This document shows, in pieces, positions 1-64,000 of a DNA stretch of 64,000 bases. The stretch is taken from NCBI RefSeq assembly GCF_000439435.1, contig NC_021846.1:186001-250000 (forward strand), written 5' to 3'. Under the pieces are notes generated by a model, which saw only the letters and a list, made by a program, of their open reading frames with translations, made no database searches and had not been told where the DNA came from. A program made the position numbers and the translations under genes. The stretch comes from Spiroplasma taiwanense CT-1 (GTDB lineage: Bacteria; Bacillota_I; Bacilli_A; Mycoplasmatales; Mycoplasmataceae). The stretch's first letter is position 1. Each line of letters begins with the position of its first letter.

Positions 1-1
1 A

Positions 2-415
2 TTAATTGATTTAATTAAATCTAATGTTGAAATTGAACAATACGATAAATATTTATTAAATATTTCAGAAGCTTTGATTGATTTTTACAAAAATTTTTAT
101 AAATATAAAACAAAAACATTATCTATTGAATCTCAAGAAGTTGTAAATTATAAAATAACATTAATGGCTATGAATTATTTGAGTAAACTTGAAGAAAAAA
201 CTAACAGCTTAATTAGTAGTAAATATTATAATATGCCAATCGAGATAAAATTAGAATGAATCAAACATATTGAAAATAAAAGAGATGAAGTAAATGAAAT
301 TATGAATAATAATGATATAGCTTATAAAAAAGCATTAAATATTATTTTTGGAAAAAAACAAAATTATAATAGTTCTGATATTGAATACTATAAAAATTTT
401 TTTGGAGGTAAATAA
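2..415 (+). CDS. Hypothetical helical protein, C-terminal part (truncated by window edge)
   Basis: Open from the first bases of the window to a TAA at 413-415, reading the UGA at 257-259 as Trp; the N-terminus lies outside. About 137 residues are visible, rich in Lys, Glu, Asn and Ile, with long predicted helices and no membrane segment. I do not recognise the family. The stop is one base before the next start codon, and the GGAGGT Shine-Dalgarno of the next gene lies inside the last codons, so it is almost certainly co-transcribed with, and probably translationally coupled to, the AAA+/radical-SAM genes downstream. Confidence 0.75.
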
Positions 416-416
416 A

Positions 417-1505
417 ATGAGTATGTCTGCAGAGGAAATTCTAATAAATTGTGAGAAACAATTTTCTTTTTTAAAAAAAGATATTGAAGTTTTAATTTCT
501 TATATTAACGAATTACTAGCTCAGTGTAAAAAGATAGATAATTCAAATTTTTTTCAACAACAAATAAATTATTTTTTGGAAAAATTAAAAATTGAAAATA
601 AAGAATTAATTGAAAATGCTTTTGAAAAAGAAATTTCAAGTGATGTTCATGTGGAAATTGAAAAGTATCATGAAATACAAAGATTTGCAGAGAAAAAGCG
701 AAATAATATTACTGACTTAAAAACAAAAATATTTCTTTTAAAAAGTGATATTATAAAAAAAGAACAAATGCAAATAAAAAAATCATTAGAAAAAAATTAT
801 TTTTCAAATATTTTAGATTTAAAAAAACAATTAATAATGAATTATAAAGATGATCAAGATAAATTATTTATTAAAAAATTATTTGAAGATAAAGAACATC
901 TTTTTATAAATAAAAAGAAGGATAAAATATTGAGTTATATTTTTATTGAGTTAGAAAAATACAAAACTTCAAATAAAATAATATTCGAAGAAATAATTTC
1001 AAATTCGATAGAATTATATAAAGATGATCAAGATGTATTTGCAATAGTAAAAAATGAAATGAAATTATTATCAGAAAATAAAGATAATGAGAATATAAAT
1101 GAAATTATAAGTAAGTATTTGTATAATTCATCCAAATTGGCAGAACAAGAAGTTATTAGAAAAGATAATGTTTTAAAAATTGTAAATGCAATAAGAAAAG
1201 TTGGTTATATTGTTAACCCGAATAATATAAGAAAAATTAAACAAAAAAATCTTATAATTATACATGGAGAAAAAATTACAGGCGAAACTGCAGATTTTGC
1301 TGTTAGACATGATGGTAGCTTTATCTATAACTGAGAGGGTTTTGAAGGACGCCAACATGATGAAGATGCTAAAGCTTTTATAAAAAAACTTAAAGATTTT
1401 AATATTCATGCAAGCAATGAATTTAATAAGCAATATAGAGAACCAAAATATATTGCTAAAAGAAAAAAAGTAATAACTGAAAATAATACAAAGAAGGATA
1501 AGTAG
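417..1505 (+). CDS. Coiled-coil protein with DUF1257/DUF2997-like C-terminal domain
   Basis: 362 residues. The ATG at 417 is preferred over an upstream in-frame ATG because GGAGGT lies at 405-410. Residues 1 to about 245 are charged, helical and coiled-coil-like. From about residue 253 the protein changes to a small alpha/beta domain: a helix with the pattern AIRKVGYIV, a strand around LIIIHGEKI, then ADFAVRHDG and WEGFEGRQHDEDAKAF. The order 'G-Y ... A-D-F ... DG ... GF-G ... acidic ... helix' recalls the small DUF1257 (Ycf35)/DUF2997 proteins that sit beside AAA ATPases in other bacteria; here the usual Cys after GF-G would be His/Asp. That resemblance is by eye only. UGA at 1332-1334 is Trp. 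Role unknown; probably a partner or substrate adaptor of the ATPase that follows. Confidence 0.7.
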
Positions 1506-1513
1506 GTAAAGTA

Positions 1514-3316
1514 ATGAGTACAAAAAAAAAATTAAATCAATTAAAAAATCTTATTGGAATTAAAAAGGCAATAATTGTTGAAGGAAATATTGATGATATT
1601 TATGAATACAAAGGAAGATATATTAATATTCATGAAATTATTTTTAATATTTTTGATGAAAAAAAGTATTCTGATAAATTTATATTTGATCAAAACTCTG
1701 GATTAAGAGGTTCAAAATTTTCAAATTTACTTTTAAATGATAATCAAATTTCTAATCAACAGTCTTTAAATGATTTTGAAGAGTTATTTTCTGATAATAC
1801 TCAGTCATCTTCAGAGGACTCTATAAAATTTAAAAAACCAATTGATTTTTTTTCAATTTTAAATAAAAATTTAAATAGAATAGATAATAAAAAAATAGTT
1901 TTTTTAGCAGATTATACTAATTTTGTTTTTGCTGATAATTCATTAGAATTAGAAGATAGAATTGTATTAACGGAATTTTCAAAATCATTAAAAGAATCTG
2001 AATTTTCAATTTCAAAAATTGATGAGTTATCTAATTGTATTATTTTTTTAACTAAAAAAATAAATCAATTACCACCAAATTTATATTTAGATAATCCAGA
2101 AATTTTAATACTTACTATTCCAAAACCAAATAGAGAGGAAAGAAGAGAATTTCTTTCAACTCTAAAATCATTAATATCTGTAACAGATATTTCATTGGAA
2201 TTTGAAAATATAGTGGATGCTACAGAAGGTTGAACTTTAAAGGAATTATCTCATTTTGTAAAGTTTTCTTGTAATTTTGCACAACCAATAACATTTAATA
2301 AATTATTTAATATTTACAATTATGGAGAAAAAATTTCTCCATGAGAAGAATTAAGTTATGAAAAAATGTTAAGTATTAAAGATGTTTTGTCTTCAAAAGT
2401 AATTGGTCAAGAAGATGCAATTTCAAAAGTAATAAAAATTATTTATAAGGCATATACAGGACTAAGTGGAGTTACTTATTCTTCAAAACGTAGTAAACCA
2501 AAAGGAACATTATTTTTTGTGGGTCCAACAGGTACAGGAAAAACAGAGTTAGCAAAAGCAATAACAACATTTTTATTTAATGATGAAACAAATTTAATTA
2601 GATTTGATATGTCAGAATATGGACAAGAAAATTCTGATCAAAAATTAATTGGGGCTCCTCCGGGCTATGTTGGTTTTGAAGGTGGAGGTCAATTAACAAA
2701 TGCAGTAAAAGAAAAACCTTTTTCTGTAATTCTTTTTGATGAAATTGAAAAAGCAAATCCTAAAATATTTGATAAATTCTTGCAAATTTTGGAAGATGGA
2801 AGATTAACAGATAATACAGGACAAACAGTAAGTTTTAGTGAAACTTTTATAATCTTTACTTCAAATATTGGTGCAGCAGAAGTAAGTCCAAATCAAGAAA
2901 GTACTTTAATATATAATGAATTTATAAGAAAAGTGCAAAACCATTTTACTAATGAATTAAATCGACCAGAACTACTTGGAAGATTTGGAAATAATATAAT
3001 TCCATTTAATTTTATTAAAGATTTATCTTTAAAAGCAAAAATTATTAAGCAAAAGGTTAAACCATTGCAAATTGCTATTTATGAAAAATACAAAGCTAAA
3101 TTATATATTGACCTAAATGATCAAAATATAATAGAGATCATTTTACAAAATGCAGATGAAAGAAGAGGAGGAAGAGATGTTTTAAATTCTTTAGAAACAA
3201 ATCTTGTTGATCCATTATCTGAATTTATATTTAAAAATTTACAAAATATTAAACCAGGAGTTAAAATTCAAGTTTTTGTACAACAAGGAAAAATTAACTT
3301 TAATATAAATGGCTAA
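1514..3316 (+). CDS. Two-module AAA+ ATPase; C-terminal module ClpB-like
   Basis: 600 residues in one frame, with UGA-Trp at 2231-2233 and again near 2341. Residues 1 to about 250 look like an AAA-type domain without a Walker A loop, ending in a segment (NCIIFLTKK, then PNREERREF) typical of the sensor/arginine-finger half of Cdc48-like domains. From about residue 285 there is a complete ClpB/HSP100 second-domain set: GPTGTGKTEL (Walker A), FDMSEY, APPGYVGFEGGGQLT, ILFDEIEKA (Walker B), LEDGRLTD and FTSNIG (sensor 1), then a C-terminal lid with ADERRGGRD. There is no ClpB N-domain, middle coiled coil or ClpX-type ClpP loop. It starts 8 bases after the previous gene and its stop overlaps the radical-SAM start. 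Probably an energy-driven remodelling factor; substrate unknown. Confidence 0.85.
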
Positions 3317-3905
3317 TTTAAATATGGGTAAATTTTTAATGAATAGTGAAATTGAAGGACCTGGAATAAGATTTGTGATTTGATTTCAAGGATGTAATAT
3401 TGGGTGTAAGGGATGTAGTAATCAAGAATTATTAGCATTAGATAAAAAAATGTTTATGCCAACAACATACATTTTTGAAAAAATTTTGGAAGCCAAATCT
3501 AAGTTTAATATTGAAGGAGTTACTCTTTTGGGTGGTGAACCATTTTTACAACCTGATGGACTCAGTGAATTGGTTATTTGATGTCAAAAAAATGGCTTAA
3601 CAGTTATTTGTTTTACAGGCTATATTTATGAAAAATTACTTGAAGAATATAGCGAAATTTTAACTAAAATAGATATTTTAATCGATGGACCTTTTATTAT
3701 GAAACTATTAGATAGAAAAAGACGACTTGTTGGAAGCAAAAATCAAAGAGTCATTAAAATAACAGATAAATATAAAGACTGTGATTATTTTGAGCAACCA
3801 CATTCAGAGGCAGAAATTCAAATTTATAATAATAGACTTTCTCTAAATGGAGATGGAGTGATTTTTGATAATGAAGAAGGGGAATTTAATTTTAAATTGA
3901 AATAA
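3309..3905 (+). CDS. NrdG/PFL-activase-like radical SAM protein
   Basis: 198 residues; the ATG at 3309 overlaps the stop of the ATPase by 8 bases, so the two are translationally coupled. It opens with EGPGIRFVIWFQGC and the cluster-binding triad C-x3-C-x2-C (CNIGCKGC), followed by a glycine-rich SAM strand (LLGGEPF) and a later LIDGPF. This is the minimal half-barrel layout of anaerobic ribonucleotide reductase and pyruvate formate-lyase activases. No glycyl-radical enzyme is present in the window, so a classical activase role is not supported by context. The close linkage to an AAA+ protein and a DUF2997-like protein suggests a modification or redox partner of that complex (inference). UGA codons inside the gene are read as Trp. 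Confidence 0.85.
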
Positions 3906-3935
3906 ATTTTCATAAATTTTGATTTAAAATTAAAG

Positions 3936-3960
3936 AGTAATAATTCAATTATTACTTTAA
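3936..3960 (+). terminator. Weak stem-loop after the AAA+/radical-SAM operon
   Basis: AGTAATAA (3936-3943) pairs with TTATTACT (3949-3956), loop TTCAA, followed only by TTTAA. It lies 30 bases after the operon stop. It could be a weak terminator; the T-tract is poor. Confidence 0.35.
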
Positions 3961-3967
3961 TAAAAAA

Positions 3968-4101
3968 TAAGAAGATTAAGTTGAAATACTTGTAAGTAAT
4001 TTTATTACTTACCTTAACCTATTATTATGAATATTTCAATTAATAGGCAATTTGTAACTTATGTTACCTTTTTATAAATCTCTTCTTAAAATAAGAAAGG
4101 A
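3968..4101 (+). promoter_or_regulatory. Candidate structured leader RNA (four-way junction) upstream of nitroreductase
   Basis: Perfect inverted repeats nest into one fold. P1 is TAAGAAGA (3968-3975) with TCTTCTTA (4081-4088). P2 is TTAAG (3976-3980) with CTTAA (4013-4017), extended by GTAAGTAAT (3992-4000) with ATTACTTAC (4004-4012). P3 is CCTATTA (4018-4024) with TAATAGG (4041-4047), capped by TGAA/TTCA. P4 is GTAAC (4054-4058) with GTTAC (4063-4067). P1 and P2, and P2 and P3, abut with no unpaired base. The 3' strand of P1 can instead form TTCTTA-AAA-TAAGAA (4083-4097), which reaches into the Shine-Dalgarno region before the ATG at 4110. This is the layout of a translational switch. I could not match it to a known riboswitch class. 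Confidence 0.45.
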
Positions 4102-4109
4102 AATTTAAA

Positions 4110-4757
4110 ATGACAAAAAGTTTAGAACTATTAAAAAAAAGACGTTCAGCAAAAAGGTTTGTAAATGATTTTAAAATTGATGATTCAAAATTAAATGAAT
4201 TATTAGAATCAATAAGAATGGCCCCTTCTTCATTTGGAATGGAACCGTTTAGAGTGATTTATATTGAAAACAAAGAAATAAGAGATGAGTTATTTCAAGC
4301 TTGATGAAATCAAGTTGGAATAACTCAGGCTACTGGTTTATTAATTTGAGTGGGATTTAAGGAAGAATACATAACAAAAACATTAATTCCAGAACAAAAT
4401 CAAAGAAATATTCCAGAACAATTTGCAAATATTAGAACTCAAATGGTGGGAGGCTTAACATCAGCACTTGCTGTTCATGGTATGAATTATGAAGAATGAA
4501 GTGCAAGACAAACATATATATCAGTGGGAACAGTATTAAACACAGCAGAAGAATTAGGAATTGATTTATGTCCTTCTGAAGGATTTGATCCTAATGAGGT
4601 AGCCAAAGTCTTAGAAAAACATAATTTAATAGATATAAAATCTGAAAAAGTTATGGTAGGTTCATTTGTTGGAAAAGTGGATACTAGTCAAGATTTCCAT
4701 CATTTCTTTGAAAAAACAAGAAAACCGATGGAGCTTGCAGCAAAAGTAGTTAAATAA
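4110..4757 (+). CDS. Nitroreductase-family NAD(P)H oxidoreductase
   Basis: 215 residues. The N-terminal KKRRSAKRF stretch and the APSSFGMEPFRV segment are the FMN-phosphate and ring contacts of the nitroreductase fold; TVLNTAEELGIDLCPSEGF is the usual second-half helix and loop. Two adjacent UGA codons after 4304 encode Trp-Trp. Enzymes of this family are FMN-dependent homodimers reducing quinones, nitro compounds or similar acceptors; the natural substrate here cannot be told. It stands alone between the candidate RNA leader and a strong terminator, preceded by an AGAAAGGA ribosome binding site. Confidence 0.9.
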
Positions 4758-4765
4758 TTTTATTT

Positions 4766-4800
4766 AAAAAAGTAAGTCAATTTTGACTTACTTTTTTATT
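4766..4800 (+). terminator. Rho-independent terminator after nitroreductase
   Basis: The inverted repeat AAAGTAAGTCA / TGACTTACTTT with a short AT loop is followed by a T-rich run. A strong intrinsic terminator 9 bases after the stop codon. Confidence 0.9.
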
Positions 4801-4911
4801 TTTTTTGACTATAATTTTCATTGGAGGAAGACAATAAAATTTTTAATTAGAAGTCGTATTATTTTTTATTCCAAAATAACTTTTTAATTTACTTTAAGAA
4901 GGGAGAAAAAA

Positions 4912-6749
4912 ATGAATTCAACAAATAGCAGTAGATATCAATTAATATTTGATATTACTATTTCTGCAATATTTATTTCTTTAGCAATAAGTTTAAAAAT
5001 TATCTTTTTCTTTATACCAAGATTTGATTTATCAATTTATATTTTATGTATTTCTGCACTTTTTTTAAAAAATAAAATTGCACTTTTAGTTACAATTGGG
5101 GTTAGCTTATTATCTTTTTTTGTAGAAAAAAGTATTATTGAATGGGCAAGTTATATGTTAGTTTCAATGCTAATTTGTACGATTTTTATTTTAATAAGAA
5201 AATTTATATTTAAAAATAAAATTATTTTATATGCACTTTTACCAGTTTTAGTTTTATTATACTCAACAGTTTCACTTTTTACTTGAATTGGTCTTTATGG
5301 AAAAATTGAAAAATACGCATTGTATTTAAGTAATTTATCTTCTGCATATATTATTTGTTTTTTATATACATTTGCTACACCACTAATATTTTTACCAACT
5401 CTTAAATTATTTGAAAATTTATTTTTTAAATACTCATCTTGCTTTAATAAGATTTTTATTAATTATTTTGATTCAAAAGATGATAATTTAATTTCTATTT
5501 CAAATCAAAAAATTAATTATAAAGTTCAGCTAGTTATAATGATATTTTCAATGATGCTACTAAGCGCTTACTTTAGCTATTTGCCTTACAAATTAGCGGT
5601 ATGATTTAATATTTATTATGTAATTTCTATTCTAATAGTTCCTATTTTAATGTTGTTTGTTACACCCTTATGGATGAAAATGGCAAAAAGAAAGGGGAAT
5701 AAAAATGTTTTACAAGTTAATTCAATTGGAATACTAATTGCAATAATTTTTACTTTTAGTTCATTTTCAACAACAAATATTCTTTTTTCAAATATTTCTA
5801 TTTTTGTAGGAATAATTTTATTTGGTAGTTTTATAGCAGGTTTTTTGCCAATTAATATAGAAGCTATAAAAAGTTATGAAAAAAGAAATAATTTAAAAAA
5901 TAAAACAAGCAAATATAATGCATTATTTGAGTTTTGACTTATTCCCTTGCCTTTTTTATTAGAATTATTTACAAAATCAACATATGTTATGTCTTTATTT
6001 ATGTTTATTCAATTTTAATTCCTATTCTTATTATTTGTAATAAGAATATTATGTCAGAAAAAAATGTACTAATTTTTGATAAAAAAGCTATTAATACACT
6101 AAAACAAAATAAAGATTTTTTCATTCAAGTATTTATTCAAAATTATTTTATTGGATTTATAAAATTTTTAGAAATATCTTTAAGCATTTTCTTTTTTATA
6201 AATTTATATCAAAATGAAATAACATTTAATTTTGATATAAAACAAAATTATGTCTACTTATTTATTATTTTTAGTTTTGTTTTAAAGTATTTAAGTCAAG
6301 AAATTTTTAAATTATTTAACTACAATAATCCAAAAATAAATAGAGTGGGTATTTTTTTTAGTATTTTTTGGAATATCTACTTTATTAATAATTTATAGAT
6401 ATATTAATTTTGCAAATGCAAATTTAATATATAGAATTACCTTATTAGTTTTAATGATATTTTTTGGAATAGGATACTCAATAATAGAAAAAACTAAAAT
6501 ATTAAAATATAAAAGTATGGTTAGCAAAAATAAATTTTCACTAGCAATGATTATTGATCATGTAATGGGAATGCACTATTTTCATTATTAATTACATCAA
6601 TATTTTTTGTATTAATCATATTTATTAAATTAAGTTTAATAAATTTATTAATTTTAATTAGTTTTATTTTATTATTTGCAATTTTATTATTAATAACTGA
6701 ATTAGCATTTAATTTAAAACGTATAAAGTCTATTTTAAATAAAATATAA
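4912..6749 (+). pseudogene. Broken polytopic membrane protein (transporter-like)
   Basis: A good ribosome binding site (AAGGGAG) precedes the ATG at 4912. Reading UGA as Trp gives an uninterrupted membrane protein to about 6015. The frame then moves three times: near 5990-6010, at the T8 run 6352-6359, and near 6570-6577. Joined, the pieces give about 610 residues with a dozen or more hydrophobic helices. The first 150 residues, with four to five closely spaced helices, recall an ECF-type substrate-binding subunit, and the rest an MFS-like carrier; both are weak impressions. The hydrophobic pattern continues across each frame change, so this was one gene. No substrate can be inferred. Confidence 0.7.
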
Positions 6750-6800
6750 TAATTTCTTTTTATATGTTTAAATAAAAATATAATAAAAAAAAGGTTCTAT

Positions 6801-7664
6801 ATGATAAAAATAAATGAGAAAGAATTTTTAATCGGTAATAATGATTTCGATGGAAAATCTACTGATTTTGAATCTCCACCAAAAATGGTGAAAGTTGAAA
6901 GTTTTTGAATTGATGAAACTTCAGTAACAAATCAGATGTTTAAAGAATTTGTGGATGAAACAAATTATTTAACTGAAGCAGAAAAAGTAGGGTATTCATA
7001 TGTATTTCACTTACAATTAACTGAGGAAACAAAAAAGAACAATGAAAAATTAGCAGGTTTAGATTGATGATATGAAGTAAATGGTGCATTTTGGAAATGT
7101 CCTTATGGACCTAATTCAAATATTGATAATATTTTAGATCACCCTGTTGTACATGTTTCAAAAAATGAGGCGGTAGAATATTGTAAATGAGCTAAAAAGA
7201 GATTGCCAACAGAAGCGGAATGAGAACTTGCAGCAAGAGGTGGAAAATATAATACTAAATTTCCTTGGGGAAATGAAAAAAAAGTAGAAAATAAATGAAT
7301 GTTAAATATTTTTCAAGGTAACTTTCCATATGAAAATACATTAGAAGATGGTTATTTAGGAACTTCACCTTGTACTGCTTTTCCTCCAAATTCTTATGGA
7401 ATTTATCAAATGCTTGGTAATGTTTGAGAATGGTGTTAAAATCCTAAAGGTATAGATTTTGAAGATTTTAATAACAAAACTGCGATTCACTTTTGAGAGA
7501 GTTGCCAAAATTATTCAAATAAATTAGTAGCAATTAGAGGAGGTTCTTTTTTGTGTTGTGATGATCTCTGTGAAAGATATAAAGTTTATTCTAGAAATGG
7601 TAACTATGCAAATTCATTTTTATCAAATTTAAGTTTTAGATGTGTAAGTGATCAGGAAGAATAA
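6801..7664 (+). pseudogene. Formylglycine-generating enzyme (SUMF1/FGE) family, one in-frame UAA
   Basis: Continuous frame of 287 codons except for a TAA at 7437-7439. Family features are otherwise complete: VESFWIDETSVTNQMF near the N-terminus, HPVVHVS, RLPTEAEWELAARGG, FPWGNE, GNVWEWC, and the catalytic RGGSFLCCDDLCERY, which keeps both active-site cysteines at the C-x4-C spacing of true FGE (family knowledge). The UAA falls directly after GNVWEWC, where homologues may carry a Trp or small residue; one transition would turn a UGA Trp codon into UAA. FGE oxidises a cysteine in sulfatases and the wider family includes other modifying enzymes. No sulfatase is seen nearby. The protein would be cut at about 212 residues, losing the catalytic cysteines. 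Confidence 0.85.
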
Positions 7665-7667
7665 ATA

Positions 7668-7692
7668 AAAACCCAAAATTTTGGGTTTTTAT
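7668..7692. terminator. Bidirectional terminator between FGE-like gene and folD
   Basis: AAAACCCAAAA (7668-7678) is directly followed by its complement TTTTGGGTTTT; A-rich and T-rich flanks let it work for both convergent genes. Confidence 0.85.
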
Positions 7693-8544
7693 TTATTGAT
7701 TTGAATTTTTATTTTTATAAAGTTGAAAAACATTTTGTAACAAACATGCAATTGTCATTGGACCAACTCCACCTGGAACAGGGGTAATGTATTTTACAAT
7801 AGGATAAACTTTTTTAAAATCTACATCACCACAATATTTTCCTTCAAAAAAATTAGCTCCTACATCAATAACTGTCATTTTTTTATTTACAAATTTTTTA
7901 TTTACAAATTTTGGAGAGCCAGCAGCACTTATTAAAATATCTGCTGCTTTACAAATTTTTGAAAGATTTTTTGTTTTTGAATTACATACTGTAACTGTTG
8001 CAGATTTATTAATAAGCATATTTGCAAGAGGTTTTCCAACAATGTTACTTCTGCCAATTATTACTACATTAGCTCCAACTATATTTATTTGTTTATGTTC
8101 AATTAATTTAATTATTCCAAATGGTGTTGCTGGAAAAATATTGGAATTATTTAATATTACATTACCTAAAGTAATTGGTGAAAATCCATCAGCATCTTTT
8201 TCTGGTGAAATTAATTTTGTTATTTTATTTTCATTTATATTTAAGGGTAAAGGTAATTGAAGAATAATACCATCAACTGTTTCATCATTATTTAATTTGT
8301 TAATTATTTCAATTAATTCATTTTCTTTAATATTTTCTTCTAATTTAATTAGTGTATTTAACATTCCAACATCATTGCAAGCCTTAATTTTATTCTTTAT
8401 ATATTTATTACTTGCACTATTATTTCCAATTTGAATTATTGCAATTTTTGGTAATCTTTTTTTCCCTAATTGCTCTATACTATTTTTGAGAGCAGAATTT
8501 AATTTTTGAGATAAAAATTTACCATCAAGTATTTTATCACTCAT
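7693..8544 (-). CDS. folD: Methylenetetrahydrofolate dehydrogenase/cyclohydrolase FolD
   Basis: 283 residues, the normal length. It has the catalytic Lys region (ASNKYIKNKIKAC), the GIILQLPLP motif, KDADGFSP, the NADP-binding GRSNIVGKPLANML and the terminal TPVPGGVGPMTIACLL. FolD converts 5,10-methylene-THF to 10-formyl-THF, giving NADPH and formyl groups for initiator tRNA and purines. It is divergent from fhs, the other route to 10-formyl-THF, across only 40 bases, so the two probably share a promoter region. Confidence 0.97.
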   Translation of the reverse strand: MSDKILDGKFLSQKLNSALKNSIEQLGKKRLPKIAIIQIGNNSASNKYIKNKIKACNDVGMLNTLIKLEENIKENELIEIINKLNNDETVDGIILQLPLPLNINENKITKLISPEKDADGFSPITLGNVILNNSNIFPATPFGIIKLIEHKQINIVGANVVIIGRSNIVGKPLANMLINKSATVTVCNSKTKNLSKICKAADILISAAGSPKFVNKKFVNKKMTVIDVGANFFEGKYCGDVDFKKVYPIVKYITPVPGGVGPMTIACLLQNVFQLYKNKNSNQ

Positions 8545-8584
8545 ATTAGGTTCCTTTCTAAAATATTTCTCAAAGGTGATTATA

Positions 8585-10150
8585 ATGGAAAAAATAAAAA
8601 AAATATTAAATAAACTAAAAATAAATGATGATGATTTGAAATTTTATGGAAATAATATTACAAAGATAGATTATGAAAACTATTTTTGTAACAAAAAAAA
8701 GGGTAAATTAATTTTAATGACATCTATTAATCCTACACAAGCAGGAGAAGGTAAAACTACAACAGCAATTGGATTAGCAGATGGTCTAAATTATTTAAAA
8801 AAATCTGTAATTTTAGCTTTAAGAGAACCATCAATTGGGCCAGTTTTTGGACGTAAAGGTACAGCAACAGGTGGTGGAGAAAGTGAAATTGAACCTATGT
8901 CTGAGATAAATCTTCATTTTACAGGAGATATTCATGCAATTTCAACTGCAAATAATTTAGTATCTGCAACAATTGATTCAGAAATATATTGAAATTCAAA
9001 ACTAAACTTTGATTCAAATAGAATAGTTTGAAAAAGATGTTTGGATTTAAATGATAGAGCTTTAAGAAATATGGAAATTCAAATTTCCAAAAATGTTTCT
9101 AGAAAAGAAGAATTTACAATAACAGCTGCAAGTAATATGATGACAATTTTGAGTCTTTCAAAAAGTGAAGAAGATTTAAGAGATAGAATTAATGATTCAT
9201 TAATTGCATATGATAAAAATGGTGAACCAATTTTTCTAAAAAGTCTAGAAATTACAGGATCACTTATGGTTTTATTAAAAGATGCAATAAAACCGAATTT
9301 TGTACTTACAAAAAATGATACTCCAGCTTTAGTTCACTGTGGACCATTTGCAAATATAGCAACAGGTACAAATTCAATAATTTCTACAAATTTAGCTTTA
9401 AATTTAGCAGATTATTGTATTGTTGAATCAGGATTTGGAAGTGATTTAGGATTTGAAAAATATATGAATATCATAAATAATGAAAATGACTTAATTCCTG
9501 ATTGTGTTGTTATGGTTATAACTTTAAGGGCTTTAAATTTACATAAGGATTTTGAAAATAATTTTACTCACTTAGAACAACACTTAAAACATGTTAGATT
9601 ATATAATTTAAATTTAGTTGTAGCTATTAATTTTATTAATGGAGATAGTGAAAAACAGTTAATTGCTCTTCAAGATTGATTGACTAAAAATAATTATGAA
9701 TGAGAATTAAATGAAGCGTATAATAAGGGACCTATTGGAGCTGTGAATTTAGCAAATCGTGTTATTGAAAATTCAAATAGACAATTTAAATTTAAAACTC
9801 TAATTAATTCTCAAGATTCAATTAAAGAAAAAATTAAGAAAATAGTTAATAATTTTTATTATCTTAATGAAATAAATTACACAGAAAATGCAGAAAATTC
9901 AATCAGTCAAATTAATCTTTCAAAATATAAAGAATACCCAATATGTATGGTTAAATCATCAAATTCAATTGATGGAAATGATTTTAATCAAAAAAATTAT
10001 AAATTAATTATAGATAAAGTTATTGTGAATAGTGGAGCAAGATTTATACTTGTTTTTACAAATAATGTTATGAGTATGCCAGGCTTAAATAAAAATCCAA
10101 ATTCAAAAATTATTGATCTCGTAAATAAAAAAGTTTGCGGTTTAAAATAA
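8585..10150 (+). CDS. fhs: Formate-tetrahydrofolate ligase
   Basis: 521 residues, close to the short end of the family. The ATG at 8585 is chosen over a GTG at 8576 because AAAGGTG lies just before it. It has the P-loop segment TQAGEGKTTTAIG, the REPSIGPVFGRKG motif, and the C-terminal SNSIDGNDFNQ and MPGLNKNPNS. Two UGA-Trp codons interrupt naive translation near 8989 and 9679. It makes 10-formyl-THF from formate, ATP and THF in the cytosol. A formate/nitrite-type channel gene is at 45911, though unlinked. Confidence 0.96.
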
Positions 10151-10179
10151 AAATGTAACCTTATAAAGTTACATTTTTA
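10149..10179. terminator. Terminator between convergent fhs and nox
   Basis: AAAAATGTAAC (10149-10159) pairs with GTTACATTTTT (10168-10178) around an 8-base loop. It overlaps the fhs stop and touches the nox stop, so it can serve both strands. Confidence 0.9.
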
Positions 10180-11538
10180 TTATTTTTTAAAGTAGTTTAG
10201 ACCTAAAACCTCTAAACTTGCCAATGTAATAAAATTATATGGCTTATTAAAGTGAGGCAAGAAGAAAATATCAACTAAAGGTAGTTCATCAATAGTCAAT
10301 CCTTTTTGAATTGCTAATGCAAACATATACATTACCTCAGTATGATTATTAATTGATGCAACTTGTGCTCCAATAATTCTTCTTGATTTTTTATCTCAAA
10401 TAATTTTTATTGAAACTTCTTTAAATGATGACATAAATTCAGGTCTATCCGAATCTTTAAAAATAACCTCTTCAGCATCAATTCCAAATCTTTTACATGA
10501 TTCCATTGAAATTCCAACCGAAGCCATTTTTCAACCAAAAACTTCAATACCATTTGCTCCTGTAAAACCTGGACTAGATAGCTCATTACCTTTTACAATA
10601 TTTACAGCAGCCATAATTCCAGTTCTAACAGCTGTTGTAGCTAATGCTATTTGAGTATCTTGTTTTAAAGAACAATTATAAACTTGTGCACAATCACCAA
10701 CTGAATATATATCCTTATTTGAAGATTGCATAAATTCGTTTGTTTTTATTGCACCTCTTTCATCTAGTTCAATAATTCCTTTTAATAAGTCTGTTTGTGG
10801 TTTAACCCCAACAGAAAACACAACGTAATCAACTTCAATTTCACCTTTGTCTGTAATTACTTTTTTAACTTTTCCATTTTCACCCTCAAATTTAACCACT
10901 TTTTGACCAAGTGCTAAATGAACACCTTTTTCTTGCATAGTTTTTTCAACTAATCCAGTAAATTCGTGATCATAATAAACAGGCATAATTCTATCTGCTA
11001 TGTCAACTAAGGTTACTTCTTTTTTTGCTTCAACAAAAGCATCAACAAGTTCTACACCGATATATCCTGCTCCAACTACAGCAACTTTTTTAATTTCAGG
11101 GTTATCATTTGCAGCTTTTATTTTTTGTGCATGATGATAATTTTTACAAATTTGAACACCGTCTAAATTAATTCCTTCAATTGGTGGAAAAATTGGTCAA
11201 GTACCTGTTGCTATTACTAATTTATCGTAATTGTCTTCAAATTCTTCTCCTGTTTTTAAGTTTTGAACTGTTATAGTTTTGTTTTTTTCATTAATACCAA
11301 TTCATTTATGTTCCATTTTAACATTAATATTTTCTCCTGCTAATATTTCAGGTGATGCGTAGAATAATCCTTTTGGGTCTTTTACTTCTCCTCTAACTCA
11401 TAAAGCTATTCCACACCCTAAAAATGAAATATTATCATTTGCATCATAAGTAGTTATTTCCATTTTTGGATCTAATCTTCTTAAAGTTCTTACTGTTGTT
11501 GTTCCAGCATGATTTGTTCCAATAACTATTGTTTTCAT
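10180..11538 (-). CDS. nox: H2O-forming NADH oxidase / CoA-disulfide reductase family flavoprotein
   Basis: 452 residues. The start at 11538 is used because GGAG lies just upstream; longer in-frame starts add a hydrophobic stretch foreign to the family. Two Rossmann motifs are present: the FAD site at the N-terminus (IVIGTNHAG) and the NAD site (VAVVGAGYIGVE). The single redox Cys is in SFLGCGIAL, and SVGDCAQV is the second FAD contact. Such enzymes pass electrons from NADH to O2 (to water) or to small disulfides; in lactate/acetate-forming mollicutes this regenerates NAD+ for glycolysis. The single-Cys layout fits water-forming NADH oxidase, but the sequence alone does not exclude CoA-disulfide reductase. 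Confidence 0.92.
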
Positions 11539-11662
11539 TTTAAATACTCCTTTTTTTATAATTACACTATAATAATATATGAAATATAAAATCATTACCT
11601 ATTTTTTTGATTTTTTCTATTATTAAATAATTTTTTAAAAATTTTACTAAAGAGGTGAGAGA

Positions 11663-12388
11663 GTGTTTTTAAGAATTACAGGAGATATAAATTACTATTT
11701 AAAAAGAGTACAATGAATTAAGTATTTTGATGAATTTAATATTTCAAAAAAAACATCTTTTTATATCAGAAAAATTGAAAAAAAAGTTAATGATAAAAAT
11801 ACATTTACTTATTTTAAATATTGAATTTTATGAAAATGAGTAAATATGAATTTTGAATTAAATGAATCTTTTATTTTTCATTTTAAAAGAAACATAAAAA
11901 AAATGAATTTAACATTATCTGCAAAAGAAGAAAGATTTCTTATTGAAGTTGAAGAATTAATTTTTAACTCTTGAAGACCTTTAAAACAAATTCCTGTTAA
12001 ATTTAATTTGGATAAAAAAGAAAAGATAAATTTACTTCAAACAAATGTAAATGTTCATATTTTCAAAAAAGACTTAATTGAAAAAAAAGTAGTGCAATTA
12101 GGAAAATTTGATTTTTACTTTTCGAATAAAAATTTATTTTTTACAAATTCTTTTCAAAAAATTCAAAGAATAATTAATTATGAAGAAATTAAAAGTGTAA
12201 CAGCTGAAATATATGGAATTATTATTGAAACAGAAGATAATAAATACTTAATTAGGGGTAAAAATAAATTATTAACCTATGTTTTATTACAAAGAATGGT
12301 ACCAAAATTGAATTTAAATATTAATAATATTTCAAAAATATATAATTATTTTGATTTTTGAAATATTTTACTATTAAAAATAAATTAA
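11663..12388 (+). CDS. Hypothetical protein with PH-like C-terminal domain
   Basis: 241 residues from a GTG at 11663, preceded by AGAGGTGAGAG; five UGA-Trp codons are used. The N-terminal 110 residues are basic and aromatic. The C-terminal half, from about residue 140, has alternating short strands (FDFYFSNKNLFFT, IINYEEIKSV, GIIIETEDNKYLIRG) and a final helix, the pattern of bacterial PH-like domains. There is no signal peptide or membrane segment. It lies divergent from nox and 24 bases before nagB, so it may head the nagB-tpiA-gpmI transcript. Function unknown. Confidence 0.8.
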
Positions 12389-12412
12389 AATATTACATGG
12401 AGGTATAGATAA

Positions 12413-13177
12413 ATGAAAGTAATTAAAGTTATAAATAATAATAAAGCTGGAGAAGTAGCAGGAGATATTATTTTAAATATTGTTAAAAATAAGGCTAATG
12501 CAATTCTTGGATTGGCAACAGGTAGTACACCAATTTCTACATATAAATATTTAATTGAAAAAACTAAAAATCAAAAAGTTGATTGATCAAATATTAAATC
12601 ATTTAATCTTGATGAATATAAAGGTCTATCTTCAGAACATAAACAATCTTATAGATATTTCATGAATAATACTTTTTTTGATCATATAAATATTGATAAG
12701 AAAAATACATTTGTTCCTGATGGTTTGATTGAGACAAATGAACAAGCTGCTAAATATGATAAAGATATAAAAATGGCTGGTGGAATAGATATTCAATTGT
12801 TAGGATTAGGAATTAATGGTCATATTGTTTTTAATGAACCAGGAACTTTGTTTGATTCTATTACTTCAATTGTAGATTTAACTCAATCTACAATTGAAGT
12901 AAACTCAAGATTTTTTAAAGATAAAAAAGATGTACCCAATCAAGCAATTTCAATGGGTCTTAATTCAATTATGAAAGCAAAAGAAATTGTTTTAATTGCC
13001 ACAGGTAAGAGTAAAGCAGAAGCAGTTAAACACTTAATTGAAGGACCAATTTCAAAGGATTGACCATGTACGATTCTATTAGAGCACCCAAATATAACAG
13101 TAATTATTGATGGAAGAAGCATCAGAATTACTTTCTTAAAATCCTTTAGAGGATTTTTTTCATTGAAATTTAATTAG
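12413..13177 (+). CDS. nagB: Glucosamine-6-phosphate deaminase with frameshifted last residues
   Basis: Start ATG at 12413 after ATGGAGG. It has GLATGSTP, FNLDEYKGL (catalytic Asp), LGLGINGHIVFNEPG (catalytic His/Glu loop) and DWPCTILLEHPN near the C-terminus. The enzyme turns glucosamine-6-P into fructose-6-P and ammonia, feeding glycolysis. After IIID the family ends in a DEEAAS-like helix. The +1 reading shows an EEASELLS ending with a stop at 13137-13139 just before a terminator, so one G at 13112/13113 looks extra. As written, the frame runs through the terminator hairpin to a TAG at 13175-13177, replacing about 8 residues with about 21. The catalytic core is intact, so activity may survive. 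Confidence 0.9.
13138..13160 (+). terminator. Terminator-like hairpin after the original nagB stop
   Basis: AAATCCT (13139-13145), loop TTAG, AGGATTT (13150-13156) and a T-run. It lies at the ancestral nagB stop, but inside the extended reading frame as sequenced. Confidence 0.85.
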
Positions 13178-13228
13178 GACTACTAATAGTGTAGAATCAA
13201 TTATGTAATTATGTTAGGAGAAATAAAA

Positions 13229-13972
13229 ATGAGAAAACAAATTATTGTAGGAAACTGAAAAATGTTTAAAAATAATTCTGAAGCAGTTCAATTTGTGAAA
13301 AGCATTGAAGAAAAAATTGTAAAAAATGAAAATTTAATTGCAGGAATTGCAGTTCCATCAGTTATGTTGAGCGATGTGAAAAAAATTGCCAAAAATATTA
13401 TTATAGCAGCTCAAAATTGCTATTTTGAAAAAGAAGGAGCTTTTACAGGTGAAATTTCAATCCCAATGTTACAAGATTTATCAATCAATTATGTAGTTAT
13501 TGGTCATTCAGAAAGAAGAAACATTTTTGGAGAAACCGATGAAATGATTAATAAAAAATTAAAAGCATTATTATCTGCAAATATGACACCAATTTTATGT
13601 TGCGGAGAAAGTTTAAAAACTTATGAAAAAGGAAAAACTGTGGATTGAGTTAAATCTCAAATTTCAAATGCATTTGAAGGTGTTTCTGCAGAAGAAGCAA
13701 AAAAAGTTGTAATAGCTTATGAACCAATTTGAGCAATTGGTACTGGTAAAGTAGCTACACCAGAAATTGCACAAAATGTATGTAAGGAAATTAGAGAAAT
13801 TATTAAAAATCTTTATAATCAAGAAATTTCAGATCAAATACTAATCCAATATGGAGGAAGTGTTAAACCAGAAAACATTAAAGATATTCTTGAACAAGAA
13901 GATATTGATGGTGTACTAGTCGGTGGTGCTTCATTAGTCGTTGATTCATATTTGGGATTAATAAACTTTTAA
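13229..13972 (+). CDS. tpiA: Triosephosphate isomerase
   Basis: 247 residues, standard length. VGNWKM carries the substrate Lys, GHSERR the catalytic His, YEPIWAIGTG the catalytic Glu and loop 6, and YGGSV the phosphate-binding loop. It interconverts DHAP and glyceraldehyde-3-P. The ATG at 13229 follows TTAGGAG. It is 15 bases upstream of the HAD gene and heads a glycolytic cluster with gpmI. Confidence 0.98.
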
Positions 13973-13986
13973 AAGGTATACAAAAA

Positions 13987-14817
13987 ATGAAGGAAAGTAA
14001 ATTTAAATTAGTTGCATTAGATATGGATGGAACAACTTATGAATCACTTGGAAATATTGTAGAGGAAAATATTGAACCAATTAATAATACAATAAAAAAT
14101 GGAGTAAAAATTGTTTTTGTAACCGGAAGACCAGTTCATTCAAAAATTAATAGACTTGAATTATTTAATTTTGATAATGATGAAGAAACTTTATTTGCTG
14201 GTTTTAATGGAGCTTTAATTTTTGATATTACAAATAATTTGAAAATTGATGAACAACCAATTTCAAAAGATACTGCAAAAGCAGCTTTTGATCTTTTGAA
14301 ATTAGAAAAATTTAAAGATTGTAATTTATGAGCATATACTACAAATCCAAAGATTTCATATATAAGTAAAGACTTATTTATTGCAAAAGATCTTCAACAC
14401 GAAGTTCCTTTTTTTGGTTCAGAGCCAATAGTCTATAATGATAATCTTGAAATGTATTCTTGCTATAAATTTTTAATGTTTAATGGAACAATAGAATTTG
14501 CAAATGAATTAAGAAATTTAAGTTTGGAAGTAGCTTGAACAGAAGGTTCATTTGCAGGAGAAGTTACAAAAAAAGGTATTAATAAAAAGTATGCTCTTGA
14601 ATTTTTATCAAAAAAATATTCAATAAGACAAGAGGAGATTTTGGCAATTGGAGATGGTGCAAATGATATTCCTATGTTTGAATTTGCAGGACATTCAATT
14701 GCACCAGCAAATGCTCATGCTGATGTTAAGAAAAAAGCAATTGAAGTTTCAGATTTTAAAAACACTGAGGGTGTTGTTGCTAAAGCACTAAAGAAATATA
14801 TTTTAGGAGAAAATTAA
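13987..14817 (+). CDS. Cof-type HAD-superfamily phosphatase
   Basis: 276 residues. Motif I LDMDGTTYES holds the nucleophile and acid/base Asp, FVTGRP is motif II, and GDGANDIPMFEFAG is motif IV with the Mg2+ ligands. A type-IIB cap lies between about residues 85 and 185. Cof-like enzymes dephosphorylate sugar phosphates, nucleotides or flavin cofactors; specificity cannot be read. Placement between tpiA and gpmI suggests a sugar-phosphate substrate or a metabolite-repair role (inference). The start is 14 bases after tpiA and the stop is one base before the gpmI start. Confidence 0.93.
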
Positions 14818-14818
14818 T

Positions 14819-16405
14819 ATGAAAACAAAAAGACCAGTAGTTTTAACAATTTTAGATGGTTGAGGAATAGCAGAAAATTCAGAGGGAAATGCTGTTTTTC
14901 AAGCAAATATGAAATTTGTAGAAAGTTTAAAACAAAAATATCCTTGAGTTTCTGCTCATGCCAGTGGTGAATGAGTTGGTTTGCCTGAAGGACAAATGGG
15001 AAATTCAGAAGTGGGTCATATACATTTAGGAGCTGGAAGAATAAAATATGAATCACTTTCTTTAATTAATAAAGCTATTAAAGATAATGTTTTCGATTCA
15101 AATTTGGAAATTCAAAATGCAATTAAAACTTCAAAAGACAATAATAGTGCATTTCATATAATGGGATTATTTTCTGATGGGGGAGTGCATTCTCATATGC
15201 AACATATGTTTGCTACTTTTGAAGCTGCTGCAAAAGCAGGTTTAAAAGAAATTTACTTACATTTATTTACAGATGGAAGAGATACAAAACCAACAGTTGC
15301 GTTAGATTATTTAGAAAAACTTTACAATTTATTTGATGAATATAAAGTTGGTGAAGTTGGTTCAATTTCAGGAAGATTCTATTCAATGGATAGAGATAAA
15401 AGAATGGAAAGAACAGCTGAAGGTTATAACTCTTTAGTAGATAGAAAATGTAAAAATTCATTTACAAATCCATTTGATTATATAAAATCTCAATATGAAT
15501 TAGGAAAAGATGATGAAGGAATTTTGCCTGCATTTAATAAAACATGCAAAAATGGATTTATTAAACCAAAAGATACTTTAGTTTTTGCCAATTTTAGACC
15601 TGATAGAGCTATTCAAATGGCAAGTACATTTACAAATAAAGATTATTCTGCTTGATCAGATGATGCTTTTAAAGGATTAACTTTTTTAGGAGATAAAATA
15701 CATTTTTTAAGTATGATGGAATATTCGGCGTCTGTAAAATCAAATTTTATTGCATTCAAATCTATTGAAGTTATTAATGGTTTGGGAGAATGAATTAGTA
15801 AAAAAGGATACAAACAATTAAGAATTGCAGAAACTGAAAAAATTGCTCATGTTACTTTCTTTTTTGATGGGGGTAAAGATTATTTTAAAAATGGATTAGC
15901 ATCACCTGAAGAAATTAAGTTAAATGGGGCATCAATTGATTTAATTTCATCACCAAAAGTTGCAACTTATGATTTAAAACCAGAAATGTCTGCAATAGAA
16001 ATAACTGATAAACTTGTTGAAAGAATTAACTCAGAAGAGTTTGATTTAATTGTTTTAAATTATGCCAACTGTGATATGGTTGGGCATACTGGAGTTTTAA
16101 AAGCCGCAATTCAAGGAGTAAAAGTTTTAGATGACCAGCTAAAAAGAGTTTATGAGGCTTGCACTAATCATGGGGCAACAATGATAATAACAGCAGATCA
16201 TGGAAATGCTGAGGTTATGATTGATAATGATGGAAGACCAAATAAAAAACATACAAGTCAACCTGTTCCAATAATAATTACAGATAAAAATTTAAAACTT
16301 AGAAAAGATGATGCAGCTATTGCTGATGTTGCTGTTACAATTTGCGAAATGATGGGTATTGAAATTCCATCTGAAATGACTCAGCCTTCTTTAATTGAAA
16401 AATAA
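14819..16405 (+). CDS. gpmI: 2,3-bisphosphoglycerate-independent phosphoglycerate mutase
   Basis: 528 residues from an ATG one base after the HAD stop. It starts with LTILDGWG (metal Asp), then PEGQMGNSEVGH with the catalytic Ser, FTDGRDTKP, FANFRPDRA, NYANCDMVGHTG and TADHGNAE (second metal site). The enzyme needs Mn2+ and interconverts 3- and 2-phosphoglycerate. Last gene of the nagB-tpiA-HAD-gpmI run, with a strong convergent terminator behind it. Confidence 0.98.
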
Positions 16406-16440
16406 TGAAAAAAAGATTTTTAAATCTCTTTTTCATTATT
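16401..16440. terminator. Terminator after gpmI, convergent
   Basis: AATAATGAAAAA...GATTT and AAATC...TTTTTCATTATT form a long stem with a TTA loop. It overlaps the gpmI stop and the end of the minus-strand membrane gene. Confidence 0.85.
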
Positions 16441-17607
16441 TAATTTGTTTTCAAATTTTCTTGCTATTATAATTGGAATAAAAAATAATATAGTTATAAA
16501 GTAAATATGAATAAGAAAGAAAGCACAAAAAAATTGTAAAATAAAATCAAAAGTTTTATTTTCTTTTTTTGCAATAAATTTTAAAATTATAAGAACTATT
16601 CCAATAAAACTAATAGATAATGTAATTAAATAAAGAATTAAATAAAATAAATTATATAAAAATAAATTGTCTTCTATAAATTGATAATTTTTTGTTTTTG
16701 TTAAAAGTATAATTGAAATTATAAAACAAAATGAAAATAAAAACATTTTTATTATTTCATTTCAAAAATTTATTCTATTTTTGTTTCATTTATTATTTAT
16801 TTTTATTTTTTCTTTATTTTTAAATTTTAAATTATTTAGTGAAATTCAAAAATATTGACATCCTGTAATCAATAATAAACATCCAATTGAACCTAAAATA
16901 TACATTTCAATACCATTTGTAACTCTAAAATTGAAGAAAAAATATGGAGTAGTAAAAATTCCAATATCGTATTCTGTTACTCATTCTGGAAAATTTTCAC
17001 TCTCAGGGATATAATCAAAATAATACTCTTGTCCAATAGAATTCATAATTATAATTCTCAATGAAACAAAAGTAACATAAAAAAAAAGGAAAAATTCAAC
17101 AAATAAGTAAATCTTTTTTATATCATTCTTTTATATTAATAATTTTTCTACTTTTTGAAATAAAAAAATATATAACTGAAATTAAAAATGTTATTAAATG
17201 TGTGACGAATGTTACAAATCATTTTATAGCACTGTTATATTCATTTGAATAAATTGCTAGGGGATTTAAGTCTTTGTCATTAACACCAATAACACTAAAT
17301 AAAGCAATTCAAAAAAGAGCCATTGTTAATGTCATATAACTTAAAAAGCCAATTCAAGCTTTTGTTGAAGGACCCAAAGATTTCATTTTCCATTTAAAAA
17401 AATAAATATAAAAAATATAAAGAACATTCAATTTGTCTGTGTTGTTTAAAATGATGCATTTGCAAATAATTTATCATATCATTGAAAAATATAATATCTT
17501 GGTGGTGGATAAATTTGTGCAACTGTAGCGTCAAGAATTAAAAAAGCAAAAAATCCAGTTAAAAGAATAATTCAAATAGTATTTTTTAATTTTTTATTAT
17601 TTATAAT
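16420..17607 (-). pseudogene. Degenerate multi-pass membrane protein (DUF1600-like)
   Basis: Read on the minus strand with UGA as Trp, the pieces join to about 390 residues with six or more hydrophobic helices. Damage is clear: no recognisable start codon after the upstream stop; an in-frame UAA in the A-S-F-stop-T-T-Q-T-N segment near 17450; a frame change at the A7 run 17396-17402; and another at the A9 run 17079-17087. The residues around the first helix (ATVAQIYPPP and TTQTNW) recall the mollicute DUF1600/Pr6Pr membrane families, an impression only. The 3' third is still open over 108 codons. It lies right behind the reductase gene in the same orientation. Confidence 0.65.
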
Positions 17608-18585
17608 CTATCAACCACTATTTAGTATCTTTCTTTTATTTACTTTTTTTTCTATATTTACAACTGCAATCATTGCTTCATAAAAACCAGCTAATAAATT
17701 TCTTACTTTCGTATCATAATGACAACAATCACCAGCAGCATAAATTCCTTCCACAGATGATTCCATATTAGATTTCACAATTATTTTTTTCAATTTATTT
17801 ATTTCTAAATTTAAATTTTCAAATTTTTCTTTTTCAATTGTATAGCCAAATTGCACTATTACTTTATCAAAACAAATTTCTTTTTCTTCATTAGTTTCTA
17901 CTTGAATTACCTTTAATTTTTCAGCATTATTTAATTTTTCACCAGTAATTTCAGAAAATTTATAAGGAGTTAAGAAATTCACTCCTTTACTTTTAGCTTG
18001 TTCTAAACTCAAAGGTTTTGCTCTAAATTCATCTCTTCTATGAATTATTGTAATTAAATTTTTATTACTACTTAATTCATTTGCTCAGTCAAGTGCAGAA
18101 TCTCCACCACCAAAAATTAAAATACTTTGATTTTTAAAAGATTTAATATCTTTAACAGTATAAATAATATTGTTGTATTTTTTTTCTGTTAATTCTATTG
18201 GTTTATAAATTCCAAATCCATCTGTAAATAATATTCTTTTAAATTTTTGCTTTGTATTATTTGAAAAACAAACCTCAAATCAATTTTCAAATTCATCACA
18301 ATCCGGTTTTATTATATTAATTGATGTAACTATTGTGTTCAAAAAAAAATTGATATTATTATCTTTTTTAATACATTCATACATTTTCTGTACTGCTTGA
18401 TTACCCAAAATTTTATCAATTGCAGGAAAATTATGAATATATTTTTCTGGATAAGACGATGTAATTTGTCCACCATATGTTGACTTTGCTTCAACTACAG
18501 TTCCACTAAGTTTTAAGTCTGCAGCCATTTTTCAAGCATATAATCCAGTTGGACCACATCCAACTATTAAAATATCTTTTACCAT
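17608..18585 (-). CDS. Thioredoxin-reductase-like ferredoxin/flavodoxin-NADP+ reductase
   Basis: 325 residues. N-terminal FAD site (ILIVGCGPTGLYAWKMA), central NADPH site (ILIFGGGDSALDWA), RRDEFRA after it, and C-terminal GIYAAGDCC. The CxxC disulfide of true thioredoxin reductase is absent from the middle domain. With the length this points to the YumC-type ferredoxin/flavodoxin reductase group, which reduces an iron-sulfur or flavin protein. The stop is TAG at 17608-17610 after a UGA-Trp. Divergent from tsaE across 42 bases. Confidence 0.88.
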
Positions 18586-18627
18586 ATTTTATACTCCAAA
18601 TCTGTAAAATCATTATATCATATATAT

Positions 18628-19068
18628 ATGAATGGAAAATATAATAGAATTACAGTTTTTAAGGTTAAAAATATAAATGAATTAGTAGAAGTTGCACAAA
18701 AATTAGCTTTATTTTTTAAAAAAAATACGTGTTTACTCTTAGACGGGGAAATGGGGGCAGGAAAAACAACATTCACTAAAATATTTTTAAAAGAATTAGG
18801 AGTTAAAGAAGTTGTAACTTCACCAACATTTGTAATTATGAATCAATATTTTTCTAATGAAATAAAAATAAATCATATTGATGCATACAGATTAAATCAA
18901 AATGAAGAATTTGAAATGTATTTAGATGAAATGATTGACAGTTTTAATGTAATAGAATGAAGTCAAAACTTAAATATTAATTTAAAAAGTTATTTTGAAA
19001 TAATTACAGTTAAAATAAAAATATTTTCAGATGAATGTAGAGAATTTCTTATAGAAGAAGGTGGATAA
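18628..19068 (+). CDS. tsaE: tRNA threonylcarbamoyladenosine biosynthesis ATPase TsaE
   Basis: 146 residues. Walker A GEMGAGKTTF, then TSPTFVIMNQY and HIDAYRLN are typical of TsaE, the small ATPase that recycles the TsaB-TsaD complex making t6A37 on ANN-decoding tRNAs. The C-terminal tail starts with WSQNL after a UGA-Trp. Its TAA shares a base with the ATG of tsaB (TAATG). The start at 18628 lacks a strong ribosome binding site and lies very close to the divergent promoter region, suggesting a leaderless or nearly leaderless message. Confidence 0.93.
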
Positions 19069-19634
19069 TGAATTTTTTTATTGATACAAGTAATACAAAA
19101 TTAGTATTAATATTAGAACATAATAATATTATTATTGATAGTTTGATAATGGAAAATCAATTTAAAGTTAGTGATATTGTTTTTACAGAAATTGAAAAAT
19201 TTTTACAAAAAAATAATTTGACATTAAAAAATTTAAAAAATTTGTATACCACAAGAGGACCAGGAAGTTATACAGGCATAAGAGTTGCAATTACAATTTT
19301 AAAAACTTTAAAACTTATAAATCCATTTTATAATATTTTTTTAATTTCATCATTAGCTTTTCAAGCAGAATTAAACGATTCAATAAGCATTTTGGATGCA
19401 AAAGGAAATAAAAGTTATATTGGTATTTATTCAAAGGGAGAAAATATAATTTTAGATCAATTAGTACCAAATGAGTTAATTGAAGAATTTAAACAACAAT
19501 TCCCTAATTATCAAGTCAAAAAAGATTATGAAAATATAAATTTTGAACAATATTTTCTGAAACTTAAAAATTATTTTAAAAATATTGAAAATATTGAAAA
19601 TATTGAACCACTATATATAAAACATTTCATTTAA
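19068..19634 (+). CDS. tsaB: tRNA threonylcarbamoyladenosine biosynthesis protein TsaB
   Basis: 188 residues, overlapping tsaE by one base. Opens with an ASKHA strand (FFIDTSNTKLVL) and has the hallmark GPGSYTGIRVAI near residue 65. TsaB is the scaffold paralogue of TsaD in the t6A complex. The direct tsaE-tsaB linkage supports both names. The last residues are low-complexity (repeated Glu-Asn-Ile). Confidence 0.95.
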   Translation: MNFFIDTSNTKLVLILEHNNIIIDSLIMENQFKVSDIVFTEIEKFLQKNNLTLKNLKNLYTTRGPGSYTGIRVAITILKTLKLINPFYNIFLISSLAFQAELNDSISILDAKGNKSYIGIYSKGENIILDQLVPNELIEEFKQQFPNYQVKKDYENINFEQYFLKLKNYFKNIENIENIEPLYIKHFI

Positions 19635-19664
19635 TTGCTATGTTTTTTATTTTTTTGCTATAAT
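19635..19664 (+). promoter_or_regulatory. Promoter of tRNA-Ser
   Basis: TTGCTA (19635-19640) and a perfect TATAAT (19659-19664) are 18 bases apart, and the tRNA begins 11 bases after the -10 box. The -35 starts on the base after the tsaB stop. Confidence 0.7.
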
Positions 19665-19674
19665 CTTTTTGTAT

Positions 19675-19765
19675 GGATTGATACTCAAGTTGGTGAAGAG
19701 GGCACCCTGCTAAGGTGTTAGGTCGGGCAACCGGCGCGAGAGTTCGAGTCTCTCTCAATCCGCCA
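19675..19765 (+). tRNA. tRNA-Ser (GCU anticodon)
   Basis: A 91-base cloverleaf with encoded CCA. The acceptor stem is GGATTGA (19675-19681) with TCAATCC (19755-19761). The anticodon loop CTGCTAA carries GCU, decoding AGC/AGU. A long variable arm (GTCGGGCAACCGGC) marks a class II tRNA, and the T loop is GTTCGAGTC. It is a stand-alone unit with its own promoter and terminator. Confidence 0.97.
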
Positions 19766-19779
19766 TTTAGAAAATTTAG

Positions 19780-19806
19780 CAAGATTTTGAAATCTTGATT
19801 TTTTTA
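19780..19806 (+). terminator. Terminator after tRNA-Ser
   Basis: CAAGATTT (19780-19787), loop TG, AAATCTTG (19790-19797), then a run of T. Confidence 0.85.
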
Positions 19807-19861
19807 TTTATTATGATATATCATATAAAATATAATTATATTACTTTCAAGGAGACTAAAA

Positions 19862-20449
19862 ATGAAATTAAATAATAAAAAAGAAAAATCTATTTTAAGT
19901 GAGAATCAACCAAAAAAAAGTTTTTTAAAGAAAATTTTTAATTTTAAGGAGGGACAAAAAAAAGTTTTCCAAATTATTAAAAATAAAAAAAACAATCATT
20001 TATATTTTTATACTGATGTATCAAATATTTTTTTAATCTTAGAAAATGGAATTAGACTTTTGAAAGATCAAAAGTTAAAAAAAGATGAAGAGTATATTGT
20101 TTGGACATATTTGGAGAATGAAAATTCTGTAGGTTTAGAATTTGATTCATCTACAAGAGCGCACTTTTGAAAATGAGCAAGTGAAGCAAAGGTTGATATT
20201 GAAAAAATTTCAGTAATCGGAATTAATTTTGATATTTTAGCAAAAGTTACTAAAAATGATTGAGCACTTGATGAGATTAAAAATATAGTTTATATTTATG
20301 AGACAATTCCATTGGAAGCAATTGAATTTATTATGATAAAAGATAAAGCTAATTTAAATAGAATTCAAACTTATGTTGATGCAAATGACATTGAAATTGA
20401 TGTCTTTTTTGGTGAAACAGGAAACATAGAAAAAAAGGAGAGAAAGTAA
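19862..20449 (+). CDS. Hypothetical protein, possibly DarT/DUF4433-like
   Basis: 195 residues from an ATG after AAGGAG. The first 40 residues are strongly basic and lack the look of a membrane segment. The core begins HLYFYTDVSNIFLILENGI, which has the shape of the 'H-x-T-x2-x-N-x2-I-L-x2-G' opening of DarT-type (DUF4433) ADP-ribosyltransferases. The C-terminal third, IYETIPLEAIEFIMIKD, resembles the 'E-x-I-P-x2-x-I' segment holding the catalytic Glu there. The expected Arg is not clearly placed, so the assignment is tentative. It ends one base before proS and is surely co-transcribed with it. If related to DarT it may be a non-toxic cousin, as no DarG-like macrodomain is adjacent. Confidence 0.7.
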
Positions 20450-20450
20450 T

Positions 20451-21875
20451 ATGGCAAATCAAATTGAAAAAATTACACCAAGGGATGTAAATTTTAGTCA
20501 ATGATATACTGATGTTGTAAAAAATGCTGGTTTAATGGAATATGGTCCTGTAAAAGGAACAATGATTTTTAAACCGCATGGTTTTGGAATTTGAGAATTA
20601 ATACAAAAATTTGCAGATATTGAGTTTAAAAAAGAGGAAGTTAAAAATGTCTATTTCCCTTTATTAATTCCTGAAAAATTATTTAAAGTTGAAAAAGAAC
20701 ATATTGAAGGATTTGCACCAGAATTAGCAACGGTTACAAAAGTTGGAGATAAGGAATTGGGAGAAAATCTTTATATACGTCCTACAAGTGAGGTATTGAT
20801 TGCTGATTTTTTATCTAGAGAAATAAAATCTTATAGAGATTTGCCTATTAAATATAATCAATGAGCAAATGTTATGAGATGGGAAAAAACAACTAGACCT
20901 TTTTTAAGAAGTAGTGAGTTTTTATGACAAGAAGGACATACTTTTCATGCATCAAGAGAAGAAGCAAAAAAAATGACTTTAGATATTCTAGAAATATATA
21001 AATATATTGCAAATGAAATTTTACTTTTACCTGTTATTTTTGGTAAAAAAACAGAAAAAGAAAAGTTTGCAGGAGCAAAGGAAACTTATACTATTGAATC
21101 ACTTATGTATGATGGACAAGCACTTCAATGTGGAACAAGTCATTATTTTGAAGATAATTTTTCAAAAGTTTTTAATATAAAATTTCAAAATAAAAATCAA
21201 GAAGAAGAAAATCCATATTCAACAAGTTGAGGAATTTCTACAAGATTAATTGGTGCTATAATTATGACTCATTCTGATGATTTTGGATTAGTTTTGCCAA
21301 GCAAAATTGCACCAATTCAAATTTCTTTAATTGCAATAAATGATTTTGTTGAAGTTATACAAACTTGTGAAAAATTAAAATCTATGTTCGAGTTAAAATA
21401 TAGAGTGGAATTAGATAAGACAGATAAATCATTTGGTTTTAAAATTTCTGAAGCAGAAATAAAAGGTGTTCCAATAAGAATTGAAATTGGACCAAGAGAT
21501 TTAAAAAATGGTGTTGCCACAGTTTCAAGAAGAGATTTAAGAACAAAAGAACAAGTGGAAATTGAAAAAATAAATGATTATATAGAAAAACAAATTTCTG
21601 AATATGACAAAAATCTTTATAATAAAGCACTTCAACATAGAAAAAATCTTACTTTTAAAGCAAATACATTAGAAGAATATATTTCAATTATTGATAAAAA
21701 TCCTGGTTATGTTCTTGTACCATTTTGTGGCGAAATAGAGTGTGAAACAGATATTAAACATAAAACTTCAACAAATTCAAGATGTATTCCGAGTGATATT
21801 GAACAGATTAATTCGATTTGTTTTAATTGTAGTAAAAAATCTTCACTAATGGTTTATTTTGCAAGAGCTTATTAA
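20451..21875 (+). CDS. proS: Prolyl-tRNA synthetase, eukaryote/archaea-like type
   Basis: 474 residues. Class II motif 2 is [22 protein letters not shown], and the anticodon-binding domain holds KIAPIQISLI. The C-terminal zinc-binding tail (CGEIECETDI ... ICFNCSKKS) and the absence of the bacterial editing insertion identify the eukaryote/archaea-like ProRS common in mycoplasmas. It charges tRNA-Pro. The start is one base after the upstream stop. Confidence 0.97.
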
Positions 21876-21900
21876 AATCAAAGTGTTTTGATTTTTTTAT
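21875..21900 (+). terminator. Terminator after proS
   Basis: AAATCAAA, a short loop, then TTTGATTT and a T-run, directly at the proS stop. Confidence 0.85.
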
Positions 21901-21985
21901 TTTTATAAAAATAAAATATTTTAGTTAAAGTATCATAGTTAAAAGATTTTTTTATTTATTATATAATAATTTAAGGTGAAGCATT

Positions 21986-22909
21986 ATGAAAGAAACTACT
22001 ATTGAGAGCTTTGATGGAAAAGAAATATCATTACGAATTTGAGATCAAGTAGAAGAAGTAAAAGGTATAATACAACTTGTACATGGAAGTTGTGAACATT
22101 CATTAAGATATAATAATTTTGCAAATTTTATGAATGACCAAGGTTGAATTGTTATTGGAAGTGATCATAGAGGTCATGGAAAAACAGCAAACTTGGAAAA
22201 TAAAGAATTAGGTTATTTTAGCGATAATGATGGTTGAAATACTATAATTAAAGATTTAAAAGAAGTTAATAATTTTATAAAATCTAATTTTACTAATACT
22301 AAAATAGTAATGCTCGGCCATTCAATGGGAAGTTTTATGGCACGAAACTATATCATTGATTTTGGAAATACAATCGATGGATGTATTTTAAGTGGTACTT
22401 CATGATATTCAAAAACTTTATTAAAATTCTCAAAATTAATAGCATCAAAAAGACAATCCTTTTACGGTAGTAAAAATATTGATAAATTTATTTGAAAATT
22501 AAGTTATCAAAAATTTAATAATAAATTTAAAAAAGAGGGTATAACAGGTGTAGAGTGATTATCAATTGATAAAAACAATGTTGAAAATTTTGTAAATGAT
22601 CCTTTATGTTGATTTATTTTTACAACTTCTGCTTTTAAAGACCTTTTCACAGGTTTATTATTTATTCAAAAAAAAGCAAATATAAAAAAAATTAGAAAAG
22701 ATTTAAAAATTTTGCTTATTTCAGGAAAAGATGATCCTGTTGGTAATTTTTCAAAAAAAGTAAAAAAAACTTATAGAATTTTTAAAAATAAAAAATTAGA
22801 TGTGAAAATTAAATTATATGATAAATTAAGACATGAAATTTTATTTGACTTATCAAAAGAACAAGTTTATATTGATATTTTAGAATTTTTAAAAAAACTA
22901 CTAAAATAA
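21986..22909 (+). CDS. Alpha/beta hydrolase, lysophospholipase/S33-like
   Basis: 307 residues. Oxyanion segment VHGSCEHSLRY, GSDHRGHGKT, the nucleophile elbow GHSMGS, Asp in SGKDDPVG and His in LRHEIL make a complete Ser-Asp-His set. This is the monoglyceride lipase/lysophospholipase-like pattern often found in mollicutes, which take host lipids. There is no signal peptide, so it is cytosolic or peripherally membrane-bound. Monocistronic, preceded by TTAAGGTG. Confidence 0.9.
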
Positions 22910-23036
22910 TTTTAAAATTATTTTAGTTAAACTTTATTTTATTGTGATATATAATTAATTTGTATACGACTTAGTGATTAATTTTATAATTGTACATATT
23001 TAAATTTTTAGAATAGGAATTTGAGGGGGTATTTGT

Positions 23037-23564
23037 ATGTCTACAAAACCAGGAGATTTAGTTCTTGTTCATGCATATAAACATAATGGTAATTTATATC
23101 GATCTTGGGAAAATGTTATTGTTTTTGAAAATAATGAAGATTGTCTGATTTTAATAAATGAAGAAGTTTTAATTACAGAATTTAATGGAAGAAGATGAAA
23201 AACAAATGAACCTGCTATTTGATTTTTTTTCAAAGACAAGTGATATAACACAATATGTATGTTTAAAGAACGTGGGATAAATTATTATTGTAATTTAGCT
23301 TCACCATATATTGTTGAAGAAAATACAATAAAATATATAGATTATGATTTAGATTTTAAAGTTTTTAATGATTATAGTTACAAAATCTTAGACTTAAGAG
23401 AATTTAATAGAAATAGAATTTCTTGAAATTATTCTAGGGAAATTGTTGAAAAAATTTGAGAAAATGTGGATTTATTGAAAAAGGATATAGAATTAAAGAA
23501 AAATAGTTTTGATCATAACTATGTAAAAGAAATTTGAAGAAAATATAAAGAAAATCTAAAATAG
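23037..23564 (+). CDS. DUF402 (YgaC-like) nucleoside tri/diphosphatase
   Basis: 175 residues. It starts with KPGDLVLVHAYKHNG and continues with NEPAIWFFFKDKWYN, YYCNLASP and KYIDYDLDFKVF. These are the conserved acidic and aromatic clusters of the DUF402 family, whose studied Gram-positive members hydrolyse nucleoside tri- and diphosphates with Mg2+/Mn2+. It is preceded by TTGAGGGGG, stands alone, and is followed closely by lepA. Confidence 0.92.
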
Positions 23565-23643
23565 ACTTATATTTACTTTATTTTATTGAAAAAAAATGTT
23601 TAAAATAATAACTAGTACATAAATATTTAAGGGAGAAATTACT

Positions 23644-25446
23644 ATGGACAAAACAAAGATACGAAACTTTAGTATAATTGCTCATATTGATCATGGTAAA
23701 TCAACTTTAGCAGATAGAATTTTAGAATTAACTGGTGCACTTGAAAAAAGAGAAATGCAAGCGCAAATTTTAGATTCAATGGATATTGAAAGAGAACGTG
23801 GAATTACTATAAAATTAAATTCAGTTCAATTAAAATATAAGGCAAAAGATAATGAAGAATACATTTTTCATTTAATTGATACTCCAGGACATGTTGATTT
23901 TACATATGAAGTTTCAAGAAGTTTAGCTGCTTGTGAAGGAGCATTACTAGTTGTTGATGCCAGTCAAGGAATTGAAGCACAAACAATGGCAAATGTTTAC
24001 TTAGCACTGGATAATAATTTGGAAATTGTACCAGTAATTAATAAAATAGATTTACCAGCTGCAGATCATCAAAGAGTAAAAGAAGAAATTGAATCAGTTA
24101 TTGGCATTGATTGTACTAATGCTCCAATGATTAGTGCAAAAACTGGATTAAATGTAGAAGATGTTTTAGAAGCAATTGTTAATTTTGTTCCTTTTCCACT
24201 TGAAGCAGATGACTCAAAACCACTAAAAGCACTGATTTTTGATTCATATTATGATAAATATAGAGGTGTAATGGTTTCAATTAGAATTGTAGAAGGAACA
24301 GTTGAAGTTGGTCAATCAATTAGAATGATGCAATCAAATGCAGTTTATGAAGTAACAGAACTTGGTGTTAAAAGTCCTTTTGAAGTAAAAAAAACTAAAT
24401 TAGAAGCAGGTGAAGTTGGATGATTAGCAGCATCAATTAAAACTGTTAGAGATGTTCACGTTGGAGATACAATTACATCAAAAGAAAATGAAGCATCTGA
24501 GCCACTACAAGGATATAAAAAATTAAATCCAATGGTTTATTGTGGAATTTACCCAATTGATACTGCAAAATATAAAGATTTAAAAGAAGCACTTGAAAAA
24601 ATAAGTTTAAGTGATGCGAGTTTAGTTTATGAAGCTGAAAGCTCACAATCATTAGGATTTGGTTTTAGATGCGGATTTTTGGGTTTACTTCATATGGATG
24701 TAATTCAGGAAAGATTAGAAAGAGAATATGATCTTACTTTAATTGCAACTGCACCCTCAGTAATTTATAAGATAACTCAAACTGATGATCAAATAATTGA
24801 AATTGATAATCCCGCTTTATTGCCTGACCCACAAAAAATTAAATTTATTGAAGAACCATATGTCAAAGTTACAATTATGACTCCAGATCAATATTTAGGA
24901 GATTTAATGGGATTATGTCAAGATAAAAGGGGAAATTATTTAAACATTGAATATATTGATGATAGTAGACGAACTTTAACATATGAAATGCCCTTGAATG
25001 AAATTGTCTTTGATTTTTTTAACAAATTAAAATCAATTTCAAAAGGATATGCTTCATTTGATTATGATTTAATAGATTATAAACAATCAAAACTTATTAA
25101 AATGGATATACTTTTAAACGGAGATATAATTGATGCACTTTCAACAATTGTGCATAAGGATTTTGCATATCATAGGGGAAAAATTTTAACAAAAAAATTA
25201 GAAGAAATAATCCCAAGGCAAAATTTTGAAGTACCAATTCAAGCTGCAATTGGAAGCAAAATTATTGCAAGAGAAACAATTAAAGCAATGAGAAAAAATG
25301 TTCTTGCAAAATGTTATGGTGGAGATATTTCACGTAAGAAAAAACTATTAGAAAAACAAAAGGAAGGAAAGAAAAGAATGAAAGCAATTGGTTCTGTAGA
25401 AGTACCACAAGAAGCTTTTATAGCTGTTCTTAAATTAGATGATTAA
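23644..25446 (+). CDS. lepA: Elongation factor 4 (LepA)
   Basis: 600 residues, full length. G1 [11 protein letters not shown]3 DTPGH, G4 NKID, then domain II, and the LepA-specific C-terminal domain ending in [19 protein letters not shown]. One UGA-Trp at 24421 joins the two halves. The GTPase acts on stalled or mis-translocated ribosomes. Preceded by AAGGGAG. Confidence 0.98.
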
Positions 25447-25447
25447 T

Positions 25448-25883
25448 ATGGAATTTATATTTGATTATTCAATAAATAATGATGTTTTTTTTAGAAGCAA
25501 AAAAAATTAGAGATGTAGTTTTTGTTAAAGAACAAGAATGTCCGATTAATGAAGAATTTGATAAGTATGATAATGTAAGTTATCATATAGTTGGTTTTTT
25601 GAATAAGAAGCCAGTTTGTTGTGCTAAAATATTGAAAAAAAAAGATGAAAAATGGTATTTAGGAAGAATTGCTGTTTTAAAAGAAAATAGAGATCAAAAT
25701 TTAGTGTTTGATCTTATGAAATATTTGATTGAATTTTTTATAAAAAATATTAATCAAAAAGAATTATATTTAAATGCACAAATTTATGCACTAAATTTTT
25801 ACAAAAAATTAAATTTCAATGAAATTGGAGAAACTTTTTTCGAAGCTAATATAGAACATATAAAAATGGTAAGATTTTTTTAG
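25448..25883 (+). pseudogene. GNAT-family N-acetyltransferase with homopolymer frameshift near the start
   Basis: The natural start appears to be the ATG at 25448, one base after the lepA stop, giving MEFIFDYSINNDV. At the T8 run 25485-25492 the frame is lost; with one T fewer it runs on into FLEAKKIRDVVFVKEQECP, the GNAT N-terminal pattern. The rest (to 25883) is intact, including YLGRIAVL and the C-terminal ALNFYKKLNF acetyl-CoA-binding region. An internal ATG near 25479 could still give a 134-residue product lacking only the first strand. Target of acetylation unknown. Confidence 0.7.
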
Positions 25884-26036
25884 ATTTTATCATTTTTTAT
25901 TAAATAAATTTTTATAACATAATATTGAAAATATTTAATATAATTTATTTCTTATTTAAATAATAAATAAATTATATGGTACCTAAGAGTTTATTTTTTA
26001 AGTTATAATAATTAAAATGGAAGGAAGGTTTTTAAG

Positions 26037-26921
26037 GTGAAACAAATAAAAATATGGAGATTTTTGATAATTTTTGTAACTTCAATTTTTTTAATAGTTT
26101 TTTTACCTTTCTTTTCAATTTTAGTAGTCGAAGATTTAGTGACAATTAGTATTTCTACAGTATTTATAAAAACATCAATATTTACTGTGTTATTAATGAC
26201 TTTTGGTTTTTTTTATTTAATATCAGGTATTTTAACAAACTCCTTTAAAAATAAACCAATGAAAATTTTTGGCTCAATAAATGGAGTTATTATTACATTT
26301 ACAATTATTTTACTAACAATGGATATGTATATGTCACCATTTTCAAATATTACTAGAATTATTTGATTTTTTCCTACTTTGGCTTTTCTAATATTAGATT
26401 TTGCAATTGAAATTATTCAAATTTCAATTAATTTTAATTTTTTGGGGCAAAACACTTCAATTAATAATTCTTTAAATCAGTCTTCTAATAATATTGTTGA
26501 ATCAGTAGAATTTGCGAATGTAAATCCATTAGTTGATGTAAAAGATTCGACTGAATTAAAAAATAAAATTCTAAATATGAGATCGGGGTTAAATAAACCT
26601 TATGATCAAGCAATTGAAGAAATTGAACAAACAGGAGCACTAAATGGTTTAGATATGAGTAATCTTTTATTAAAAAGTGATGAACAGGAACTAGAATCAA
26701 AAATAGTGCCTAAAAAAGTTTTAAAAGAAGATATTAAAGATAAGAACTTAAATTATGAAGAAGCTTTTAATAGTAAAACAGAACCTTTTTTAGAAGATCC
26801 ATTAGCAAATTTATCTGAAGATTATGAAAGTATTCATTCAACTGGTTTATCAAGACAGGATTCAAGACCTGAGTATAAATATATTTCTCGTAGGTCAAAT
26901 AGAAAAGATAACAAACATTAA
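26037..26921 (+). CDS. Membrane protein with four helices and acidic cytosolic tail
   Basis: 294 residues from a GTG at 26037 with GGAAGG upstream. Residues 1-125 hold four hydrophobic helices. The tail from about residue 140 is hydrophilic and acidic, ends in the basic SRRSNRKDNKH, and looks disordered. UGA at 26364-26366 is Trp. Family not recognised. It starts a run of uncharacterised genes reaching 31034, although a terminator separates it from the next gene. Confidence 0.82.
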
Positions 26922-26927
26922 TTTTTA

Positions 26928-26963
26928 GAATTTAAACAATTTATTAGTTTAAATTCTTTTTTT
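26928..26963 (+). terminator. Terminator after the four-helix membrane protein
   Basis: GAATTTAAAC (26928-26937) pairs with GTTTAAATTC (26947-26956), followed by seven T. Confidence 0.9.
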
Positions 26964-27000
26964 ATATAGTGTTAAAATAATTTAGTTAGGGGATTTATAG

Positions 27001-27873
27001 ATGAATATTGAAAAGAAACAAAAAATAGCAAAAAAAATTAATCCAAAAAATGATTTAATTGGGTCTGCGATTACCTTAAGCATTGTTTATATTTTTAGAA
27101 TAATAATTATTGCTTTCTGAATTATTGCTCCAATAATTTTTGCTTTGATAATTGCTTTTGATGATGGAATTAGAAATTTAATTAATTACATTAATTCACT
27201 TATTTTTTATAAACCCGGAGAAATTTATGATGTTGGTATAAATAATTTAGTTATTTGAATAATAGCACCATTTTTTTGAGTGTTCAATGTTTTAATAATG
27301 TTATTTTTTGTAGTAATTCCCTTTTTTAAAAAATCTTCTTGAAGAAAAAAAGCATATCTTTCATTTAATTTTATTTTTTGATCTCTGTTATTTATAGCAA
27401 TCATATATGCAATTTGGCTAACAATTCCTTTTTATAAACATGAAGCTGAAGTTGGAAGTGGTGAATCTATTGAGAATAATAATGTAATAGATTTTTATTG
27501 AAGTTCATTAAATCTAACTTTTAACCCTTTTAGTGGTTGAATGATCGCTCTACAATCTATTTATGTTGTACTTTTTATATTTGGAATTTTTTTAATATTT
27601 GAATCTGATATGTTAAGAAAACTGAAATTAGATTATTATAGATTTACTGTTAATAGGAAAAATAATTCTCTTATGAATCAGGTTTTAGAGGGAAAAATAA
27701 ATTTTGGTGACTATGAAGCAAAAGATTTAAATAGTGAAATCAAAAGACTAAAAAATGAGTTAACTATAGAAGCAAGAGAACAAAGAGTGCAAAAAAGATT
27801 AAATGAATTGGAAGAGAGAGCAAATAGAAAAAATGCAAAAAAATTTAAAAATAAAAAAGAAACTAAGTTATAA
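27001..27873 (+). CDS. Four-helix membrane protein with C-terminal coiled coil
   Basis: 290 residues; the ATG at 27001 follows TTAGGGG. Four hydrophobic helices in residues 20-215 contain several UGA-Trp codons. From about residue 230 there is a basic coiled coil (NSEIKRLKNEL, then KRLNELEERANRK) that would face the cytosol. The architecture is like the preceding membrane protein, so the two may be partners. The 3' end overlaps the metallopeptidase gene by about 41 bases. Confidence 0.82.
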
Positions 27874-28513
27874 AGGAAAAGAAATAGAATATTTTTTAGT
27901 ACTTAAAAATCAAAAGTATATTCGTTTAAAAATTATTGATGAAAGTATTATTGTTTCTGCACCAACTATAGCAAATGATTGAGAAATTGAACAATTAATA
28001 TATAAGAATATTTCAAAAATAATAAAAATTATTGAATATAGAGAAAAAAATAGATTTTTTCAAATTAGTGAAAATGGCTTTATAAAAATAAATAATCAAG
28101 AATTTTTTGCTTCATTTAAAAAGGAACCAAATTTAAATAATAAAATGGAATTTAAATTATATGATTCTACAGAAGAAACTTTAAAAAAGATGTATAAAAA
28201 ACTTTCAATTATATTTTTAAATTATTTTCAGGAGCTAGTAAGTTTTTGAAAACAAAAAATGGATTTGGATTTTAAAAATTTATCAGTTAAAGAAATAAAG
28301 GGAAAATGAGGAGTTTGTTTTCCTGAAAAATCTAAAATCATATTAAACATAAAATTAATTCATTTTCAAAAAGATGCATTAGAATATGTAATTATTCATG
28401 AGTTAAGTCACCTTATTCATAAAAATCATTCAAAAGATTTTTGAAAGCATGTGGAAAAATATTTGCCAAATTACAAAAAGGTGAGTGATTTATTAAAAGT
28501 AAATGCAATATAA
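27833..28513 (+). CDS. YgjP-like (DUF45) zinc metallopeptidase
   Basis: 226 residues. The zinc motif is HELSHLIHKNHSKDFW: HE-x2-H plus the downstream His and Asp of the YgjP/WLM group. Upstream, KWGVCFPEKSKIILN matches the conserved 'WG-x-C' strand. The ATG at 27833 lies inside the end of the preceding gene, so the genes overlap and are probably coupled; a later non-ATG start is possible. No signal peptide, so cytosolic. Substrate unknown. Confidence 0.88.
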
Positions 28514-28543
28514 AGTATAATAATTTTATTGGAGGCATTAATT

Positions 28544-29509
28544 ATGGGTTGAAAGAAGGATTTTAAAAAATTTTCAAAAAAAACTACTAATAAATCTTCT
28601 ATTTTTGATTACTCTGAAAATGTTTCAAGTAATATTAATTGAGAACGTTCTATAAAAGGATTAAATTATTGAAATATTGATAATTTAATTATTAAAATTG
28701 AATTTTATAATAGAAAAATTAAGGAAATTCTATTAGTACAAAAATTTCCGAATGAATTTAAAGACTATTCTTGAAATTTTAAAAAAATCGATATAACAGA
28801 AAAATTTTATTCTTATCCAATGACAAGTTATTTTCAAAATATATATAATTTTGTAAATCAAAAAATAGGATCATATGAAGCTTCATTAGTTTTAATGAGT
28901 ATTTCAAAATTTACTTATTTTACAACGTTAAAGTTTTGAAAAATTTTTAATCACACTTTTTCAAATAAAGATATAAATGAAAAACCTCTTTTAAGAGTTT
29001 TTGAAGTAATGCAAAGAACTGGTTTAGACTCAATTGAAAATATATTAGAGAAAATATTATTAATAATTGATAATAAAAAGATCGATTTATATAAACAACA
29101 TTTAATTGTGGAAGAAATTATTGATTTAGGAGATGACTTTACTTATCATTGATCTAGAATGTTTGATCAAGTTATAGATTTAACGGTTGAAACGTTTTTA
29201 TTTCAAAATAAATATGGAAAGACAACATCTTCAACATATTCAAATATTTTTGAAGAGGAAAAGGATTTTGAAGATTTCTTTGAAAAGACAAAAACAATGG
29301 TATTTAATGATGAGGTTAATGAAGCATTTGCATATTTTGAAATTACAAAAATGGCAAAACCAGATGAATTTAAAAAAATATATAGAAAATATGCAAAGAA
29401 ATTTCATCCTGATGTAAATTCAGATCCAAATTCTTCAAATGAAATGAAAAAAATTAATGTATTTAAAACTATTATTGAACAATATTATGAGAAATATGAA
29501 ATCATTTAA
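28544..29509 (+). CDS. C-terminal J-domain (DnaJ-like) protein
   Basis: 321 residues from an ATG after TTGGAGG. The first 240 residues are an unrecognised mainly helical region. Residues about 255-318 form a J domain with a HPD motif (RKYAKKFHPDVNSD) flanked by two helices. This J-at-the-end layout differs from DnaJ and CbpA and suggests a specialised DnaK recruiter. It lies between a metallopeptidase and two helical proteins, so protein quality control at the membrane is a reasonable but unproven theme. Eight UGA-Trp codons confirm the code. Confidence 0.88.
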
Positions 29510-29525
29510 GAAAAGGAATTAGAAA

Positions 29526-30217
29526 ATGCAAGAAAAAATATGAATGGATTTAATTAATTCTTCAAATTCAATTATTAATAATTTTTCTTCTGATCAGAAA
29601 GTTATTATTGAAACAGTGAAAAATTTTAGTGATAATTTAGTTTTATTTTCACAAATTTATTTATCTGATAGAGAATCATTTTTTCGTTTTCTAAAGGGAA
29701 AATATAATTATTTCTATTTGCAAGCAACTTCAATTATTTCAAGTGCTGATTCTGTGTCAGTAATAATGCAATTAAATGAAGGAGTAAAGGATTACTTAAT
29801 TTATTTAGACAGTTATTAGTTACACTAGACTCACTTTCAAGTCAATATTGACTAAGAGTTAATAAAAAATTTCTAAAAAATCCAAAAAAAGATTTGATAA
29901 AAACTTTAATTTTCTTATCAAATAATTCAATTTTTGAAAAAAATAAAGAATTTTTAAGAGTTCATTTAAAAATTCTTGAAAAAAATAAAATAAAATTAGA
30001 TAATTTTTTTGAAGAAAAAATGAATAAATCACTTTGAATTGAGATTAAAGAATTAAAACAAAAAATTCTTAATAAACATGATAGTAATTTTGAATACTTT
30101 AAGGAATTAATAGCGAAAACAGAAGATTTTGCAGATGATATGATAGTTAACCTATGAGCAATTTTAGCTGTAAATATAAGTTACTTGGAGTATTTAAACT
30201 CTCTAGTGAAAGGATAA
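29526..30217 (+). pseudogene. Frameshifted helical hypothetical protein
   Basis: From the ATG at 29526 the frame runs 97 codons to a TAG at 29817-29819. The reading then continues uninterrupted in another frame from about 29804 to a TAA at 30215-30217. One extra T in the TTT at 29804-29806 would join them as YFRQLLVTLDSL, giving about 230 residues. All-helical, no membrane segment, no known family. It starts 16 bases after the J-domain gene and ends 4 bases before the next gene, so it belongs to the same operon. Confidence 0.65.
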
Positions 30218-30221
30218 AATA

Positions 30222-31034
30222 ATGGAATTAAAAGAATATGAAAATTATAGTTTTATGCCCTATGAAATGATAAGTAAGGAAATATTTATTTTATATTCAT
30301 TATTTGGAGATGAAAACAAATATTTACAATCAATTCAACAAGATTGATTTTCAAAAAAAGATATTCATGAATTTAGAAAATTTATTGAAGAATCCTTTGA
30401 AAAAAATGAAATTCAAGCAAAAACTGAAGTAAATAGAGATAGTCTTAGTTGTCTTTTAAGAATGATGGCAATGTGTGATGCTTTTACTGATTTTGAAGAA
30501 ATTTATAATATTAGCTATAATCTTTTTGTTGAAAAAAATAAAGAATTATTAGAAAATTTGAAATTGTATGATTATGCTTTTAAGAAATATTTTGATTTCT
30601 TATTAGGAATATTTAAAGAAGAATTAGAAGAAACTCTTATTCCCGTGAAATATAAAATAGTTGTAGAGGATATTCAAAAAAGTATTTTAAGACTTGAAGA
30701 GTTAAATGAATTTAATTTTATAATTAAGGAAAATTATAGATTAAATGATTTGATAAGTGACTTATTAGATTTACTAGAGGAAACAAATGATGAAGTCCAA
30801 GAATTTGAAACTGATAATGAAGTTATTTTATACAATTTTTCAATATATTATTCTACAAAATTTTACTTTACTTTATTATTTAGAGAAAAAATTCTTTTAC
30901 AAATAGAAAAAGAAACAAATGTTATTATCGAAAATAATAAACCATTAATTGAAGAAGAGGAAATGAGATTATCAGAAACAACATTAAGTTCAGAACAATC
31001 CAAAGAAATTTTTTATAAAATACTTAAAAATTAA
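30222..31034 (+). CDS. Helical acidic hypothetical protein
   Basis: 270 residues from an ATG 4 bases after the preceding stop. Strongly acidic, Glu/Leu-rich and mainly helical, with coiled-coil potential over the last 120 residues and no membrane segment or known motif. Last gene of the 27001-31034 run. No function assigned. Confidence 0.8.
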
Positions 31035-31220
31035 GAAATTTTTTATTACATATTAAAATGAATTTCATTTTCAAAAATTATAGTATAAACTTAAATAATA
31101 CGTTTGATTTTGAAATTAAAAATTTAATATTAATAAAGTTAAAGTTATCAAATGTAAATTATATTAATTTTAAAAATAATATTTATTATTATTTTTTTGT
31201 TATTAAATTAGGAGAACAAC

Positions 31221-33044
31221 ATGAATAAAAAAATTATTAACATTGCAGTTATTGCCCACGTTGATGCAGGTAAATCAACATTAGTAGATGCTTTTTTAGG
31301 GCAAGCAGGGGTTTTTAGGGCAAATGAAGAAATAAAAGAACAAATTATGGATAGTAATGATCAAGAAAGAGAACGTGGAATTACTATTTATTCAAAAAAT
31401 TGTGCGATTGAATACAATGATTATAAAATAAATATTGTAGATACTCCTGGCCATGCTGATTTTTCAAGTGAGGTTGAAAGAATTATGAAAACTGTTGATA
31501 CAGTAATTCTTTTAGTAGATTCATCTGAAGGTCCAATGCCACAAACAAGATTTGTTTTATCAAAAGCTTTAGAGTTAGGTTTGAGACCAATTTTATTAAT
31601 TAATAAAATTGATAAAAAGGACCAGAGAGCATTAGAAGTTGTTGATGAGGTTCTTGAATTGTTTATGGAACTTGATGCTAATGAGGAACAAATTGAGTTT
31701 CCAACACTTTTTGGTATTGCAAGAGATGGAATTGTTCAATATTCAATTGAAGAAAAGAGTGAAAATTTAACACCATTATTTGAAACAATAATTAAACAAG
31801 TGGGAAACTATCCAATTGAATTGGCAAAAGAACCAATTCAATTACAAATTTCATCACTTGCATATGATTCTTTTATTGGAAGATTAGGAATTGGAAGACT
31901 ATTTAAAGGAATTTTAAAAGAGGGACAACAAGTAGCAATTTCAAAAAATGATGGTTCAATTGTAAAAGGTAAAGTTTCAGGACTTTTTATATATCAAGGT
32001 TTAAAAAGAGTAGCTGTTAAAGAAGTACAAGCTGGAGAAATTGTTGTAATTTCTGGAATTTCTGATTTGACTATTGGAGATACAGTTTGTGAAATTGATA
32101 AAATTGTTGCATTACCCCCAATTGTAATTGAAGAACCAACAATGAGTATGAATTTTTTAGTTAATACTTCACCTTTTGCGGGTAGAGTAGGAAAGTTTGT
32201 AACAACAAGAAATATTAAAGAAAGATTAGATAAAGAATTGGAAGTAAACGTTGGATTGAGAGTCGAAGCTTTAACTGATTCTTCAGCTGATGGATTTAAA
32301 GTTTTGGGTAGGGGGGAATTACACTTATCTGTTCTTATTGAAACAATGAGAAGAGAAGGTTTTGAACTTGGTATATCAAGACCTGAAGTAGTTATTAAAC
32401 TTGATGAAAATGGAAATAAATTAGAACCAATGGAAAAAGTAATTATTGATGTACCATCTGAATTTTCTGGTACTGTAATTAATAAATTAAATTTAAGAAA
32501 AGGAATAATGTTAGATATGGATTCGGATGGAATTAGAGATAAGGTTACTTATCAAGTTCCAACTAGAGGATTAATTGGTTTTAAATCAGAATTTACAAAC
32601 GATACTCGTGGAGAAGGAGTTATGGTTAAATCAAGTATTGGCTATGAACCATATAAAGGAACTATTGAGGGAAGACAAAATGGAACATTAGTTTCAATGG
32701 CAAATGGTGTTACTTTACCTTATGCATTAAATAATTTAGAAGAAAGAGGAATATTATTTGTTGGCCCTCAAGTAGAAGTGTATGATGGAATGATAGTTGG
32801 ACTTCATTCAAGAAATAATGATTTAAATGTAAATCCAACTACAGGTAAAAAACTTACAAATACAAGAGCATCAGGTAGTGATGATTCTGTTAAGTTAACT
32901 CCACCAAAAAAATTCACTTTAGAAGAAGCTTTAGAATTTATTGAATGAGATGAACTTGTTGAAGTTACACCAGAAGACATAAGATTGCGTAAAAAATGAT
33001 TAAGTGAAAATGAGAGAAAACAACATAGAAATGATCCACATTAG
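31221..33044 (+). CDS. typA: GTP-binding protein TypA/BipA
   Basis: 607 residues. G1 AHVDAGKSTL, switch I with RERGITI, G3 DTPGHADF, G4 NKIDK, domain V TRGLIGFKSEF, and the C-terminal PKKFTLEEALEF with a basic tail read through a UGA-Trp at 32946. A ribosome-binding translational GTPase linked in other bacteria to subunit assembly and stress. Preceded by TTAGGAG; the 186 bases upstream are AT-rich and contain only a weak hairpin. Confidence 0.98.
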
Positions 33045-33138
33045 TGGATAAATACTTTCTAAATTTAATATTTTAGATAAAAAAATAATAAGAAAAATGT
33101 AAAATAGAGTTATTATTAGAATATAAGGAGAAATTTAA

Positions 33139-34491
<1,353 letters not shown>

Positions 34492-34492
34492 T

Positions 34493-34523
34493 AAAAAGAA
34501 TTCACTAATGTGAATTTTTTTAT
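34493..34523 (+). terminator. Terminator after eno
   Basis: AAAGAATTCAC / GTGAATTTTTTT with loop TAAT. Confidence 0.85.
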
Positions 34524-34548
34524 TATAAAATAATTGTGGTGAAAAATT

Positions 34549-35469
34549 ATGTCAATAAAATTAGAAAAAAAAGTTAAAAGTAAAATTTTACTTTCAATAA
34601 TTATTGTAATAGCTATCATAACACTTATAACTTTTGGAATATTTGATTTAAAAATTTCTAAACTTATTCCATCCTGAATGAATGAAAATTGATTTTCAAT
34701 TATTTTTGATGTTTTTGGGCTTATTGTAGTTACTCTACCAGCTTACTTTTTGCTTTTTCTAACATTTTTAGTAATTTCATTTAAATATATTGCAAATAAA
34801 AAATGAAAAATATTTTGATATATGTTTTTTCAAATTTTTGCTCTTGTAACAATACTTGTTACATATTTTAGTAGTGATCTTTTACTAATTTCAAATAATC
34901 CAACAAAAATTGAAAAAATAGAATTAATTTGTTCAATAATTTATTTTATGTTAACAATTTTTGCAATAATTTATATTAATATTATAGTTTTTTATAAAAA
35001 ATATTATAAAAATATATATTGATTAATTAATATGACAAAAGCATCTTATTATGCATTAGCTTTTTTAATTTTAACTTTGCTTAGTACTCAATTGCTAAAA
35101 ATAATTTTTGGAAGAAATAGACCAGAATCTGTTATAGATTATCAAAATGACTTTCAATATATATTTCAAATAAATTTCTCTAAACAAAGAGGGACAAGCT
35201 TTCCATCAGGTCATACTGTTAGTTCAGCAACATTATTATGTTTTTCTTACTTTTTTTATTTAAAAAGTAAGAAGACAAAAATTTGAAAATATTGTACTTC
35301 AGAATTAATTTGGGTTTTAATAATTTCAACTGCCGTTTCAAGAATTACTATGCATAAACATTTTTCAACAGATGTTTTATTTTCTATATATTTAATAATT
35401 TTTTGATATTATTGTTCTATAAAAATTGTTGATGCAATTTTTAGAAAGGTAAAGAACAGACATGGCTAA
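34549..35469 (+). CDS. PAP2-family membrane phosphatase
   Basis: 306 residues with six hydrophobic helices. The three acid-phosphatase motifs are present: GRNRPE with the upstream Lys, FPSGHT, and SRITMHKHFSTDV with the catalytic His and Asp. These enzymes dephosphorylate lipid phosphates such as phosphatidic acid or prenyl pyrophosphates. The TAA overlaps the ATG of ruvX by 8 bases, so expression is coupled. Confidence 0.92.
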
Positions 35470-35884
35470 ATATGTAGGATTAGATTTAGGAAGTAAAACT
35501 ATAGGTATTGCAGTAAGTGAAGGCTATTTTGCAAATTCCAAAGAAACTATAAAGTTTTTAGAAAATGATTTTAATCAGGCTGTTAATTTATTGAATTCTT
35601 TTTTAAAAAAAGAAACTTTTGAAAAAGTAATTATTGGTTATCCAAAAAATATGGATGGTACTATAGGACATCGTGTAGAAATGGTTGAAAATTTTATTGA
35701 CATTGCAGTTAGAAAAAATGTATTTTCTTTAAATGATATTATTAAAGTTGATGAAAGATTAACTACAAAAATGGCAAAATCAATTATGATTTCTGCAAAT
35801 TTAAGTAGACAAAAACAAAAAGAAAATAAAGATCAATTTGCAGCAAAATTAATTTTAGAAACATTTCTTAATACAATTAAGTAG
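35462..35884 (+). CDS. ruvX: RuvX/YqgF RNase H-fold nuclease
   Basis: 140 residues. It begins with YVGLDLGSKTIGIAVS (first acidic residue of the RNase H fold), then VIIGYPKNMDGT, DERLTT and a final Asp in KDQFAAKLIL. The family takes part in 16S rRNA 5' end processing, with Holliday junction resolution the older proposal. Overlaps the PAP2 gene and is followed 34 bases later by hpt. Confidence 0.95.
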   Translation: MAKYVGLDLGSKTIGIAVSEGYFANSKETIKFLENDFNQAVNLLNSFLKKETFEKVIIGYPKNMDGTIGHRVEMVENFIDIAVRKNVFSLNDIIKVDERLTTKMAKSIMISANLSRQKQKENKDQFAAKLILETFLNTIK

Positions 35885-35918
35885 TATATAATTAAAAGAA
35901 AATTTAATGGAGGAAAAT

Positions 35919-36485
35919 ATGAATCATCCTTTAGTGAAAAAAATTTTATTTTCAGAAGATCAAATTGATAAAAGAGTTAGTGAATTAACTGACGAGATTG
36001 CAGAGTACTATAAAAAAAATAATTTAAAAGAGAATACAGTTCTTTTAATAGGATTATTAAAAGGTTGTGTCCCTTTTATGGCAAATTTTTTGAAGCATTT
36101 TAAATATGAATGTCAAACAGAATATATGGTAGTTTCTTCTTACTTAGGTGGAACTAAAACATCAGGTGAACCAAAAATTAATTTAGACTTAAATATTTCT
36201 GTTAAGGATAAACATATTTTAATAGTTGAAGATATAATTGATTCTGGAATAACACTAGATTATATTAAAAAATATTTATATTTTAAAGGAGCTAAGGAAA
36301 TTAAAATAGTTACTCTTTTAGATAAACCTGAGGGAAGAAAAATTGAACTTAAAGCAGATTGAAATGGTTTTAAAGTTGAAAATGAATTTTTAATTGGCTT
36401 TGGTCTTGATTATGAAGAAAGATTAAGAAATTTACCCTATGTTGCTGTTTGTGATGTAACTAAACTAAAAGATTGAAAATGGTAA
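35919..36485 (+). CDS. hpt: Hypoxanthine phosphoribosyltransferase
   Basis: 188 residues. The ATG at 35919 is preferred over the one at 35907 because GGAGG (35909-35913) lies between them. It has [16 protein letters not shown], the flexible-loop [11 protein letters not shown], the PRPP motif [14 protein letters not shown], and LLDKPEGRK. It salvages hypoxanthine and guanine to IMP and GMP, important in an organism unlikely to make purines. The C-terminal 40 residues need two UGA-Trp codons. Confidence 0.95.
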
Positions 36486-36505
36486 AACATTTTTTTTTTT
36501 TTTTT
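36476..36505 (+). terminator. Terminator of hpt with a 16-T tail
   Basis: AAAATG (36476-36481) pairs with CATTTT (36488-36493) across the stop codon, followed by an uninterrupted tract of 16 T (36490-36505). Confidence 0.7.
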
Positions 36506-36590
36506 GGAAAAATATTGGAAAAAAAGTATATTTTTTTAATAAAATTGGAAATTTTTACCAATTTTATGGTTTAATTTATTTGTAGAGAGG
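36504..36590 (+). promoter_or_regulatory. Leader of sucrose PTS gene with 10-bp hairpin and shared motif
   Basis: ATAAAATTGG (36539-36548) pairs exactly with CCAATTTTAT (36558-36567) around a 9-base loop, 33 bases before the start codon. TTGGAAAAATATT at 36504-36516 recurs exactly at 56928-56940, upstream of the glucose-type EIIBC gene. The hairpin has no T-tail, so it may be an operator or an RNA control element rather than a terminator. Confidence 0.4.
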
Positions 36591-36599
36591 GTAAATACA

Positions 36600-38128
36600 A
36601 TGAAAATTTTTAAACAAAAGAGTGAAAATAAAGAAAAACTTTTACTTTTAAAATCATGTTTAGGTGATTTAAAAAAAATTGAAAATGTCAATCATTGTTC
36701 TACAAGAATTAGAATTAAAGTATTAAATATTGACGAAATAAATTTAGAAAAAATTAAAGAAATTGATTTTATTCAAAACGCATTAGTAAATGAAAATATG
36801 GTTCATTTGTTAATAAATAAAAATATTGAAAAAATAAATATTGAGTTTTTAGGAATTTTGGGAATTGATGTATCAAAAGTAGCTAATTTATTTGATGTAA
36901 AAATAAATCAAAAGAAAAAAATTATGCAAACTATTTTTGATGGAATCAGTTTGATAATTGGACCAATAATTCCATTTTTAATAACATTGGCTTTAGTATC
37001 AACAATAACTAACGTAATCGCTATGATTGATACTGATAATGTTGTTTATAAAATGTTTAAAGTTTTACAAAAAGAATTAGTACTTGGATTTAGTATAATA
37101 ATTCATTGATCTATTTTTAAAATGATGGGAGGAAGTGAATCAATTGGACTTGCTATTGGAATAGTATTATGTTCAAAAGAATTACTCTCTTCACTTAATT
37201 TTTTATCAGGAAATTCTGAGCTATTCCATTGAACTGAATTTGAGGGAGATTCACTATCCTTTAGTGATATTGCAAGTGGTTATCCTTGAAAAATTTCATA
37301 TGATGGACAAATTCTTCCAATTGTAGCAATTGTTTTTTTGCAGTTTATTTTGAAAGATTAATAAATAAAATTAAAATTGGTGTTATTCATCAATTAATTG
37401 GAGTACCATTAGTAACAATTATTTCATTTTTTGTAGGAATTTTAGCTTTAGCTCCAATAGGAATGTTGATACCTTATGGATTAAATTTAGGTTTTTTATG
37501 AGCAACAAAAAATGAAATTGCCAAGTATATTTTTAATCCATTATTTGGACTTATGCTACCATGAATGGTTGTAACGGGAGTAATTCAAGTATTTGTTGTA
37601 ATGAATCTTCAACAATTTACAATTTATCAGGCTACAACAATTATGCCAATGTTTACACAATTAAATATTGCTGTTGCAACAAGTGTATTGTCATTATCAA
37701 TCTTAAATAGAAAAAATAAAGAATTGCAAAAAAATGCAATACCTGCATATTTAATTGCATTTATTGGTGGTTCAACTGAGCCAGCTTTATTTGGAGTTTC
37801 ATTAAGATTTGTATTTCCAGTAATTGCAGCAAGTATAGGAACAGCTCTGGGAATTGTAATTACAACTGCATCGGGTGTTGTTGCAACAATGGGAAATGCG
37901 TCTTTGTTAATATTTTTATCAGTGATACCTAATGCAAATACTACTGCTTTTAATTTAACTACTTGACCGGGAACTTGTTACTTATGAATGGCAATTGCAA
38001 TGGTAGTAACATTTGGAACAACTTTTTTATTAACAATGATATTTGCAAGTTTTGGCAAATATAAAAAATCAACCCAAGAAATTTTAAATAGAGATTTTAC
38101 AAAAGTAGCTGAGATTATTAATAATTAA
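36600..38128 (+). pseudogene. PTS sucrose/beta-glucoside-type EIIBC, frameshifted
   Basis: The frame from 36600 encodes an EIIB domain with the phospho-cysteine in NHCSTRIRIKV, then EIIC helices, up to a TAA after GQILPIVAIVFLQF. The T7 run at 37333-37339 should be T8: the next frame continues VYFERLINKIKIGV and runs to 38128 with the rest of EIIC, including FIGGSTEPALFGVSLRF, the substrate-binding GxxEPALFG motif. Joined length is about 509 residues. The sucrose hydrolase gene follows directly, suggesting sucrose as substrate, though trehalose or beta-glucosides use the same EIIBC class. As sequenced, a truncated, transport-inactive protein is expected. Confidence 0.8.
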
Positions 38129-38165
38129 GAAAAACAAAAGATTAAAAATAAAGGAGTTTTGGAAA

Positions 38166-39604
38166 ATGAAATTAAATAAAGAAATTTTATGATTAAAACA
38201 TAATGAACACAGTGAAGAAGATATAAAAAATGCTCAAAATTTGGTTGAGCAAGATAAATATTTTAGACCAAAATATCATATTGCACCACCAAATGGATTA
38301 TTAAATGACCCAAATGGATTATTATTTAAGAATAATGAATTTCATATTCATTATCAATGAAGTCCTATTCAACCTTATCATGGTTTCAAACATTGAAATT
38401 ATTTAACAACAAAAGATTTTATAAATTACAAAAATCATGGAGTTTCAATTACACCAGATCATGAAGATGAAAAATGAGGAGCTTTTTCAGGAAGTGCATA
38501 TAATTTTAATGGAGATGTAAAAATATACTATACTGGAAATATTGAAGCAGAAGGAAATATTGTTGAAGAACATCAAATTGTTGCAGATTTGATTGATTAT
38601 AAAATTAAAAATAAAAGAACTGCTGTAAAACATGACAAAAACATTTTTACTCCACATGCAAGAGACCCAAAAATTTTAGACTACAATGGTAAACAATATA
38701 TGATTTTTGGTGTTCAAACAAAAGATGATATGCAAGGTGGATTAGCAATTTATGAGTTAATAACACCAGAAAAATTCAATTATATAGATACATTAAAACC
38801 AAATTGGATGAAACTTATGGATATATGTGAGAATGTCCAAACTTAGATAAACTAGAAAATAAGTATTTGTTTATAATTTCTAGTGAAGGTTGATTTAATG
38901 AAAAAGACAAATATGAATTAAATAACTCAAGAAATGTTGTTTATACTTCTATTGAAAAATTAGATTTTGAAAATAAAACTATAAATGAAGATTATAAAAT
39001 GAAAACAATGGATTTTGGTCATGACTTTTATGCACCTCAAACTTTTGTTGTAAACAATAAATTAGCACTAATTGCATGATTGGGAGCAGTGGATGTACAA
39101 TATCCAACCGATAGATATTCTTGACATTCAATATTAACAATTCCTAGAGAATTAAGTTGAAATAATGAAGTACTTGTTCAAAAGCCTTTAAAAGAATTTT
39201 GTGATAATGTAATTTACAATACTCAAAAACTAAAAACAAATAAAGTTCAAGCAAAATTTTCTAAACATTTAAAATTTAATTTAGATTCAAATTCAAAAAT
39301 GAAAATTGTTAATGAAGAAAAAGAAGAAATTAGTTTAACTTTTACAGAAGAAGAAATTTGTTTTGATAGAACAAATCAAGGAGAAAAAGTAGATTGAAAT
39401 TATGAAACTCCAAGGTATGCAAAAAGAAAATTAAAAAATCAAATTATTGAAATATTTATAGATTCTTCATCAATAGAAATTTTTGCAGATGATTATTCAA
39501 CTATATTTACATCAAGATTTTTTGTAAAAAATTGAAATGAAATTAATTTTGATAAGGAAATTGAAATTGAAGTTTCAGACATAAGAGAAATTAAAGAATT
39601 TTAA
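38166..39604 (+). pseudogene. scrB: Sucrose-6-phosphate hydrolase (GH32), frameshifted
   Basis: Reads from the ATG at 38166 through the GH32 nucleophile motif APPNGLLNDPNGLL, FSGSA, and the RDPK motif (HARDPKI), to a premature TAG at 38844-38846. The GG at 38819-38820 is missing one G; restored, the next residues are MGYMWECPNL, with the ECP acid/base motif, and the frame stays open to 39604 with WLGAVD and a C-terminal beta-sandwich. The enzyme would split sucrose-6-P into glucose-6-P and fructose. The EIIBC partner upstream is also broken, so the pathway appears lost. Confidence 0.85.
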
Positions 39605-39607
39605 AAG

Positions 39608-39648
39608 TATAATAAAAGCAAGATTATCATGCTTTTATTTTTTTATAA
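39608..39648 (+). terminator. Terminator after scrB
   Basis: AATAAAAGCA (39611-39620) pairs with TGCTTTTATT (39630-39639), followed by T-runs. Confidence 0.9.
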
Positions 39649-39738
39649 TAAGTATTTTTTAGTTTAAGTAGTAAATTTCTTTTATTTATAATGCAATAAT
39701 AAAAAAGTTATATAATCATAAAGTATGGAGGCAAAAGT

Positions 39739-40710
39739 ATGATTAAAAAAATAGGGGTTTTAACTTCAGGTGGTGATGCACCAGGAATGAATGCATCAGT
39801 TGCATCAGTTATTAAGTCTGCAATTTCAAAGGGAATCGAACCATATATAATAAGAGATGGTTATAAAGGACTTGTAAACAATTTAATTGAAAAAGTAGAT
39901 ATAAATTTTGCATCAGATATAATTTCAAGAGGTGGAACAGTAATTGGATCAGCAAGATTACCAGAATTTAAAGAAGAATCTATAAGAGAAAAAGCAGTTA
40001 AAAATTTAAAATTGCTAGAAATTGAAGCTTTAGTAGTTATTGGAGGAGACGGAAGTTATCAAGGTGCTGAAAAATTAACAAAAATGGGAATAAATTGTAT
40101 AGGAATTCCAGGAACAATTGATAATGATATTATTTCTTCAGATTATACAGTTGGTTTTGACACAGCACTAAATACTGTAATTAGATCAATTGATTCTATT
40201 AGAGATACAATGCAATCTCATAATAGATGTAGTGTTGTTGAAATTATGGGAAATGCTTGTGGAGATTTAACTTTATATGCAGCTACAGGAACTGGTGCTG
40301 AAGTTATTTCAACGAAAGAAAGTTTTTTAACAGAAGAAGAAATCATAAAGCAAGTAAAAGACTTAGCACAAAAAAATAAAAGAAGTGTTATTGTTGCTGT
40401 TGCAGAGAAAATTTATGCAGATGTTCATAAATTAGCAGAAAAAATTGAAAAAGAGTCTGGATATGTTACAAGAGCAACAGTACTTGGACATATTCAAAGA
40501 GGGGGAAACCCAACAGGAATGGATAGATATTTAGCAGTAACTGCGGGCATTTTTGCTGTTGAGCAACTTGTTTCTGGAAAAGGTGGATTATATATTGGAA
40601 TTAGTGAAAATAAACTTGTTGCAAGAGATATTAATTCAATTTTAAATATGCCAAGACCAGATAAAAGTAAAGAATATGATAGCATTAGAAATATTAATAA
40701 AGCTGTTTAG
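39739..40710 (+). CDS. pfkA: 6-phosphofructokinase
   Basis: 323 residues, the typical bacterial length. It has [13 protein letters not shown] (ATP site), [18 protein letters not shown] with the catalytic Asp, [17 protein letters not shown] and [10 protein letters not shown]. It commits fructose-6-P to glycolysis. TATAAT at 39711-39716 and ATGGAGG precede the gene. It begins a pfkA-pyk pair separated by 16 bases, the common firmicute/mollicute arrangement. Confidence 0.98.
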
Positions 40711-40726
40711 TTTGTAGGGGGAAAAA

Positions 40727-42184
40727 ATGAATAATTTAGAAATAGAGTTTTATGAACCAAGTAAAATAAATAAAAAAATAAAGAGAACAAAAATAATTAC
40801 AACAATTGGACCAAGTACTCATTCAAAAGAGGATATGAGAAAACTATATGAAGCAGGAATGAATGTTGTTAGATTAAATTTTTCTCATGGATCACAAGTT
40901 GAACATGAAGAAAAAATTAAATCATGTATGGAATTACGTGAAGAATTAGAAAAACCAATTTCAATTATGCTTGATACAAAAGGACCAGAAATAAGAATAG
41001 GGAAAATGATTGATGGTGCACAAGAAATAAAAGCAGGAACTGAAGTAAGAATTTATTCAAATGAATCTGAATATAAAACAAAAGAATGTAAACTAACTGA
41101 GATGACAGTTTCTTATGATATGAGTGTGGATTTAAAACCGGGTGATACTGTTTTGGTTGATGATGGGAAATTAACATTAAATGTAATAAACGTTGATCCT
41201 GGTATTATTTTTTGTAAAGCATTTAATTCACATGTAGTAAAAACAAATAAAAGAGTTAATTTGCCAGGAGTTGATTTTTCATTACCATTTTTAAGTCAAA
41301 AAGATATTGAGGATATAAAATTTGGAGCAAAAATTGGAGTTGATTACATTGCAGCAAGTTTTGTTAATTCAGCAGATAATGTTAATGAAATAAGAAAAAT
41401 TTTAAAAGATGCAAAAAATGAAAATGTTCAAATAATATCAAAAATTGAATCAAAAATTGGTATTTTTAATATTGATTCAATTATTGAAGCAAGTGATGGA
41501 ATTATGGTTGCTCGTGGGGATTTAGGTCTTGAAATTCCTTACTATGAAGTTCCTTACTGAGAAAAACAAATGATAAGAAAATGTAGAAAAGCAGGTAAAA
41601 TTGTTGTTGTTGCAACACAAATGCTTGAATCAATGACTGATAATCCTCAACCAACAAGAGCAGAAGTAACTGATGTTTATTATGCAACAGAATTAGGAAC
41701 TGATGCTACTATGTTAAGTGGTGAATCTGCTGTAGGAATTTACCCTTTTATTACTACTGAAACTATGGCAACAATTAATAAAAGAGCAGAATTAGGTTTT
41801 TATGGAAAAATTTACTATGATAGAGCTTTAGAAATTGCAAAGAGTTCAAGTTCAGGAAAGAGAGCAGAAATTGCAGATGAGTTGGCAAATATAACAAGAA
41901 ATGGTAAATATGAATTTGCAGTAGTTCTGTCAAGAACTGGTGAATTATTGAAAACAATTTCAAAATTTAGACCAAATGTAACAATTCTTGGTGTTTGTGA
42001 AGATGAAAGTTTATGAACAAAATTTGGAGTTTGACATTCAATTTTTATGAATAAAGTTAAAAGTATTGATGAAATTATTGCAAATCCTGAACTAGCAAGT
42101 GAAATTGCAAGATCCTGAGGAGCAAAAAAAGGTGAAGAAATATTAATTGTTAGGTCTGAAGATATAAAAGTATATACAGTATAA
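40727..42184 (+). CDS. pyk: Pyruvate kinase, first copy
   Basis: 485 residues. [40 protein letters not shown], the active-site ATQMLESM and the C-terminal domain with [11 protein letters not shown] are all present. It makes pyruvate and ATP from PEP. Compared with the next gene it carries about 10 extra N-terminal residues. It follows pfkA by 16 bases in one operon and ends at a terminator. Two UGA-Trp codons follow 41558. Confidence 0.97.
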
Positions 42185-42206
42185 ATCCATCTTTTGGATT
42201 TTTTAT
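42183..42206 (+). terminator. Terminator between the two pyruvate kinase genes
   Basis: AAATCCA / TGGATTT with a short T-rich loop and T-tail, directly at the first pyk stop. Confidence 0.85.
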
Positions 42207-42271
42207 TATTAAATAACTAAACTTATTTAATAATGATATAATTTTTTTGTTATTCAAGAGGAGAATATTTT

Positions 42272-43708
42272 ATGAAAAAATTTAACTTACAAGATAAGAT
42301 GAAAAGAACAAAAGTTATTACAACAATAGGACCAAGTGTTCATTCCAAAGAAGCAATACATGAACTTTTTAATAAGGGAATGACAACAATTCGTTTGAAT
42401 TTTTCACATGCAGATTTTCAAGAGCATGGAGAAAGATTTGAATGAGTTAAAAATTTAAGAGAAGAAATTAATAAACCAATTTCAATTCTTTTAGACACAA
42501 AAGGACCTGAAATTAGAGTTGGAAAAATGATTAATGGTAAACAAGAAATAAAAGCAGAAACTGAGGTTATTGTTTATACAAATCCAGATGATTTTGGTTC
42601 AAAAGAATGTTCAGGAACGGAATTACAAATGTCTTATGATATGTCACAAGATGTTAAAGCAGGAGATATTGTTTTAGTTGATGATGGAAAATTAACAATG
42701 CATGTTATAAAAGTTGAGAAATTTAAAGTTATTTGTAAAGCTTTCAATACACATTTAGTTAAAAATAATAAGAGAGTTAATTTACCAGGAGTGGAATTTA
42801 CATTACCTTTTTTAGCAGAAAAAGATTATAATGATATTTACTTTGGAATTGAAAATGGCATTGATTACATTGCAGCAAGTTTTGTTAATTCAGCAGATAA
42901 TGTTAAAGAAATAAGAAAAATTTTAAAAGAAAAAAAGGCAGAACATATTCAAATTATTGCAAAAATTGAATCACAAGTTGGATGTGACAACATTGATTCA
43001 ATAATTGATGAAGCTGATGGAATTATGGTTGCTCGTGGGGATTTGGGACTGGAAATTCCTTATTATGATGTTCCTTATTGAGAAAAACAAATGATAAGAA
43101 AATGTAGAGAAAAAGGTAAAATTGTAATTGTTGCAACACAAATGCTTGAATCAATGACAGATAATCCTCAACCAACAAGAGCAGAAGTAACAGATGTTTA
43201 TTATGCAACAGAATTAGGGGCTGATGCTACTATGTTAAGTGGTGAATCTGCAAATGGAGATTTTCCTTTTATAACTGTTGAAACAATGTCAGCTATTAAT
43301 AAAAGAGCAGAAGTAGAATTTTATGCAAAACTTTATTATGAAAAACAATTAGAGAATGCAAGAAAAACTACAAGTGGAAAAAGAGCAGAAATTGCAAATC
43401 AGTTGGCAAATACAACAATTGATGGTAAATATGAGTTTGCCGTTGTTGCTTCAAGAACTGGTGAATTATTGAAAACAATTTCAAAATTTAGACCAAATGT
43501 AACAATTCTTGGTGTTTGTGATAAACCAAATTTATGAACTGCTTTTGGAACTTGACATTCAATTTTTATGAATAAAGTTAGTGATCTTGAATTATTTATG
43601 AATGATGATTCTGCAATTATGGAAATTGCTAAATCTTGAGGAGCAAAAGTTGGAGAGAGAATCTTATTTGTAAGAAATGAAAATATTAAAGAAATTACTA
43701 TTTCTTAA
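42272..43708 (+). CDS. pyk: Pyruvate kinase, second copy
   Basis: 478 residues from an ATG after AAGAGGAG. All pyruvate kinase motifs of the first copy are repeated ([40 protein letters not shown]). Long stretches match the neighbour almost exactly, even in DNA (for example around 41502-41690 versus 43023-43210), while the B domain and several loops differ. It has its own spacing, ribosome binding site and terminator, so it may be regulated separately. A tandem duplication; both copies are intact, hinting that both are used. Confidence 0.96.
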
Positions 43709-43713
43709 TTATT

Positions 43714-43740
43714 AAAACTATTTTTAATAGTTTTTTTTCT
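43714..43740 (+). terminator. Terminator after second pyk
   Basis: AAAACTATT (43714-43722) and AATAGTTTT (43726-43734) around loop TTT, then more T. Confidence 0.9.
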
Positions 43741-43900
43741 TTTTTAAAAAACTATGAAATTTTTTTCAATTTTGAAAATTTATAAATAGAAAATAAAAAA
43801 AAGTATTTTTTTATTTTAAATGAAGTATAATATTTTTTGTATGAAGTCTTAATATACATATTTTTAAATAAATATATATTAATTAATAATATTTAAATAT

Positions 43901-43919
43901 ATTAGAACTATTTTCTAAT
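43901..43919 (+). promoter_or_regulatory. Stem-loop just before the thrS ribosome binding site
   Basis: ATTAGAA (43901-43907), loop CTATT, TTCTAAT (43913-43919); the AAAGGGG site follows within 10 bases. A possible translational control hairpin. No T-box sequence is visible in the 200-base leader. Confidence 0.3.
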
Positions 43920-43937
43920 AAAGGGGAAAAAAGGGAA

Positions 43938-45887
43938 ATGAAAATTACATTACTAGATGGACAAGTAATAAAATATGATGAGCCGAAAACAATAAAACAA
44001 ATTGCAGATGGTATAGCAGTTTCTTTAGGAAAAAAATGTGTAGGAGCTGTTATTAATGGAAAAGAAATTGTCCCAGTAGGTGCAATAATTGACAGAGATT
44101 GTAAATTAGAAATTATTACAGATAGACATGAATTGTATAATTCAGTAATAAATTATACAGCTAAAGTAATTACAAGTTTAGCTTTGAAAACAGTATTTCC
44201 AGATGGAAATGCAGTTCCAAAAATGGATGATTTATCTACAACAGAATTTTTTGCTTATTTTGATATAGAAAAAAAATTAAAATTAGATGATTTAAAATTA
44301 GTAGAACAAAAAGCAAATGAAATAATTGCAATGGGTCTGGATATTTTATACATTAGTGGTTCTGAGGAACAATATCGTAAACAAATGCAAAGTATGAATG
44401 TGAATCCAAAATATATTGAAGACTTATTAATTGAAAATAAAACAAGATATATTAAATTTGCAACAAGTTCTTTGGCAGGTGTTGAATTTTTACCAAGATT
44501 TGCAATATTAAGTAATACAAAAAAATTATTTAAAATTGAATTATCAGAATTAACTGGTGTATATTACAATAATGATTCAAATGAGAAAATGGTTTATAGG
44601 GTTCACGGTATTGCAGCTTCTAGTGAAGAATCTTTTGAGAAAAAGAAAGAAGTATTAGAAGATATTAAAAATAGAGATCATAAAACCATTGCAAAAAATT
44701 TAGAAATTTATCATTTGGATCCGTTAATAGGTCAAGGTTTACCTATTTGATTACCAAATGGGGCTATTCTTAAACAAGAAATAAAAAAATATTTAATGGA
44801 AAAAGAATTTGAATATGATTTTATTCAAATTGAAACTCCTGTAATTGGAACAACAGAACTGTATAAAATGTCAGGGCATTGGGATCACTACAGAGATGAA
44901 ATGTTTGCACCAATGGTTTTACCAAAAGAGGAAATGGTTTTAAAACCAATGAGTTGTCCTCATCACATTTCAGTTTATAAATATAAACAAAGAAGTTACA
45001 GAGATTTACCATTGAGATTTGCGGAGCATGCTACTCAACATAGATATGAATCATCAGGGAGTTTAACAGGAATTGAGAGAGTTAGATCAATGGAATTAAC
45101 TGATGCTCATATTTTTGTAAGACCAGATCAAATTAAAGAAGAATTTATAAGATGTTTTAATTTAATTAGTGAAGTTTTAAAGACATTTGATATTAAAGTA
45201 AGTTATCTGTCTCTTTCTTTAAGAGATCCAAAAGATAAGACAAAGTACTTTAATGATGAAAAAATGTGAAATAATGCAGAAACAGAATTGGAAAATGTTT
45301 TAAAAGAATTTAATATCGAGTATAAAAAAATGATTGGTGAAGCAGCATTTTATGGCCCAAAATTAGATATTCAAGCAATTACAGCATTGGGGCATGAAAT
45401 TACAATTTCAACAATTCAATTAGATTTTCTTTTACCTCAAAAATTTGATATTTCTTATATTGATAAAAATGGTAATGAAGCAAGACCGATTATGATACAT
45501 AGAGGTCTTGCAAGTACTTATGAAAGATTTATAGCTATTTTATTGGAGCAAACATTAGGTATTTTGCCATTATGATGTACACCTGTTCAAATAGAAATTA
45601 TACCTGTAAATATATTTAAAAACTCGAAATATTCTAATGAAATAAGAGAAGAATTTAAAAAATATTTTATTAGATCACATATTGATAATAGAGATGAAAG
45701 ACTAAGTTATAGAATAAGGGAAGCACAAATTAAAAAAATTCCTTTCCAATTAGTAATTGGAGATAATGAAGAAGAAACAAAATCAGTTACATATAGGAAA
45801 TATGGTTCAGATGAGCAAATTAATGTTAGTTTAGATGAATTCCTAGAAATAATTAGGGAAAAAATAAAACAAAAAATTTATAATTAG
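43938..45887 (+). CDS. thrS: Threonyl-tRNA synthetase
   Basis: 649 residues, full length. The N-terminal TGS domain (MKITLLDGQVIKYD) is followed by the editing region and the class II core: YKMSGHWDHYRDEMF, MSCPHH with the zinc Cys and His, RFAEHATQHRYESSGSLTGIERV (motif 2) and HRGLASTYERF (motif 3). The anticodon-binding domain includes RDERLSYRIREAQ. The canonical zinc-binding His and HYE-type editing motif are altered or absent (the second domain shows no clear HxxxH), so editing may be weak, as in other mollicutes. Confidence 0.96.
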
Positions 45888-45910
45888 TGAATTGAACAGG
45901 AGTTTTATCA

Positions 45911-46969
45911 ATGAATAATAACAAAATAAAAAAAATTGAAGAAGAAATTAAAAAATTAAAAGAATTTGATTATAGTTTAATAGAGGCTGAGCATTCATTT
46001 ATGGTGAATGGAACATTAGGTGGGTTTAAATCAGCAGTACAGAAATTAGAATATACTTTTTTCAAACAAATTTTATTAGGAATTATGAGTGGTGTAATTA
46101 TTGGGTTTGGGTATATTGCTTGTATTACAGCAATGGTTTCATTACCTGAATCTTGAAATACATTTGGAATAGTATTACTGGGTTTTATTTTTCCGGGTTG
46201 TATTATTTTGATAACTTTTTTAGGAGGAGGATTATTTACTAGTCATGTTTTTAGTACGATACCTGTATTAAAGAAATGTGCAAGTAGTAATGCCTATTTT
46301 AAAGGTATTTTTGGAGTATTATTGGGAAATATTTTAGGAACATTAGTTTTTGTATTAATTTTTGCAGGAGCTGGAGGTTTACAAAATATTGATAAGGGTT
46401 CACTTGCAAATAAAGTATACGATATGGCAATGCATAAACTTTATTTAGTAACTGATGAGATTTCTACAAAAAAATCAATTACTGCTGTAAGTGTTATCTT
46501 AACAATTGGGATTGGAATTTGTAGTGGAATTTTATGTAATATCATGGTTTGTGCAACGTTACCATTAACAAATTCTACAAAAAATCCTGTTGCAGTATTT
46601 TTATTCTTAATTTTTCCAATTGCATATTTTGCAATTGGTGGTTTTCAACATGGGCCCGCTAATACTTTCTTTTTGTGAATGATGCTTGTTGAAATAATTT
46701 TTAGGCCAGATATGCAATTTGGAGAAAATAACATTTCACCTGAATTTATTCATTTTATTTTATTTATATTTTTAAGTACAATTCCTACTTTAATTGGTAA
46801 TTGAATTGGAGGAGCAATTTTTCTTCCAGGAATTTTATATTTGATAAACAGTAAATATACTTCACTTTTATTTAAAAAAATGAAACTTGAATATTTAGAA
46901 AAACAATTATTGATAAAAAATAGTCAACTAAAAACTGGTGAAAATAAAAATAAGAAAATAAATGTATAG
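45911..46969 (+). CDS. Formate/nitrite (FNT) family channel
   Basis: 352 residues. An N-terminal coiled-coil stretch (KKIEEEIKKLKEF) precedes a six-helix FNT core with family segments such as GGGLFTSHVF, GNILGTLVFVLIFAGAGG, GICSGILCNIMVC and FQHGPANTFFL. Two helices are joined through UGA-Trp. A charged C-terminal tail of about 40 residues follows. FNT pentamers conduct formate, nitrite or lactate with protons. Here formate supply to Fhs or lactate/acetate export are plausible, but selectivity cannot be read. Starts 23 bases after thrS. Confidence 0.85.
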
Positions 46970-46978
46970 GAGATAATT

Positions 46979-47152
46979 ATGTTAAAATTTGTTAAAAAAA
47001 TAAGTAGAGGCAAATGCAAAGAGTTTAAAAAATTTTGTTAACAAATTTAATAGTTAAATCTTTAGTTTTAGTTCTTAAATAAATTCAGTAATTTATAATA
47101 TTTTTAATGTAAAAAGCATAAATTATATCAATAGAATGTGAGAATATAAAAA
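46979..47152 (+). other. Short ORF remnant and AT-rich spacer
   Basis: AGGAGA precedes an ATG at 46979, but only 20 codons are open (stop at 47039-47041). The following stretch is AT-rich with no recognisable gene. It may be the remains of the original start of the carrier pseudogene downstream or of an unrelated small gene. Confidence 0.35.
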
Positions 47153-48732
47153 GTGTCAAATAAAAACAATAACAATCATTTTACTAAAAAAAACATAAAG
47201 AAAAAACAATTTAACAAAAAATACCAACATCATTTACAAATTTATTTATGGTTTTGGTATTCATCATGATATTGTCATGAATTCTGCACTATAGTGGCTT
47301 AACTACTGAAGTTGTTGTAAATAATGAAACTACTACTGAAAAAATTAGAGCTATTGGAATAATTGATTTATTTGTTTCAATCTTTAAGGGATTTGAAGAT
47401 AAAGTACAAATTATAGTATTTGTTAATGTCAATTGGTGCATTTATTTTTATTGTTATGAAATCAAAGGCATTAGATGCAATGACTCAAAAAATTGCATGA
47501 AAATTTAAAGAAAAAACTATTTGGGCAATTCCAATAATTATTGTTTTTTTAAGTTTTTGTGGATCTGCATATGGGATGGCAGAGGAAGCATTAGGATTTC
47601 ATATGATTGTAATTCCACTTATGTTGGTTGCAGGCTTTGATTCATTTACAGCAATTTTAACAGTATTGTTGGGAGGTGGAATTGGACCAATGCTAGCTAC
47701 TTTTGATCCTTTTCTAATTTTTACAGCAGTAGATGCATCAAATGCAGCAATTGGAAGTGAAGTTGTTACATCAACAGATGGATTAATTTTTAGAGCAATT
47801 TCATGAGTTTTAATAACAACTTTTACATCTGCATATGTAATGACTTATGCTTATAAGGTTAAAAAAAACCCTGAAAGATCATATACTTTTTCTACTTTAG
47901 AAGAAGATAAAAAATTTTTCTTAAAAGAGCAAGTAGAAAAAGTTGAATTAACAAAAAAAGAATAGCAATTAATATTATTTTTTTGTCACTATTTCTAATT
48001 ATGATTGCATATCTTTTTCCATGGGATACTTTATTTAATCTTAATGGAAGTAGTTCATTTTAAGGTATTGGAAATTGAATTAATCAAAATATTCCATTTT
48101 TAACTGGTTTAGTTCCAGAAATGGGGATTGGTGGATTAACTGAAGTATCTGGTTTTTTCTTAATTGGTTCATTAATTGTTGCAATAATTAATTGACAAGG
48201 TGAGGAAAACTTTGTAAAAGATATGCTTGAAGGTGCAAAAGATATTGTGGGAGTTGGATTTATAATTTCAATTGCAGGAGCAATTACAATTCTTTTAAAA
48301 GAAACTTATATACAATCTTTAATGTTAAATGCAAGGCCTACACAAAATGGAAGTAGCTCTATGAATCCATTTTTGTTTATATTAATGACATTCTTTATAT
48401 TTTTACCTTTATCTTTTGCTTTACCTTCAACTTCTGGATTTTCTTATGCAGTATTTCCTGTTTGAGGACCACTTGCAAACACTGTGGTTACATCAACTGG
48501 TGTAAGCATGGTATCAGGAAGTATCACAGCTTTTGCTTTTGCTAATGGAATGGCAAATATGATATCACCAGCATCAGGAATTGTTGTTGGAGCAGCACAA
48601 ATTGGAAGAACGAGTTATGCAAATATTATGAAAGGAACTTGAAAATTTCATATATCACTTTTAGCAATTAATATTATTTTATTATTAGTTGGAACAAGTA
48701 TGAATTATATTAATAATATTAAATTCTTTTAA
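47153..48732 (+). pseudogene. YfcC/AbgT-like carrier (basic amino acid or peptide antiporter family), heavily broken
   Basis: A weak GTG at 47153 could be the start. The reconstructed protein is a hydrophobic carrier of about 500 residues: SGLTTEVVV, FVSIFKGFEDKVQ, FCGSAYGMAEEALGFH, GGGIGPMLATFDPF, LPSTSGFSYAVFPVWGPLA, MANMISPASGIVVGAAQI. These match the YfcC branch that includes ArcD-like arginine/ornithine exchangers. Lesions: a frame change near 47215-47225, an extra A at 47425-47426, a UAG with frame change at 47963-47965, and an in-frame UAA at 48061-48063. The C-terminal half is still very readable, so loss is recent. Confidence 0.75.
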
Positions 48733-48760
48733 AAAATATCCTTGTAAAGGATATTTTTTA
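48731..48760 (+). terminator. Terminator after the carrier pseudogene
   Basis: AAAAAATATCCT / AGGATATTTTTT around loop TGTAA. Confidence 0.9.
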
Positions 48761-48779
48761 GTTGTATTATAAAGTTAAT

Positions 48780-48803
48780 AAGCCCTACTTGGGCTTTTAA
48801 TTT
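48780..48803 (+). terminator. Hairpin with T-rich tail in the leader of the ABC exporter
   Basis: AAGCCC (48780-48785), loop TACTT, GGGCTT (48791-48796), then TTAATTTT. It stands just 5' of the ribosome binding site of the next gene, so it is either a second terminator or an attenuator. Confidence 0.5.
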
Positions 48804-48818
48804 TAGGGAGCAACTTTT

Positions 48819-50618
48819 ATGAAGAGGAAAAAATTTCAAAGTGATAAAGCATTTTCAAAGAAAAAATTTATTGATTCACTACTAACAATTTTTGAAGGAA
48901 TTAAAAAATTTCCAATAACATTTTTAGGACTATTTTTTTTTATTATATTTGATTCATTGCTTTTTTCTTCAACTGCTGTAATTGTCAATAAAATGATTTC
49001 AAATATTCAAAATACAGGAGGTCAATTTTTTTTGGATTTAAAAATGACTTGAGAAAGTTGAGCATATTTTGGATTAGTTTTATTTATTGCATTAATAGTT
49101 TTTGAATATTTTACTAATTTATTCTCAGGGCTTTTTTCAAGAAAAATGGAAGTCTATTTAAGAATAAGAGCATTAAGAAAATTAATAGAAATTGATATAA
49201 GTTATTATTCTAAAACTCAAATTGGTTTAATTATGTCAAGAATTATGACAGATAGTCAAGGAGTTGGAGACGCATTTAATGAATTTCTACTAAATTTTAT
49301 TTATACATTAGTTAGTTTAATATCAACTCTAATTGTTTTATATTTGATTGATGTTAAGTTAGCTTCAATAATTTTAGGTTTATTTATTTTTATGGTATTT
49401 GTAGTTTGATTTTTATTTTTACATTATAGAAGAGCAATAATATATTCTGTTGATGAAAAACAGGCAATTGATGCAGATATTACAGATAGGTTAATTAATA
49501 TTAGAGCAATAAAAGCAGTAGGTGCAGAAAATAAAGAAGTTTTTAGAAATGCAGAATTACATAAAAAATATGACGAAAAGTTAAGAAAAGTTATTGGCTG
49601 GCAATCAATTTTAAGTTTTTTTAGTAATACTTTTGCTTGAACAATGCCTACAATTGTGATTATTTCAGCTGTATTAATATATAATGACATTAATCCTGCA
49701 GAATTATCTGTTTTAATTATTTCTTTTTCATCAGCTTGCTACAATATTTTATATTCAATTTTGAGTCTACCAATGTGTATGAGAGGACTTACAAAATTAT
49801 CAAATTGTGTAATGAGATTAAATTATATTAATAATGCAAAATCATTGATTGAATTTAAAAAAACTGGAACAGAAATTGAAAAAATAGACACAGTTGAATT
49901 TAAAAAACTAAGTTTTTCATATCCTGAATCTCCTTCAAAATTAATTTTGCCTGAAATTAATTTTATTTTTGAAAAGGGTAAAAGTTATGCATTTGTTGGA
50001 GAAACTGGTGTTGGTAAATCAACAATAGCAAAACTTATATTAAGATTTTATGATCCAACTCATGGTAGTGTTTTAATAAATGGAATTGATTTAAAAACAT
50101 TAAAAATGTCAAATTATTTAGGCCATGTTGGTTATATTGAACAAGAGCCACAGATTTTATTTGGAACTGTTATGCAAAATATAAAATATGCAAGTTTTCA
50201 AAAAACTGATCAAAGTGCAATAGAAGCTTCTAAAAAGGCCAAACTTCATGACTATATAATGTCATTACCAGATAAATATGATACAATTTTAGGGGAACGT
50301 GGTTTTATGTTAAGTGGAGGGCAAAAACAACGTCTAGTAATTGCAAGGTTTTTTTTAAAAAATCCTGAATTACTAATTTTAGATGAGGCTACTAGTGCTT
50401 TGGATAATGTAATTGAAAAAGAAATTCAAGCTGAATTAGATGAATTAATGATTGGAAGAACAACAATTATTATTGCACATAGATTAAGTACTATAAAAAA
50501 TGTGAATCAAATAATAGTATTGGATAAAAAAGGCATTGTTCAAACTGGTAGTTTTCAAGAGCTCAAAGAAATTTCCGGAAGATTTCAAAAATTATATAAA
50601 ATAGGCTTAATGAAATAG
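48819..50618 (+). CDS. ABC exporter half-transporter (MsbA/LmrA-like)
   Basis: 599 residues. A six-helix membrane domain (about residues 25-320, two UGA-Trp joins) is fused to an ATPase domain with FVGETGVGKST (Walker A), LSGGQKQR (signature), LLILDEATSALD (Walker B) and the switch His in IIAHRLSTIK. As a homodimer it would export lipids, peptides or drugs across the single membrane. It lies 9 bases upstream of the PTS IIA gene and may head that transcript. Confidence 0.93.
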
Positions 50619-50627
50619 AAGAAATTT

Positions 50628-50948
50628 ATGGAAAAAATAAATTTAGAAGAAGTCTCTATGTTTATTATATCAAGTGCTGGAATTGCAAAATCAAATGCAA
50701 TTTTAGCAATTAAAGCTGCAAAAAAACTTGAATTTGAGAAAGCAGAGGAATTATTAAAAATAGCAGAGCAGGAAATGATTAATGCACACCATGCACACTT
50801 TGAAGTAGTTAGTCGTGAAGCAACAGGTAAACAATTGGACTTTAAACTTCTTTTTGTACATGCAGAAGATCAATTTTTAACAACTCAAGCAATGATTGAT
50901 TTAAGCAAAGAAATGATTGAAATGTATAAAATTGTACATAAAAAATAG
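50628..50948 (+). CDS. PTS lactose/cellobiose-type EIIA
   Basis: 106 residues, all-helical. FIISSAGIAKSNAI and the phospho-His segment LLFVHAEDQFLTT are typical of the lactose/chitobiose EIIA family, trimeric proteins passing phosphate from HPr to EIIB. The matching IIC and IIB lie at 52993-55479 with a ROK kinase and a lipoprotein remnant between. Confidence 0.93.
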   Translation: MEKINLEEVSMFIISSAGIAKSNAILAIKAAKKLEFEKAEELLKIAEQEMINAHHAHFEVVSREATGKQLDFKLLFVHAEDQFLTTQAMIDLSKEMIEMYKIVHKK

Positions 50949-50975
50949 AATTTAAATTTTGGGAGGGTTATGAAT

Positions 50976-51932
50976 ATGGCAAAAGTTTTTGCAATAGATT
51001 TGGGTGCGACTTCAGCAAAATGTGCATTTTTTATAGATGATGAAGTTGTTGCAAATTTTAATTATGATACTACAAGAAGAGAAAACTTATTGGAAAATAT
51101 AGCAAAAAAAGCAACAGAAATTGCTAAGGAAAATAATATTATAATGGATGAAGTTGATTTTGTTGGAATTGCAGTTTGTGGAATTGTTGATAATTTAAAG
51201 GGTTCAGTAGTTTATTCTGCAAATTTGGGTTGAAAAGATTATCCTACAAGAGAAGAATTAAAGAGAATATTTAAAAATGAAAACATTGTTGTTTTAAATG
51301 ATGCAAAGTCTGCAACTTATGGTGAATGAAGCAAAGGATTAAAAGAAGAACCAGATTCAATGGCTTTATTTACAATTGGAACAGGAGTTGGAGGAGGAGC
51401 AATTTTTAACAGAAAATTGGTTTTTGGGGATAATACTGGTTTTCCAAGTGAGCCTGGTCATGGAGGAGGATTTCAAGATGAGGTTCAATGTATTTGTGGA
51501 TTAAAAGGTTGTATTGAACCTGTTTCTTCAGCAACTGGAATTGAAAAAAAATTAAATGAAGTGGCAAAAAACTCAACAGGAAAATTAGGTAAAGTATACA
51601 ATGAACTTAATAGAGTTATTCATATTAAAGATATAGCATTTTTAGTTCAAGAAAATGATTCAGAAGTAATGGAAATTTTTAATAGTTGTCTTGAACCACT
51701 TGCAAAATGTATTTCTGTTTTAATTCATTTTTTTGATATTTCTATGATTGTAATTGGAGGAGGTCCTTCAAATTTAGGAGATCCACTAATTAAAATTATT
51801 AGGGAAAAATTAAAAAATTATGTTTTACCAGAATTTTACAAAAGATTGAATTTAAGAAAAGCAATTTTAGGAGATTTGGTTGGAGCATGAGGAGTTTATC
51901 AATATGGAAAAAATTACCTATTAAAAAAATAA
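50976..51932 (+). CDS. ROK-family sugar kinase (glucokinase-like)
   Basis: 318 residues. The ATG at 50976 is preferred over 50970, which is too close to GGGAGGG (50961-50967). It has an ASKHA start (FAIDLGATSAKCAF), a GTGVGGGAI phosphate loop, EPGHGGG with the substrate Glu and His, and the ROK zinc site CICGLKGCIE. Within a lactose/cellobiose PTS operon it probably phosphorylates the free glucose released by a phospho-glycosidase. An intact gene among damaged neighbours. Confidence 0.92.
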
Positions 51933-51972
51933 TAAATATAACAATAAACATATATTTATTTGTAATCTAAAT

Positions 51973-51998
51973 AAGCGAGTTAATTCTCGCTTTTTATA
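51973..51998 (+). terminator. Terminator after the ROK kinase
   Basis: AAGCGAG (51973-51979) pairs with CTCGCTT (51986-51992), followed by T. Relatively GC-rich stem for this genome. Confidence 0.9.
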
Positions 51999-52116
51999 TT
52001 TGCAGAAATTTTATTCAGACTTTTAAAGTATAGAAAATAATTATTTATATGTCTTATTTTTTATTTTTATTTAAAAAATATCAAAAACATATAAAATTAT
52101 AAAAAGGTGTGCTTCT

Positions 52117-52990
52117 ATGAAAAAATACTATCTTTAATTAGCGCAATATCATTATCAATTTTTGCTACTGTACAAACACTTTTTGTAGTAGGATGTGAAA
52201 AAAAATATTCAACTCAAATTCAAGAAATTTTAAAAAAAGATGTAGAGGGTTTAACTGGTGAAAAATATTTTGAACAAGTTGATACAGAAACTTTTTCATT
52301 ACAATTAAATCCAAATATTTATGAAAATAGAGAAAAATTGAATTTAATTATTGAAGAGAGTTTAATTTTGTATGAAGAAGTATCAACATATTTTAATTCA
52401 TCAATTTCTTAAGATATTTTGGATTGAAAGTATCTAGTCTGAGATGATAGAGTTGGTTATGGTCAAGTTTTAAAAATAATGACGTATGAAGCAGAACAAA
52501 ATTTTTTAAATTTTTTAGGAGATATAATTATTACTCCAGAATTTCAATTAAATACTGCTAAATTAGCAGTTTTAAAAAATAATTATAAATATATTCAAAA
52601 ATGAATAATAGATACAAGTGCTGTTCCAATTGCAGAAGAAAATTTAAATTTGTAAAAGTAAAGGAAATGGCTAATGTAATAAATAATGATTATTTTGTTC
52701 CATTTTTTAAATTTATTCAATTAGAAAAAGTAAAAAGTCATGGTGTTTCTAGAACATCGATTATTTTTGATACAAACCTCAATAAATATTTAAAAGTTGG
52801 TATACACAGTGTTTCTGAATTTGCAAGTATTAACAAGTTTATAGATGAAAATAATAATAGCTATGAAATTTTGGATCAAGATGACGAAGATGAAACTACA
52901 AAAATAAGAAATAGTTTAGCTCAAATAATTAATAATTTTGAAATGTCTATAATTTATATGTATGGATTTAATTTGGAGGAAATTTTATAA
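52117..52990 (+). pseudogene. Lipoprotein remnant
   Basis: AAAAAGGTG and an ATG at 52117 start MKK, but the A6 run 52120-52125 is one A short. With seven A the frame gives a signal peptide ISAISLSIFATV and a lipobox VVGC followed by EKK, typical of mollicute surface lipoproteins. Further damage: UAA at 52410-52412, and a frame change close to the UAA at 52653-52655, after which the reading continues to 52990. Restored length is about 290 residues; no domain recognised. Its place inside the PTS operon suggests a sugar-binding or glycan-binding surface role (inference). Confidence 0.7.
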
Positions 52991-52992
52991 TT

Positions 52993-55168
52993 ATGAAAAA
53001 ATATGAAAAGTTTTCAGAAATTTTTAATCTTTATAATTCATTAAATATATATAAAAATTTAATGAAAGATTTAAAGAAGGAAGTTAATAGTGCAAAATCC
53101 GAATTACATAATAAAAAGGTTAAACTTAAAGAAATTAAGCCAATTTTTAATAAAATTGAAAAAGATAAGTTGAAGGAATTAAATACTTCATTAAATATTT
53201 CATTATTAAATGCTAAATATTCAAAAACAAATATTAATCAATTATATGAAGATTTTAATAATGATAAAGAAAAATTAAAAAATGAATATATTAAAAAAAA
53301 ACAAAAAAGAATTGAAAAAACTATGTCAGAAATTGAAATGATAAAGGTTAAAAATAAAACATTATTACAACAATGAAAAGAGATAAAATTAAAAATTAAA
53401 TCTACAAAAATTGAAATTAAAGATAAATGAAATTCTTTTGAGAACTTAAGATTAACAGAAGAAGTTAAATTAAAAGAAAACTTAAATATTACAAAAAAAG
53501 AAGTTCAAAAAAAATAATTGAATTAAAAAATGAATTTAAAAATAAAGAAAGAGAAATTTTTACTAAATGAGAAGAACAAAATACATCAGTTAATAATTAT
53601 GTTTCAATTCTTAAAAAACAAAAAAGAAAAAAATTAAAATCTTTTAAAAAGGATATTGAGGAAAAATTTTTTGAATTATCTTTAGAGTTAAATTCTTTAA
53701 AAATTGAGTATAAAAAGAAAATTTCATTGCAAAAATTAAAAGTAAAAAATGAAAAACTGGAATTAAGATACAATAAAGGTAAAGCAGAGCCTATATCATT
53801 TGATGTAATTATTAATCAAGTAATTTATGGTTCTGGTAAATTATCTAATTGAAAATTTATGATAGCTTTAAAAAATGGATTTTTTTCACTTATGCCCTTA
53901 GTTATTGTTGGAGCAGTTTTTATATTAATTAATAATATTTTACTTAGTGCGGGAAATGGAGGTATTTTTAATTTTATTAGTTTAACAATAGATCAACTTG
54001 ATATTTTAAATAAATTTAAAAATATTGGTAGTTATATTTGGAATGGTACTTATGCTTTCTTTGCTTTTTTATTATCAGGAGCAATTGCTTTTCATTTAGC
54101 TCCTTATTACAAAGTAAGTCAATGATCTACAGCAGTTGTTGCAATGAGTTCATTTTTAATTATGAATCCAACTTTTTGAGGAGACTTAGGAGTTTTTGGA
54201 ACAACAGGAATGTTTACTGCAATAGTAATATCTTTTTTATCAACAATTTTATATGGAAATTTATCAAAAAATGAGAAATTGAAAATTAAAATGCCTGACT
54301 CTGTTCCAGAAGGTGTTGCAAAATCATTTAATGTTTTAATTCCATATGCAATAACTTTTTCAATATTTGGTTTAGTGGCTTTTGGAATTTCAGAAATTGG
54401 TGATTTAGTTGGTGCAATTCAAGTTGGAAAAAATTCAGTAACATTTTCAAGTATTAATGGTTTAATAGTTGTTTTAATTCAAAAACCACTTGTAAATGTT
54501 GTTTCTGGATTTGGTGGAATGATAGTAATTGTTTTTGTTTGACAATTATTATGATTCTTAGGAATTCACGCAGGGGGTATTTTGTCTCCAATAATTGAAC
54601 CTATTCAACTTGACGGTTTAACTCAAAATCAGCAAGCACTAGCAGAGGGTGCAAACCCTGAATATGTTTTTACAAATTCATTCATGAATAATTTTATTCA
54701 CATTGGAGGTACTGGGGGAACTATAACATTAATTATTGCAATTTTTGTTTTCTCAAAAAGAGGAGATTATAGAACAATGGCAAAAATGATAATAATTCCA
54801 GCCTTATTTTGTGTAAATAAACCATCAATAGTTGCTTACCTATTGTACTAAATCCAATATTATTTATTCCTTTTATTATTGGACCATTGCTTGCAGGAAT
54901 GTTTGCTTATTTTGCAACAATTACTGGAATGATGGAGTATTCAAGTGTTGTTGTTCCTTGAACAACACCACCAATATTAGGTGGTTTATTAGCAACAAAA
55001 GATATTTGAGGTGGAATTGTTGTTGACATAAATATGGCAATACTATTTGGTTGTTATTCACCATTTGTTTTATTAGCAAATAAAATTGAACAAAAAGAAT
55101 TATTATCTAAATTTACAAAAACACAAAATATTGAAGAAAAAAGTATTAATAGAAGTATTTTAAATTAG
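52993..55168 (+). pseudogene. Coiled-coil-PTS EIIC (lactose/cellobiose type) fusion, two frameshifts
   Basis: Three open segments join into one protein of about 725 residues. Residues 1-270 are a long, very basic coiled coil with no membrane helix; a classical EIIC follows with KNGFFSLMPLVIVGAVF, TYAFFAFLLSGAIAF, GIHAGGILSPIIEP, GGTGGTITLI and, after the second lesion, LPIVLNPILFIPF and WTTPPILGG. Lesion 1 is the A8 run at 53507-53514 (needs A9); lesion 2 is a missing G at 54834 (GTTGGCTTACC expected). Ordinary EIIC proteins of this class lack such an N-terminal extension, so the fusion is notable. A start at the ATG 53859 could still give most of the first membrane half. Confidence 0.75.
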
Positions 55169-55182
55169 AAGGAGATTAATAT

Positions 55183-55479
55183 ATGAAAAGAATATTATTA
55201 GCTTGTAATGCAGAAATGAGCACATCAATTTTACTTAAAAAAATGCAAGATTATATTTTCGAAGATGATTTGGATTTAGAAGTAAAAGCAGTTTCAATTA
55301 ATGAAGCAAAGTTGATTGGAAATGAATGAAATATAGTTTTAATTGGACCACAAGTGGCTTTTGAGTTGGATGAATTGAAAAGTGTTTTAAATGTACCTGT
55401 CTTTGTTATTGATCAAGATGATTATGCAAAAGCAAATGGTAAAGCTTTATTAACTTTTGCCTCAGAAAATTGGAAATAA
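55183..55479 (+). CDS. PTS lactose/cellobiose-type EIIB
   Basis: 98 residues; the phospho-cysteine lies in LLACNAEMSTS at position 8, with a PTP-like fold behind it (IVLIGPQVAFEL). An AGAAGGAG site precedes the ATG at 55183, 14 bases after the EIIC stop. It would pass phosphate from EIIA to the incoming disaccharide at EIIC. Intact, like EIIA. Confidence 0.92.
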
Positions 55480-55508
55480 AAAAATCTCTTTAAAAGAGAT
55501 TTTTTTAT
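55479..55508 (+). terminator. Terminator after EIIB
   Basis: AAAAAATCTCTTT and AAAGAGATTTTTTT form a stem with a minimal AA loop region directly at the stop codon. Confidence 0.88.
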
Positions 55509-55535
55509 TGTTAAAATTAATTAAAGAGGTATTTT

Positions 55536-56644
55536 ATGAATAAAAAAATTGGTATTTCAATTTATCCAGAGCAATCTTCATTTAAAGAAGATAAAAAATA
55601 TTTGGATTTTGCAAAATCTTTAGGGTATGAATTTGTTTTTACAAGTATATTACATTTTGTTGGTACAGAAAAAGAAAAAGAAAAGGCTAATATGGTATTA
55701 AAGCCTTTAAAATATGCAAAGGAAATAGGTTTTTACACAATTTTAGATGTTGAATATAAATCAATGAAATTAATTGAAATATCTGTAAATGATTTATCAA
55801 AATGTATCCAATATGGTATTGATTGTTTAAGATTAGACTCACCAAGTTTACCTGCAGAAATTTCTAATATTACGCATAATAAATATAAAATAAATATACA
55901 ACTAAATATGTCCAATAATGATAATTTAATTACAAATGTTATGGATTATCAACCTATAAAAAATAGATTGAGTGGTTGTCATAATTTTTATCCATTAGAA
56001 TATACTGCTTTACCATTTGATTTTTTTACAGAAGCTAATCAAAAATATTTAAAATATAATATTGAAACATCTGCTTTTGTTGGAAGTCATTTTGGAGAAA
56101 TGACAACAGCTATTGGTTGAAAAGAATTACCAACTTTAGAAGAACAAAGAAATATTCCTATTTCTTCTCAAGCAAAAATTTTATTTTATTCTATTCTAAT
56201 CAAATTGATAATGTTTTGATTGGTAATGCATATGCAACAGAAGAAGAATTAAAAAAACTTGCCCAAATTAACAGATATGAAATAACTTTTGATTTAAATA
56301 TTGAAAAAAATTTGACAAAAGAAGAGATAGATATTTTACAATTTGAACATTATAGAAGAAAAGATATAACAAAATTTTTTATTAGATCTACTTTTTCAAG
56401 AGTTGCTTTTAAGAATTCACAAATTCCATTAAAGAATGGAAAAAAAATTTTTAATAAAGGAGATGTTGTTATTATTAATGACAATGATCAAAAATATAAG
56501 AGTGAATGTCATATAATTTTAAAAGATGGATTTGAAGATAAAAATTCAAAATATAATTATGTTGGTAAAATTGAAAGTTATGAAAATAGATTAATTGATT
56601 TTATAAAACCATGAAGTTATTTTAGATTTAGAATAGGAAAGTAA
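55536..56644 (+). pseudogene. MupG/DUF871 family protein, broken by a 5-bp duplication
   Basis: Starts GISIYPEQSSFKEDKKYL and continues through a TIM-barrel with LDVEYKS, LRLDSPSLP, LNMSNND, HNFYPLEYTAL and VGSHFGEMT. This pattern belongs to DUF871, whose studied member MupG is a 6-phospho-N-acetylmuramidase. At 56188-56197 ATTCT is present twice in tandem; removing one copy restores ILFYSNQIDNVLIG and the C-terminal cyclophilin-like half (RSTFSR, KGDVVIINDND), open to 56644. Restored length is about 367 residues. In a wall-less cell a muramidase is unexpected; a phospho-disaccharide hydrolase serving the PTS is a likelier role. Confidence 0.8.
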
Positions 56645-56646
56645 TT

Positions 56647-56913
56647 ATGCTTATATTAACAGAAACTACAAGTGTATCATCATGACTATTATTAACATTT
56701 GGAATTTTAGGACTACTATTAGGTATTTTTTCAACAATTTTTTTTCTTAGATTTAGAAAGAAAAAAAATTTTGAAAGAGATTCTTTTAATGTAACTCCAG
56801 GCAAATATAAATTTTTTAGATTTTGACAATTTTATGAAATTTTTACATTAGCAGCTGTGGGTTATCTTGCAGCACTAATTTTATTACCAATTGCAATAGA
56901 ACAACTAATCTAA
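56647..56913 (+). CDS. Small two-helix membrane protein
   Basis: 88 residues from an ATG 2 bases after the MupG stop. Hydrophobic helices at about residues 12-32 and 66-85 flank a basic linker (FRKKKNFERD), so both ends lie on the same side. Not recognised. Probably co-transcribed with the MupG-like gene. Confidence 0.65.
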
Positions 56914-56927
56914 ATATTATTTTTATA

Positions 56928-57023
56928 TTGGAAAAATATTTTATAATTTCAAAAAAACCTGGAAATTATTTTTTTTTGTAAAAATAAAATTGTACTTTTA
57001 TCACTCTAGAAAGGTTCTAAAAA
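56928..57023 (+). promoter_or_regulatory. Leader of the glucose-type EIIBC gene
   Basis: Contains TTGGAAAAATATT (56928-56940), identical to 36504-36516 before the sucrose PTS gene, then TATAAT (56942-56947), a T-rich tract, and AAATAAAATTG, also close to the other leader. TAGAAAGG is the ribosome binding site. A shared regulator or promoter type is possible. Confidence 0.4.
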
Positions 57024-58436
57024 ATGGCTGAAGCAAAAGTAAACTTAGATAATTCACTATCTAAGAAAAAAGTAAAATTTTCAAAAAACAACTCAGCTGG
57101 GCCAAACACGTGAAGTAGATTTTTAACTCTTCTTCAAGAATTAGGAAAAACATTACAATTTCCTATAGTTGTTTTACCTTTTGCAGCAATTCTAAATCGT
57201 TTTGGTGCTTTGGAAATATCTCTTGCAGATGAAGGTTCAGTGGGTTATTGAATTTCATTAATTATTCAAAAACCAGGTTCAATTCCATTTGATAATTTAC
57301 CATTATTATTTGCAATTGGTTGTGCATTTGGTCTTGCAAAAGACCATAGAGGTGAAGTTGCGTTAGTTGCAGTAATCTTTTATCTTTTAATTGCAGCCTT
57401 AACAGGTGAAGGAACTTTACCATAAATCATTTCTGGTAAAGTTATGACATTTAAAGATACAGGGGGCGAAGCATTTTCTGAATTAATTTACGTACCAGTA
57501 TATGGTGATGATGGAAAAACTATTACAGGGGTAAACTATGTTTTAAATATTGGTGTCTTAGGGGGAATTGTGGCTGGATGTATGTCTGCATATTTTTACA
57601 ATAAACTCAAAGATATAAAATTGCCAACAGCTTTTTTTTTTTTTTTTGGAGGAAGAAGATTTGTACCAATGGTTGCATTAGCAGCATCAATACCAATGGC
57701 TTTTGGTTTTTCAATAGTATGACCTTGAATTCAATTTGGTCTAATTAAATTTGGTACAGCTGTAGCTGATCCTACAAATCCAGCGTTAGCAATACCTGGT
57801 ACAACAATTTATTCTATTCTAAATAGATTGTTATTACCATTTGGATTACATCAAATAATGAATACATTCTTTTGATTTCAAATGCTAGTAAGTGGTTTTA
57901 AAACAGATCCAATTACAGGTAATTATGGTGAATGAATAACAGTAAATGGAGATATTAATGCATTTACAGATGGTGTTTCTACATCAGGGTTATTTCAAGC
58001 TGGTTTTTTTCCAAATCCATTATGATTGCTTCTATTAGCAGCACTTGCAGGAGTAACATACTACTTTATTTTCTATGTTGTTATTAAAAAATTAAATCTA
58101 CCAACACTTGGAAGAAAAGTAAATACTTCTGGACAAGTGGGAGAATTAAATAAGGTAAAAATTTCTGAGTCTGCAAATAAAAAAATAAAAGTTAATAAAT
58201 TTGAAAATATGGCAATAGAAATTATTGATGCAATTGGCAAAGAAAATTTTGTATCTATAGATAATTGTGCAACTAGATTAAGATTAATTCTTAAAGATAA
58301 TTCAACAATTGATGATAAAAAAATAAAAGCAGCTGGAACATTTGGAATAAAACGATTGGGAACTGAAAGTTTACAAATTGTTATTGGTCCTGATGTAGAA
58401 CATGTTGCAAATGAAATGAGAAAATTATTAATTTAA
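57024..58436 (+). pseudogene. PTS glucose/N-acetylglucosamine-type EIICB with one in-frame UAA
   Basis: One frame of 470 codons interrupted once, by TAA at 57423-57425 in the LTGEGTLP-stop-IISGKVM segment. Otherwise complete: QFPIVVLPFAAIL, FDNLPLLFAIGCAFGLAKD, GGRRFVPM, RLLLPFGLHQIMN, and a C-terminal EIIB with the phospho-cysteine in NCATRLRL. A tract of 16 T (57632-57647) encodes five consecutive Phe just before GGRR. A Ser (TCA) or Trp (TGA) codon is one change from TAA. As written, the N-terminal third ends before the substrate site, so transport would need readthrough. Confidence 0.8.
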
Positions 58437-58446
58437 TAAATATATA

Positions 58447-58478
58447 AAAAATGAAATGATAATAACATTTCATTTTTA
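58447..58478 (+). terminator. Terminator after the glucose-type EIICB gene
   Basis: AAATGAAATG pairs with CATTTCATTT around an AT loop, followed by T and A runs. Confidence 0.85.
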
Positions 58479-58494
58479 AAATAAAGAAGAAAAT

Positions 58495-58706
58495 ATTAAG
58501 GCTTTTAATTTTGAAAAGGATACGGATTGAATTTTTACATTTTGTAAAACTTGTTGAGATTTTAAAAAATTTGTTTTCCAAAAGCAATAAATTTTGAAGC
58601 TAAAATTGATTATCAAGGAATTTGTACAAGTTGCAGTGAAGAACAAAGAATAAATTTAAAGGAGGCAAGAGATTATTATGATCATTTAAATGATCATAAT
58701 AATTAA
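58495..58706 (+). pseudogene. Small zinc-ribbon ORF, frameshifted and without ATG
   Basis: After a stop at 58477 the frame gives KAFNFEKDTDW and then FCKTCWDF; no ATG exists, and ATT at 58495 follows AAAGAAG. The A6 run 58564-58569 is one A short; with A7 the frame continues ICFPKAINFEAKI and GICTSCSEEQ, so two CxxC pairs about 33 residues apart form a likely zinc ribbon. It ends in RDYYDHLNDHNN, encoded by a 32-bp perfect palindrome. Restored length about 70 residues. Function unknown. Confidence 0.5.
58672..58703. repeat. 32-bp perfect palindrome
   Basis: The two 16-base arms ATTATTATGATCATTT and AAATGATCATAATAAT are exact reverse complements with no loop. Located at the 3' end of the zinc-ribbon ORF and 8 bases before the next gene. 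No T-tail. It could be a protein-binding site or a cruciform. Confidence 0.8.
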
Positions 58707-58711
58707 ATAAA

Positions 58712-59400
58712 ATGAATAATTGACCTTTATGAATTATTTTAATAGTATTAGTTATTATTTTAATTTTATATTTTATAATTCCATGAAATAAAATTTATAA
58801 AAAGAAAAATGAAAAACAGTCGTTAATAAATGAACCAAAAGAGTATATTAATAAAAATAATAAAATTATTAAAAGACAAAAATTTTAGAACCAATTGAAA
58901 ATGAAAAAAACAGACCTTTATTAGGCATTTATAATTGATTTGAAAAAAAAGAAGCTTTAAGAGTAAAAACATTAGTTTATGTACAATCAGAAGAAGAATC
59001 ATGTGATTTATGTATACCCTTTGAAGGTGAAGTATTATCACTTGAACAATACGATAATAAATATATAACAATGAGTGAAGCAATATCAAAAGGTTATCAT
59101 CATATTGGTTGTAAACATATTGATTTAGATTTTTTCCCAGGGACAACAATAATTGAAAAAAATGAATTTAGTGAGGATATTCAGAAAAAAAATCACAATA
59201 AAGTATTAGGTTTATATAAACTGGAAAATGAAATTAGAAATCTTAAATATGAGTTTGATAATATGAAAAAAACTAAGGATATTCCATTTAAAATTGAAAA
59301 AAAAGAAAATGAAATTATTAGATATTGTTTAAAAAATAATTTATTAAGAAATTTTGAAAGACAAAATCCTTATATTAAATATATAGACAAATTTAGATAA
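58712..59400 (+). pseudogene. Membrane-anchored phage minor-capsid (MuF)-like protein, frameshifted
   Basis: Starts at the ATG 58712 with one hydrophobic helix (WIILIVLVIILILYF) and a Lys-rich linker. The A5 run at 58878-58882 is one A short and gives a TAG at 58886; the next frame then runs to 59400. Residues from about 110 read CDLCIPFEGEVLSL, then YHHIGCKHIDLDFFPGTT. C-x2-C ... H-x2-G-C-x-H followed by PG is the zinc-knot end of phage head-morphogenesis/minor capsid proteins (MuF, Phage_min_cap2). A helical tail (LENEIRNLKYEFDNM, RNFERQNPY) also fits. No other phage gene is near, so it is a stand-alone or captured copy. Confidence 0.6.
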
Positions 59401-59568
59401 ATATAAAATAAATTTGGTTCATATATTTTTATATATAATAAAGAAGCAAAGATAAAAAAATATACAGAAAAATTTATTTGTTATCGAGAACTTACTACTT
59501 AAAATAATATTACTTTGAAAACAAAATTATTGTAGTAAAAACATTTTTTTATATATTAGGAGGGTAGA

Positions 59569-60275
59569 GTGAATATTATTAATATAGAAATATATTAAAA
59601 AAATTTTGAGATAAAGTTGTATTAAATAATTTAAATTTAAAGTTTATTTTAAATAATATTTATGAACTATTAGATAATAATAGAACTGGAAAGAAAACTT
59701 TAACAAAAAATATTTTTCCTAAACTTGAAAATAAAAATGGAATAATCTCATATAATGATTTGTCGTAAAAAAAGATAAAATATAAAGAATGATTTTATTT
59801 TCAGAAAATGATGATTTCCATTTAAATATAACTGAAAACAATATTTAGAATATAATGAAAATTAATCTACTTTCAAAAAAAATTTGAAAGTAGATTAAAA
59901 AATTATTAAAGAAATTGTAAAAATAAATCATTTTTATAATAAAAAGATAACAAAATTATCTTCAGGTCAAAAAAATTACTTACTTTATCACTTTATATAA
60001 TTTTAAAACAAAAGTATTTTTTTTTATTTTGATGAATCAACAACAAATGTTGATATCAAAATAAAAAAATTTTATTAAATGTTATAAAAGAATTAAAGGA
60101 CACAGAAACTACAAAGTAGTAATTACTCACTTAATTGAAGAAATTAAAGATATTTTAGATCAAAGTAAAATAATTTACAATAGTCAGTTTGATAGTGAAG
60201 AAGAAAAATATCTTTATTATTTGATATGCATACATTAAGTAGTAAAACAATAATTTTGATATTAAAGAGTATATA
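59569..60275 (+). pseudogene. ABC transporter ATPase remnant
   Basis: GGAGGG at 59561 and a GTG at 59569 mark the old start. Fragments in several frames show an ABC ATPase: the Walker A region has decayed to LLDNNRTGKKTLTKNIF, a remnant of the signature near 59960 reads KLSSGQKN, and Walker B survives as FDESTTNVDIK, followed by VVITHLIEEIKDI. Numerous stops and frame changes lie between. This is the most advanced decay in the window. Confidence 0.7.
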
Positions 60276-60278
60276 AAA

Positions 60279-61035
60279 ATGAAAAAAAGTTTATATAGTG
60301 TTTGGAATTTATTTTCTACTTTTTTTAGTTTTGATATAAAAAATAAAAAAGTAATAATTTTTTCGTCTTTTTTAATTTTATCTACTTTAATTATGAATGT
60401 AATTTGATTAATTATTTTAAATATGAAAATCTTATCTACACAATTATATTTATGATCAATATTTTTCAAATATTAAATTTAATTTTTTAGTTTATATATT
60501 TCTTCTAAAATATTTATGTTTTTTTCAGAAATAATTATATTTATTTTAGAAAAAAGATATGATTATAAATTAATTTGAATCTACATTTCAAAAATATTAT
60601 GTGATTATTTTATTACCTTTTTATTTAATAAGTTTAATAGTATCTTTTATATTTTATTTTAGTATTTCAAAAATTGAATATGACATTTCAATTTATCAAA
60701 ATTATGTTTCTGTACAGGGATAATATTTTTTAATAATATTTTTAATTCCAATTATATTAATATTTTGAGATTTATTTTCAAAAGGAAATTTGACAATTAT
60801 CTTATCAACTCTATTTAGGTCCTGAGATTGGTGATTGAAGTAATGCTATTAAATATAATGAATATTATAAAATAGCAATTAAGTAATGTATTCTACATTA
60901 CTTATGATCAAATTTCATATTTTAGTAATAAAACAGTTAAATTTAAAAAACCAACCCAAATTTTACTAGAAAATATAGAAATTAAAGATAAATTTTCAAA
61001 GTTAAATGTAACTTATTTTAAATGCTTTAAATAAT
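60279..61035 (+). pseudogene. ABC permease remnant
   Basis: ATG at 60279 starts MKKSLYSVWNLF and a hydrophobic segment (SFLILSTLIMNVIWLIIL), but the frame closes at 60473-60475. Hydrophobic fragments continue in different frames to about 61035 with many stops. Position right after the ATPase remnant suggests its membrane partner. Confidence 0.55.
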
Positions 61036-61236
61036 TTTATAGTTAAAAAAAACTTATAATATGAAAAAATCAACAAAAAGATAATTTTAAAATTAATAAA
61101 TGTGGAAATAATATATTTTATTAAATTTACTGTTTTTTATATTATCATTTTCCTTAATTTAGTAAATATTTGTTAAACTTATTATTTAATTTTATATAAA
61201 TATTAAAAATAATGTACTTTTTTAATAAAAATGTAT
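61036..61236. other. AT-rich spacer
   Basis: About 200 bases with stops in all frames and no clear hairpins or motifs, between the ABC remnants and the infC promoter region. I see nothing further in it. Confidence 0.5.
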
Positions 61237-61395
61237 TATAATAATTTTGGTTTAAAGAAAGAAGCACATGCTCACCGTTACTTTTAGGAATCGGTATTAA
61301 AACTTATTTTAAATTTTTATTATTTAATAAAATAAAATAATCTTTTAAGTGTGCTACTAGTCTTTTAACGGCACACTTTTTATTTTGGAGGACAA
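61237..61395 (+). promoter_or_regulatory. infC-rpmI-rplT leader with attenuator-like terminator
   Basis: TATAAT at 61237-61242 starts the unit. Downstream lies an unusually GC-containing stretch (AAGAAGCACATGCTCACCG, about 61259-61277), then AAGTGTGC (61347-61354) pairing with GCACACTT (61371-61378) and a T-rich tail, 18 bases before the infC start. In Firmicutes this operon is controlled by L20 binding its own leader and promoting termination. The hairpin-plus-T-tail layout fits such attenuation; the L20-binding structure was not verified. Confidence 0.65.
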
Positions 61396-61926
61396 ATGGC
61401 GGAAAATAAAAACATAAAAACAGAATTTGTAAATAAAGAAATAAGAGCAAAACAAATTCTAATAATAAAAGAAGATGGTGAAAAAATTGGACCATTAAAT
61501 AAATTTGATGCTTTAAAATTAGCTGAAGAAAATAATCTAGATTTATTACAAGTTGGTATTCAAGATAATTCTACAGTTATTGCAAAAATGTTAGATCATG
61601 GAAAATTTAAATATGAACAGAAACGTAAACAAAGAGAAAATAAGAAAAATCAAGTTAAAGTAGAAAATAAAGAAATTCGTTTAACAGTTGGTATTGGTGA
61701 ACATGATTTAGACACAAAAGCAAGAAAAGCAAGAGAATTCTTAGAAGCTGGAGATAGAGTTAAAATTTCTTTAAAATTTAAAGGAAGAGAAATTGTTTAT
61801 CAAGAATTTGGTAAAGTAACTCTAGATAATTTCTTTGCAAAAATTGAAGATATTGCAAAGATTGAAAAGGAAGCCAAGTTAAATACACGTTTTTTAGATA
61901 TGTATGTAGTGCCTAAAAAAGGATAA
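61396..61926 (+). CDS. infC: Translation initiation factor IF-3
   Basis: 176 residues. It starts ATGGCGGAAAAT after TTGGAGG; the N-terminal domain shows [16 protein letters not shown] and [10 protein letters not shown], and the C-terminal domain [21 protein letters not shown] with [11 protein letters not shown]. It prevents premature subunit joining and proofreads start codons. First gene of the infC-rpmI-rplT operon. Confidence 0.98.
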
Positions 61927-61943
61927 TAGTTGGAGGAAAATTT

Positions 61944-62138
61944 ATGCCAAAAATGAAGACAAAAAGCTCATTAGCAAAAAGAGTTAAAAAAAATGGTGCT
62001 GGTAAATTAAAAAGAGGTCAAGCTTATAGATCACACTTAGCACAAAATAAAACAACAAAACAAAAAAGACATTTAAAAAAGGCAACTTTTGTATCTGCAG
62101 GAGATATGAAACGTCTAAAAGGATTATTACAAAATTAA
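61944..62138 (+). CDS. rpmI: Ribosomal protein bL35
   Basis: 64 residues, very basic: [17 protein letters not shown], then [17 protein letters not shown], typical of bL35. Located 17 bases after infC with TTGGAGG before it. Confidence 0.98.
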
Positions 62139-62154
62139 TAAGGAGTAGAACACT

Positions 62155-62520
62155 ATGGCAAGAGTAAAATTTGGTAAAGTAACAAGAGCAAGAAGAAAGC
62201 GTTGAATTAAACGTGCAAAAGGTTACTATGGAACTAAAAAGACAAATTTCAAAAAAGCACATGAACAAGTAGTACGTTCTATGGCTTATGCATTTGTAGG
62301 ACGTAAATTGAAGAAACGTGATTTTAGAAAATTATGAATTATTCGTATAAATGCAGCAGTTAGACCATTAGGATTAAGTTATTCAAAGTTTATGAATGGT
62401 TTAAAACTTGCAGGAATTGAAATAAATAGAAAAATGCTTTCTGAATTAGCAATTCACGAACCAAAACAGTTTGAAGCATTAGTTGAAACATCAAAAAAAT
62501 CATTAGATAGCAAAAAATAA
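62155..62520 (+). CDS. rplT: Ribosomal protein bL20
   Basis: 121 residues: [28 protein letters not shown], then [21 protein letters not shown]. Two Trp positions, universally conserved in L20, are encoded by UGA, direct proof of the code. An early rRNA-assembly protein and the likely autoregulator of this operon. A strong terminator follows. Confidence 0.98.
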
Positions 62521-62531
62521 TAAATAAAGTT

Positions 62532-62572
62532 AAAAAATCTACACACTATTTGAATGTGTAGATTTTTTTAAT
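62532..62572 (+). terminator. Terminator after rplT
   Basis: AAAAATCTACACA pairs with TGTGTAGATTTTT, with an AT-rich loop and seven T. Confidence 0.95.
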
Positions 62573-62595
62573 ATAATAATTAAAAGAGGTTTTTT

Positions 62596-62925
62596 ATGGC
62601 AAAAATTTTAGATAATAATGAAATAGAATTTTCATCAATTGATATTGAATCGGCTTGAAATAATTCACCAAAGCTAATTAATAAAGAAATTGATCAATTT
62701 AGAATGTGTTTTATATGTAAATTTATAATGAATAAAAAAGATTTTAATAATGGAGAATTTGGATGAGTAGTTGATTTTGTAAATTTAAAAAAAATTACTT
62801 TTGAGACAAGTAATTTTATAGCAATCCATTCTGTTTGTTTAGACTTAAGGCCAAATGAAAATTGTAGTAAAGTTTTAAAAAAAGTAAATTCAATTAAATG
62901 AGCATTTAATGAAGAAAATAACTAA
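62596..62925 (+). CDS. Small hypothetical protein
   Basis: 109 residues from an ATG after AAAGAGG, with three UGA-Trp codons. It has a CFICKF segment and two further Cys (SVCLDLR, ENCSK) that might bind a metal; no membrane helix or known domain. Its stop is the base next to the convergent stop of trpS, with no terminator between, so transcription may run into antisense of trpS. Confidence 0.75.
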
Positions 62926-63942
62926 TTATTTTCTCTTATAGTTTAATCCAGTTAAATTCAAAACCTTAGTTAATTTTTTTCTTGCAATATTTTGTGCTTT
63001 TTGAGCTCCATCTTCTAATCATTTATCTATTTCTTCAGAATTTAATAATTTATTATACTTTATTTGAATTTTTTCAAGTAATTCTACAACAACTTCGGTC
63101 ACTTTTTCTTTTAAAAACCCATAATCCTTATTTTTAAAAATTTCTTCAGCAGTTTCCAAGTTAATATTTTTTAGAGAAGCAAAAATTGTAATTAAATTAC
63201 TAATTCCTGGTTTTTTTTCGGTATCAAATTTAATAACATTTTCTGAATCTGTTACTGCTGACTTAATTTTATTTTTTACTTCATTAATATTATCAAGAAG
63301 TCCAATAAAACTTTTGGGATTATTTGACGATTTTGACATTTTTTTTTCAGGATTTTGTAAATCCATAATTTTAGAACCAATTTTTGGAGTATATTCTTCT
63401 GGAATTGTAAACATTTCTCCATATTTATTATTCATTCTTTCAGCAATATTTCTTGCTAATTCAATATGTTGTTTTTGGTCTTTTCCTACTGGTACAAATT
63501 GTGCGTCATATAATAAAATATCTGCAGCCATTAATGCTGGATAAACTAATAAACCTGTTGGTATAAATTGTGTACCGTTATCTAATTTTAAATTATTTGT
63601 TTTATCTTTAAATTGAGTCATTCTTTGCAATTCACCTAAAGTTGTATTGCAAGTAAGTATTCAACCTAGTTCGGTATGTTCTAACACATCACTTTGAACA
63701 AAAACAGTAGCTTTTGATGGCTCTATGCCACACGCAAAATAAAGTGCAACCATACTTTTAATATTTTTTCTTAAGATTTCTTTTTCAATTGGTTTTGTAA
63801 TACCATGAAGATTTGCAACAAAAATATACATTTCAAACTCATCTTGTAAGGCAACAAAGTTTTTCATTGCCCCAATATAATTTCCTAATGTCATCGTACC
63901 AGTTGTTGTTATTCCAGAAACCATTCTTTTTTTATCTGACAT
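62926..63942 (-). CDS. trpS: Tryptophanyl-tRNA synthetase
   Basis: 338 residues. A HIGH-like segment in TTGTMTLGNYIGA, AADILLYDAQFVPVGKDQKQH with the Trp-binding residues, and KMSKS in EKKMSKSSNNP show a class I TrpRS. It charges tRNA-Trp, including the UGA-reading isoacceptor needed by this genetic code. Two of its own Trp residues are encoded by UGA. AAGGAG lies upstream of the ATG. Confidence 0.97.
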
Positions 63943-63951
63943 ATTTTAACT

Positions 63952-63976
63952 CCTTAATTTACAAGTAATATTATAC
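63952..63976 (-). promoter_or_regulatory. trpS promoter -10 and ribosome binding site
   Basis: On the minus strand TATAAT (63970-63975) is followed by TTAAGGAG before the ATG at 63942. The -35 region is not distinct. Confidence 0.5.
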
Positions 63977-64000
63977 AATTTTTATTTATTTTTAAATAAA

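What the first reader, a model, noticed from the sequence alone, without database searches (positions are those of the whole stretch)
2..3905. Uncharacterised AAA+ / radical-SAM operon with a DUF2997-like partner
Seen: four co-oriented genes with gaps of 1 and 8 bases and an 8-base overlap. They encode a helical protein, a coiled-coil protein ending in a GF-G-type small domain, a two-module AAA+ ATPase with a ClpB-like second module, and a CxxxCxxC radical-SAM protein of NrdG type. Known: DUF1257/DUF2997 proteins cluster with AAA ATPases and iron-sulfur/radical-SAM proteins in other bacteria without an assigned function. Inference: a remodelling machine whose partner is modified or redox-controlled by radical chemistry. 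It is intact in a genome that is losing accessory genes, so it is probably under selection.
Basis: partly seen in the sequence, partly recalled or inferred. Interest (0 to 1): 0.75.

Follow-up and report, generated by a model that had tools for sequence, protein, structure and literature searches.

The report
Five-gene helicase, unfoldase, radical-SAM operon
A Spiroplasma carries a conserved five-gene machine, a nucleic-acid helicase with a Clp-like protein unfoldase and a radical-SAM enzyme, that recurs gene for gene on plasmids of unrelated bacteria and looks like an undescribed defence-type system that became fixed in this lineage.

Summary
The four genes are real and placed as described (code 4), but the window cuts the operon. 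Its first ORF is the tail of a 763-aa protein, and a 1280-aa Upf1-like helicase precedes it. The full operon is helicase, B, coiled-coil, AAA+, radical-SAM. The same five genes in the same order occur on alpha-, beta- and gammaproteobacterial plasmids, where B ends in a PIN nuclease. A second branch pairs the AAA+ and radical-SAM genes with kinase, helicase and nuclease. Mollicute variants without radical-SAM sit in restriction/defence islands. In Spiroplasma the set is vertical, under purifying selection and nearly universal (38 of 60 family genomes; one clear loss). The PIN domain is gone. The radical-SAM protein is not NrdG or a PFL activase: 13 genomes that keep it, this one included, have no detectable NrdD or glycyl-radical protein. 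The AAA+ has a dead first ring and an active ClpB-type second ring. The coiled-coil C-terminus is weakly but reproducibly DUF2997-like, with a possible DUF1257-like stretch before it. Best reading: a Mokosh-like helicase/effector conflict system gated by a radical-SAM-modified adaptor and a Clp-type unfoldase. Function is inferred, not shown.

The parts
1..415 (+). Gene B, 3' end only (137 of 763 residues). The whole gene is G000:C2:184124-186415 (likely ATG 18 bases in). Upstream, same strand and outside the window, lies the SF1 helicase gene G000:C2:180289-184131 (1280 aa). B N-terminus is homologous to the N-terminus of plasmid PIN-domain proteins; the PIN domain itself is absent.
417..1505 (+). 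Coiled-coil adaptor-like protein, 362 aa: conserved MS N-terminus, long coiled coil, C-terminal small domain (about residues 250-335) that is DUF2997-like, with a short DUF1257-like stretch before it
   Evidence: AlphaFold model poor (pLDDT 57)
1514..3316 (+). Two-module AAA+ ATPase, 600 aa: D1 (about 1-280) without Walker A, EGN-DDxY motif; D2 with Walker A (337), pore loop GYVG (384), Walker B DE 409-410, ClpB/ClpC-like
3309..3905 (+). NrdG/PflA-like radical-SAM protein, 198 aa, CNIGCKGC cluster motif; orphan (no NrdD or glycyl-radical protein detected in the genome)

Best explanation
The window holds the 3' part of a five-gene operon: SF1 Upf1/Mokosh-like helicase, B, coiled-coil/DUF2997-like adaptor, Clp-type two-ring AAA+ unfoldase, orphan NrdG-like radical-SAM enzyme. 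It belongs to a phylogenetically broad, often plasmid-borne family of helicase/effector conflict systems. Shown: gene order, homology, domain state, vertical fixation in Spiroplasma, purifying selection, and that no glycyl-radical substrate for the radical-SAM protein is detectable here. Inferred mechanism: helicase plus B form the nucleic-acid-sensing and effector complex (in proteobacteria B would cut through its PIN domain; in Spiroplasma that nuclease is lost and the helicase complex would block or remodel instead). The coiled-coil protein clamps or inhibits that complex. Its terminus or small domain is modified or matured by the radical-SAM enzyme. The AAA+ recognises the coiled-coil protein through the inactive D1 ring and pulls on it with the active D2 ring, switching the complex on or recycling it.
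For: Five genes in identical order on plasmids of Acinetobacter, Photobacterium, Moellerella, Polaromonas and Leisingera, with PIN_4 at the B C-terminus in all five (3e-6 to 7e-24). Homology of the Spiroplasma genes to these: coiled-coil hhalign 98.5% over 308 columns, B N-terminus 85% over 217 columns. AAA tree puts Spiroplasma, Mollicute-mobile and plasmid forms in one clade, SH-aLRT 97. Helicase scores 324 bits against Mokosh MkoA without the kinase, the plasmid helicase 340, other COG1112 helicases of the family 60-157. Mollicute mobile copies lie beside restriction, AIPR, Z1 and HATPase genes. Orphan radical-SAM: own genome and 12 others keep the orthologue without detectable NrdD or Gly_radical. 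One Spiroplasma MAG lacks coiled-coil and radical-SAM together while keeping helicase, B and AAA. dN/dS 0.06-0.34 for all five genes. D1 without, D2 with Walker A in every member checked.
Against: Near-universal vertical inheritance in Spiroplasma is unlike a typical accessory defence system and would fit a housekeeping role. No nuclease is recognisable in the Spiroplasma set. Radical-SAM is dispensable in the Mollicute mobile branch. No experiment shows defence; PADLOC flags only the helicase (Mokosh-like) and the AAA (candidate PDC-M37B), not the system. The adaptor and gating steps are inference; the coiled-coil model is too poor to test contacts.
Confidence: 0.55

Rival explanations
1. A housekeeping RNA or ribosome-surveillance machine. 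An Upf1-like helicase with a (degenerate) PIN-family partner and a Clp-type unfoldase would resolve stalled ribonucleoproteins in Spiroplasma; the mobile forms elsewhere would be derived defence versions.
For: Fixed and vertical in Spiroplasma; AAA as conserved as LeuRS (76% mean against 73-86%); helicase plus PIN recalls eukaryotic Upf1/SMG6 (established knowledge, analogy only).
Against: Lost outright in one Citri-clade species and absent from several other genera of the same family; sporadic on plasmids, 2 of 398 Pseudomonadota genomes with a strong AAA hit, both of the kinase-helicase type; B, coiled-coil and helicase evolve fast (41-58% within the genus).
Confidence: 0.22
2. The radical-SAM protein is an ordinary NrdG/PFL activase that happens to sit beside a chaperone ATPase.
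For: Best named match is NrdG (TIGR02491 5.5e-29, below its cut-off).
Against: No NrdD or Gly_radical protein detected in this genome and 12 others that keep it; where NrdD exists a separate NrdG paralogue (33-38% identical) sits beside it; AAA and radical-SAM genes adjoin in several phyla.
Confidence: 0.04
3. A DUF1257/DUF2997 (Ycf35) redox-type system, as in cyanobacteria and planctomycetes, with a Clp ATPase in place of Ycf46.
For: DUF2997-like C-terminus, DUF1257-like stretch before it and MS N-terminus; planctomycete DUF2997, coiled DUF1257 and NrdG-like triads; cyanobacterial duf2997-ycf35-fed7 cluster (PMC4284462).
Against: Profile matches are short and weak; the ATPase differs from that of those loci (no match to this AAA profile at 1e-5); helicase and B have no counterpart seen there.
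Confidence: 0.12
4. A disaggregase/protein-quality system that extends ClpB.
For: D2 is ClpB/ClpC-like with GYVG pore loop.
Against: The genome has separate Clp-type ATPase genes, the best AAA_2 match among them; D1 lacks Walker A; the operon partner is a helicase.
Confidence: 0.07

Closest known systems
Mokosh (type I MkoA; type II MkoC) anti-phage system
   Same: COG1112/Upf1-type SF1 helicase; P0005 scores 324 bits to MkoA over residues 68-1244. Kinase plus helicase also occur together in the sister branch.
   Different: No kinase, PLD or NERD on the Spiroplasma helicase; four extra conserved partners (B, coiled-coil, AAA+, radical-SAM) that are not part of Mokosh as far as I know.
PADLOC candidate PDC-M37 (component B)
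   Same: P0003 matches M37B over both modules (residues 12-455, 1.4e-26).
   Different: No other operon protein matches any PDC-M37 model; I found no published mechanism for the candidate.
ClpB/ClpC (Hsp100)
   Same: Two AAA modules aligned over full length (Foldseek 5e-33); D2 Walker A/B and GYVG pore loop.
   Different: D1 has no Walker A; no ClpB-type N-domain; ClpB family score 261 against cut-off 1232 bits.
NrdG / PFL-activating enzymes
   Same: Fer4_12 core, CxxxCxxC, similar size.
   Different: Below family cut-offs; no glycyl-radical substrate detected in the genome; linked to the AAA+ gene in several phyla.
DUF2997 / DUF1257 (Ycf35) cluster
   Same: C-terminal domain aligns with DUF2997 in register; order DUF1257-like then DUF2997-like in one chain; NrdG-like neighbour in some planctomycetes.
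   Different: Fused to a long coiled coil, with a Clp-type ATPase; sequence match weak.

Membership tests
Mokosh | COG1112-type SF1 helicase similar to MkoA/MkoC | tested here: met
   MkoA 5.8e-97, 324 bits
Mokosh | Kinase (type I, from memory) or PLD/NERD nuclease (PMC10952713) on or beside the helicase | tested here: not met
   No such domain in P0005 or P0006; so not filed as Mokosh
NrdG / glycyl-radical activase | CxxxCxxC radical-SAM core | tested here: met
NrdG / glycyl-radical activase | Cognate NrdD or other glycyl-radical enzyme in the genome | tested here: not met
   No PF13597 and no PF01228 match in the own genome or in 12 others with the orthologue
ClpB/ClpC | ClpB-type D2 ring with its catalytic motifs | tested here: met
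ClpB/ClpC | D1 ring with Walker A | tested here: not met
   No GxxxxGK[ST] in the first module of any of 22 members
DUF2997 (PF11211) | Match over the Pfam gathering score | tested here: not met
   No hit in hmmscan at E 1; so not filed as a DUF2997 member
DUF2997 (PF11211) | Profile-profile similarity in register, above shuffled controls | tested here: met
   61-90% for combined alignments, shuffled at most 6%; Spiroplasma set alone only 3%
DUF1257 (PF06868) | Similarity of the stretch before the DUF2997-like domain | tested here: inconclusive
   27-37% over 22-28 columns, score 22-24 against shuffled maximum 15
Plasmid helicase-PIN-coil-AAA-rSAM cassette | Same five genes in the same order | tested here: met
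Plasmid helicase-PIN-coil-AAA-rSAM cassette | PIN nuclease at the C-terminus of B | tested here: not met
   No PIN signal in 17 Spiroplasma B proteins by profile comparison
Anti-phage defence system | Protection against phage | not testable with these tools
   needs plaque assays

The most novel reading that the evidence does not exclude
A new class of nucleic-acid conflict system in which an orphan radical-SAM enzyme modifies a coiled-coil DUF2997-like clamp that a half-dead Clp ring then threads, to arm or reset an Upf1-like helicase/nuclease. Spiroplasma would have domesticated a nuclease-less version into its near-core genome.
Probability: 0.3. Interest if true: 0.85.

Novelty: new variant of a known kind. 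Interest (0 to 1): 0.6.

Why it matters
It joins four chemistries (helicase, nuclease, Clp unfolding, radical chemistry) in one transferable unit found across distant phyla, with a minimal nuclease-free form fixed in a genus with very small genomes. It gives a concrete, testable partner set for an orphan NrdG-like enzyme, for the DUF2997-like domain, and for PADLOC's mechanism-less PDC-M37B ATPase.

Tried and rejected
AlphaFold of the coiled-coil protein gave pLDDT 57, so no fold search was run on it. Viral contigs gave only D2-level Clp relatives among nearly all of the best 80; no phage record encodes the PIN-type B; no E. coli genome holds DNA similar to the Moellerella coil-AAA-rSAM segment. 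Promoter and terminator scans were no better than shuffles. The idea that the radical-SAM protein is NrdG was rejected. A conserved glycyl-radical-type glycine in the small domain was rejected: the loop glycines vary among radical-SAM-bearing members. Papers searched describe no such five-gene set as far as the hits were read; subscription papers and bioRxiv are mostly not held.

Full report
WHERE IT IS. The window is G000:C2:186001-250000 of a 1,086,278-base genome in two contigs, one of 1,075,140 bases. From memory this matches Spiroplasma taiwanense CT-1. The genes read under genetic code 4 (TGA = Trp). The window start cuts the operon: reading 10 kb further upstream (L007) shows five tightly packed genes. 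An 805-aa gene, leuS by its sequence, lies just upstream in several genomes, and a nitroreductase-like gene follows 204 bases downstream.

WHAT THE PARTS ARE. The 1280-aa protein is an SF1 helicase (AAA_12 1.3e-37, AAA_11 5.2e-26). In PADLOC it matches Mokosh MkoA at 324 bits over residues 68-1244, without the kinase; other COG1112 helicases of this family score 60-157 bits. The AAA+ protein is ClpB-like in its second module. The AlphaFold model is good (pLDDT 87) and Foldseek aligns both modules with ClpC/ClpB. The first module has no Walker A in any of 22 members, while the second has Walker A in all and the GYVG pore loop in 21 of 22. The radical-SAM protein has a CxxxCxxC cluster motif and a NrdG-like core but falls below the NrdG cut-off. 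Gene B has no credible Pfam hit.

THE SAME FIVE GENES ELSEWHERE. A protein search of plasmids found the identical order, helicase, 'PIN domain-containing', hypothetical, AAA, '4Fe-4S single cluster', in Acinetobacter, Photobacterium, Moellerella, Polaromonas and Leisingera. PIN_4 lies at the C-terminus of B in all five. The Spiroplasma coiled-coil protein aligns with the plasmid one at 98.5% probability over 308 columns, and the B N-terminus at 85% over 217 columns. The PIN domain is not detectable in 17 Spiroplasma B proteins. Rhizobium and other genomes carry AAA and radical-SAM genes beside a fusion of about 2100 residues, kinase-DUF4011-helicase-MTES_1575 in the one scanned, and in one of them an ORF starting MSGPK follows. 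Clostridia carry helicase/nuclease, kinase, MSGPK coiled-coil, FHA, radical-SAM, AAA and PP2C genes in a row. In an AAA tree the helicase-B-coil forms (Spiroplasma 17, Mollicute mobile 4, plasmids 5) make one group with SH-aLRT 97, apart from the kinase branch (quick method, long branches flagged, midpoint root).

DISTRIBUTION IN THE HOST FAMILY. Of 60 genomes of the family, 38 carry the radical-SAM orthologue and 39 the full-length AAA. These include 20 of 20 genomes of the own genus, 3 of 3 of a second genus, 13 of 14 of genus g5, and the single genomes of two more. Eight further genera have no radical-SAM orthologue. All 17 loci read show the five genes in order; one has three ORFs inserted between coiled-coil and AAA, and its helicase is cut by the stretch fetched. 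One g5 genome retains only a broken helicase remnant. One draft MAG keeps helicase, B and AAA but has lost coiled-coil and radical-SAM together, which hints that these two act together. Pairwise dN/dS is 0.06-0.34 in three close pairs. AAA and radical-SAM are slow (76% and 72% mean identity in the genus), helicase, coiled-coil and B faster (58, 50 and 41%).

A MOBILE RELATIVE. Mycoplasmopsis lipofaciens, Metamycoplasma spumans and two Spiroplasma genomes carry a second version (helicase, B, coiled-coil, AAA, no radical-SAM next to it), in three of four beside methylase/ResIII genes or AIPR, HATPase and Z1 genes. The own genome holds a broken copy of it at C2:136.7-143.3 kb. This places the family in restriction/defence neighbourhoods.

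THE RADICAL-SAM ENZYME IS AN ORPHAN. NrdD (PF13597) and Gly_radical (PF01228) were sought in the same 60 genomes. The own genome and G093, G203, G244, G265, G334, G402, G404, G405, G406, G409, G410 and G418 keep the orthologue (its frame is split in G418) but have neither. Where NrdD is present, its own NrdG paralogue (about 29-38% identical to this protein) lies beside it (for example G387 and G077). So the enzyme here is very unlikely to be a ribonucleotide-reductase or PFL activase; a partner in the operon is the simplest substrate. That last step is inference.

DUF2997/DUF1257. Pfam finds neither in the coiled-coil protein. Profile-profile comparison of its C-terminal domain with DUF2997 from planctomycete and other genomes gives 74% for the Mollicute mobile form, 61-70% for mixed sets and 90% for the widest set, always in the same register; shuffled DUF2997 profiles reach at most about 6%. 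The Spiroplasma set alone gives only 3%. A DUF1257-like stretch directly before it scores 27-37%, above shuffles but very short. The widest set mixes in Clostridial MSGPK proteins whose homology to the others is itself not shown by profile.

MECHANISM. Shown: components, order, homology, D1 without and D2 with catalytic motifs, orphan radical-SAM, vertical fixation. Inferred: helicase plus B sense and act on nucleic acid; the coiled-coil protein is the regulated clamp; the radical-SAM enzyme modifies it; the AAA+ threads or releases it. I put 0.55 on a conflict/defence-type origin and action, 0.22 on a housekeeping surveillance role in Spiroplasma, the rest on other readings.

LITERATURE. DUF2997-ycf35-fed7 clusters are recorded in cyanobacteria (PMC4284462). 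A radical-SAM effector beside vWA-MoxR-FtsH systems is described in PMC7159879, a different arrangement. I found no held paper that describes this five-gene set; the library is incomplete.

Noticed in passing
G000:C2:136700-143300 (L179:1700-8350), outside the window: Broken second copy of the related helicase-B-coil-AAA system (mobile, radical-SAM-less type): helicase, coiled-coil and AAA fragments with frameshifts, about 40-65% identical to the intact copy in another Spiroplasma.
   Followed up: partly
window 6801-7439: ORF resembling a formylglycine-generating/sulfatase-modifying-type domain (WELAARGG, MLGNVWEW), apparently cut short at 212 aa.
   Followed up: no
window 4912-6398: Membrane protein that appears split into two overlapping ORFs (4912-6018 and 5934-6398), possibly a frameshifted transporter.
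   Followed up: no
L182:9542-10937, L219:6853-8208, L220:5640-7188, L181:776-2038: DUF2997, coiled-coil-bearing DUF1257-like and NrdG-like radical-SAM genes side by side, mostly planctomycetes; an unexplained triad of its own, with a further coiled-coil gene upstream.
   Followed up: partly
L308:9506-19602, L313, L314, L315: AAA and radical-SAM genes followed by a ~2100-aa protein (in L308 kinase-DUF4011-helicase-MTES_1575 nuclease fusion); in L315 a MSGPK ORF follows.
   Followed up: partly
L008 (draft Spiroplasma MAG, G399): Operon with helicase (separate contig), B and AAA but without coiled-coil and radical-SAM genes: joint loss of the two.
   Followed up: partly
coiled-coil proteins of all branches: Nearly invariant Met-Ser at the N-terminus (MSGPK, MSMS, MSH), shared with DUF1257 proteins (MSHF); reason unknown.
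   Followed up: no
L174:8150-11377: Three ORFs inserted between the AAA and coiled-coil genes in one g5 genome.
   Followed up: no
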